Source of the DNA: Alphaproteobacteria bacterium | GTDB lineage: Bacteria; Pseudomonadota; Alphaproteobacteria; CAAHEQ01; UBA3637 | Reading direction: 5' to 3' | Assembly: GCA_017960645.1 (NCBI GenBank) | Contig: JAGCYU010000007.1 | Span: 1 to 41,056 of the forward strand | Length of the DNA: 41,056 nucleotides | In this document: piece by piece, positions 1 to 41,056 of the stretch | Position numbering within the stretch: position 1 is the stretch's first letter | How the letters are laid out: each line of letters opens with the position of its first letter | The notes under the pieces: generated by a model | Told to the model about the DNA's origin: nothing | Database searches by the model: none | What the model saw: the letters and a program-made list of their open reading frames with translations, nothing else | Translations under genes and position numbers: made by a program

Positions 1-354
1 GGTGGTACTTGGATCACAGCCCACAGCGCCACGGATGAAGGTTGTGATGCCGCACATTGCAATGGCCTTAATTTTTGCAGAAGCGCCCAAAAGATGAATT
101 TTTTTAGCGCCCTCATTTGGTGTAAATCTATCGGACATAAGCTTACGGATGTAGAAACTGTTTGCCCAAATGGATTGGCTAGTGGACAGACATGTGCGAA
201 TGCTAATAATTTTGGGAACGTTTGGACAGATATGCCAAGCCCAAGCAATTCAAATCGCATGGTATATCTTTCCGGCAAAAATCAGCTTATGCTTAATCAT
301 GACAGTGGAAATAGAAACAACAGCGCAAGCCTGAATGCCATTTGTAAAGAATAA
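1..354 (+). CDS. C-terminal part of a Cys-containing exported-type protein (5' end outside window)
   Basis: The frame is open from base 1 and ends at TAA 352-354, so only the last 117 residues are visible; an internal ATG at 94 is probably not the start. I do not recognise a named family. The visible part has six cysteines and the pattern (S)AxxWCxxxGxKL, then VCPNG, then VWTDMP, ending in LNAICKE. The same order of features (FC, GGRLPNL, ACP, MWTF, ALC near the C-terminus) closes the Cys-rich membrane protein at 19950-20879, so the two probably share a C-terminal disulfide-stabilised module reminiscent of lectin-like folds (inference). The convergent gene at 366 ends 11 bases downstream. Function unknown. 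Confidence 0.6.
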   Translation, partial: GGTWITAHSATDEGCDAAHCNGLNFCRSAQKMNFFSALIWCKSIGHKLTDVETVCPNGLASGQTCANANNFGNVWTDMPSPSNSNRMVYLSGKNQLMLNHDSGNRNNSASLNAICKE

Positions 355-365
355 ATTCAATCAAG

Positions 366-1478
366 TTAATTTTCAATCACATCCAGCCATTGATTTAAGA
401 TTTTTTCGGGCAGGTATTGTTTCATGCTTTCTTGGGCGCTATGTCCCATTTTCTGGCGTAGTTTTTCATCCTCCATTAAACGCCCAAGCCTTTCGGCAAA
501 ATCATCAATATCAGTTACTAAAAAGCCGTTGACTTTATCTTTGATTAAATCCGAAACAGCTGAAGCATTTTTAAATCCGATAGCGGGCAAACCTGCTGCC
601 ATGCCTTCTGCAAGCGCTAAACCAAAGCCTTCAAAACGGCTGGGAAAAGCGATAATGGAAGCTTCGGCCATTTTATCAGGGATTTCGTTTGTCAGCCCCA
701 TGAACTTGATTTGATTTTTTAAATGATACTTTTGCACCAAAGCCGTGCATTGCTTTTGATAATCTGTATCCTTAGACGCTCCATAAAAATGAACCTGCCA
801 ATGAGAAAATTCTTGAGTAATTTTGGCAAATGCCTCTATCAATAAATGTTGTTGTTTATCTTTGTCAATCCGAGCTGGATAGATGATAATGGGTTTATGG
901 TGCTTGGGTTGATTGTTTTCAGGAACAGGATTTCCAATCGCAACAATTTTGCCTTGATAATATCTTTTTAACGTTGGGATGAAAGAGGGCAAAAGAACTT
1001 GGACAATATCCGCCTGTTTTAAAGTACGTTCAAATAATTCCTTTTTCTTTTTGGTAAAGAAAATGCTGGGCTCACTGTGTAATTGCACAATTTTGGTACA
1101 AGGGTAGGGATCATGATAGACAATATCGGCCAAGTCTTGAATTCCTTCACAGATAATGACGTCTGGTTTGATTTCGTTGCAATAGGCGCGAATTTCTTTG
1201 GCTATATATAATTCACGGTTAAAGTAGGGTACAAAGTCCAAACCAATTTGGCCCAAAATACGCCGTATGCGCGAAAAGTGAATGCGAAAGTGATGAAAGG
1301 TGACGCGTTTATCCAACGGATAAAACAATTGGCCTTGCTTTCTGTCTCTGGTTGCAACAAAAACACGGTAGCCTTTTCCTGTTAAAGCGCCAGAAAACCA
1401 ACTGATTAATTTTTCTATTCCGCCGGCACCAGCAATCAGATTGCTTTTTTTATATATCAATATTGTTTTGTTTAGCAT
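366..1478 (-). CDS. Glycosyltransferase family 4 (group 1) protein
   Basis: A 370-residue protein of GT-B fold type. The N-terminal half has the glycine-rich loop AGAGGIEKL (residues 16-24), typical of the acceptor-side domain. The C-terminal half has the donor-side domain with IIIYPARIDKDKQQ (about 197-210) and the family E-x7-E motif in FPSRFEGFGLALAEG (E283 and E291), which binds the nucleotide-sugar. It probably transfers a sugar from an NDP-sugar during cell-surface glycan or LPS synthesis on the cytoplasmic side; donor and acceptor cannot be read from sequence. It is a single gene, convergent with the partial gene at 1-354 and divergent from rubrerythrin. AAGGA lies about 10 bases before the ATG. 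Confidence 0.85.
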   Translation of the reverse strand: MLNKTILIYKKSNLIAGAGGIEKLISWFSGALTGKGYRVFVATRDRKQGQLFYPLDKRVTFHHFRIHFSRIRRILGQIGLDFVPYFNRELYIAKEIRAYCNEIKPDVIICEGIQDLADIVYHDPYPCTKIVQLHSEPSIFFTKKKKELFERTLKQADIVQVLLPSFIPTLKRYYQGKIVAIGNPVPENNQPKHHKPIIIYPARIDKDKQQHLLIEAFAKITQEFSHWQVHFYGASKDTDYQKQCTALVQKYHLKNQIKFMGLTNEIPDKMAEASIIAFPSRFEGFGLALAEGMAAGLPAIGFKNASAVSDLIKDKVNGFLVTDIDDFAERLGRLMEDEKLRQKMGHSAQESMKQYLPEKILNQWLDVIEN

Positions 1479-1508
1479 CGTTGAATTATCCTTGCTTCTT
1501 TTAGAGCC

Positions 1509-1537
1509 ATATTACACAATCAATCTCGGTTTTGCAA
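1509..1537 (-). promoter_or_regulatory. Predicted promoter of the GT4 gene
   Basis: On the minus strand TTGCAA (1537-1532) is followed after 17 bases by TAATAT (1514-1509). Transcription would start near 1502, giving a short leader before the ATG at 1478. Predicted by eye from hexamers and spacing only. Confidence 0.4.
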
Positions 1538-1586
1538 TATTTTTCTTAGTCGCCCTTTTGAAAAGCTTTCTTTGTTATATTCCGGA

Positions 1587-1615
1587 TTGACTTGCATAGT
1601 ATTTTATGTTAAACT
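1587..1615 (+). promoter_or_regulatory. Predicted promoter of rubrerythrin gene
   Basis: TTGACT (1587-1592), 17-base spacer, TAAACT (1610-1615). The start site would be near 1622, leaving about 30 bases of leader that holds the strong AAGGAG ribosome site at 1640-1645. I see no obvious redox-regulator operator. Confidence 0.5.
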
Positions 1616-1651
1616 GAACCTATTATTAACCAGTATTATAAGGAGCAGAAG

Positions 1652-2194
1652 ATGAAATATAAATGTTTGGTTTGTGGGCAAGTTTTTGAGGTACCAGAGG
1701 GTGAAACGCCCAAATGTCCTGTGTGTAAAGTGACGGGAGATAAATTAGTCCCTTATAAAGAAGAGGCTATGACTTGGCCAGCAGAGCATACTATTGGTAT
1801 TGCCAAAGGAGTAGATGCTGAAATTGTTGATGGATTGCGCAACCATTTTAACGGAGAATGCAGCGAAGTCGGTATGTATTTGGCTATGTCGCGTCAGGCT
1901 TTGCGTGAAGGTTATCCAGAAATTGCTTTGGCTTTAGATAAGATTGCACATGAAGAGGCGGAACACGCTGCCCGTTTCGGTGAAATGTTGGGTGAATTGG
2001 TTGCCGCAGATACCAAAGCAAACTTAGAAAAAATGTTAGCTGGTGAAAATGGTGCTTGCCATGGTAAAATGGCTATTGCTAAAAAAGCTAAAGAATTAAA
2101 TTTAGATGCAATACATGATTCTGTGCATGAAATGGCACGGGACGAAGCGCGCCATGGTAAGGCGTTAGAGGCTTTACTAAAACGCTATTTTTAA
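1652..2194 (+). CDS. Rubrerythrin with N-terminal rubredoxin-like domain
   Basis: A 180-residue cytoplasmic non-heme iron protein expected to reduce hydrogen peroxide, protecting against oxidative stress. The N-terminus is a rubredoxin-like knuckle, CLVC (5-8) and CPVC (22-25), for one iron. The rest is a ferritin-like four-helix domain with the diiron ligand patterns [22 protein letters not shown] and [13 protein letters not shown]. Having the rubredoxin part first is the reverse order of classical rubrerythrin and is common in anaerobes. It is preceded by AAGGAG at good spacing and by its own promoter. It ends 7 bases from the convergent ftsH stop with no visible terminator between them. 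Confidence 0.92.
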
Positions 2195-2201
2195 TCATTG
2201 T

Positions 2202-4073
2202 TTAAGCTACTTCTGGAACCGTATGGCGTGGTTTAAGTTTGCTGTTTTTGCCTTCTGTGTGGCGAATTTTTTTTCCTTTTAACAGGCCCTGAATTTCATC
2301 ACCAGACAAGGTTTCATATTGAATTAACCCCTTGGCTAATGTTTCCAGCTCATTACGATTTGTTTTTAAAATATCCTGCGTGCGTTTATAGGCGCGGTTG
2401 ATCAGCCCGGAAATTTCCTTATCCACCTGTAAAGCAGTATTGTCCGCCATATTTTTACGTTTTGCAATGCTGTAGCCCAAAAAGACATCACTTTCCGGTT
2501 CTTCAAAGGCAATAGGGCCCAATGAGCTCATTCCCCATTCGGATACCATTTTGCGAGCGATAGTTGTGGCAACCTGAATATCGTTACTGGCGCCTGTTGA
2601 TACTTTTTCTTTACCAAAAATCATTTCTTCTGCCACACGGCCAGCAAACAAAATGCTTAAGCGTGAGAGCAGATAGGTTTTGCTTTGTGAATACTTATCT
2701 TTTTCAGGTAACTGCATCGTGACCCCCAAAGCACGTCCGCGAGGGATAATTGTTACTTTGTGCAACGGGTCAGATTCGGGTAAATGCAATGATACAATAG
2801 CATGTCCTGCTTCATGATAAGCCGTCATTTTCTTTTCATTTTCATCCATGATAAGGCTGCGGCGTTCTGCACCCATCATGACTTTGTCTTTGGCATCTTC
2901 AAATTCGGTCATAGTTACCATTGTTTTGTTGCGATGTGCCGCCAACAAGGCAGCTTCGTTGACCAAATTGGCTAAATCTGCACCGGAAAATCCCGGTGTC
3001 CCGCGTGCAATCACGTCCAACTGAACGTTTGGAGCCAAAGGCACTTTGCGCACATGAACTTTTAAAATAGCTTCGCGGCCTTTTAAATCTGGGTTGTTGA
3101 CAACAACTTGACGATCAAAACGTCCCGGCCGGAGCAGGGCAGGATCTAATACATCCGGACGGTTTGTTGCGGCGATTAAAATGATACCGCAGTTTGTTTC
3201 AAAACCATCCATTTCAACCAGCAATTGGTTTAAAGTTTGTTCGCGTTCGTCATTTCCTCCGCCAAGTCCAGCCCCACGATGGCGTCCGACAGCGTCAATT
3301 TCATCCATAAAGACAATACAAGGGGATGTTTTTTTCGCTTGTTCAAACATGTCACGCACACGGCTGGCACCGACGCCGACAAACATTTCAACAAAATCTG
3401 ATCCGGAAATGGAATAAAAGGGAACTTCTGCTTCGCCTGCAATAGCGCGTGCCAACAAGGTTTTACCTGTTCCGGGAGGGCCTACCAACAAAACGCCTTT
3501 TGGAATTTTACCGCCTAATCTTTGAAATTTTACAGGCGCCTTTAAAAATTCCACAATTTCTTGAAGCTCTTGTTTGGCCTCTTCAATACCAGCAACATCA
3601 TTAAAAGTAATTTTTTCTTTACCATTTAATAAACGGGCTCTGGATTTTCCAAAGCTTAAAGCCTTGCCGTTACTGGCTGCCATTTGGCGCATCATAATCA
3701 AGAAAAATCCCAAAAATAAAATCATTGGTAACCATGAAATTAAGCCCGCGATAAAATTGTTTTCTTCTGTTTCTTCTGGGACAACAGTCATGGCAACTTG
3801 GTGTTCTTCCAACAAGGGAATTAAGTTTGCATCATTGGGAATATAGGTTGTAAATTTAGTGCTATTTTTTAATTGTCCTTCCAGATTCTGACCTTGTAGT
3901 TTTATTTGAGTGACCTCATCTTGGCGTACTTGGTTTAAAAATTCAGAATAGGATAGTTCTTGCTTGCTTTTTTCAGTTGTAGGTTCCTGAGAGACGGCTG
4001 CGAAAAAAAACAAAACAAGCAACATAATGCTCCAAATTAAAACGCCTCTGTTAACTTGCATCTTTTTTTTCAT
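2202..4073 (-). CDS. ftsH: ATP-dependent zinc metalloprotease FtsH
   Basis: A 623-residue membrane-bound AAA+ protease that forms hexamers and degrades misassembled membrane proteins and short-lived regulators. Two membrane segments (about 10-27 and 109-128) flank a periplasmic domain. The AAA domain carries Walker A GPPGTGKT (198-205), Walker [10 protein letters not shown] (about 253-261) and the second region of homology [20 protein letters not shown]. The zinc site HEAGH is at 420-424. Length is near the family norm. It starts 3 bases after the tilS stop with GGGGAG upstream, so it is translated as the last gene of the ruv-tol-pal-tilS block. The tilS-ftsH pairing is common in proteobacteria. 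Confidence 0.98.
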
Positions 4074-4076
4074 GAG

Positions 4077-5327
4077 TTAATCTCCCCTTTTTGACCATAC
4101 CAAATAAACAATAGATTTATGGTTTTTATAATCTAAATTAAAAGATTTTTCAAGTTCTTTTTGTGTTTTTTCTTGAGAATTGATAAAACACATAGGAATA
4201 TTGAGGCCAGCCCAAGGGAATGTGCGCTGGATTAAATAGGGAATTTTCTTGACTCTTGGTTTCGGTGCTTGATGTTGCAGAGTGCAGGGAATTGTGCTAA
4301 ATACCAAATAATCCCCCCAATGAGCCCATTGCATGGCTGACAACTTAATAGCAGAGGGTAAATATTTAGGTTCTAATGCAATAAAAATGCTGTCTTTTTT
4401 AATCACCCATTGACACAGGTTTAAGGTTGCATATTTTGGGATTTCTTTTGCAATTTTTTCAATGCTTTTCAACGAGATATTTTTTTCTTTACAAGTAAAA
4501 CTTGAAAGTAAATTTTCTATAATTCTAACTTTTAATTCTAAAGGTAATTGATTAAAATGAGACAGAGAAATTTCTAAGTAATTTTCAGGGAAAAAAATGA
4601 CATGGTTTTTGATAAATTGGTGCATATAAAAGTCTAGAGCGGCATCTGCACGAGTCAAACGTTGGATGCTATTGCCAATAATTTCAGGTGTTAAGCCCAT
4701 TTCATTCAGTTTAGGTTGGAACAAACGCCACCGTACACGTTCAAAAGAAGGATCGTAGTTCATAGAATCTTCAAACCAAGGAATGTGCTTTTTTCGTAAA
4801 GTTTCCACAATGTTTTTTTTGGAAGTTGTTAAAAGGGGACGCAAAATTTTAACGCCGTTTTGCATGCTTTGAAAACGCATGGATGCAAGGCCTTTTAGGC
4901 CGCTGGAACGGGTTAAACGCAAAAAAAATGTTTCTGCTTGATCCTCTTGATGATGGGCAAGACACAAGGCATCTGCTTGCTGTTCTTTGCAAAAATCACA
5001 TAAGAGTTGATAACGTTTTACTCTGGCTTTTTCTTCAATTCTGGTTTTGGGTTTATCGCCAGCCCATACCAAAATTTCATGTAAGATAGCGTGGCGTGAC
5101 AAAAATTGGTGAACTGCTTCGGCTTCCTTGGCAGATCCCGGACGCAAGGCATGATCTACGGTGACGGCCAATAGCTTGCCCGAATGTTTTTTAATCCATT
5201 CATTTAAAATTAACGTCAAGTATAAACTGTCCGCACCACCAGATACACCCACAACAAGCGTGGGATGAACAGGCAAATTGGCCTCTGCCATCAAAGAATC
5301 AAATGCATTATTGATTACGAAGGACAT
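4077..5327 (-). CDS. tilS: tRNA(Ile)-lysidine synthase TilS
   Basis: A 416-residue cytoplasmic enzyme that converts C34 of tRNA-Ile(CAU) to lysidine using ATP and lysine, so that the tRNA reads AUA. The N-type PP-loop is visible near the start as VVGVSGGADSLYLTL, followed by LAVTVDHALRPGS and ALCLAHHQEDQAETFFLRL, both typical of TilS. I chose the ATG at 5327 (MSFVINNAFD); an upstream in-frame ATG at 5408 would add 27 residues buried in cpoB. The gene overlaps the cpoB 3' end by 13 bases and has only a weak purine-rich ribosome site, so coupling to cpoB translation is likely (inference). Confidence 0.95.
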   Translation of the reverse strand: MSFVINNAFDSLMAEANLPVHPTLVVGVSGGADSLYLTLILNEWIKKHSGKLLAVTVDHALRPGSAKEAEAVHQFLSRHAILHEILVWAGDKPKTRIEEKARVKRYQLLCDFCKEQQADALCLAHHQEDQAETFFLRLTRSSGLKGLASMRFQSMQNGVKILRPLLTTSKKNIVETLRKKHIPWFEDSMNYDPSFERVRWRLFQPKLNEMGLTPEIIGNSIQRLTRADAALDFYMHQFIKNHVIFFPENYLEISLSHFNQLPLELKVRIIENLLSSFTCKEKNISLKSIEKIAKEIPKYATLNLCQWVIKKDSIFIALEPKYLPSAIKLSAMQWAHWGDYLVFSTIPCTLQHQAPKPRVKKIPYLIQRTFPWAGLNIPMCFINSQEKTQKELEKSFNLDYKNHKSIVYLVWSKRGD

Positions 5328-6046
5328 TTTAATTTTTTCATTTCTTCCTGAGCTCGCTGTTTTAAGGTGGCATCTGCTTTTGGATACTCGGCAATTAAAC
5401 CTTTCCAAGCAGAGCAGGCGGCTTCTGTATTGTTTAAGCCCTTCATGCTAAGACCCATTTTAAATAAGGCGTCCGGTGCTTTATTAGAATCTTTATGTTG
5501 AGCAAAAACGTCTGCAAAAAAGCCAACAGCATTTTCATATTGTTCTTGGGTATAATATGTTTCGCCTAACCAATAAAGCGCATTAGGTAAAAGATTGGAT
5601 TTGGGAAAATCCTTTGTAAATTCGGTTAAAAGTTTTTGCGCTTCCGAATAATCACCTTTTTTAATGTAATCATAGGCAAAATCATAGCGTTCTTTATCAG
5701 AGGATTTATCAATGACGATGGGCTTGGCTGGTTCTGCCACAGGTTTGTTTTCTAATTCTTTCAAACGAAACGTTATATCTTGATTGGCAGTTTCCATTTT
5801 TTTCGTCAGCTGTGTAATTTGAAATTCCATTTGTTCCAGTTTGCTGGTTAAATCTTGAATAGCTGTGTTTTGGTTGTCAATCATGACATAAAGGTCATTA
5901 AGCGTTTGTTGTGATTGAGAAAGAGATTTAACTTCTTCAGTTGCGGGTGCAGCAGGGGCTTCCAACGGAAGTTCTTGAAGGATAACCGTATCTTGGGCCA
6001 TGGCAGGCAATGCACAACATAGCAACATAAGCAGATATTTTTTCAT
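5315..6046 (-). CDS. cpoB: Cell division coordinator CpoB (YbgF), Tol-Pal associated
   Basis: A 243-residue periplasmic protein. The N-terminus MKKYLLMLLCCALPAMAQD is a Sec signal peptide with an AMA cleavage site. A coiled-coil stretch (about 40-100, LNDLYVMIDNQNTAIQDL and following heptads) drives trimerisation in the family. The C-terminal half holds tetratricopeptide repeats (YDFAYDYIKKGDYSEAQKLL, NALYWLGETYYTQEQYENAV, ALFKMGLSMKGL). CpoB links Tol-Pal constriction to peptidoglycan synthesis. Its Shine-Dalgarno AAGGAGG (6053-6059) lies 6 bases from the ATG and inside a potential hairpin. A terminator and a promoter sit between pal and this gene, so it may be transcribed partly on its own. 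Confidence 0.93.
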   Translation of the reverse strand: MKKYLLMLLCCALPAMAQDTVILQELPLEAPAAPATEEVKSLSQSQQTLNDLYVMIDNQNTAIQDLTSKLEQMEFQITQLTKKMETANQDITFRLKELENKPVAEPAKPIVIDKSSDKERYDFAYDYIKKGDYSEAQKLLTEFTKDFPKSNLLPNALYWLGETYYTQEQYENAVGFFADVFAQHKDSNKAPDALFKMGLSMKGLNNTEAACSAWKGLIAEYPKADATLKQRAQEEMKKLKCPS

Positions 6047-6051
6047 TTTTA

Positions 6052-6094
6052 TCCTCCTTGTATAAAAAACCTCCCTTGATTATACAAGGAAGGA
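6052..6094 (-). promoter_or_regulatory. Hairpin that can mask the cpoB ribosome binding site
   Basis: Positions 6080-6094 and 6052-6065 are complementary over 14 base pairs with one bulged base (perfect core of 10: TTATACAAGG against CCTTGTATAA), loop 6066-6079. The 3' arm contains the cpoB Shine-Dalgarno AAGGAGG at 6053-6059. The structure can form only in RNA reading through from pal and competes with the terminator at 6064-6093. Confidence 0.5.
6064..6093 (-). terminator. Intrinsic terminator after pal
   Basis: On the minus strand CCTTCCTTG (6093-6085), loop TATAAT (6084-6079) and CAAGGGAGG (6078-6070) form a nine-pair stem with one G-U pair, followed at once by TTTTTT (6069-6064). This is a textbook Rho-independent terminator for the tol-pal transcript, 30 bases past the pal stop. 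Confidence 0.75.
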
Positions 6095-6107
6095 AAAATT
6101 TTTACAA
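6079..6107 (-). promoter_or_regulatory. Predicted cpoB promoter inside the terminator
   Basis: TTGTAA (6107-6102), exactly 17 bases, then a perfect TATAAT (6084-6079) that is also the loop of the terminator. Predicted start near 6072, so the transcript lacks the 5' arm of the masking hairpin and leaves the cpoB Shine-Dalgarno free. Confidence 0.5.
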
Positions 6108-6122
6108 GTCTTTTTAAAATTT

Positions 6123-6617
6123 TTAATAAGCAACAGTTGTTGCACTTCTGTTTTTAGCCCATGCTTCTTCATCAGAGCCCAAAACAACAGGTTTATCTTT
6201 GCCATAGGAAATTGTCCGAATACGGTTCGCTGCAACGCCCAATGTCATAAGATAACTGCGAGCAGCATTGGCACGTCTTTCGCCAAGCGCCAAATTATAT
6301 TCACGTGTTCCGCGTTCATCGCATCTGCCTTCAATAACAATTAAGGCGCGAGGATTCGCGTTCAACCAATCGGCTTGAGCGGTCAATTCTGCCTTTGCTT
6401 GTGCATCTAAACTATAGCCGTTAAATGAAAAGTAGATAACATCATTGCCAGTCTTTTGAAATTCTTTAGTCAACGCAGTCGGCTGTAGATCCATGATGTT
6501 TACAGAATCGTTCCAACCTCCGTTAGCATCCCCATATACATCCATAGCAGATTCTTGGGTTGAAGAACATGCAACCAACAATAATGCAGTCCCTGCGGCA
6601 GCTAATAATCTTTTCAT
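6123..6617 (-). CDS. pal: Peptidoglycan-associated lipoprotein Pal
   Basis: A 164-residue outer-membrane lipoprotein. The signal peptide ends in the lipobox LLVAC with acylated Cys17. The C-terminal OmpA-like domain (about 55-164) binds the diaminopimelate of peptidoglycan and TolB; its hallmarks are VIEGRCDERGTREYNLALGE, RRANAARSYL and the C-terminal SATTVAY. It starts with a strong purine-rich site (GGGGGAG) 18 bases after the stop of the unknown lipoprotein and is followed by an intrinsic terminator. It lies after tolB, as in the conserved Tol-Pal order except for the inserted lipoprotein gene. Confidence 0.97.
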   Translation of the reverse strand: MKRLLAAAGTALLLVACSSTQESAMDVYGDANGGWNDSVNIMDLQPTALTKEFQKTGNDVIYFSFNGYSLDAQAKAELTAQADWLNANPRALIVIEGRCDERGTREYNLALGERRANAARSYLMTLGVAANRIRTISYGKDKPVVLGSDEEAWAKNRSATTVAY

Positions 6618-6635
6618 TTGCTCCCCCTTTCCCTG

Positions 6636-7238
6636 TTATTTATTATAACACTGAGGACACGGATCGTTTGGATCCTCACATGGACACTTCGGTTCAGGAG
6701 CTGGAGCGGGCTTGTTTTCCTGATACTCTTTCCACCATGTCCGTGGTTGTGGTTCAGGTTGTGGAGCTGGTGCAGGTGCAACTTCTTGCTCCACAACAAT
6801 AACTTCTGGAGGTGGAGGATTTAAAGGCATTTCCGTTGTAGTAATAACAGCTTCTTGTGGTTGATAGCTTTTTTCACAAACAGTTTCGACGGACGTGCTG
6901 TGTGCTTCTACAGTAGGTGCAGCCCACAAACGTTGTGGCTGAGGCTCAACAATTGCTTGTAACACAGGGGTTCCTGCGTGATATCTTGGCCCTGTAACGG
7001 CCAAAGGCTGACCATTATCCAACTCTGCAGGAATGTAGGTTTGTGGTTGGCGCATATAGTATGTATTCAAAATACAATTGCGATATGCATCATGATCACG
7101 TGCAAATGTACATCCCGTAGTTTGCTGACGTTCATTTAACTTTTCTTGTCTTTGTGCCGCTTGGGCGTCCAAATCTGTGTCATGGGCAACACATGCTGAT
7201 AATAATAAAGATCCCATAATAACTAATGTTTTTTTCAT
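6636..7238 (-). CDS. Unrecognised Pro-rich, Cys-tailed lipoprotein in the tol-pal block
   Basis: A 200-residue predicted lipoprotein with no family I recognise. I chose the ATG at 7238 because AAGGAG precedes it and the product begins with a lipoprotein signal (MKKTLVIMGSLLLSAC, lipid Cys16). Further features are a Q/E-rich segment after the anchor, a Cys pair in CTFARDHDAYRNC (43 and 55), a lone C121, a long Pro/Ala/Glu-rich stretch (about 139-184), and a short tail with C185, C187, C194 and C197 (CPCEDPNDPCPQC). The Pro-rich part could span the periplasm; the tail could form disulfides or bind metal (both inference). It lies between tolB and pal and has its own predicted promoter, so a role tied to Tol-Pal or the outer membrane is plausible. 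Confidence 0.8.
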   Translation of the reverse strand: MKKTLVIMGSLLLSACVAHDTDLDAQAAQRQEKLNERQQTTGCTFARDHDAYRNCILNTYYMRQPQTYIPAELDNGQPLAVTGPRYHAGTPVLQAIVEPQPQRLWAAPTVEAHSTSVETVCEKSYQPQEAVITTTEMPLNPPPPEVIVVEQEVAPAPAPQPEPQPRTWWKEYQENKPAPAPEPKCPCEDPNDPCPQCYNK

Positions 7239-7283
7239 GTTTTCTCCTTGCAAGAACAGGGTTTTCTTCATCCCCTGGGTTTC

Positions 7284-7312
7284 GTTCTAACATATTTTTT
7301 TTGTAATTGCAA
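7284..7312 (-). promoter_or_regulatory. Predicted promoter for lipoprotein-pal
   Basis: TTGCAA (7312-7307), 17 bases, TAGAAC (7289-7284) in the 97-base gap between tolB and the lipoprotein gene. The start would be near 7277. The -10 box is weak, so this is a modest call. Confidence 0.35.
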
Positions 7313-7335
7313 CACTTTTTTTAAAAAAAATGTAT

Positions 7336-8634
7336 TTAATGCAATAAATGTGACCAAGCAGGGTCGCTAGCATCTTCTGGGGTAGGGATTTCTTGATCAT
7401 AATAACCCGTGATGTCAATGCGGTATAGCTTAGTTGTTTGATGACCAGATTTGTCCATAGGCTGTTGTCGCCAAAAAGTTAACAAACGACCATTTGGCGA
7501 CCAGCTGGGACCCTCTACCAAAAAGCCTTCTGCCAATAACCGCTCCCCTGAACCATCTGGTTTCATAACGCCAATATAAAATGTACCGTCTTTGATTTTA
7601 GTAAAGGCAATATAATCTCCGCGAGGTGACCACACAGGCGTGGCATAGCTGCCTTCACCAAAGCTGATGCGTTTAACGTTGTCTCCGTTTGCGTCCATCA
7701 CATATAAGTGTTGTTTGCCAGAGCGATCTGAGTTAAAAACAATTCGTTTGGCATCAGGTGAATATGATGGAGAAGTATCAATGGCGGGATGTTTTGTTAA
7801 TTGAGTACGTTTTTGATTGGCTAAATCATAAACATAAATGTCTGAATTACCATTTTTAGCTAAAGACATAATCAACTTATCTCCTTTGGGAGAAAAGCGA
7901 GGCGCAAAGGACATGCCATCAAAGTGTCCAAGCGCTTGGGTTTGAGCATTTTCAATATTCATCAGGTACACTTGTGGTTTTCCTTTGGCATAAGACATAT
8001 AAACGATTTGTTTCATGTTGGGAGAAAAACGTGGCGTCATAACAATATCTTTTCCATTTGTGAGATAACGTAAATTGGCGCCATCTTGATCCATAACTGC
8101 CAAACGACGTATGCGTTTATGAACCGGACCTTTTTCAGAAATGAAAACTATTTTAGAATCAAAATAGCCTTTTTCCCCTGTTACTCTTTCATAGATAGTA
8201 TCTGCAATGATATGTGCGACTTTTCGCCATTGGTCCGCACTGGCGTTTAAAGATTTAGCAACCATACTTTGTTCGGCATATACATCCCACAAACGAAAGG
8301 ACACAGCAATACGATTACCTTCTTCTTGGACTTCTGCTTGCAACAGTGCATGTGCAGAAATAGTTTGCCAATCTTGAAACTTAGGAGGCGTATAAAAAGA
8401 GGTGAAATGTTGAATATAAGCATCCGGATCAATGACGCGGAATAAATTAGAATTTGTTAAATCAGCCCGGACAACTTCTGTGATTTGTTGTGCTAGATTG
8501 GAATAGGAATTGCCTGTAAATTGGGGAACTGCTATTGGTGTAGGCTCAGATTTAGCCCCCGCAATGTCTATTTTTAAAGCGGCAGATGCTTGAAAACTTA
8601 AAATGACAAGTATTAAAAATAAAAGTTTTTTCAT
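7336..8634 (-). CDS. tolB: Tol-Pal translocation protein TolB
   Basis: A 432-residue periplasmic protein with signal peptide [18 protein letters not shown]. The N-terminal alpha/beta domain (about 20-160) is followed by a six-bladed beta propeller visible as repeated [60 protein letters not shown] and [14 protein letters not shown] units. TolB binds Pal through the propeller and TolA through its N-terminus, and couples the inner-membrane TolQRA motor to the outer membrane. It starts 10 bases after the tolA stop with an AAGGGGG site. The length matches the family. Confidence 0.97.
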
Positions 8635-8644
8635 ATGTTCCCCC

Positions 8645-9484
8645 TTAAAAAATACTTCCTTCTAGCGGATTAAAGCGCAACTCTAGTTCTTTCCATTGAT
8701 TATAATGGTTTGCATATTTTTCTGCAAGTATTTTAAATGGTGAGTCATTGCCTTTGTTGTCACAGATTAAAATAGCACGACGAGCACTCTCTGCAACGGC
8801 TTTCATCGCTTGGGATGTCAGATTGTTTTTTATTTTAACCTCGCGGACGTGTCCGTCTTTGTTGATGAACGCTTGAATGTCAATGATGATATCCTCAATC
8901 CCTTCAATGCCAGCATCCACATTCCAGCATTCTTTTAATTTATAGGCAATGAGATCTCGTTCAGAAATAGTCAGTATTTGAGCTAGATTGACTTCCTCCC
9001 CATTCGTGATAGCACTGGTATTTTCTTTTTGTTGCGTTGGGGCAGGAGCTTGGCGTACTTTTTCCACACTCGCTAAAAGAGATTTAAAATCATAAGATTG
9101 TTTTTGATTCATTGGTTGGTTTGTAACCTTTTCTTTTGGCTTTATTTCCTTTTTCTTCTCAGATGATTTTATGGAAGCCGCATTTTTGGAAATAGCCTTT
9201 TCTTGCGTCTTTAAAGCAGTTTTGTTGGTTTGTTTAACAGGTGTTTTTTTGGGCGTTTTTTTGTTTTCCAATGGTTTTGACGGCGTGAGTTTGTTTTGAG
9301 TGACCGCTTTATTTATTTTTTGAGGAAGGTTTGTCTTTTCAGCAATTTGAACTTTTGTCAAGTCAACCATTAATACTGCAGGTGGTGCTTTGTCCTGTTT
9401 TTGTGTAAATAAATTGATATCCACTAGCATAAGCGCTATGACAAGAATGTGTGCGACGAAAGATATCAATAAATTTTTGCGCAT
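8645..9484 (-). CDS. tolA: TolA, energy-transducing Tol protein
   Basis: A 279-residue inner-membrane protein. One N-terminal membrane segment (about 5-25, [17 protein letters not shown]) contains the SFVAH element that contacts TolQR. A long Lys/Thr/Pro/Gln-rich stretch (about 50-150) is the periplasm-spanning middle part. The C-terminal globular part (about 170-279) has the TolA-like elements [18 protein letters not shown] and SARRAILIC. It is shorter and less regularly helical than the E. coli protein, as in many alphaproteobacteria. Its identity rests on position (tolQ-R-A-B) as much as on sequence. Confidence 0.88.
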
Positions 9485-9490
9485 AGGGCA

Positions 9491-9916
9491 CTATTTCCCT
9501 TTGTTTAGGACCGTTTGTGCGTCTGTTTTTAAGCCTACCTGCGTAAAACCTGCTTGCCGTAAAGCTGCCATGACTTCAATGACAGTGCCGTAATTGGCTT
9601 TTTGATCTCCAGAAATCATCATTTGAATCTTTGGATTTTCGGAAACAATCGCAGTTACTTTTTTAATTAAATTGTCCATATTAACTTGTTGTTCTGCAAC
9701 AAAAATTTGTCCTTTTTCGTTAATGCCTATATCCAAAGTTTTTTCATTTGAATCTATGGTCTTTCCATCTCCTTTAGGCAGGTTTAAAGGAATGCCGCTG
9801 GTCAGCAAAGGCGCGGTAATCATAAAGATGGCAAGCAAGCTTGTCATAATATCAATCAAAGGGGTTAAATTAACCTCGGCTTTGATTTTTCCGCTATGGT
9901 GCCGTCTATGCCTCAT
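9491..9916 (-). CDS. tolR: TolR, proton-channel subunit of Tol
   Basis: A 141-residue ExbD/TolR family protein. The single membrane segment (about 18-40) contains the proton-pathway aspartate in VNLTPLIDIMTSLLAIFM (D22). The periplasmic domain ends with VMAALRQAGFTQVGL, typical of the family. With TolQ it forms the proton-driven motor that energises TolA. The start overlaps the tolQ 3' end by 11 bases, indicating coupled translation, and tolA follows after 6 bases. Confidence 0.96.
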   Translation of the reverse strand: MRHRRHHSGKIKAEVNLTPLIDIMTSLLAIFMITAPLLTSGIPLNLPKGDGKTIDSNEKTLDIGINEKGQIFVAEQQVNMDNLIKKVTAIVSENPKIQMMISGDQKANYGTVIEVMAALRQAGFTQVGLKTDAQTVLNKGK

Positions 9917-10604
9917 GGTTAGCCTCGTGTTGATGCACTAATACAGAGCCCAATTCATCCGCAAAAGTTTCCATTCTGCCACTAATACGTTCAATATCAT
10001 TTGTGATTTTGTTATAGCCGATAACGGCCGGAATAGCGGCAATAAGTCCAACGGCGGTTGTAAATAAAGCTTCTGCTACACCAGGGGCAACGGCGGCAAT
10101 ATTTGTGCTTTGAGTAGCCCCAATAGCATTAAAGCTGTTCATAATACCCCAGACCGTTCCAAACAATCCTAATAAAGGGGCAACAGAACCTGTGCTAGCC
10201 AAAAATACCATGCGTGTTTCCATTTTTTCTATATATTTATCAATGGTGATTTGCATTGTCTTTTCCAAACGCTCTTCCATTTTGATTTCGCTATTTTTTT
10301 TATGTTCTCCAATCAATCTTTTCCATTCATTGTAGGCATTGAAAAAGATTAAAGACAGAGGATCCTTTGCCCGCTTTGGTGCGTGTTCACAGAAATCTTG
10401 TAAAGAGCTGGCATGCCAAAATTTTTCTTCAAAAGCCTTCATCCCTTCTTTTGTTTTGCGAATCATCAGGACTTTGTCCAAAATAATTGCCCAGCACCAC
10501 ACCGAAGCAAATAATAAGCCCAGAATCAATATTTTCATAAACAGATCAGATTCTTGGAACATCGTCATCATAGAGATGGACGAATGGACGACTTGGTTAT
10601 TCAT
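9906..10604 (-). CDS. tolQ: TolQ, proton-channel subunit of Tol
   Basis: A 232-residue MotA/TolQ/ExbB family membrane protein with three membrane segments: about 22-44 (ILILGLLFASVWCWAIIL), about 135-160 (FLASTGSVAPLLGLFGTVWG) and about 175-195 (EALFTTAVGLIAAIPAVIGY). The last two hold the family's conserved Thr/Gly/Pro residues lining the proton path. It surrounds the TolR dimer and drives TolA. Its start overlaps the ybgC 3' end by 8 bases, and AAAGGAG lies just upstream. Confidence 0.97.
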   Translation of the reverse strand: MNNQVVHSSISMMTMFQESDLFMKILILGLLFASVWCWAIILDKVLMIRKTKEGMKAFEEKFWHASSLQDFCEHAPKRAKDPLSLIFFNAYNEWKRLIGEHKKNSEIKMEERLEKTMQITIDKYIEKMETRMVFLASTGSVAPLLGLFGTVWGIMNSFNAIGATQSTNIAAVAPGVAEALFTTAVGLIAAIPAVIGYNKITNDIERISGRMETFADELGSVLVHQHEANHEA

Positions 10605-11019
10605 TATTTTCTCCTTTCACTAAATAAGCTTCGTATAAGGCACGAATATCAGCTGGCGTGCGTTTGGGGCGCAAGGTTTTTGTATCAACAGTGACTGCTT
10701 CTACATGAACAGTCGCGATGTGTTGATCACCAATCCAAAAGGTTTGTTCGCTGACACAGCTGGCGGCTTTAATTTCTTTAACAGCAGTTTTGATGGTGAC
10801 CACAGAATTTAATGGAGCAGGGCGTTTGTATTCAATGTCTGCACGACAAATAACAAAAGCATCTCCTCTGGCTAATAGGTCTGTAATGGGTAATCCTGCC
10901 TGATTAAACCATTCGCTGCGCGCGCGTTCGGCGTAGGATAAATAGTTGGCGTGATACGCAATCCCACTGGCATCTGTATCTTTATAATAAATTCTAAATT
11001 GAAAGTCATGTATTTTCAT
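10597..11019 (-). CDS. ybgC: Acyl-CoA thioesterase YbgC (Tol-Pal associated)
   Basis: A 140-residue hot-dog-fold thioesterase of the 4-hydroxybenzoyl-CoA thioesterase family. The signature [20 protein letters not shown] carries catalytic Asp16. The family hydrolyses acyl-CoA or acyl-ACP and is linked to phospholipid synthesis. Its place between ruvB and tolQ is widely conserved in proteobacteria. The start overlaps the ruvB stop by 4 bases (ATGA). Confidence 0.95.
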
Positions 11020-12047
11020 TCTTCTGTATCCTCTAATAAATCTGGTTGGACGAATTGAGCGGGGGTTTTAAGTCCCAAATGTTTGTATCCTGCTGGGGAT
11101 AATACACGACCGCGAGGGGTGCGCATAACTAACCCAAGCTGCATTAAATATGGTTCAATCACTTCTTCCAAGGTATCGCGTTCTTCGGATAAGGCTGCAC
11201 TTAAAGTATCGGCACCCACAGGACCTCCAGCGTATTTTTCTGCAATACAGCGTAAATAGCGCCTGTCCATTGCATCTAAACCTTGTTTGTCCACTTCTAA
11301 ACGGGTGAGGGCTGTGTCCGCAATATGTTCATCCACAGGATTTTTACCGGCAAAATCTCGGACACGACGCAATAATCGGCCTGCGATACGTGGTGTTCCT
11401 CGGGAACGTTTGGCAATTTCATGTGCGCCGCCTGTGGTCATTTCTACATTCAGCAAACGGGCACCACGTTCTACAATTTTTTGCAGGTCGTCTGTATCAT
11501 AAAAACTTAAGTGCAAAGGAATCCCAAACCTATCACGCAAAGGCGTTGATAATAAGCCAGAACGTGTTGTTGCACCAATTAACGTAAACGGGGGCAGGTC
11601 AATCCGCACCGAGCGTGCGGCAGGTCCTTCACCAATCACAATATCCAACTGGAAATCTTCCATGGCAGAATATAAAACTTCCTCAATGGCAGGATTTAAC
11701 CGATGAATTTCATCAATAAATAATACGTCTCGTGGCTCCAAATTAGTTAAAATGGCCGCTAAATCACCTGCTTTTGAAATCATAGGACCGGAAGTCGGCT
11801 TGAAATTAACGCCTAATTCTTTAGCAACGATTTGTGCTAAAGTCGTTTTACCAAGGCCCGGGGGACCAAACAGCAATACATGGTCCATAGCTTCTTGCCG
11901 ATCGCGTGCCGCATTGACAAATACGCGCAGGTTTTGACACAATGTGCGTTGGCCAACAAAATCGTCCAAACTTTGCGGGCGAAGTCCTTTATACAGTTCC
12001 TCATCCCCCGATTGTTTTTGCGGTGCAATAATTCTATTTTCTACCAT
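11016..12047 (-). CDS. ruvB: Holliday junction branch-migration helicase RuvB
   Basis: A 343-residue AAA+ motor that forms hexamers on DNA and, with RuvA, drives branch migration during recombination repair. Visible are Walker A GPPGLGKT (61-68), Walker [10 protein letters not shown] (109-117), sensor 1 [10 protein letters not shown], the arginine-finger region LRDRFG, and the C-terminal winged helix with [19 protein letters not shown]. The length is normal. Its start lies 14 bases inside the upstream unknown membrane protein gene, which separates it from ruvA. Confidence 0.98.
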
Positions 12048-12564
12048 GTTTTAGTCCTTGAGTCTTATTTAATTTTTTTTCAAAATAGCGGTAAGTGAGA
12101 TTGCTTCCCCAAATAATCAAAGCGCACACACCAATGATAAGTAAGCAAGACAACATCCCTGCAGGATAAAAGTTTAAGAGCGCAAAGAGAAATAGCACTA
12201 CAGAGAAAAAAAGTATTAGGAACGTTGCTGTTAATATGGTCGCGTTCAAAAACCATAAGCTATTATACAAGAAAACAGCTGGCTTTTTTTGCTGTGTGGC
12301 TATAGTCGCATCTTTTTTAGGCAAGATTTTTCCGATGATTGAACAAAATAAAATAGGTGCAGAAATACAATAACAGGGAACAACGAAGGACTCCAGAATC
12401 AACATACCTTCAAGTCCCCTTCTTGTCCTTAGGCTAGCAAGTGTTGCAAGTACAAATAGTGTGGTTGCAAAGGGATGTTCTTTAGACACATCTTTAAAAA
12501 CAAATGCGGTTTTTTTTATTTCCAGTTTAATACTTTTCCATACCTTTTGTTCTTTATTTTTCAT
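12034..12564 (-). CDS. Unrecognised membrane protein encoded between ruvA and ruvB
   Basis: A 176-residue protein I cannot assign to a family. The N-terminus is charged ([18 protein letters not shown]). Hydrophobic segments follow at about 44-50, 57-83 ([19 protein letters not shown]), 105-133 ([21 protein letters not shown]) and 137-153 ([16 protein letters not shown]), and a basic tail ends the protein, so it is probably an inner-membrane protein with three or four spans. It overlaps the ruvA stop by 4 bases and the ruvB start by 14, so the ORF is in phase with operon translation. The overlaps and the clean membrane pattern argue for a real gene. Function unknown. Confidence 0.75.
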
Positions 12565-13184
12565 CCGATTTTCCCTTTCCCGATTTCTTTCAATGACAGG
12601 CGAATCAGTTCTGAGGTTTCTGTATCCGGGTTTTGACGCAAGACATTTGCCACAACCATGCCAGCTTCAATCCTGGCATACCCCAAGTTGGCCAAGGCTG
12701 AAATAGCTTCTTCCATCGCAGGATTGCCGGTAGCAGCGGGAGAAGTTCCCCCAATCACAGCCATTGTTTCATTTGAACCCAAGGCGCCCATTTTGCCTTT
12801 TAATTCCGTAATCAAGCGGACACCTAATTTAGGGCCAACCCCGCTGGCGCGTGTAAAGGCTTTGCCGTCCCCGGACATGACTGCCATTTGAATGTCGTTT
12901 GGGGTTAGGGCGGACAGGATTGCCAAAGCGACCTTGGCCCCCACGCCTTGAACCGTGCTGAGCAAGCCAAACATTTGTTGTTCCACGGTATCTGCAAAGC
13001 CGATTAAGTGAATGTGATCTTCGCGCACTTGTGTTTCTATCCACAAAGATGCAGAGCCACCTGCCGCAGGCATTTTACTGGCTGTTTTGGCAGAGCAAAA
13101 GACGCGGTAGCCTACGCCCCCTACGTCCAAAATCAAAAAGCCGTCATAAAAGGAATCTATTGTGCCGGTTAGTTTACCAATCAT
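12561..13184 (-). CDS. ruvA: Holliday junction DNA-binding protein RuvA
   Basis: A 207-residue protein whose tetramer binds four-way junctions and loads RuvB. The N-terminal OB domain begins MIGKLTGTIDSF. The middle domain has two helix-hairpin-helix motifs, VQGVGAKVALAILSAL (about 79-94) and ASGVGPKLGVRLITEL (about 113-128). The C-terminal domain III (LSNLGY-type segment SALANLGYARIEA, about 161-173) contacts RuvB. AAGGAG precedes the start. It heads the long minus-strand block. No ruvC is present next to it, unlike in many alphaproteobacteria. Confidence 0.97.
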   Translation of the reverse strand: MIGKLTGTIDSFYDGFLILDVGGVGYRVFCSAKTASKMPAAGGSASLWIETQVREDHIHLIGFADTVEQQMFGLLSTVQGVGAKVALAILSALTPNDIQMAVMSGDGKAFTRASGVGPKLGVRLITELKGKMGALGSNETMAVIGGTSPAATGNPAMEEAISALANLGYARIEAGMVVANVLRQNPDTETSELIRLSLKEIGKGKIG

Positions 13185-13207
13185 ACTGTTCTCCTTGTCC
13201 TGATTTC

Positions 13208-13236
13208 ACTCTACATAAAAAAGAAACAAAAAGCAA
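13208..13236 (-). promoter_or_regulatory. Predicted promoter of the ruvA-tol-pal block
   Basis: TTGCTT (13236-13231), 17 bases, TAGAGT (13213-13208); the start would be near 13201, just upstream of the AAGGAG of ruvA. It lies back to back with the dnaB promoter, the two -35 boxes being 10 bases apart. Confidence 0.4.
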
Positions 13237-13246
13237 ACAAAAAGTG

Positions 13247-13275
13247 TTGCATTTTTAAAAAAAGTAGGTTATGCT
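13247..13275 (+). promoter_or_regulatory. Predicted promoter of dnaB
   Basis: TTGCAT (13247-13252), 17 bases, TATGCT (13270-13275); start near 13282, about 34 bases before the ATG. Confidence 0.4.
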
Positions 13276-13315
13276 TGGTTAATAATTTGTTAAGATTTGA
13301 ATAAAGGCTACGACT

Positions 13316-14770
13316 ATGGCAGTTTTGAATGAGACACCGCGGATTCCTCCTCAAAATATCGAGGCTGAACAGGCTGTGTTGGGCGCTATTTTGTCAGATA
13401 ACAAAAACCTGGAAAAGGTATCGGACTTTTTATTGCCACAACACTTTAGCTATGCTATTCACGGTAAAATTTATGAAGCTTGTTGCAAGTATATTGAGCA
13501 TAAAGGTACTGTGGATATTGTTATTTTAAAGCCTTTGTTCGCGAATGATGAAGCTTTAAAGGACGTAGGTGGGGCAGAGTATTTAGCTAAATTGGTCTCT
13601 TCAGCATCTACGATTGTCAACGTTGTTGATTATGGGCGCGAGATTTTGGATCGTTATATTCGGCGTCAATTGATAAGCCTTGGCACAGATGTTGTGAATG
13701 ATGCCTTTGATATTCAACTGGGGGATGCCGCAACTGCCCAGATTGAGCGTGCTGAAAAAGGTTTGTATGAAATTGCCAATGAAGGGGAGCTGAGTGGCGG
13801 TCCTATGGCCTTGTCTGTAGCATTAGGATCTACACTGAAAAGTGCTGAGCTGGCTATGAAAAATCCTAATGGCATCGGTGGTGTGCCAACGGGATTGGTG
13901 GATATGGACAAGCTGTTGGGTGGACTGTATAATTCCGATTTAATTATTTTGGCTGGTCGTCCAGCTATGGGTAAGTCGGCGTTGGCAACTTCAATTGCCT
14001 TTAACGTAGCCCAAGCCTTTGAACGTGACAATAAAAAGTCTGGAGCGACCAAAAAGTCTGTGGCGCTGTTTTCATTGGAAATGTCAGCTGAACAGGTGGC
14101 TGGGCGTATTTTGGCCTCTAAAGCCAGTATTTCCAATTCGGATATGCGGACCGGAAAGTTGTCGGAAGATCAATTTACCGAGTTAATGGCGGGCGTTAAT
14201 TTGTTGTCCAAAGTGCCGCTATATGTGGATGAAACACCTGCCATTACTGTGCAAGCCATTAAAAACCGTGCGCGTCGCATGAAACGTAATAAAGAGCAGG
14301 GGCTTGGCTTGATTGTTATTGACTATTTACAGTTGATTACAGCCTCTGGTCGCAGCGAAAATCGTGTACAGGAATTATCCGAGATGACGCGTGCTTTGAA
14401 GATTATGGCTAAAGAATTGGATGTGCCGGTGATTGTGTTGTCTCAGTTGTCTCGTTTGGTGGAACAACGCGATAATAAGCGGCCTATGTTGTCGGATTTG
14501 CGTGAATCTGGTTCTATTGAGCAAGATGCAGATATTGTGATGTTTGTGTATCGCGAAATTTATTATTTACAAAACGAACAGCCAACACGCCATTTGAATG
14601 AAACACCAGAAAAATTCGCTTTGCGTTGCGCTGAATTAGAGCAAAAGAAACTAGAGCTTGAAAACCAAGCAGAAGTCATTGTTGCTAAACAACGTCATGG
14701 AAAATGCGGAACGGTGAAGCTGTTCTTTGATGGTGAATTCAGCCGCTTTACAGATTTAGAGCATGAATAA
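13316..14770 (+). CDS. dnaB: Replicative DNA helicase DnaB
   Basis: A 484-residue hexameric 5'-3' helicase of the replication fork. The N-terminal collar domain starts IPPQNIEAEQAVLGAIL. The RecA-like C-terminal domain has Walker A GRPAMGKS (214-221), SLEMSAEQVAGRIL, Walker B LIVIDYLQLI and LSDLRESGSIEQDADIVMFV. Family length is normal and no intein is seen. A weak AAAGG lies 10 bases before the ATG. The stop is one base from the convergent queH stop. Alphaproteobacteria lack DnaC; the dciA gene at 19441 probably encodes its loader. Confidence 0.98.
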   Translation: MAVLNETPRIPPQNIEAEQAVLGAILSDNKNLEKVSDFLLPQHFSYAIHGKIYEACCKYIEHKGTVDIVILKPLFANDEALKDVGGAEYLAKLVSSASTIVNVVDYGREILDRYIRRQLISLGTDVVNDAFDIQLGDAATAQIERAEKGLYEIANEGELSGGPMALSVALGSTLKSAELAMKNPNGIGGVPTGLVDMDKLLGGLYNSDLIILAGRPAMGKSALATSIAFNVAQAFERDNKKSGATKKSVALFSLEMSAEQVAGRILASKASISNSDMRTGKLSEDQFTELMAGVNLLSKVPLYVDETPAITVQAIKNRARRMKRNKEQGLGLIVIDYLQLITASGRSENRVQELSEMTRALKIMAKELDVPVIVLSQLSRLVEQRDNKRPMLSDLRESGSIEQDADIVMFVYREIYYLQNEQPTRHLNETPEKFALRCAELEQKKLELENQAEVIVAKQRHGKCGTVKLFFDGEFSRFTDLEHE

Positions 14771-14771
14771 A

Positions 14772-15314
14772 TTAGCTTTTGTTGCCCATGCTGGGTTTGC
14801 ATCCGCAATATTTTTGCCGATATAGATTTTTGTCACGGACCAATTTTTCAGTACGTTCCAACCCTCCATTTTTGCGCCAATTCGTGGAGTCATAGGGAAT
14901 GCCTGTTTCGGATTCCACTAATTTTCCTGCACGGCAAACTTGATCAAAGTCTTTATATCGGGAAATGCCTAACACAGATGTGATGCGTGTGAATCCATGT
15001 TGTTTAGCATATTCGGCAGTTTTTTTTAAACGCAAATAAAAACATTTGTCACAACGTTTGCCTTTTTCGGGTTCATTTTCAAGCCCCGCAGTTATCTTTT
15101 GCCATTCAGATGGATTGTATTCTAATTCCACAAAGGGGACCTTTAATTCATCACATATCCGTTTATTTTCGGATAATCTGCGTTCATATTCTTCCAATGG
15201 TTGAATATTTGGATTGTAAAATAAAACAGCAAAATCTTGTCCTTGATTTGCTAAATCAGCAATAACCCCCACAGAGCATGGGGCACAACACGATACCAAC
15301 AATAATTTATCCAT
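14772..15314 (-). CDS. queH: Epoxyqueuosine reductase QueH
   Basis: A 180-residue DUF208/QueH protein that reduces epoxyqueuosine to queuosine in tRNA, the last step of the pathway begun on tRNA by Tgt (18342 in this window). Visible are the adjacent cysteines SCCAPC (C9, C10), the pair CDKC (C88, C91) and the C-terminal YCGC (C170, C172), the metal and redox residues of the family. I chose the ATG at 15314, which shares a TGATG junction with the recO stop; a GTG one codon earlier is possible. QueH replaces the cobalamin-dependent QueG and is frequent in anaerobes. Confidence 0.92.
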   Translation of the reverse strand: MDKLLLVSCCAPCSVGVIADLANQGQDFAVLFYNPNIQPLEEYERRLSENKRICDELKVPFVELEYNPSEWQKITAGLENEPEKGKRCDKCFYLRLKKTAEYAKQHGFTRITSVLGISRYKDFDQVCRAGKLVESETGIPYDSTNWRKNGGLERTEKLVRDKNLYRQKYCGCKPSMGNKS

Positions 15315-16009
15315 CACTCATCCTTTATACTTTTTATAAGCCTTGTGCGTATGGCAGGTATTATATCACCAGATAAGCAATTTGTCAAAAAATGTTCGGT
15401 TAGTTTAAAACCATCGATCAGGTCTTTTGGCAAGGCAGGACAATCTTGCCAAATAAATTTGGGCAGGATAAGCAGTTTATCATGATATGGCGCACCTTTT
15501 TCTCGGCTGACAGCTCGTCCTGTTTTTGGGGAAATATAGGCTAAGTCTGTGGCATTGCCACCTCCTGCACATGAGGATGTATCCAAACCAAAACCTAAAT
15601 GAGCTAGTAGAGAAATTTCAAATAAAATATAGTGTTTAAGAAAGTCGTGAGAAGATAGATTTTGCAACAATTTCAATGTATAATCATGCAAAGTTAAATA
15701 AGTTTGGCGCTCTGGTAAGGCCTTGTCTAATAGGGCACAAATGCAAGAAAGTGTATTTAAGCGGGGCATGTCATCTAAATATAACGGTGCGTAGGCTTGT
15801 TGTTCTTCAATATAAAAGGATCCAAGTTGTTCCGGTAATCTGGCTTTCCATGTGGCGTGTAATAATGTGCCGATTTGTGGCGGATGCTTTTTTTTAATCA
15901 CCCCTAAATGGCGACCATGTTCAGCGGTAAACAGGCTGAGTATATATGTATTTTCCCCCAGCGTTTTTGTGCTTAAAACGATAGCATTGTCAGATGTCCA
16001 CTCAGGCAT
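15314..16009 (-). CDS. recO: DNA repair protein RecO
   Basis: A 231-residue recombination mediator that, with RecR, loads RecA onto SSB-coated single-stranded DNA. The N-terminal OB fold (about 1-80) starts MPEWTSDNAIVLSTKTLGEN, and the helical part contains ALLDKALPER. The C-terminal region has the alphaproteobacterial pattern LAYISPKTGRAVSREKGAPY in place of the zinc knuckle seen in other RecO proteins. It overlaps the era 3' end by 8 bases, the usual lepB-rnc-era-recO order. Confidence 0.92.
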   Translation of the reverse strand: MPEWTSDNAIVLSTKTLGENTYILSLFTAEHGRHLGVIKKKHPPQIGTLLHATWKARLPEQLGSFYIEEQQAYAPLYLDDMPRLNTLSCICALLDKALPERQTYLTLHDYTLKLLQNLSSHDFLKHYILFEISLLAHLGFGLDTSSCAGGGNATDLAYISPKTGRAVSREKGAPYHDKLLILPKFIWQDCPALPKDLIDGFKLTEHFLTNCLSGDIIPAIRTRLIKSIKDE

Positions 16010-16907
16010 TAAAATCTAATCCCCATGGGGTGTATTGATTAGGATCATCTCCCCAATTTTCTTTAACTTTTACGAATAAAAACAGGTTGACTTTTTTGTC
16101 AAATAAACGCGTTAGTTCTTTGCGGGATTGTTCCCCAATTTTCTTGATCATAGATCCGTTTTTTCCCAAAATAATCATGCGATGTGCTATACGCTCTACA
16201 ATAATATTTTGTTCAATGCGAATGCTGTTACTCAGCTCTTTGAAAAGGGTTGTTTCTACCGCTAGATGATAGGGCAATTCATCCTGTAAATTCATAAACA
16301 GTTTTTCACGTGTGACTTCGGCGGCGAACAATCTGTCAGGCATGTCTGTTATGTCTGAATCTGAAAACATCCATGGTGTTCTGGGCGTGTTTTTGACCAA
16401 ATATGAAACTAAATCTTGAACATTTTTTCCTGTTTTGGCGGAAATATAAAATATTTCTTGCCATACAGGCATAGTCCCCAATGTTTTTGCCAAAGGCATT
16501 AATTTTTCGGGTTTTACTAAATCAATTTTGTTAACAGCTAAGATGGCTTTTTGTTTATTTTGAGTGAGTGTTTGGATAATTTTTTCTGTATTTTTATCAA
16601 TCCCTTTCGTTGCATCTATTAATACGAGAAGTTTGTCTGCTTCATCTGCCTCTGTCCAGGCTGAAGCCACCATAGCCCTATCCAAACGTCTGGATGGTTT
16701 GAAAATGCCGGGAGTATCCACCAGCACTAATTGAGTATTGTCCTGTACAAAAACGCCACGGATACGACTGCGTGTTGTTTGAACTTTGGGCGATACAATG
16801 GAAACTTTATCCCCTAAAATCTTATTCATTAATGTGGATTTTCCCGAATTGGAAGCGCCTAATATAGCCACAAACGCGAAATGTTGATCCGTAACCGAGG
16901 TCGTCAT
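16002..16907 (-). CDS. era: GTPase Era, 16S rRNA processing
   Basis: A 301-residue membrane-associated GTPase that chaperones 30S maturation by binding the 3' end of 16S rRNA. The GTPase motifs are G1 GASNSGKST (17-25), G3 DTPG (64-67) and G4 NKID (126-129). The C-terminal KH domain contains IILGKNGSMIKKIGEQSRKE (GxxG-type loop). Length is standard. The start overlaps the rnc stop by 4 bases. Confidence 0.97.
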   Translation of the reverse strand: MTTSVTDQHFAFVAILGASNSGKSTLMNKILGDKVSIVSPKVQTTRSRIRGVFVQDNTQLVLVDTPGIFKPSRRLDRAMVASAWTEADEADKLLVLIDATKGIDKNTEKIIQTLTQNKQKAILAVNKIDLVKPEKLMPLAKTLGTMPVWQEIFYISAKTGKNVQDLVSYLVKNTPRTPWMFSDSDITDMPDRLFAAEVTREKLFMNLQDELPYHLAVETTLFKELSNSIRIEQNIIVERIAHRMIILGKNGSMIKKIGEQSRKELTRLFDKKVNLFLFVKVKENWGDDPNQYTPWGLDFNA

Positions 16908-17521
16908 TTTATTTGCTCCAATAGGTTTTTCGCCGCATCTTGTTCGGCCGCTTTTTTATTGCGTCCAAAGCCAAAAGCTATATATTTTTTAACATGTACC
17001 TGCATCTTAAACACGGGATCATGTTCGGTTCCAGTTTGTTCAATAAAAGTGTAGGTTGGCAAGACTTTATATTTTTTTTGCGCCCATTCTTGACAGGCAG
17101 ATTTTGCATCCTGAGGGGCATTTAAGTTTGCTTGCATCAATGGTGTCCATGCTGGAATAATCAGATTTTTCGCAGCATCTAGCCCTTGATCCAAATAAAT
17201 GGCACCTAAAACAGCTTCGCAGACATCAGCCAAAATAGAATCATTTTCTTTAAGTTCTTCTTCATTGGTAATGACTTGTTTATTTAATTGCCATAGGTGA
17301 GCAACTTCTGCTAATGTTTCTTCCCTGGTAAGTGCAACAAAACGCTTGGCTAAAGAACCTTCTTTTTCATTTGGATAAGTTTTAAATAGCATTTCTGATA
17401 TAACCAGGCCCAGTACACGATCGCCCAAAAATTCCAAACGTTCATACATGGCGCTATGTCCATGTTGTGCTAATTGCAGGGCTTGATGCAAAAGGGTTTT
17501 ATTTTTAAAATCAAACTTCAT
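16904..17521 (-). CDS. rnc: Ribonuclease III
   Basis: A 205-residue double-strand-specific endoribonuclease that processes rRNA precursors and structured mRNAs. The signature ERLEFLGDRVLG is at 27-38, and the second acidic pair is in ADVCEAVLGAIYLDQG (D99, E102). A dsRNA-binding domain ends the protein (HVKKYIAFGFGRNKKAAEQD). I start at the ATG at 17521 (MKFDFKNKTL), which overlaps the lepB stop as ATGA; an in-frame ATG at 17575 would add 18 residues inside lepB. Confidence 0.96.
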   Translation of the reverse strand: MKFDFKNKTLLHQALQLAQHGHSAMYERLEFLGDRVLGLVISEMLFKTYPNEKEGSLAKRFVALTREETLAEVAHLWQLNKQVITNEEELKENDSILADVCEAVLGAIYLDQGLDAAKNLIIPAWTPLMQANLNAPQDAKSACQEWAQKKYKVLPTYTFIEQTGTEHDPVFKMQVHVKKYIAFGFGRNKKAAEQDAAKNLLEQIK

Positions 17522-18252
17522 TTTGTCAAATCCATAAAAAAACGATCTAACCGCAGGAAAGAAGTCCAACGCCAAAATTGGAAGAAATAGCCGTCTCCAT
17601 TTGTAGAGTAGAATATAAAGCGTGCCTTGGCTTCCAATAAATCTTCATGGACCAGTCCAAAGTCACGGCTGTCCAAAGAGTTGTCACGATTGTCCCCCAT
17701 TACAAAATAATGACCTTCAGGCACCGTAGCAGGAGGGGTGTTATCATATACTTGAACATCATTAATTTCATAAATTTCATGTTGTTTGCCATTGGGTAAT
17801 GTTTCCCGGTAACGAGAATACCGTTGTATACCGGCCTCGGTCAGCCAATCTTCTTCTTGTAAAAATTCTCGAGGAACCATTTGATCGTTAATGTACAAGC
17901 GTCCATTTGTCATACGGATAACATCCCCAGGAACTCCAATGACGCGCTTAATGTAATCAGTTGATTGATCCTTTGGCATTTTAAAGATAACTATATCTCC
18001 ACGCGTTGGCGGATTATTGAAGATACGCCCATGCGGTATGATAGGTAATGAAAAAGGAAAAGAGTGTTTGGAATAACCGTAATCAAACTTGCTGGTGAAT
18101 AAATAATCCCCAATTAAAAGGGTTGGTACCATAGACGATGATGGTATGTTATAAGGTTCAAAGGCACATGACCGAATTAAAAAGGCCAATAAAATTAACC
18201 AAAGCCAATCTATATAGCCTTTTTTTTGTTTTTCCGAATTTTCTTCTGTCAT
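17518..18252 (-). CDS. lepB: Signal peptidase I
   Basis: A 244-residue inner-membrane serine protease that removes Sec and Tat signal peptides. One N-terminal membrane span (about 13-29, IDWLWLILLAFLIRSCAF) is followed by box B NIPSSSMVPTLLIGDY with nucleophile Ser40. Box D contains DYIKRVIGVPGD with general base Lys102. Box E reads VMGDNRDNSLDSRDFG. GGAG lies upstream of the ATG. It is first in the lepB-rnc-era-recO-queH unit and is divergent from tgt. Confidence 0.97.
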   Translation of the reverse strand: MTEENSEKQKKGYIDWLWLILLAFLIRSCAFEPYNIPSSSMVPTLLIGDYLFTSKFDYGYSKHSFPFSLPIIPHGRIFNNPPTRGDIVIFKMPKDQSTDYIKRVIGVPGDVIRMTNGRLYINDQMVPREFLQEEDWLTEAGIQRYSRYRETLPNGKQHEIYEINDVQVYDNTPPATVPEGHYFVMGDNRDNSLDSRDFGLVHEDLLEAKARFIFYSTNGDGYFFQFWRWTSFLRLDRFFMDLTK

Positions 18253-18265
18253 AACACTTTCTCCA

Positions 18266-18294
18266 TTGCTTCTTAATTTTTTTTATGGTACACT
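18266..18294 (+). promoter_or_regulatory. Predicted promoter of tgt-dciA unit
   Basis: TTGCTT (18266-18271), 17 bases, TACACT (18289-18294); start near 18301. Confidence 0.35.
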
Positions 18295-18305
18295 ATGAGG
18301 TGTAC
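18288..18305. promoter_or_regulatory. Perfect inverted repeat overlapping the tgt -10 box
   Basis: GTACAC (18288-18293), spacer TATGAG, GTGTAC (18300-18305). The 18-base dyad lies in the 89-base lepB/tgt divergent region and covers the predicted -10 and start site, so it could be an operator. The binding factor is unknown. Confidence 0.35.
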
Positions 18306-18341
18306 TTGTAATAGTTATATCACAGAAAGAAAAGTTTGTCT

Positions 18342-19457
18342 ATGCTAAAATATGAAATTTTATCAAAACAAGGAAAAGCACGTCGGGGCATTTTGCATAC
18401 AGCCCATGGTGACGTCAATACGCCGGCTTTCATGCCCGTTGGGACAGTAGGGACTGTTAAGGCTATGAAGCCAGAGACAGTGGCAGCCACTGGGGCAGAA
18501 ATTTTGTTAGGCAACACATATCATTTGATGTTACGACCAGGGGCAGAACGTGTGGCGGCCTTTGGTGGCTTGCATAAATTTATGAATTGGCCAAAACCTA
18601 TTTTAACAGATAGTGGTGGCTTTCAAGTGATGAGCTTGGCTGGATTACGCAAAATCACAGAAGAGGGTGTGACTTTTCAATCTCATTTGTCTGGAGAAAA
18701 ATTTTTCTTATCGCCAGAAAGATCTATGGAAATCCAGTATTTGTTGGATTCGAATATCACAATGGCGTTTGATGAGTGTGTGAAGTTGCCAGCTCCTCAT
18801 AAAAAAGTAGCAGAATCCATGCGGCGTTCCATGCGTTGGGCAAAGCGATCCAAGGATGCTTTTAAAGATAGAGAAGGTTATGGATTATTTGGTATTATGC
18901 AAGGTGGCGTGTTCCAAGATTTAAGGGAAGAATCTGCTAAAGAGCTCGTAAAAATAGGATTTGATGGCTATGCTATCGGTGGTTTGGCTGTCGGCGAGGG
19001 GCAAGAAAAAATGTTTGAGGTATTGGATTATGCCCCAACTTATTTACCAGAGGACAAACCAAGATATTTGATGGGCGTAGGTCGTCCAAGTGATATTGTC
19101 GGAGCTGTGGCTCGTGGCGTAGATATGATGGATTGTGTGATGCCTTCGCGTTCCGGAAGAACAGGCCAAGCCTTTACTAGTGAAGGCGTGTTAAATATTC
19201 GCAACGCTTGTCATCAAGATAGTCATGAACCATTGGATAAAGAATGCACATGTGATGCGTGTACAAAATATACACGTGGATATTTACATCATTTGTTCCA
19301 TGCAGGTGAGATTTTAGGGAGTATGCTGCTAACCGAGCACAATATTCATTTCTATGAAAATTTGATGCAACAAATGCGGACGGCATTAGAGCAGGGCACC
19401 TTTGATCAATTCTATTCTAATTTCAAGGAAAAATATAAAGATGAGCGAAAATTTTAA
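18342..19457 (+). CDS. tgt: Queuine tRNA-ribosyltransferase Tgt
   Basis: A 371-residue TIM-barrel enzyme that exchanges guanine 34 of GUN-anticodon tRNAs for preQ1. Visible are the substrate-binding [11 protein letters not shown] (D90 in DSGGFQ), [10 protein letters not shown], and [16 protein letters not shown] with the nucleophilic Asp region. The zinc ligands are in CTCDACTKY with the later His in [14 protein letters not shown] start at the ATG at 18342; an in-frame TTG lies two codons upstream. Only a weak AGAAAG site is present. queH elsewhere in the window acts later in the same pathway. Confidence 0.97.
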
Positions 19458-19953
19458 AATAGATCCGCGTTCTCGGACTTATGAAGGATTAACACCCCTA
19501 ACAAAGGAAGTGAATACGTTAACGCGTAAAGTTTTGGGGAGCCATGGTTTTGCAGATGTGGAATTGATTTCTCACTGGAGTGATATTTTAGGGGAAGAAT
19601 TGTCTCAAGGTGTTTTGCCCGTGCGCTTGTCTTTCCCTACAGGAAGCCGTCAGAATGGTACTTTGCATGTACGGGCAGCGGCAGGAGCTTTTGCTTTGCT
19701 TTTTGAACAACAAAAAATGTATATTTGTAATCGGATTAACAGCTATTTTGGTTACCCCGCTATTAGCCAGATTAAAATTATCCAAGGCGGCATGAATGTG
19801 CCTAAACATGAAGAAGAAAGTGTTGATTGGCCATTGGATGATGCAGAAGTTCAAACTTTATTGGATAAAGTGAATACTATAGATGACATAGAATTGCGTC
19901 AAAAAACTTTGGAAATTGGGATCGCATTATTGCAAAGGAAGGCTCAAGTATGA
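19441..19953 (+). CDS. dciA: DciA (DUF721) replicative helicase operator/loader
   Basis: A 170-residue DUF721 protein. DciA is the ancestral partner that loads DnaB in bacteria lacking DnaC or DnaI. The KH-like core is visible as [20 protein letters not shown], then [18 protein letters not shown] and the closing ISQIKIIQG. Its C-terminal part (about 125-170) is acidic and then helical. I start at the ATG at 19441 ([14 protein letters not shown]), 17 bases inside tgt; an upstream ATG at 19402 lies deep inside tgt. The 3' end overlaps the next gene by 4 bases (ATGA). Confidence 0.85.
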
Positions 19954-20879
19954 AGCGTTTCATATGGATAGGCAGTGGTATTTTATTGCTTGTTTTTTTA
20001 GGGGTAGAATTTTTTCAAATTTCTCATTTCTTTCAAAAAAAATGCGCTTTTTACCGCCAAGGACGTTGTATTTCCTGCTCTGATTCTATTGATATTCCTG
20101 TTGGTTTCAAAGAAAATTGTAATGTATGTCCCGAACGTTCGGTAAAATATATCGGAGAGGGGATTGCTCCTGTTTGGATCTGTCAAAGTTTAGATGCATA
20201 TACACGAATTTCAGGTTCGCAAGTTGCAACGGCAGATGTGGCAACAATTCCCTGTCCTGAGGATAAGCCTCTGAAAGACTTAGTGGGAAATTGTTATGCA
20301 TGCGATACGCCAGAGCCGGTCAGAGTAGCCCATTGGTCGCGCGCCAGTATGTGTTTTGGGCAACGATACTTTGTATTAAATACTTTATCCGAAAAATCTA
20401 TGTTATGCCCAAAACTTCCAAATATTTCCAATCCGGAAATATGTGATATGTGTCAGGGAGGCTGGATTAAAAATAAATGCCTGTCGAATACTAAATCCCG
20501 ATATTGTCAAGGGAATGGTGATTGTTTGGATTCAGAATGGTGTTATCCTTTTATGATTGAGAGAAATGAACATCAAGGGATTTGTACTCAAAAATCAGAT
20601 CACCAAAAATGGTTGTGTTCAACGACGGATGGCTATAGTCGTTCTTTGGCAGAAAAATTTTGTGTGAATCAAGGTGGGCGTTTGCCTAATTTAGATGATT
20701 TAATGCAAGATAAATCAGGCGCATTGTCTGCATGTCCTTATAACGATATGTGGACATTTTTTGATGAAAATAAAGCCATGTATATGGATTATTTGGATAA
20801 AGAGTTTTTAATTACGCGTGACGCTGAAATTGGTGACTATGGTCAAGCCAACTTTTATGCATTATGCATTATGGATTGA
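19950..20879 (+). CDS. Membrane-anchored protein with three CxxC repeats and a C-terminal module
   Basis: A 309-residue protein of unknown function. One N-terminal membrane span (about 5-22, IWIGSGILLLVFLGVEFF) is followed by an exported region with 22 cysteines in total. I see three repeats of C-x(11-13)-C-x2-C-x(8-17)-C: C43/C57/C60/C78, C102/C115/C118/C135 and C153/C165/C168/C177. A CQGNGDCLDSEWC segment (186-198) follows, then a C-terminal module (about 223-309) resembling the end of the partial protein at 1-354. The even Cys count fits extracytoplasmic disulfides. It starts as ATGA on the dciA stop with GGAAGG upstream, and its last 25 bases overlap the convergent GT9 gene. Confidence 0.8.
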   Translation: MKRFIWIGSGILLLVFLGVEFFQISHFFQKKCAFYRQGRCISCSDSIDIPVGFKENCNVCPERSVKYIGEGIAPVWICQSLDAYTRISGSQVATADVATIPCPEDKPLKDLVGNCYACDTPEPVRVAHWSRASMCFGQRYFVLNTLSEKSMLCPKLPNISNPEICDMCQGGWIKNKCLSNTKSRYCQGNGDCLDSEWCYPFMIERNEHQGICTQKSDHQKWLCSTTDGYSRSLAEKFCVNQGGRLPNLDDLMQDKSGALSACPYNDMWTFFDENKAMYMDYLDKEFLITRDAEIGDYGQANFYALCIMD

Positions 20880-21787
20880 ATTTGATCCATAACCTCTTGC
20901 ACAGAAATGCCAGAAATGCTATCTCTGATGATATTGTGGACATTGGGTGCTTTATAGGCACAGTGTTTTGTTTTGCTACAAAATAGTGTAATGGTGGGTT
21001 TATTCACTAATTCGGCCATGTGTGTTGGTCCTGTATCATTGCCAACAACCATTATCGACCTTCTGGCTAAATCTGGAATATCCAGTAAAGAGGCTTTATC
21101 GCAAAAATTAACAGCCATAGGTGTTGTAGCACAGATTGATGCAATTTCTTTTTTTTCTATAGAAGTTCCCAATACAACCGATGGAATTTCCTGTTCGGCC
21201 AACAGTTGCACAAGATCGGTATAGGATAAAACTGGCCATTTTTTATATGGATGATTGGGGGAGCACCCTGGAATAATTAAAACGAATTTTTGTGGGAGTA
21301 AATGAAAGTTTTTGTTTTCTCCATGACAAAATTCAAGTGTAGCTTTTTTGCTGGGTAAGGGCAAGAAAAACTGATTTGCATGTCCCCAATGTAAAGGACA
21401 AGCTTTTGTGACTTCTACTACATTATAGCCTTTTTGTGCTTCAAAAGCCCAACAAAATTTATGTGGTGCCAACAACCTGGCCAAACTATAGTATTTTCGC
21501 TTCGTCCTGCTTTGCATTTGAATGTCAAAAATCATATCATAGTGCCCGAAGGCTAGTTTATGAACAATACGAATCCAATCGGTCGGATACCATGTTCTAT
21601 TGTCAATGATGTAATCATCAAACCATCCTGTTTGCTTGGCTATTTTAAGGAAGGATTTATTTGTCATCAACGTGATATGTGCTTGTGGGTAAGCATCACG
21701 AATGGCCTTCATCTGACCAGTTTGTAAAATAAAATCTCCCAGTGCGCCCAATTTAATAATTAAAATACGTTTTTTATCTTCTGTCAT
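20855..21787 (-). CDS. Glycosyltransferase family 9 (ADP-heptose:LPS heptosyltransferase-like)
   Basis: A 310-residue GT-B enzyme of family 9. The N-terminus has ILIIKLGALGDFILQTGQMK, the classic family start. The C-terminal donor domain has LIIPGCSPNHPYKKWP and the signature MVVGNDTGPTHMAEL. It probably adds heptose or a related sugar to the LPS core at the inner membrane; the exact sugar is not readable. No Shine-Dalgarno precedes the ATG, and the predicted -10 box ends 6 bases before it, so the mRNA may be leaderless. Convergent 25-base overlap with the Cys-rich protein gene. Confidence 0.88.
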   Translation of the reverse strand: MTEDKKRILIIKLGALGDFILQTGQMKAIRDAYPQAHITLMTNKSFLKIAKQTGWFDDYIIDNRTWYPTDWIRIVHKLAFGHYDMIFDIQMQSRTKRKYYSLARLLAPHKFCWAFEAQKGYNVVEVTKACPLHWGHANQFFLPLPSKKATLEFCHGENKNFHLLPQKFVLIIPGCSPNHPYKKWPVLSYTDLVQLLAEQEIPSVVLGTSIEKKEIASICATTPMAVNFCDKASLLDIPDLARRSIMVVGNDTGPTHMAELVNKPTITLFCSKTKHCAYKAPNVHNIIRDSISGISVQEVMDQIQSIMHNA

Positions 21788-21793
21788 AAGAAT

Positions 21794-21822
21794 ACTGTAA
21801 TATATTTTTAAATGCCTTGCAA
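21794..21822 (-). promoter_or_regulatory. Predicted promoter of the GT9 gene, start at the ATG
   Basis: TTGCAA (21822-21817), 17 bases, TACAGT (21799-21794), then 6 bases to the ATG at 21787. The expected +1 coincides with the A of the start codon, and no ribosome site is present. Confidence 0.45.
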
Positions 21823-21841
21823 GGATTTAATTAAAAACTGC

Positions 21842-22777
21842 TTAAAATTTTCGGGGATTAGGGGTAGGATCTGACCAATTTTGAACAAAATCTGTTAAAG
21901 CTCTGTTTGTTTTTTCCGGCAGTACAATACTAAAGTGAATTAAACAATCCCCTTTGCCAGTAACCCCTTTATTTTTAAGTCGTAATACCTTGCCCCCACT
22001 TGTGTTTTCTGGAACCTTAACAACCACAGGTCCTGCGGGTAAAGGCAACGTAATTTTTGTCCCCAAAACGGCTTCTTTTAAGGTTAAAGGAACTTTAATA
22101 ATCAAGTCATTTCCTTCGCGTGTAAATAAAACACTAGGTTCAATGTGCAGTTTGATGAGCGCATCTCCACCATTTTCACCTTGACCTTTCAGGCGTAATT
22201 GAGCATCCTCTGTCACGCCGGCAGGAACCCGCATTTTGATCTTTTTGCCGCCAATACTGATCGTTGTTTCTCCCCCAGTAATGGCCAGATTAAAAGGAAT
22301 AGACATATTGTATTGTACGTTTTGACTTGTGTTATACGAGCGTGTACGAGCTCCGCGATTCATTCCCCCCATACCAAATAAATCAGCAAAATCAAATCCG
22401 TTGCCGCGGCCCATACCGCCCATGCCGCCGAACATGGCAGCTAAATCCTCTGGATTAATATTTGTATAGGTGGTATTCCCTTGACGATAGGTACGTCCTC
22501 CTCCGAAACCTCCAAAGCCGGTGCCAGAATCATAGCTGCCAGATCCAAAGGGTGTCGGATTGCCGTTATTGTCAATTTCTCCTGCATCATATCGTGCACG
22601 TTTATCTTTATCGGACAAAATCTCATAAGCTTTGGAGACATTTTTAAATTTTTCTTGGGCTGATTTATCGGGATTGACATCAGGATGCAATGTTTTGGCC
22701 ATTTTATGATAGGCTTTTTTAATCTCTGAATCGCTGGCACCTTTGCTAACACCTAATAAATCATATAAAGAGGACAT
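21842..22777 (-). CDS. cbpA: DnaJ-class co-chaperone, CbpA type
   Basis: A 311-residue J-domain protein. The J domain (about 4-68) has the HPD motif in KTLHPDVNPDKSAQEKF (H31-P32-D33), which stimulates DnaK ATPase. A Gly/Phe-rich linker follows (about 75-145, GTGFGGFGGGRTY, MFGGMGGMGRGNGFDF). Two C-terminal beta-sandwich substrate-binding domains come next (VQYNMSIPFNLAITGGETTI onwards). There is no CxxCxGxG zinc domain, which separates it from DnaJ proper and fits CbpA. The symbol is by type, not proven orthology. Strong AAAGGAG before the ATG; divergent from the metal transporter gene. Confidence 0.88.
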   Translation of the reverse strand: MSSLYDLLGVSKGASDSEIKKAYHKMAKTLHPDVNPDKSAQEKFKNVSKAYEILSDKDKRARYDAGEIDNNGNPTPFGSGSYDSGTGFGGFGGGRTYRQGNTTYTNINPEDLAAMFGGMGGMGRGNGFDFADLFGMGGMNRGARTRSYNTSQNVQYNMSIPFNLAITGGETTISIGGKKIKMRVPAGVTEDAQLRLKGQGENGGDALIKLHIEPSVLFTREGNDLIIKVPLTLKEAVLGTKITLPLPAGPVVVKVPENTSGGKVLRLKNKGVTGKGDCLIHFSIVLPEKTNRALTDFVQNWSDPTPNPRKF

Positions 22778-22872
22778 TTTGAACTCCTTTAAAAAAACAT
22801 ATAATAATAATATAGGATATTTTTTAAAAAAATCTATGGTAAATTAAAAAAATAATGCATATAATAAATTCC

Positions 22873-23766
22873 ATGGATATAAAAACACAAAATAAATGGA
22901 TGCTTTTTGCCAGTTTTGCTTCAATTACAACGGCGCTTTTATTGGTTGTATTAAAGTTTATTGCATTTTTTGCGACTGGTTCCATGGCTATGTTATCCAG
23001 TTTGTTTGATTCTATTCAGGATTTTATGACTGCTATGGTTAATATAGTTGCTGTTCGTCAAGCTATTGTCCCCGCAGATAGACAGCATCGTTTTGGTCAT
23101 GGTAAGGCCCAGGGGATTGGTAGTTTGATTCAAGCTTGTATTATCGTAATGGCTGCATTGTTTTTATTAAAAGAATCTATAGGTTATTTAATTTTGGGTA
23201 AGGAAATTAAGGATATTGGAGTGGGTATATGGGTTTCTTGTATAGCCATTATTTTGACACTGGGATTATTGATATTGCAAAACTGGGTAGTCAAACAGAC
23301 AGGTTCTTTATGTATTAAAACAGATAAGGCTCATTACACGGGTGATATTGTAATGAATATTGGGGTTTTACTTTCTTTACTGTTATCATCATCTTTGGGA
23401 TGGATGTGGATTGATGGCGTATTTGGTGTAATGGTAGGGCTTTATTTGCTTTGGGCTATGTGGCATATTATGCAAGATGCTTTTGCTATGTTGATGGATA
23501 AGGAGTTACCAGAGGATGTACGCATAAAAATTAAAAAGGTTGCTTTGTCTGTGCCAAAAGTTTTAAATGTTTCAGAATTAAAAACACGTCAAGCAGGCAA
23601 CAAATTCTTTATACAATTTATAGTGCAGTTTGATGGAAAAATGACCTTAAGTTTAGCACATAAATACATCGATGAAATCGAGAATAAGTTGGCTACATTA
23701 TATCCAGAGTCCGAAATTATGATTCATGCGGAACCATTTATAACGCAAAAAACTAGGAGCATTTAA
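22873..23766 (+). CDS. Cation diffusion facilitator, FieF-like metal exporter
   Basis: A 297-residue inner-membrane antiporter that exports divalent metals (Fe or Zn in FieF) using proton influx. Six membrane segments are visible in the first about 210 residues, then a cytoplasmic domain ending in MIHAEPF. The metal site fits FieF: D46 and D50 in SLFDSIQDF, H154 and D158 in KAHYTGD. I start at the ATG at 22873 (MDIKTQNKWM) because these numbers then match E. coli FieF within one residue and a TATAAT lies at 22860-22865, 7 bases before it; an upstream ATG at 22855 is the alternative. Neither has a Shine-Dalgarno. Confidence 0.9.
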   Translation: MDIKTQNKWMLFASFASITTALLLVVLKFIAFFATGSMAMLSSLFDSIQDFMTAMVNIVAVRQAIVPADRQHRFGHGKAQGIGSLIQACIIVMAALFLLKESIGYLILGKEIKDIGVGIWVSCIAIILTLGLLILQNWVVKQTGSLCIKTDKAHYTGDIVMNIGVLLSLLLSSSLGWMWIDGVFGVMVGLYLLWAMWHIMQDAFAMLMDKELPEDVRIKIKKVALSVPKVLNVSELKTRQAGNKFFIQFIVQFDGKMTLSLAHKYIDEIENKLATLYPESEIMIHAEPFITQKTRSI

Positions 23767-24153
23767 ATGAGTGAGAATCAACAATTCAAACCGGTTCAGA
23801 AAAATAATTGGTTGCGGCAAAGTGTGCAAGATAAAAATAAACAGCAAAAAATGGCTGAAGAGCAAGATAATGGAAGTATTTTTAATATGTTTAAAACAAT
23901 ATTTTGGAGTGCTGCCACTATAGCTGGTTGTAAAATGGCATCTTCAATGACTCAAGCCTCTGCAAAATCAGCGTCTATTAATCCAACTATATCTGAAAAA
24001 GCAGCAAATGCAGGGGAGGCATTTGCCAAAAATTTAGATCCCATCGCTACTGGTGCAGATATGTATGATAAGTATAAAGGAAACGGTAGTAATTCAAGAC
24101 GACTTGTTATTTCGGGTAAAAAACAAGCTGAAGAACAAGAAAAGAGTAATTAA
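23767..24153 (+). CDS. Small unrecognised protein after the metal transporter
   Basis: A 128-residue protein I cannot assign. Its ATG directly follows the transporter stop, and AGGAGC lies 6 bases upstream, so the two are likely co-translated. The N-terminus is rich in Gln, Lys and Asn (MSENQQFKPVQKNNWLRQ). A weakly hydrophobic segment is at about 38-57 (IFNMFKTIFWSAATIAGCKM), a Ser/Ala-rich helix-prone part at about 58-90, and a charged tail ends the protein. The last 4 bases overlap the convergent U32 gene. A function related to metal handling would be guesswork. Confidence 0.65.
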   Translation: MSENQQFKPVQKNNWLRQSVQDKNKQQKMAEEQDNGSIFNMFKTIFWSAATIAGCKMASSMTQASAKSASINPTISEKAANAGEAFAKNLDPIATGADMYDKYKGNGSNSRRLVISGKKQAEEQEKSN

Positions 24154-26405
24154 ATTTCTTTATTCCAATTAAATAAGCTGGTGTGGAACAAAATTTTATT
24201 TTGTATGATTTGTTTGCTTAAATCTGTGACTTGTTCCGCGGTGTATTGGCGTCCGACAAAATCCATGCGATAAAAATTGGCTGGAATTTTGGTATAGTGC
24301 CCGCTTAATGCAAAAGGTGTGTCAGCATAGACCGTAGTTTCACAAGCTTTTGTTGTGACATGGTATTTTTGTTTTCCTTTGATTAAGATTTCATGACGTG
24401 ATTGACCAGCGCATTGTGTGCAATCTGTCGGGAAAGGACAATTAGAACTGATAAATAACGGAATGTCTTGATATACAACTAAGGTGGTTGGTAACGGAGA
24501 TTTTAAAGCTATTTGTAAAGAGTTCTGTTCCGTTCCCTCAACCGATAATGTGACCCGTTTTGCTCCTATTTCCTTTGCCATGCTGATGCTTTGAGTATTC
24601 ATCATATAGAGTGGTGCATCAAAGGTTAAATCTATCCCCGTTGTTGGTAAAACTTGTAGGCCCCAATAATTGCCAATTTCCCATTTTTTATAGCCTGCAT
24701 CCAATAATTTTTTAACAGTCAAACGATAGGCAAGAACATTTCTGGCAATAGTTGGCAAAGCCAAACGGACTTTCTTTTTTGGCAGGGGGTGTAAATCCTC
24801 AGGTTTTAAGTTAGGTGTGACACATATAGTGATTTCTTCAAATTGATCTAAATCTAAGGTTGATAAGTTGTCAATACAATCTGTTTTAATAATCCATTTT
24901 GGTGGCGTATGTGCGATGATTGAACCAAGAGGAGGAAGTAAACCATGTTTAACCGAGGGCGTAAGTTTTTCCAAAAGACTTCTCCGCAGTTGATTCAGTA
25001 AAGAAATTGGGACAAATAGTTCGTTTGGATTGTTAATCGTAATGTCTGATACAATCCAATCAGTATCTTGTGTTTTTGTAAAAGCTTGACGTATCGCATT
25101 TTCAACTTGTAAGGGATTCTTCGCCGGTGTAAAAATCCCTGTTATTAAAGCACGTTGATTCATAGCGTTGGCGGTGATTGTATCAGGGGTTATAACAACA
25201 TTAATCGAAATATTATGTCTGTTTTTATATGCATGTGGTTTGGGCTTTGTATAATCATAGGCTCCTTTGACTGCACTGGAAGAAGCTAAATAAACTGGTG
25301 CTTTTAAAGGAATAAATGGAAAATTGGGTGGCAAAGTTAAGTCAACAGTTTGACCAGCTTGTGCTTTGAAAACGTTTTTGCCTTTAATTCGGATATCTTG
25401 TGCTGAAAAACCGAAAGGTTTTTCTTGCCCAGGTAAATCAATTTGAATCCCATCAAACTTCATGAAATCATGACTGGTTCTAAATGATATTTTTCCTTTA
25501 TAGATATTGTCAATATGTCCGATAGGTAGGCCACGATGCCCCACAAAGTTTTGATCAATCACATCTTGATTTTTCCCATTAAAATGAAAATGTGTCCAAG
25601 GTCGAGAAAAAATTTGCTTGATATCTTCTTCATAAGTAATATTGGCTTTTTCTCCATTTAAAATATGTCGATAATAGTTAACAACAGCCGCGACATATAA
25701 AGCCGATTTTTTGCGTCCTTCTATTTTAAGCGAGGTGACAGGCAATTTTAAAATATCCCCCTGTAAAGCCAGGTCTTTCATGGAAAAATAGTGTTTGTCT
25801 CCTTGGGAGCCATGAAAACAAGCCCGGCATGGATAGGCGCATTTACCACGATTGGCACTGCGTCCTTGCTCAAAAGAAGAAAAAAGACATAGCCCACTAT
25901 AAGAGTAGCAGAGCGCTCCATGAATAAAAACTTCTGTTTCTAAATCTGGGATGGCGGCTATTTCTTTGATGGTTGCTAATGGTAGCTCACGTGCCAGCAC
26001 GACACGTTTAAAACCTAAATTTTTTAGTGCTAAAGCACCTTCTTTGTTATGGACCGCCATTTGCGTACTAGCATGCAAGATCAACTCTGGATAAGATTTT
26101 TGAATAATACGCGCGACGCCTAAATCTTGTGAAATAATCGCATCCACATGGCATTGTGAACATATATCCAGTTGAGTCAATAGAGCAGGTAGTTCAGATT
26201 CTTGTAAAATAGTGTTAATTGTGACAAAAACCTTTTTCCCTAGAGAATGGGCATAGGCAGTGAACTCATTTAGGTCTTCTGCTGTAAAATTTGTCGCCGT
26301 TGCTCGCGCGGAAAATTGTTGTAAGCCTAAATACACCGCATCCGCCCCGTAGTACAGGGCGGCATATCCGGCTTCGATATCTCCCGCAGGAGCCAATAGT
26401 TCCAT
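24150..26405 (-). CDS. Peptidase U32 family protein (RlhA-like)
   Basis: A 751-residue U32-family protein. The N-terminal TIM-barrel-like domain starts MELLAPAGDIEAGYAALYYG and includes LGVARIIQKSYPELILHAST. The family cysteines are in CYSYSGLC and KCAYPCRACF (C166, C173, C189, C193), and SLKIEGRKKSALYVA follows. A collagenase-like DUF3656 region and a Cys-containing C-terminus (CPFPTDCTQC) complete it. The closest characterised relative is RlhA, needed for hydroxylation of C2501 in 23S rRNA; protease activity is doubtful. It starts 9 bases after leuS with an AGGGA site and is likely co-transcribed with it. Confidence 0.85.
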   Translation of the reverse strand: MELLAPAGDIEAGYAALYYGADAVYLGLQQFSARATATNFTAEDLNEFTAYAHSLGKKVFVTINTILQESELPALLTQLDICSQCHVDAIISQDLGVARIIQKSYPELILHASTQMAVHNKEGALALKNLGFKRVVLARELPLATIKEIAAIPDLETEVFIHGALCYSYSGLCLFSSFEQGRSANRGKCAYPCRACFHGSQGDKHYFSMKDLALQGDILKLPVTSLKIEGRKKSALYVAAVVNYYRHILNGEKANITYEEDIKQIFSRPWTHFHFNGKNQDVIDQNFVGHRGLPIGHIDNIYKGKISFRTSHDFMKFDGIQIDLPGQEKPFGFSAQDIRIKGKNVFKAQAGQTVDLTLPPNFPFIPLKAPVYLASSSAVKGAYDYTKPKPHAYKNRHNISINVVITPDTITANAMNQRALITGIFTPAKNPLQVENAIRQAFTKTQDTDWIVSDITINNPNELFVPISLLNQLRRSLLEKLTPSVKHGLLPPLGSIIAHTPPKWIIKTDCIDNLSTLDLDQFEEITICVTPNLKPEDLHPLPKKKVRLALPTIARNVLAYRLTVKKLLDAGYKKWEIGNYWGLQVLPTTGIDLTFDAPLYMMNTQSISMAKEIGAKRVTLSVEGTEQNSLQIALKSPLPTTLVVYQDIPLFISSNCPFPTDCTQCAGQSRHEILIKGKQKYHVTTKACETTVYADTPFALSGHYTKIPANFYRMDFVGRQYTAEQVTDLSKQIIQNKILFHTSLFNWNKEI

Positions 26406-26414
26406 AAGTTATCC

Positions 26415-28490
26415 CTATTTTATAACTAAGCTGACTAACTTGCCGGGAACATAAATTTCTTTAATAACCTCGTGTCCGTCCAAATAGGATTGGACAGATT
26501 GTTTGGCGTGGGCAATAATAGCATCTTTATCCGTATCTTTGGCAACAGTAAAGTCAGCCCGACGTTTTCCGTTGACTTGAACAGCAATAGTCATGTTGTT
26601 TTCTTTGGTCTGAGAAGCATCATAGGTCGGCCATGGTTCATAGGTAATTGTTTTATCATGTCCAAAATAAGCCCACAATTCTTCAGCCATAAATGGTGCT
26701 TGAGGAGATAACATTTGAACAAACTTTTCAGCATCTGATTTTGCCAAAGGTTGCTCGGATTTACTCCACGCATTCACAAACTCCATCATTTTTGCCGTTG
26801 CCGTGTTAAAGGTTAAACGTTCCATATCTTCTGTCACTCCTTTAATCAATTTGTGCATTTGACGAGAAAGCTCTTCAGAGCCTGTGTTGGCAACTTTTGT
26901 TGTCATCAATGTCCATACACGTTTTAAGAAACGAGAAATGCCGTTGATACCTTCGGTCGCCCATGGTTTTTCAGCGTCAATTGGCCCCATGAACATTTCA
27001 TACATACGTAAAGCATCTGCACCATATTCTTGGATAACTTCATCAGGGTTAACGACATTGTTGCGGGATTTACTCATCTTATCAATTTGTTTGTTGACTT
27101 TGATATCAGTTCCTTTAACAAAGTATTCTTTACCGCGTTGTTCAATGTCTTTCGGATAATAGTATTTTCCGGCGTCATCTTGATAAGAATAGGCCACAAT
27201 CATACCTTGATTGACCAATTTTTTAAACGGTTCTTTGCAAGTCACTAGTCCTGCATCATATAAGACCTTTTGCCAGAATCGCGCATAGAGCAGGTGTAAC
27301 ACAGCGTGTTCTACCCCGCCGACATAGAAGTCCACAGGCATCCAATATTCTTGAGCTTCTTTAGAGGCAAAAGCTTCATCATTATGTGGATCGCAGAAGC
27401 GTAAGAAATACCAAGAACTTCCTGCCCATTGAGGCATGGTGTTGATTTCACGCTTAGCTGGTTTACCGGTTTCGGAATCAATAGTGTTAACCCATTCTGG
27501 GCAATTTGCCAAAGGTGCTTCACCTTCCGCTGTTGGCTTAAATTGAGGAAGAGGCGGTAATAATACCGGTAAATCCTTAAATGGAACAGATTTCAATGTG
27601 CCATCTTCCAAGTGGATGATGGGGAACGGTTCACCCCAGTATCTTTGGCGAGCAAACAACCAGTCACGCAATTTGTAATTGATTGTGCGTTTTCCAACGC
27701 CTTTCTCCGTTAAAAATTCAATCATTTTAGCTTTGGATTCTTTAACATGTAATCCGTTTAAGAATTCTGAATTGATTAAGGCACCGTCGCCCTCCCATGC
27801 AGCCTTTGTTAAATCAAAGTCAGCAGGAGCTTCAATTACTTGAATCACTGGGATATCAAACTTTTTGGCAAAATCCCAGTCACGTTGATCGTGTGCAGGA
27901 ACAGCCATAATGGCACCGTATCCGTAATCGCCCAACACATAATCCGCAATATAGATAGGAATCTTTTTGTCATTGACCGGGTTGATAGCATAAGCACCGG
28001 TAAAAGCCCCTGTTTTTTCGCGAACATCGGCCATACGATCTTGAGCAGATTTATGTGAAGTTTTTTCAATATAGGCATCTACTTCAGCTTTTTGTTCAGG
28101 GGTCGTAATTTCCTTGACCAAAGAATGTTCTGGCGCCAAGACGCAATATGTGGCACCAAACAAAGTGTCTGGACGTGTTGTGTAAACCGTAAATTCCACA
28201 GGTTTATCGGCGACTTTAAAAACAACATCGGCCCCTTCGGATTTGCCAATCCATTCACGTTGCATTGTTTTAATGCTTTCTGGCCAATCCAATTCATCCA
28301 AGTCTTGTAACAAACGTTCGGCATAGGCTGTGATTTTGAGCATCCATTGACGAATTGGTTTTTTGATGACTTCGTCACCTGTTTCAACGTATTTTCCATC
28401 TTTAACCTCTTCATTGGCCAATACAGTTCCTAGTTTTGGGCACCAGTTTACAGGTGTGATCGTTTCATAAGCAAGTCCGCGGTCAAACAA
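26415..28490 (-). CDS. leuS: Leucyl-tRNA synthetase, C-terminal part after an in-frame stop
   Basis: A 691-residue frame that continues LeuRS in the same reading phase as the N-terminal part at 28503-28913. It carries VNWCPKLGTVLANEEV, the CP1 editing domain (TVYTTRPDTLFGATY, GYGAIMAVPAHDQRDWDFA), the catalytic-domain loop KMSKSRNNVVNP, the anticodon-binding domain and the C-terminal VIKEIYVPGKLVSLVIK. The only possible start near the break is TTG at 28490, with AAGG just 2 bases ahead, too close for good initiation. Without the TAA at 28503-28505, both parts would form a normal protein of about 832 residues. Downstream, U32 begins after 9 bases. Confidence 0.85.
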   Translation of the reverse strand: MFDRGLAYETITPVNWCPKLGTVLANEEVKDGKYVETGDEVIKKPIRQWMLKITAYAERLLQDLDELDWPESIKTMQREWIGKSEGADVVFKVADKPVEFTVYTTRPDTLFGATYCVLAPEHSLVKEITTPEQKAEVDAYIEKTSHKSAQDRMADVREKTGAFTGAYAINPVNDKKIPIYIADYVLGDYGYGAIMAVPAHDQRDWDFAKKFDIPVIQVIEAPADFDLTKAAWEGDGALINSEFLNGLHVKESKAKMIEFLTEKGVGKRTINYKLRDWLFARQRYWGEPFPIIHLEDGTLKSVPFKDLPVLLPPLPQFKPTAEGEAPLANCPEWVNTIDSETGKPAKREINTMPQWAGSSWYFLRFCDPHNDEAFASKEAQEYWMPVDFYVGGVEHAVLHLLYARFWQKVLYDAGLVTCKEPFKKLVNQGMIVAYSYQDDAGKYYYPKDIEQRGKEYFVKGTDIKVNKQIDKMSKSRNNVVNPDEVIQEYGADALRMYEMFMGPIDAEKPWATEGINGISRFLKRVWTLMTTKVANTGSEELSRQMHKLIKGVTEDMERLTFNTATAKMMEFVNAWSKSEQPLAKSDAEKFVQMLSPQAPFMAEELWAYFGHDKTITYEPWPTYDASQTKENNMTIAVQVNGKRRADFTVAKDTDKDAIIAHAKQSVQSYLDGHEVIKEIYVPGKLVSLVIK

Positions 28491-28502
28491 TACCTTAAAG
28501 AT

Positions 28503-28505
28503 TTA
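28503..28505 (-). other. In-frame TAA interrupting leuS
   Basis: On the minus strand the codons read TGG ACA CAA TAA ATC TTT AAG, and translation resumes in the same frame as IFKVLFDRGLAY. Related LeuRS sequences such as that of Bacillus have WTQWIF here, so the stop stands where Trp is expected. Confidence 0.9.
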
Positions 28506-28913
28506 TTGTGTCCATTTATAATAACTTGGATCAGTCGTGTTGATTTCGCGATTCCAGTCATAAGATAATCCAATATTTTTGATTTGGGATTTATAAACTT
28601 CCACGTTTTCTTTAACAACTTCAGCAGGGTGTTTACCAATACGTTCTGCGTAACGTTCTGCGGGTAATCCAAAGGCATCCCAACCCATTGGATGTAGAAC
28701 ATTAAAGCCTTTCATACGCTTATAACGAGAAACAATATCAGAAATCGTATAGTTTTCTGCATGACCTACATGTAATCCTGCGCCAGATGGATAAGGGAAC
28801 ATATCCAGTACATAGTATTTAGGTTTGTTTTTATCTATCTCTGCGCGGAAAGTTTGATTTTCTTCCCAATATTTTTTCCATTTGTTTTCAATTTGTGAAT
28901 GGTTGTAATCCAT
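28503..28913 (-). CDS. leuS: Leucyl-tRNA synthetase, N-terminal part
   Basis: A 136-residue frame holding the start of the class I synthetase that charges tRNA-Leu. [20 protein letters not shown] is the usual LeuRS start. The HIGH-type ATP motif is in [17 protein letters not shown], and [13 protein letters not shown] follows. It stops at TAA 28503-28505 directly after YYKWTQ, before the CP1 editing domain. AAAGGA precedes the ATG and a good promoter lies upstream. By itself this fragment cannot charge tRNA; it could be one half of a split enzyme, a product of readthrough, a pseudogene or the result of a base error. Confidence 0.85.
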
Positions 28914-28945
28914 AATCTATCCTTTTGTTAAAATAAACTGCTGTA

Positions 28946-28974
28946 ATTATATAATAAAATAAGATAAAAGTCTA
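28946..28974 (-). promoter_or_regulatory. Predicted promoter of leuS
   Basis: TAGACT (28974-28969), 17 bases, perfect TATAAT (28951-28946), immediately after the pepN stop. The start would be near 28939, 26 bases before the ATG. Its intact state suggests the locus is still transcribed. Confidence 0.5.
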
Positions 28975-28979
28975 GCTTT

Positions 28980-31463
28980 TTATGCTAAAATCTTAGAGAT
29001 GATTTCTTTTGTCCCGGGGGACAATCGAGGCGCTTCCAGCATGTGTTTTAAGGCTTGTGTTGCATGGGCAACACGGAAATCGTCCATGAATTTATATTGC
29101 TTGAACACTTGCGCTAATCGTGCTGCCATGTGAGGGTTCAGTGCGTCCAGCGCAATGATTTGTTCTGCCATAAAGTGATAACCTGGTTCAGAGTGGAAAG
29201 CAATTAAATTATTACCTAAAACACTTAAAACAGCTCGGACTTTATTTGGATTGGTAAATTCAAACTTTGGATGTTTTATTAAATTGCGGGCTGTTTCTAT
29301 AGCCAAAATATCCGGACGTGCCGCTTGAATTTGGAACCATGAATTAAGTGGCAGTTCATCATCCTTATAGCGATTATAAAAATCATCCAGAGCGGTTTGT
29401 GCTTCTGTCAAATTATTGAAAACTAATATGCGCAAGGCGGCTTGCAAATCTGTAAAATTATCTGCAGTTTGGTATTGGCGATACACAATATCTTTATGTT
29501 TTGTCATAGCTAAATAGGATAGGACAGCATTTTTTAAAGCGCGTTTGCTTACTTGTTCGGCATTAACAGAGTAGGGTGTATTTATTTGCATTTTTTCATA
29601 TATCGCTAATAGCTTGTCTTGATAAGTATCTGCAAAAGCTTGTTGCATTAGCTTGCGTGTTGCATATATTGTTTCTAAAGCTGTTCCTTTGACATGGGGT
29701 AAAATTTCACTAATTGCGGGGAAAGTAATGCCCATAGCAATAACAGCAGGATCTAAATTTGAATCCAGATATGTGCCTAGTGCCTGAATGACATCTGTGT
29801 CGGGTACTTTTATCGAATTCTTTATCATATTTGCCAAGGTTTCTTTGATATAATTTTGTCCGATTTCTAAACGATTAAATAAGTCACTGTCGTGTGTCAT
29901 TAAATGTAGGCGCTCTGGGGCAGTGTAAATGATATCGATATCTACAATTGCCGAAAAATCACGATTGATGGATAAAACGGGCTTTTCAGCAACATCGAAA
30001 TGATATTCTTGTTCAATTGTATCTAGGATAAATGTCCCAGAAGCTAAATCCTTACCATTTGCTCCAACCAGCCCATAAACTAAAGGGATAACAAAAGGCT
30101 TATCAGTTAATGAATGTGTTTGTGTGAGTTTTACAATAAAAATATTGTTTTGATAAGATGTTTGTACTTTTACATGAGGGCGCTTAGGCACATGATACCA
30201 TTGCCTAAATTGTGTTAAATCCATGTTGCTGGCATCTTCAATTGAACGAATAAATTCTTCTATGGAAACAGCTTGTCCGTCATAACGCGTAAAGTATAAA
30301 CGGCAACCTTCCATAAATTTATCAGGTCCAACAACAGCTTTCATCATGCGAATAACTTCGGCGCCTTTGTCATAAATAGTGCTGGTGTAAAAATTATTGA
30401 CATCCTCGGCTTGATCCAACAGAATAGGGTGAGCCAAAGGTCCATCATCCTCAGAAAATTGGCTTGTTCTTAAATCGGCTACAGTTTTCATTCTTTCTAG
30501 CGCATGAGAGTGTACATCATAAGTAAATTCCGTTTCACGGAAGACAGTAAAGCCTTCTTTGAGGGATAGGTTAAACCAATTTTCCAATGTAACCCTGTCG
30601 CCACTGTAGTTATGGAAGTATTCGTGGGCAACAACAACTTCTACATAGGCAAAACGGTCATCTGTAGCTGTCATTTGACTGGCTAGCAAACATGAATCAT
30701 TGAATATATTCAATGACTTATTTTCCATAGCTCCAGCATTAAAGTGAGAGACTGCTACAATGGAAAAACGGTCTAAATCATACTCAAGCCCAAAAACGTC
30801 TTCATCCCATTTCATTGCTTTTTTAATAGATTGCATTGCCCATTTGAGGCGATCTTTTTTCCCGGGTTCACAATACAGGGATAGAGCTACATTTTTGCCA
30901 CTTTTTGTCGTAAAAGTGTCAGTTAACACATCCAAACTTCCCGCAACTAATGCAAACAAATAACATGGTTTTGCAAAGGGATCCTCAAAAACGATGGTAT
31001 CATCTGTTTCTGAAATAATATTTCCGTTGGATAAGCGCACAGGGTACAGAGCTTTGTCAGCATGAATGGTAATACGATATTTGCTCATAACATCTGGGCG
31101 ATCAGGATAGTAAGTTATGTGGCGGAATCCCTCGGGTTCATTTTGAGTCGTGAACAAGCCATTAGCTATATATAACCCCATTAGCTGAGTATTCGCTTCG
31201 GGATTGATTTCAACGGTGGATTTAACGATAAAGTCTTCAGATTCGGGATGCAGAATTAAATTTTCCCCATCTTTTTTGTACGGCATATTGATATCAATCA
31301 GTTTTAAATCAACCCCATTTAGTACTAATGGTTCACCCACAGGATAATTAGTAAAGTGTAACTTGGCCTTGACAATCGTCTTTGTTTTATCCAAAATAAA
31401 GTCTAATTCGGTTATTGGGAGTTGATAGGTAGGGCGCTGATAATCTTTTCTATAAAATGTCAT
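28980..31463 (-). CDS. pepN: Aminopeptidase N (PepN, M1 family)
   Basis: An 827-residue cytoplasmic zinc aminopeptidase of the E. coli PepN type, removing N-terminal residues from peptides. The substrate motif GAMEN is at 244-248. The zinc site HEYFH is at 280-284 with the third ligand Glu303 in LKEGFTVFRE. The last about 380 residues form the Ig-like and helical domains. I start at the ATG at 31463 (MTFYRKDYQRPTYQLP), which overlaps the Sel1 gene stop as ATGA; ten more in-frame codons upstream lie inside that gene. Confidence 0.97.
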   Translation of the reverse strand: MTFYRKDYQRPTYQLPITELDFILDKTKTIVKAKLHFTNYPVGEPLVLNGVDLKLIDINMPYKKDGENLILHPESEDFIVKSTVEINPEANTQLMGLYIANGLFTTQNEPEGFRHITYYPDRPDVMSKYRITIHADKALYPVRLSNGNIISETDDTIVFEDPFAKPCYLFALVAGSLDVLTDTFTTKSGKNVALSLYCEPGKKDRLKWAMQSIKKAMKWDEDVFGLEYDLDRFSIVAVSHFNAGAMENKSLNIFNDSCLLASQMTATDDRFAYVEVVVAHEYFHNYSGDRVTLENWFNLSLKEGFTVFRETEFTYDVHSHALERMKTVADLRTSQFSEDDGPLAHPILLDQAEDVNNFYTSTIYDKGAEVIRMMKAVVGPDKFMEGCRLYFTRYDGQAVSIEEFIRSIEDASNMDLTQFRQWYHVPKRPHVKVQTSYQNNIFIVKLTQTHSLTDKPFVIPLVYGLVGANGKDLASGTFILDTIEQEYHFDVAEKPVLSINRDFSAIVDIDIIYTAPERLHLMTHDSDLFNRLEIGQNYIKETLANMIKNSIKVPDTDVIQALGTYLDSNLDPAVIAMGITFPAISEILPHVKGTALETIYATRKLMQQAFADTYQDKLLAIYEKMQINTPYSVNAEQVSKRALKNAVLSYLAMTKHKDIVYRQYQTADNFTDLQAALRILVFNNLTEAQTALDDFYNRYKDDELPLNSWFQIQAARPDILAIETARNLIKHPKFEFTNPNKVRAVLSVLGNNLIAFHSEPGYHFMAEQIIALDALNPHMAARLAQVFKQYKFMDDFRVAHATQALKHMLEAPRLSPGTKEIISKILA

Positions 31464-31945
31464 TGAATCACCTGTTGAATTTTGTTCATCCAATATTGTG
31501 TTTTTTCTTGATTAGTATCACGATAAATATTTGCCAAACTTTTCATGGCATTAAGATGCCCTTGTTCTGCTGCTGCCGTATATAAAGGAATGATTAAATC
31601 TTTTCCTTCTTGGCCAAAGTAGCCACGTTCTGCCCAAACAGCTATAGCATATTGAGCTTCCGCTAAATTTGTATTACCAGCTTTTTGCATCCAATAGATT
31701 GCTTGTTCACGATTTTCGGGAATGTGATCTCCCACATCATACATTAAAGCTAGTTTATACATTGCTTGGTTGTCGCCTGCATTTGCTTTTATAACCATGC
31801 AACGAGCATAATCAGGATGATTTGGCGCCATTTCCTGTAATGAACAGGATGGTTGAGATTGAAAAGATTTTCTGATAATTAACGCACCAATCCATAAACA
31901 GGACAAAATTAACATAAAAATCAAGATATTACGGAATAAACGCAT
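31460..31945 (-). CDS. Sel1-repeat (TPR-like) membrane-anchored protein
   Basis: A 161-residue protein with one N-terminal membrane anchor (about 4-22, FRNILIFMLILSCLWIGAL) followed by Sel1-like repeats of about 36 residues: AGDNQAMYKLALMYDVGDHI, NTNLAEAQYAIAVWAERGYF and QGHLNAMKSLANIYRDT. Such repeats mediate protein contacts in the periplasm. I start at the ATG at 31945 because AGGAG precedes it; the frame is open ten codons further up. It precedes and overlaps pepN by 4 bases. Specific role unknown. Confidence 0.8.
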   Translation of the reverse strand: MRLFRNILIFMLILSCLWIGALIIRKSFQSQPSCSLQEMAPNHPDYARCMVIKANAGDNQAMYKLALMYDVGDHIPENREQAIYWMQKAGNTNLAEAQYAIAVWAERGYFGQEGKDLIIPLYTAAAEQGHLNAMKSLANIYRDTNQEKTQYWMNKIQQVIQ

Positions 31946-31980
31946 GGAAAACTCCTGAAAAATAAAATTACTCATCCAAA

Positions 31981-32009
31981 AATATAGTGAAAATTAAGAA
32001 AAAATACAA
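31981..32009 (-). promoter_or_regulatory. Predicted promoter of sel1-pepN
   Basis: TTGTAT (32009-32004), 17 bases, TATATT (31986-31981); start near 31974. It is divergent from the fabD promoter, 24 bases separating the two -35 boxes. Confidence 0.4.
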
Positions 32010-32033
32010 CTAAAAAATTTGGTATGTCTCTTG

Positions 32034-32062
32034 TTGCAAAGTGCAAAAAGTTTTGGTATAAT
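32034..32062 (+). promoter_or_regulatory. Predicted fabD promoter with transcription start at the ATG
   Basis: TTGCAA (32034-32039), 17 bases, TATAAT (32057-32062) preceded by TGG, an extended -10. Six bases separate it from the ATG at 32069, so +1 should fall on the start codon. Confidence 0.6.
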
Positions 32063-32068
32063 AATAAT

Positions 32069-33004
32069 ATGAGTACGATACAGTATGGATTTGTTTTTCC
32101 TGGTCAAGGAGTACAGGCTGTTGGAATGGGGCAGGATTTGGCCAAAAGTTTCCCTGTGGCACGTGCTGTTTTTGAGGAAGTGGATACTGCTCTGGGCTAT
32201 CCTTTATCAAAGTTGATGTTTGCAGGGGATATAACAGAGTTAACACAAACCCAACATGCTCAACCAGCCATTATGGCGGTTTCTATGGCTATTGTCCGTA
32301 TTATTGAGTCGGAAGTTGCTCCCGTGATGCAATTGGCTGGAGCTGTGGCAGGGCATTCATTGGGGGAATATACGGCCCTTTGTGCGGCTGGCGTTTTAAA
32401 TTTAACAGATACGGCAAAATTGTTAAAGTTAAGGGGAGAGTTGATGACCGAGGCTGCCCGAGAACAGCCGGGCGGCATGTTGGCTTTATTGGGGGCTAAT
32501 ATTTCTCAAGCCATGGATCTTGCAAAAAGATCGGGCTGTTATGTGGCTAATGATAATTGCGATGGTCAAGTTGTTTTAAGTGGTTCTCATGTTGCTTTGA
32601 CAACCGCTAAAATGTTGGCCGAAACAATGCATATTAAACGCTCCGTTCCGTTGGCTGTCGCTGGACCTTTCCATTCTCCTATGATGGCCGGGGCTGCACA
32701 AAAAATGTTTGATGTATTAAATAAAATACAGTTTAGTTTGCCACAGATTCCTATCTTTTTTAATGCGACGGGTTTGTTAGAAAATAAAACGATTGCTTTT
32801 GCAGATTTATTGAAACGGCAAATGACCGATACAGTGCATTGGCGTGAAACCATACAAAATATGGTGCATGTTGATGCTTTTGTAGAATGCGGCCAGGGAA
32901 CTGTTTTAACCGGCTTAATTCATCGTATCCGACCGGATATGACTGTGTTAAATGGTTGTGACGTTTCTGGCGTTCAATCTTTAATTAGCAGTTTAAAAAT
33001 GTAA
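32069..33004 (+). CDS. fabD: Malonyl-CoA:ACP transacylase FabD
   Basis: A 311-residue cytoplasmic enzyme that moves malonyl from CoA to acyl carrier protein for fatty acid synthesis. The N-terminus is the usual FVFPGQGVQAVGMG. The nucleophile is Ser97 in GHSLGEY, and the catalytic His is in VAGPFHSPMM. I start at the ATG at 32069, which gives the family-typical N-terminus; an upstream ATG at 32024 would add 15 residues and lies upstream of the predicted promoter. There is no Shine-Dalgarno, so the mRNA is probably leaderless. It stands alone here, without fabH, fabG or acpP next to it. Confidence 0.95.
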   Translation: MSTIQYGFVFPGQGVQAVGMGQDLAKSFPVARAVFEEVDTALGYPLSKLMFAGDITELTQTQHAQPAIMAVSMAIVRIIESEVAPVMQLAGAVAGHSLGEYTALCAAGVLNLTDTAKLLKLRGELMTEAAREQPGGMLALLGANISQAMDLAKRSGCYVANDNCDGQVVLSGSHVALTTAKMLAETMHIKRSVPLAVAGPFHSPMMAGAAQKMFDVLNKIQFSLPQIPIFFNATGLLENKTIAFADLLKRQMTDTVHWRETIQNMVHVDAFVECGQGTVLTGLIHRIRPDMTVLNGCDVSGVQSLISSLKM

Positions 33005-33011
33005 ATTTATC

Positions 33012-34784
33012 TTATTTCTTTGACTTAAATTGTGCGTTGTATAGAACAGCATACGGACCATTTTGTGCTAATAGATGGGCATGAGTTCCTTGTTCAACAA
33101 TCTTTCCTTCGTTAATGACAACAATTTTATCGGCATTTTGAACGGTAGACAATCGGTGGGCAATTACTAATACAGTTCGATCTTTCATTAAGTTATTGAT
33201 GGCTTGCTGCACAATAGCCTCAGATTTGTTATCTAAAGCCGAGGTAGCTTCATCCAAAATAACAATAGGGGCATTTTTTAATAGAGCCCGTGCAATGGCA
33301 ATTCGTTGCCTTTGGCCTCCGGACAATAAGGTGCCGCGTTCACCAATATCTGTGTCTAATCCATTTGCCAATGTTGCGACAAACTCATCTAAACAAGCAG
33401 AGTGAACTGCTTTTTTGATTTGAGTATCAGTTGCATCTGGCTTGCCAAGCAAGATATTATCCCGAATAGTGCCAGAAAATAGGAAATTGTCTTGGAATAC
33501 GACGGCAATTTGATCACGTAATGAGTGCAAAGAAACATCCTTGATATTTTTCCCATCAATTGTAATTTCTCCAGTTGTAACATCATAAAATCTGGGAATT
33601 AAATTGACCAAAGTTGTTTTGCCTCCGCCGGAATTTCCTACAAAAGCTATTGTTTTGCCTTTGGGAATAGTTAAATTGATGTCCTGTAGGACGGGACTGC
33701 CTTCTTTGTATTCAAAACAGACATGTTGGAACACAATTTTGTCCTTGATAGGTGGCAAGGAAATTGCATGAGGGTTTTCTTTGATAGTAATCGGATAGGT
33801 TAACATTTCAAAAACACGCTCAATAGCCATAAAAGATAATTGAACTTGATTGAAGTTTTTACCTATGTTTTTAATCGGGGTATATAACATCAACATGGCG
33901 GTAATAAATGCCACAAAATCACCTGGTGTCATCTGCTTTGAAGTAATTAAATAGCTTCCATACCATATTGCACCAGCAATACCAATAGAAATAACAATAT
34001 GCATCATAGGGGATAACCACGCCGTGCGCTGGGTGTTTTTAATGGTTAATTTAAAGCTTTGACGTAAGACATCATAAAAACGATTGCGTTGATATTCTTG
34101 TAAATTATAAGAGGCAATTGTCTTTGAACCGGCATGTGTTTCATTGAATATTGTAAAACCTTCTGCCCCTACAATAACGGACTTTTTAACGATATCTTTA
34201 ATACGGCGTCTGATATTTGCAAGAGGCCATAAGGCACATCCTAAAACAATAATGGCTAAAATGGCTAATTTCCACGAAGTGACAAATAAAACGATTGCTA
34301 AGGTAATAGAAGAAAAAACGCGTGTTGTGAAAATCTTAAGGTTAGATAACAACCCTGTGCATGCCATATTAGCATCAGTATTAAAGCGCATCAAAAGATC
34401 GCCGGAGGTTTGTTTATCAAAAAAGGATTGTTCCATTTGCATAAGTTTAGCATATAATTTTCGCTGTAACTCTTGAGTAATCTTTCCCCCTGTCCAAGCA
34501 CTTAAATATGTTGAGCCGTATTCCAAAGCTGCTTGTGCACAGGTAAAGGTAATAATTAAAATCGGGATAACCCACAAAGGTAAGTTCCATGGGGTGGCTG
34601 AACCTTGTTCCATAATAACCGTATCCATAAATGGCTTAAGTGCCCATGCAATAACGGCATCCAAGGAGCCTATTGGAATCGTAATTAAAATGCTTAATAA
34701 CGCACGAAACCAAAAGGGTTTCACAAAAGGCCAAATGCGTTTATAGTTTATCACAAAATTCAATTGATTTATTTTTTTTAACAT
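33012..34784 (-). CDS. msbA: MsbA-type lipid A/glycerophospholipid ABC exporter
   Basis: A 590-residue half-transporter (membrane domain then ATPase) that flips lipid A-core across the inner membrane. Six membrane segments lie in about 25-310, with MRFNTDANMACTG as a coupling region. The ATPase has Walker A GNSGGGKTT, the signature LLSGGQRQRIAIARALL, Walker B IVILDEATSALD and the H-loop VIAHRLST. I start at the ATG at 34784 (MLKKINQLNF) with AAGGGG upstream; five further codons are open. MsbA is the likely assignment since LPS genes are present, but other lipid or peptide exporters share this layout. Convergent with fabD. Confidence 0.88.
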   Translation of the reverse strand: MLKKINQLNFVINYKRIWPFVKPFWFRALLSILITIPIGSLDAVIAWALKPFMDTVIMEQGSATPWNLPLWVIPILIITFTCAQAALEYGSTYLSAWTGGKITQELQRKLYAKLMQMEQSFFDKQTSGDLLMRFNTDANMACTGLLSNLKIFTTRVFSSITLAIVLFVTSWKLAILAIIVLGCALWPLANIRRRIKDIVKKSVIVGAEGFTIFNETHAGSKTIASYNLQEYQRNRFYDVLRQSFKLTIKNTQRTAWLSPMMHIVISIGIAGAIWYGSYLITSKQMTPGDFVAFITAMLMLYTPIKNIGKNFNQVQLSFMAIERVFEMLTYPITIKENPHAISLPPIKDKIVFQHVCFEYKEGSPVLQDINLTIPKGKTIAFVGNSGGGKTTLVNLIPRFYDVTTGEITIDGKNIKDVSLHSLRDQIAVVFQDNFLFSGTIRDNILLGKPDATDTQIKKAVHSACLDEFVATLANGLDTDIGERGTLLSGGQRQRIAIARALLKNAPIVILDEATSALDNKSEAIVQQAINNLMKDRTVLVIAHRLSTVQNADKIVVINEGKIVEQGTHAHLLAQNGPYAVLYNAQFKSKK

Positions 34785-34808
34785 AATTTCCCCTTGCAAT
34801 TATAACTC

Positions 34809-34837
34809 ATCCTAGCAAAAAATAAATTAAACTGCAA
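34809..34837 (-). promoter_or_regulatory. Predicted promoter of msbA
   Basis: TTGCAG (34837-34832), 17 bases, TAGGAT (34814-34809) preceded by TGC (extended -10). It lies in the 59-base dnaX-msbA gap; start near 34802. Confidence 0.4.
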
Positions 34838-34843
34838 CTTTTT

Positions 34844-36484
34844 TTATGAATCATCCTCTTGCTTTTCATCTTCGACTGATAAATCCGTCTGTAATGGTTT
34901 AATCCGCTGTATCTTAGCTCCTTTAAATAATTGTTCTATTTCAGAAACTAACGGCGTTTTTTCCAGCGTTTGATAGAGCTGGTTTTGTGCCGCTTGTTTT
35001 TTTTCTTGAAGAGTTGCTTCTCCCCCAGAGGCTAAGCGTTCAATTTGCCATATATCTCCAGTGTGTTTTTGTAAAAATTTGGACAGGTCCGCGGAGAGAT
35101 TTTTAGGTGCATCCGAGGCAAAAGAACAGGTGATTTTTTGTGGTTCTATCCGTATTAAATGAATATAGTTTGAAATATTATAGGCAAGTAACCGCTCTCC
35201 TGCCTTTTGAGCCGTCTCGACAATTTCCTTTAAATCATGGAAAGTGATAGAGTTTTTTTGCTCTGGGATAGATGACGTTGATGTAGTTAATGATGATGTT
35301 GATATAGATAGGGATGCTCCAGGGACTATATCATTTTTTTTTATAGATTTCAACAGCTGTGCCGGGGTGGGCATTTCGGATAGATAAGCCCATCGAATCA
35401 ATAACATTTCCAATGCTTGAAATGGCTTGTCCGCTGTGCGAATTTCTTGAATCCCTTTTAACAGCATTTGCCAAGCCGCTGTCAAAGATTGCATGGATGC
35501 ATTTGTAGCAATATCCTTTAACCTTTGAAGTTCGGATGGGGTTGCTCCTTGAAATGGAGAAGAATTAGGTAAAATCTTTAGAGTTGTCAAGTCGTGTGTT
35601 AACTCTAATAAGTCTTGTGCAATTGATAATGGATCGGCACCATTGGCGTATTGCTGATTAACCAGATCAAAGCAGGGTGGCATATTGCCTTGTAATACAT
35701 TTTGATATAAATCCAACAAAACACTCTTGTCTGCGATACCAAGCATCTTTCGCACGTCTTCAATGGATGGATTATTGGGTAATTGAGTCATAGCTTGATC
35801 CAGTAAAGACAGGGAATCACGTACAGAGCCATCCCCCGCTTTTGCAATTAACTGTAACGCTTCTTCGGAAAATTTCTTTTGTTCCTTTTGACAGATTGTT
35901 CCTAAATATTCTGCTAATACAGGTGTATCAATCCTCTTTAAATCAAATCGTTGACAACGGGATAAAATGGTTACAGGTACTTTACGGATTTCTGTTGTTG
36001 CAAAAATAAATTTAACACGTTCAGGGGGCTCTTCCAATGTCTTTAATAAAGCATTAAAGGCCGCCTTAGTTAGCATATGAACTTCATCAATAATATAAAA
36101 TTTAAAACGTGCAGATACAGGATTATATTTAGCCCCTTCAATGATTTCTCGGACGTTATCAACGCCGGTATTGCTGGCCGCGTCAATTTCAATAACATCC
36201 ATGTCAGAATCGGCTGCAATATTGATGCAGTGTGGACATTTGCCACAGGGATTAGGGGTCATGTCACCTTTGCCGTCCGGTCCTATACAATTTAAACCCT
36301 TGGCAATAATACGGGCTGAAGTTGTTTTTCCAATGCCTCGGATTCCGGTTAACATATAAGCTTGTGCCAGACGATTTTGTTGGATGGCGTTTGTAATTGT
36401 GCGAACCAAAGCGTCTTGGCCGATTAAATCATCAAATATTTGAGGGCGATATTTACGTGCCAATACGGGGGATTGTCCAGCCAT
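34844..36484 (-). CDS. dnaX: DNA polymerase III subunits tau and (probably) gamma
   Basis: A 546-residue clamp-loader ATPase. Walker A GIRGIGKT is at 47-54, the zinc module has C66, C80, C83 and C86, Walker B is IIDEVHML (131-138) and sensor 1 is FIFATTE. Domain III ends near residue 370, and the remaining part is tau-specific, contacting DnaB and the polymerase. I start at the ATG at 36484 (MAGQSPVLARKYRP) with AAAGGA upstream; an in-frame ATG at 36520 would lie inside the SRP RNA. A run of nine A at codons 381-384 may create a shorter gamma form. Confidence 0.97.
   Translation of the reverse strand: MAGQSPVLARKYRPQIFDDLIGQDALVRTITNAIQQNRLAQAYMLTGIRGIGKTTSARIIAKGLNCIGPDGKGDMTPNPCGKCPHCINIAADSDMDVIEIDAASNTGVDNVREIIEGAKYNPVSARFKFYIIDEVHMLTKAAFNALLKTLEEPPERVKFIFATTEIRKVPVTILSRCQRFDLKRIDTPVLAEYLGTICQKEQKKFSEEALQLIAKAGDGSVRDSLSLLDQAMTQLPNNPSIEDVRKMLGIADKSVLLDLYQNVLQGNMPPCFDLVNQQYANGADPLSIAQDLLELTHDLTTLKILPNSSPFQGATPSELQRLKDIATNASMQSLTAAWQMLLKGIQEIRTADKPFQALEMLLIRWAYLSEMPTPAQLLKSIKKNDIVPGASLSISTSSLTTSTSSIPEQKNSITFHDLKEIVETAQKAGERLLAYNISNYIHLIRIEPQKITCSFASDAPKNLSADLSKFLQKHTGDIWQIERLASGGEATLQEKKQAAQNQLYQTLEKTPLVSEIEQLFKGAKIQRIKPLQTDLSVEDEKQEDDS
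35331..35342 (-). promoter_or_regulatory. Candidate slippage site for dnaX gamma
   Basis: On the minus strand nine A (35342-35334) are followed by TGA (35333-35331) in the -1 frame. The reading frame is ATA AAA AAA AAT GAT. A -1 ribosomal slip or one added A gives Lys then TGA, a product of 384 residues. Loss of one A gives Met-Ile then TAG. A GATATAG/CTATATC inverted repeat (35326-35332 and 35301-35307) follows at once. Confidence 0.55.
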
Positions 36485-36508
36485 TTTTATTCCTTTAATA
36501 TCATAAGT

Positions 36509-36596
36509 GGAAGGGAACATGACCCGTCAAACAAAAGCTGGGCTGCTTTCTTCCGAACCTGACCCGCTATCTTAAGGGTAACGCCCACGCCCTTCC
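36509..36596 (-). ncRNA. ffs: Signal recognition particle RNA, small bacterial type (4.5S)
   Basis: The minus strand has the universally conserved SRP apical domain GGTCAGGTTCGGAAGAAAGC followed by AGCC, with the GGAA tetraloop that binds Ffh. The ends GGAAGGG (36596-36590) and CCCTTCC (36515-36509) pair to close the long hairpin, giving about 88 bases without an Alu domain. The RNA works with Ffh to target membrane proteins. It has its own promoter, no visible terminator, and dnaX begins 24 bases beyond its 3' end. The exact ends are estimated from pairing. Confidence 0.9.
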
Positions 36597-36603
36597 AAAT
36601 AAG

Positions 36604-36632
36604 ATGGTAGCAAATTTAACAACTTTTGTCAA
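36604..36632 (-). promoter_or_regulatory. Predicted SRP RNA promoter
   Basis: Consensus TTGACA (36632-36627), 17 bases, TACCAT (36609-36604); start near 36597, one base before the predicted RNA 5' end. It lies just beyond the DUF192 stop. Confidence 0.65.
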
Positions 36633-36634
36633 GG

Positions 36635-37075
36635 CTAAAAGCGAATTTTATCACCAACACGTATATTATGTTCGTTGACAGTTCCTGCATTGACTTCTAA
36701 GACTGCAGAAGCAAAAACTTTAGAGGAAATAATTGTTTCATCCATCGGTTTTGCATTTTTGTGAATAGACACGACTTTATTATTGTTGATAAAGATCATA
36801 TCTAAAGGAATATAAGTATCCTTCATCCACATACGTACCACTTGTGGATGTTTAAAAACAAACAACATTCCGGAATCTTTATCCAAAGAGTGACGATTCG
36901 CGAGTCCTTGTTCTCGTTCCTTTTGCGTAACAGCTTTTTCTACAAAAAACGAGATTGGCTTATTCATTGTTTGAATGTAAATTTTAGAATTATTACGTGT
37001 TTCTTGGTATAGAGCATCAAAACCTAAACAAATAAAGAAAGTGGCTAAAAGAACAGTGGCAATAATCTTTTTCAT
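36635..37075 (-). CDS. DUF192 family exported protein
   Basis: A 146-residue protein with an N-terminal signal or anchor (IIATVLLATFFICLGFDALY, about 4-23) and one DUF192 domain. Family marks are KEREQGLANRHSLDKDSGML, VVRMWMKDTYIPLDMIFI and AVLEVNAGTVNEHNIRVGD. Its biochemical role is not established. AGGAGG precedes the start, 3 bases after the Bax-like gene, so it is the third gene of a murJ-bax-DUF192 unit. The SRP RNA promoter follows its stop. Confidence 0.9.
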   Translation of the reverse strand: MKKIIATVLLATFFICLGFDALYQETRNNSKIYIQTMNKPISFFVEKAVTQKEREQGLANRHSLDKDSGMLFVFKHPQVVRMWMKDTYIPLDMIFINNNKVVSIHKNAKPMDETIISSKVFASAVLEVNAGTVNEHNIRVGDKIRF

Positions 37076-37078
37076 GAT

Positions 37079-37906
37079 TTAATCCTCCTGTATAAAAGTA
37101 AGTTGATCCAGTCGTGACAAAAGTGGATTTTGTAAAATCAGTTTTCGAATTTTCGTTGTATAGTTAGGGTCTTCAGGTCTATATACCCTGAGCGAAAGGG
37201 CAAAATTATACGATTGCTTGCGATTAGCACCTCGGCTGGCAGCATTTTGGCGTTGAACTCTCCAGACAAAATAATTGGGGGTGGAATTCATTTCTTGAAC
37301 GTAACTTTCTGTTGCTTTAATTAAGGAATCAAATTTTATTTTGGTATAATTTTTATCGTCCAGCCAGCCTGTTTGACCATAGGGGGATTCCATCTGCTTT
37401 TTGCCCCAATCGGTATCATAAGCACTTTGGGCAATTGCCATCCCTACAGGAACTTCATCGGCTTTTAATAACAACTGTTCCAGTTGAGTTGTCACTGTTT
37501 TTTTTGACACAACATCATATTTTTCAACTAAGTGATTGAAAAAGGCTTGCTCCGTTTCTGTCCAAGGTTCCTGTTGATCATATTTTTGCTTTAAAGTGGC
37601 AATGACAACTTTGTCTTGTATCGCTTTTTCATTTTCCCTTAAGATAAGTGCCCCAAGGACTTGTGCATAAAGTGTTTTATTCCCATTTTGGACAAAATCC
37701 TCCGGTAATTTTTCAACATATACTCGTGGCACCTGAGATTCGGTGGCACTTTGAAATAGCTTTTTAAGTTCTGCGGTTGTTTTAGGCCTGGCTATAAACT
37801 CTTTTGGTGGTTCATTAATTTTTTGAATAAATTGGTCGGCCACTACAGCATAGGCAGGGCGTGCAAAAAAACTGCATATCAAAATCAAAAAATGTATCCA
37901 TTTCAT
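37079..37906 (-). CDS. Bax-like glucosaminidase-domain exported protein (catalytic Glu replaced)
   Basis: A 275-residue protein with signal peptide MKWIHFLILICSFFARPAYA. The C-terminal half resembles E. coli Bax and the FlgJ-type glucosaminidase fold: VPVGMAIAQSAYDTDWG, then FDSLIKATESYVQEMNSTPNY. In active relatives the first motif carries Glu (AQAANESAWG); here Asp164 stands in its place, so activity on peptidoglycan is uncertain. I start at the ATG at 37906, which overlaps the murJ stop as ATGA; a longer in-frame start lies inside murJ. Pairing with murJ suggests a cell-wall role (inference). Confidence 0.82.
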   Translation of the reverse strand: MKWIHFLILICSFFARPAYAVVADQFIQKINEPPKEFIARPKTTAELKKLFQSATESQVPRVYVEKLPEDFVQNGNKTLYAQVLGALILRENEKAIQDKVVIATLKQKYDQQEPWTETEQAFFNHLVEKYDVVSKKTVTTQLEQLLLKADEVPVGMAIAQSAYDTDWGKKQMESPYGQTGWLDDKNYTKIKFDSLIKATESYVQEMNSTPNYFVWRVQRQNAASRGANRKQSYNFALSLRVYRPEDPNYTTKIRKLILQNPLLSRLDQLTFIQED

Positions 37907-39492
37907 TGCATGCCTCCTCGTCTGCGCAACAAAGCTAAAAATTGGGACATAGGAATGCCTCTGGTAATCAATAATGCAATAATAAAGGCAATAACACCGC
38001 CACCAACCATAACAGACAATAGCACAACTTCTCGAACTTTGCAAGGGATAATTTCTGCGGGGATTAAACTATCCACTTCTTTGATCAACCAAAGAAATAC
38101 CCCCATAATGCAACAAGACAGTAAAATTCTGGGAAAACGGTATTTAAATAAGGTGTCAAAGTAAAATTGCTTGTGCTTTTTTAAAAGAATCCAATATTGA
38201 ATTGCATTTACCCAAGTTGTAATGCCTGTGGCCATGGCAATACCTAAATATCCCCAAAATTGCATTAAAATTAAGGCCAATATAGCATTTAAAGTGACCC
38301 CGATAATCGCGATTTTAACGGGAGTGGCGGTATCCCCACGTGCGTAGAAAAAGGGCGCTAAAGCTTTTGTGAGCATATAAGCGGGCAATCCACAAGCAAA
38401 TATCATAAGTGCTTTTGCCGTGTTTGCGGTATCTTGGGCTGTAAATAATCCATGTTGAAACAACGTTTGAATGATTGGGGTGGCTAATAAAATCAAGCCT
38501 ACAGCAGATGCCACAGACATGGCAATGGATACTTCCAAACCTCTGTTCAATTGTGTATTGGCTTTAGCATATTCGCCAGCTTTAATATGTCTTGACAAAA
38601 CAGGTAATAAAGCTGTTCCAATAGCAACGCCAATCACACCAATAGGTAATTGAAACATATGTTGTGCATAATTCAACCATGAAATTGCTCCAGCTCCTAC
38701 AAACGATACAAATAGTGTATCAAAAAACAGGTTGATTTGATAAACACCTGAACCCAAAACACCAGGGGCCATTTTACGTAATAATGTTTTGACGCCGGGG
38801 GCTAAATGATACAAAGCCTTAATCGGATTCATTAAGCCAAAAAGATAGTCGGCTTTATAGACATGATAAAGAACAAACAACAACTCAATAATGCCGGCAG
38901 CCATCACACCCCATGCCAAAGCATATGCAGGTGCAAAATTGCTGTTGATATAAGGTGTTAAAAACAATAGGAAAGCGATCATAGATATGTTTAACAGAGT
39001 AGGGGCAAACGCTGCAGCCCAAAACTTGCCTAAAGAGTTCAAAACGCCACTTAATAAAGAAACCAATGACACACAAAGCAAAAATGGAAAAGTAATACGG
39101 CTGAGCGAAGTTGTAAGAGCTAATTTCCCTGGAATTTCGTCAAAACCAGGGGCTAATAAAAACATGACTGCAGGCATAATGATTTCAACCACCAGCGTAA
39201 AAGCTAATAAAACATATAATAAGAAATTAAAGACAGCTTTGGTGAATTTAATAGCATCCTTTTTGCCGCCATTTTGAATTTCTGAGGCCAATAATGGAAC
39301 AAAGGCGACATTCAAAGCCCCTTCTGCGAACAAACTTCGAAACAGGTTTGGTAAGCGCCATGCCACAAAAAAGGCATCAGCCATCATACTGGCACCCAAA
39401 AAACGTGCCATAAAAATATCACGCACAAAACCAACAATACGGCTGATAAATGTGCCCCCACTGACTGTAGCTATGGACTTTATTAATGACAT
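37903..39492 (-). CDS. murJ: Lipid II flippase MurJ
   Basis: A 529-residue inner-membrane protein of the MOP exporter superfamily that flips lipid II for peptidoglycan synthesis. About 14 membrane segments are evident. Family marks are the N-terminal TVSGGTFISRIVGFVRDIFM, ADAFFVAWRLPNLFRSLFAE and ALNVAFVPLLA. I start at the ATG at 39492 (MSLIKSIATV), the usual family start; an upstream in-frame ATG at 39528 lies within the predicted -35 box. No Shine-Dalgarno is present, and the -10 box ends 7 bases before the ATG. Confidence 0.96.
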   Translation of the reverse strand: MSLIKSIATVSGGTFISRIVGFVRDIFMARFLGASMMADAFFVAWRLPNLFRSLFAEGALNVAFVPLLASEIQNGGKKDAIKFTKAVFNFLLYVLLAFTLVVEIIMPAVMFLLAPGFDEIPGKLALTTSLSRITFPFLLCVSLVSLLSGVLNSLGKFWAAAFAPTLLNISMIAFLLFLTPYINSNFAPAYALAWGVMAAGIIELLFVLYHVYKADYLFGLMNPIKALYHLAPGVKTLLRKMAPGVLGSGVYQINLFFDTLFVSFVGAGAISWLNYAQHMFQLPIGVIGVAIGTALLPVLSRHIKAGEYAKANTQLNRGLEVSIAMSVASAVGLILLATPIIQTLFQHGLFTAQDTANTAKALMIFACGLPAYMLTKALAPFFYARGDTATPVKIAIIGVTLNAILALILMQFWGYLGIAMATGITTWVNAIQYWILLKKHKQFYFDTLFKYRFPRILLSCCIMGVFLWLIKEVDSLIPAEIIPCKVREVVLLSVMVGGGVIAFIIALLITRGIPMSQFLALLRRRGGMQ

Positions 39493-39499
39493 ACTAGCG

Positions 39500-39528
39500 A
39501 CTGTATCACAAATCAAATGGCTATGCAA
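39500..39528 (-). promoter_or_regulatory. Predicted murJ promoter, start at or next to the ATG
   Basis: TTGCAT (39528-39523), 17 bases, TACAGT (39505-39500) with TGA before it (extended -10). The ATG follows 7 bases later, so +1 is at or one base from the start codon. Confidence 0.5.
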
Positions 39529-39571
39529 GGAAAAAATATTTGCTTATAATCTTGAGGGGTGTGGTTTATTA

Positions 39572-39600
39572 TTGCATTTGTTATGCTTTTAATTTATACT
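39572..39600 (+). promoter_or_regulatory. Predicted promoter of the tandem binding-protein genes
   Basis: TTGCAT (39572-39577), 17 bases, TATACT (39595-39600); start near 39607, then AAGGAGAG before the ATG at 39623. Confidence 0.55.
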
Positions 39601-39622
39601 ATCACTAACAAGGAGAGGTACG

Positions 39623-40720
39623 ATGAAAAAGATCAATTGGAAAAGCATTTTGGGTTGGGGATGTGCGGCATTAGTGGCTGGATTCATAGTCTATTCTAAC
39701 ATGCAAGAACAAAAGGCCTTGCAGAACTCTGGCAAGAAAAATGTATATGCTGTTTTACCTATCTCCGGTCCTTTTACAGAATATGTCAAAGTCGTCAAGG
39801 ATACAATCAAGTTATGGCAAGAAGACCATCCAAATGCGCCATTCCAAATTACCTACTTGGATTCAGAATCAAATCCAAGCAAAACTGTTTCCATGATACA
39901 TCAAATGGCCTCTGATGAAAAGAATCCATTGTTTATCACGTCTATGTCCTTAATCAATTCTGCCATTTTACCCGTTGTGGAAAGATTAGATGGTTTTAAT
40001 TTTGCGATTACAATGACCTCTATAAAACCTGAATTCAAAAACACGCATTTCCAAAAAATATCACACAGCGGTGAGGATGAGTTAGTTCCTATACTGAATT
40101 ATACAAAAAAGTTTAAGAGGGTTGCACTGTTTTACACAAATGAGGAATTTGGTCTATACAGTGAAAAGTTCATAACCAAGAATTTGGAAAATACAGATTC
40201 AAAAGTTGTTTCCGTCATTCCAATAGAACTGTCCAGCCTGAACAACAGAATTGAAGTCATAAAAGGATTATCTGAAAAACCAGATGCAGTTTTAGTGCTA
40301 GGGTTGCCAACAATGGGGGTATTGAATATCATTCGTGAATTACATGTTCAAGAATATACAGGAACTATCATTGTCAGTTCTTCTTTTGTGCATGACTACA
40401 TTGTTAAGACAATGGAAAATAACATGGAAGGAATTATAGCCCCCTTTATTGATTTGAATCAGTTAGATTCACAATTTAAGAAAAAATTATCAGCCCATAA
40501 TATCAATATCAATTTTTCAACGGCTGAATTGTATGATGTGTTAAACATCATCAATTATACACTTGAAAACAACCAGCCATTTAATCAGGAAACATATACA
40601 AAAATGGGTAAGTGGAAAGGCGTTGCCGGTGATGTGATTTTCCCTGGAAATGGTGACAGCCTGTATCCATTTATTTTGGTTCAATACAAAAATGGTGAGT
40701 TCGTCCCGGTAGAGGAATAA
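39623..40720 (+). CDS. Membrane-anchored type-1 periplasmic binding protein (Leu/Ile/Val-like)
   Basis: A 365-residue protein. One N-terminal membrane segment (about 9-24, ILGWGCAALVAGFIVY) is followed by a periplasmic-binding-protein type 1 fold: YAVLPISGPFTEYVKVVKDT, ITYLDSESNPSKTVSMIHQM and LFITSMSLINSAILPVVERL are the usual opening elements, and RVALFYTNEEFGLYSEKFI opens the second lobe. No lipobox or clear cleavage site is seen, so it probably stays tethered. It may present small ligands to an ABC importer or act as a sensor; no permease or ATPase gene is in the window. The next gene is a paralogue. Confidence 0.85.
   Translation: MKKINWKSILGWGCAALVAGFIVYSNMQEQKALQNSGKKNVYAVLPISGPFTEYVKVVKDTIKLWQEDHPNAPFQITYLDSESNPSKTVSMIHQMASDEKNPLFITSMSLINSAILPVVERLDGFNFAITMTSIKPEFKNTHFQKISHSGEDELVPILNYTKKFKRVALFYTNEEFGLYSEKFITKNLENTDSKVVSVIPIELSSLNNRIEVIKGLSEKPDAVLVLGLPTMGVLNIIRELHVQEYTGTIIVSSSFVHDYIVKTMENNMEGIIAPFIDLNQLDSQFKKKLSAHNININFSTAELYDVLNIINYTLENNQPFNQETYTKMGKWKGVAGDVIFPGNGDSLYPFILVQYKNGEFVPVEE
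39674..39750 (+). repeat. Direct repeat, copy 1 (anchor region of binding-protein gene)
   Basis: 77 bases matching 40785-40861 with two mismatches (39697 and 39718), inside the coding sequence for the membrane anchor and linker. Spacing between copies is 1111 bases. Confidence 0.85.
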
Positions 40721-40733
40721 GAAAGGAGTAGAA

Positions 40734-41056
40734 ATGAAGAAACTCAATTGGAAAAGTATTGTTGGATGGGGAATTGCAGCATTGGTGGCTGGATTCATAG
40801 TCTATTCCAACATGCAAGAACAAAAGGCATTGCAGAACTCTGGCAAGAAAAATGTATATGCGGTGTTGCCTTTGACTGGATTGAGTGGTCACATTGGGAC
40901 AGAGCAAAAAGCAGTTATAGAGTTATGGAAGAAAAAAAATCCAAATGCCCCCTTTAACATTCATATCATTGATTCTGAAACAACTCCTATGAAAGCAATA
41001 ACAGCATTAAGGCAAGCCCTTTTAGATGAAGAAAATCCTGTTGTTATTACTTCAAA
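40734..41056 (+). CDS. Second membrane-anchored type-1 binding protein (3' end outside window)
   Basis: The frame opens at the ATG at 40734 with GAAAGGAG upstream, 13 bases after the previous stop, and runs off the window after 107 codons. It begins MKKLNWKSIVGWGIAALVAG. The first 49 residues differ from the preceding gene at only five positions, while the ligand-binding part diverges quickly (LTGLSGHIGTEQKAVIELWK). It is a tandem paralogue with a conserved anchor and different binding surface, and probably shares the promoter at 39572. Confidence 0.85.
   Translation, partial: MKKLNWKSIVGWGIAALVAGFIVYSNMQEQKALQNSGKKNVYAVLPLTGLSGHIGTEQKAVIELWKKKNPNAPFNIHIIDSETTPMKAITALRQALLDEENPVVITS
40785..40861 (+). 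repeat. Direct repeat, copy 2 (anchor region of paralogue)
   Basis: Partner of 39674-39750, 75 of 77 bases identical. Together with the less conserved first 51 bases of each gene there are no insertions or deletions across the first 128 coding bases. Confidence 0.85.

Follow-up and report, generated by a model that had tools for sequence, protein, structure and literature searches.

A promoter-like sequence nested in the pal terminator at the boundary of cpoB-tilS-ftsH in a family of Alphaproteobacteria

The tol-pal operon of E. coli ends with cpoB (PMC7391070). In the 41,056-nucleotide stretch of DNA analysed here (the window), which comes from an alphaproteobacterial genome of 1.14 Mb in 32 contigs, cpoB lies directly 3′ of pal and the signals of an intrinsic terminator stand between the two genes. 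The ORF list, Pfam matches and sequence motifs give the minus-strand gene order ybgC-tolQ-tolR-tolA-tolB-orf211-pal, then cpoB-tilS-ftsH. The product of orf211, in the tolB-pal gap (6636-7271, minus strand), is a proline-rich protein of 211 aa with a lipoprotein-like start, for which a Pfam search returned no match. Elsewhere in the window, the leucyl-tRNA synthetase gene carries an in-frame TAA (28505-28503, minus strand), either a sequencing error or a real stop, which leaves two ORFs in the same frame (28913-28503 and 28490-26415).

Terminator and promoter signals in the pal-cpoB gap

The signals between pal and the cpoB start codon (ATG at 6046) are listed in Table 1. The arms CCTTCCTTG and CAAGGGAGG form a stable GC-containing hairpin of nine pairs, one of them G-U, with a U-tract directly after it, as in an intrinsic terminator. 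Its predicted fold of -13.5 kcal/mol (z = -2.2) was equalled by 4 of 200 shuffled sequences. The hairpin loop and the hexamer upstream of it together resemble a sigma-70-type promoter, with 10 of 12 hexamer matches at a spacing of 17, from which the cpoB transcript is predicted to start near 6072, within the 3′ arm of the terminator. The initial annotation had described a terminator after pal with the loop TATAAT and TTGTAA 17 nt upstream, and all of these positions hold to the base. Since a promoter scan of 12 kb gave 37 sites against 27 expected, a promoter-like match is weak evidence in one genome alone. It is the comparative data, rather than the single sequence, that argue for an overlap of terminator and promoter beyond chance.

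Table 1. Features of the pal-cpoB junction and neighbouring genes, in window coordinates and in the order of transcription.
Feature	Position	Strand	Basis and remarks
pal (peptidoglycan-associated lipoprotein)	6123..6617	-	last gene of ybgC-...-pal; Pfam OmpA family, E 2.6e-21
pal stop codon	6125-6123	-	sequence
A-tract, UP-like, just 5′ of the -35	6111..6115	-	A at four of its columns in 27-29 of 29 genomes
-35 hexamer TTGTAA	6107-6102	-	17-nt spacer to the -10; promoter scan
Terminator stem, 5′ arm CCTTCCTTG	6093-6085	-	also within the promoter spacer; covaries with the 3′ arm across genera
-10 hexamer TATAAT = terminator loop	6084-6079	-	sequence, family alignment
Terminator stem, 3′ arm CAAGGGAGG	6078-6070	-	also discriminator and start region of the predicted cpoB transcript
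U-tract TTTTTT	6069-6064	-	terminator; also about +4 to +9 of the predicted cpoB transcript; T-rich in relatives
Stretch able to pair with 6093-6080	6053..6065	-	proposed anti-Shine-Dalgarno helix, unsupported as a switch; pairing drawn
cpoB Shine-Dalgarno AAGGAGG	6059-6053	-	sequence
cpoB (YbgF)	5315..6046	-	signal peptide, coiled coil, TPR repeats; Pfam TPR_6, E 7.9e-17, YfiO; directly 3′ of pal
tilS	4077..5327	-	overlaps the end of cpoB; Pfam ATP_bind_3, E 6.5e-51; cpoB adjacency kept in relatives
ftsH	2202..4073	-	3 nt past tilS; family recognised by AAA and HEAGH motifs; adjacency kept in relatives

The overlap among relatives and at other terminators

We located cpoB in a family sample of 43 genomes, from uncultured and mostly gut-type alphaproteobacteria, and extracted the pal-cpoB junctions. 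The CpoB proteins of these relatives are only about 30-53% identical to that of the window, and neutral intergenic sequence should therefore be saturated. In 31 of the genomes pal stands directly before cpoB, and a scan found a terminator in 29 of these 31 junctions. Nesting was scored when a -10-like hexamer lay no more than 3 nt from the loop centre and a -35 starting with TT lay 16-18 nt upstream; 28 of the 29 junctions with a scan-detected terminator passed this loose test, and 24 passed a stricter one. The hairpin of one further junction (G016, L024) was missed by the scan and is nested when judged by eye, by an anchored alignment and by its arm-duplex energy (-20.9 kcal/mol). In G027 (L032), terminator and promoter are both present but separate, and in G029 a short pal-cpoB gap holds neither signal, so nesting is not indispensable. 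As the 43 genomes share ancestry, these counts are not independent events, and the argument for nesting is carried by the turnover of the stem and by the genomes in which pal and cpoB are unlinked.

The anchored alignment shows a fixed pattern, TTG-16/17-TAnnnT, in which the -10 occupies the middle of the loop (its centre no more than 2 nt from the loop centre in the sites scored). The -10 begins with TA at every one of the 29 family sites, a purine stands 8 nt past the -10 in all 29, and one T of the -35 is invariant across them. The -35 reads TTG in most relatives and, more weakly, TTT or TTC in the genera g2, g6 and g8, at 16-17 nt from the -10, and is preceded by the A-tract, with six A in most relatives. 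The distance to pal varies between 28 and 50 nt while the hexamer spacing stays fixed. In a sister family, whose Pal is 47% identical, the element is nested in both genomes (2/2). A more distant alphaproteobacterium (G068) has a pal terminator loop with TTGATA-16-TATGAT (L121, about 2007-2030), and cpoB does not directly adjoin it.

The stem arms diverge widely among relatives (CCTTCCTTG, CCCCTGATG, CTCTTCCTTG, GCTTTGTC and others). In an arm-permutation test, which does not model the tree, duplexes of an arm with its own partner had a mean energy of -18.4 kcal/mol compared to -9.3 kcal/mol for permuted arms, and when each genus was represented by one genome, the observed pairing was reached by none of 20,000 permutations. 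By this comparison, the terminator stem is a real RNA structure, and its arms have changed together several times.

Where pal is not followed by cpoB, the terminator is kept and its loop is without the promoter in all seven cases (Fisher p 1e-6 versus adjacent junctions). Conversely, where cpoB lies away from pal (L026-L031, L034), reading the upstream regions by eye revealed promoter-like sites, for example TTGACA or CTTGCA followed at 17 nt by a -10, but no terminator. Judged by these unlinked genomes, the hairpin belongs to pal and the hexamers belong to cpoB.

For a base rate, 778 kb of family stretches were sampled, in which 158 intergenic terminators were found. When the two pal-cpoB sites are excluded, 7 of 156 (about 4%) are nested by the loose test, one of them at a tRNA-Val gene, and 3 of 156 by the strict test; of 23 pal terminators taken from other alphaproteobacteria, 3 passed the loose test. 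More often in the family, a promoter-like site follows the terminator, with its -10 about 40-60 nt past the loop. In view of these low base rates, nesting is not imposed by compaction and does not simply result from AT-rich loops, and general compaction was rejected as its cause since the majority of the other terminators in these genomes lack nesting. Possible nested sites also precede a rhodanese-domain gene (L222, about 1150-1205; G033:C68) and a TPR_21/DUF2659 gene (L223, about 1255-1310; G024:C62).

The element was also searched for over the family with a sequence-only model, which carried no structure because the automatic alignment gave no consensus pairs. The pal-cpoB sites ranked first, followed mainly by sites of ordinary promoters, and a dispersed repeat was rejected on account of these other matches. 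The layout of A-tract, CTTG, 17 nt and TATAAT occurs before other genes of the family as well, two of the sites preceding apparent tRNA genes, and the embedded promoter thus looks like the family's ordinary promoter.

The match before tRNA-Val(TAC), first seen in the base-rate scan at L228:5640-5680, led to a family-wide follow-up. Among the loci upstream of tRNA-Val(TAC) (L245-L274), those with hup (HU protein) on the upstream side (e.g., L246) show a TTGACA-17-TAnnnn promoter whose -10 is enclosed by a hairpin with a T-run, only nucleotides from the tRNA. By folding, 15 of 19 hup-adjacent sites are nested, compared to 1 of 11 others (Fisher p 4e-4), a figure that is descriptive since we fixed both the nesting criterion and the HU motif once the sequences had been seen. 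Of the four hup-adjacent sites scored negative, L255 forms the hairpin but has only four T, and others have an apparently separate terminator. In the window genome, tRNA-Val(TAC) lacks both an upstream hup and a proper terminator. As judged by these folds, the family repeats the nested terminator-promoter design at hup/tRNA-Val.

Downstream, the gene after cpoB is tilS at every junction where the locus extends far enough to show it, including genomes whose cpoB is no longer next to pal, and ftsH comes next after tilS wherever the locus is long enough (the neighbours in G005 and G034 are limited by contig ends). Because this order is kept, we regard the element as the boundary between the tol-pal and cpoB-tilS-ftsH operons, and the nested promoter very probably serves cpoB-tilS-ftsH and not cpoB alone.

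Possible roles of the nested element

We consider it highly likely that a terminator and a promoter, nested at the boundary of the two operons, provide insulation together with independent expression. The initial annotation had proposed a pal terminator with an embedded cpoB promoter that uncouples cpoB from Tol-Pal, and the comparison (nesting, covariation and unlinked cases) supports this. Polymerases arriving from tolQRAB-pal would form the CCTTCCTTG/CAAGGGAGG hairpin and halt at the U-tract, while a sigma-70-type holoenzyme would independently bind TTGTAA-17-TATAAT, with its -10 in the hairpin loop, and initiate at about 6072, within the 3′ arm. The resulting RNA would escape the terminator because the 5′ arm is missing from it, and transcription would then run on into cpoB-tilS-ftsH. 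About 45 bp would thus both insulate the downstream operon from tol-pal and supply its own promoter, although much of the tolQRAB-pal transcription could even so read through the terminator. We infer termination and initiation at the nested element, and the positions of both, from sequence comparison. The boundary appears to be an interlocked off/on signal, which was kept over long evolution while the hairpin sequence was rewritten.

The overlap may itself be without regulatory value. The two signals could have been superimposed by chance in a compact genome and then become fixed, as neither could be moved without harming the other, a history to which we give slightly less than an even chance. 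It requires no selection for overlap and suits the small genomes of about 1.1-1.6 Mb; G027 shows that the signals can be separate, and in alphaproteobacterial outgroups the pal terminator is followed, by eye, by a promoter-like sequence. However, compaction alone fails to explain nesting, given the many unnested terminators of the same genomes and the recurrence of the design at hup/tRNA-Val.

Alternatively, the overlap could couple the two operons if a polymerase that releases the pal RNA stays on the DNA and reinitiates at the promoter beneath, so that the output of cpoB-tilS-ftsH follows tol-pal termination. E. coli RNA polymerase is retained, diffuses and reinitiates in vitro after intrinsic termination (PMC6978380, PMC6978322), 85% of E. 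coli terminators lie no more than 1 kb from a start site, and reinitiation, for which an in vivo demonstration is still lacking, is said to favour the closest promoter (PMC11347151), the distance from terminator to promoter being about zero here. We nevertheless think such coupling improbable, since cpoB manages without nesting in G027 and in the genomes where it is separated from pal, and the general tandem arrangement, in which the promoter follows the loop at about 40-60 nt, would do almost the same; we rate lock-in without regulatory value as no less probable. An extended form would make the element a device that recurs across the family, at least at pal/cpoB and hup/tRNA-Val, with a just-terminated polymerase reinitiating beneath and one operon's termination feeding the next one's initiation. 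For U-runs early in a transcript, slippage during initiation is known at other promoters, and the U-run borrowed from the terminator (about +4 to +9) might add a UTP-sensitive slippage to this device, which as a whole we put forward as a conjecture unlikely to hold.

The initial annotation had further proposed a switch, in which the terminator 5′ arm hides the cpoB Shine-Dalgarno (SD) in read-through RNA, whereas RNA from the internal promoter is free of this masking. The pairing can be drawn as it claimed, as a helix of 13 pairs with one bulge between CCTTCCTTGTATAA (6093-6080) and TTATACAAGGAGG (6065-6053), and the arm-SD duplex of the window genome (-18.1 kcal/mol) is in the lowest 0.2% of mismatched pairs. 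In read-through RNA, however, the fold constrained to the anti-SD helix reaches -22.0 kcal/mol against -24.7 kcal/mol for the terminator fold, 2.7 kcal/mol worse at equilibrium, and the predicted fold pairs the SD flank partly with the -35 region and not with the terminator arm. Folding with and without the upstream arm leaves the predicted SD accessibility unchanged between read-through and internal-start RNA (0.32 and 0.35 in the window genome, family means 0.36 and 0.40). The terminator stem covaries, but the anti-SD helix is not conserved: the long pairing was sought in the relatives and is peculiar to the window genome, the family mean of the arm-SD duplex is -9.2 kcal/mol for own and -7.8 kcal/mol for mismatched pairs, and the strong-looking values at L013 and L014 are artefacts of SD positions mis-assigned inside the hairpin. 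The switch was rejected on energy, accessibility and conservation, and we hold it to be very improbable.

That the loop, the best conserved part of the hairpin, is a structural or protein-binding, tetraloop-like RNA motif and not a promoter is scarcely credible, as the 16-17 nt to the TTG outside the hairpin are fixed while stem and pal distance vary, the hexamer is lost from the loops of pal terminators without cpoB after them, and promoter-like sites persist upstream of cpoB in genomes without the hairpin there.

Significance and relation to known systems

Promoters and terminators are usually regarded as distinct elements. In the nested element, one hairpin appears to be held by two codes at once, its stem changing in a compensatory manner while the -10 in its loop stays fixed, and the design spans two alphaproteobacterial families and, in one of them, two unrelated operon boundaries. 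The element would be a natural and very short insulator-plus-promoter part, as well as a ready test site for the in vivo reinitiation by recycled polymerase that is undemonstrated according to PMC11347151. Standard annotation, which reads pal-cpoB as one operon, can put tilS and ftsH under the wrong promoter. A search of open-access text with exact phrases, which is weak evidence of absence, found no described natural case of a -10 conserved as a terminator loop.

An RNA element is already described at the same pal-cpoB junction, the CpoB_ybgF_thermometer of Rfam (RF02782). It was rejected as an identity for the nested element, since the window scores 21.9 bits against a gathering cut-off of 51; the best score among the sampled relatives is 36.3 bits, and in a relative the match covers the end of pal and extends no further than the -35, leaving out the hairpin.

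Like other intrinsic (Rho-independent) terminators, the pal element has a GC-rich stem, a short loop and a U-tract and lies directly after the last gene of an operon, but its loop is the candidate -10 of the next operon and is under a constraint of its own. The usual tandem boundary of a terminator and then a promoter has the same two signals in the same functional order; at pal/cpoB, by contrast, the bases are shared, with the spacer as 5′ arm, the -10 as loop and the start region as 3′ arm. In E. coli frd/ampC, ampC is transcribed from a promoter located upstream, within frdD, and the terminator of frd is the attenuator in the ampC leader. There, too, the terminator of one operon overlaps the control region of the next, whereas at pal/cpoB the predicted start site is inside the hairpin, so that the new RNA would escape it. 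The systems of termination, recycling and reinitiation (PMC6978380, PMC6978322, PMC11347151) share with pal/cpoB a promoter close to a terminator and differ from it in that here the -10 is the terminator loop and is conserved. Terminators and promoters are both long known, and it is common for the two to be adjacent.
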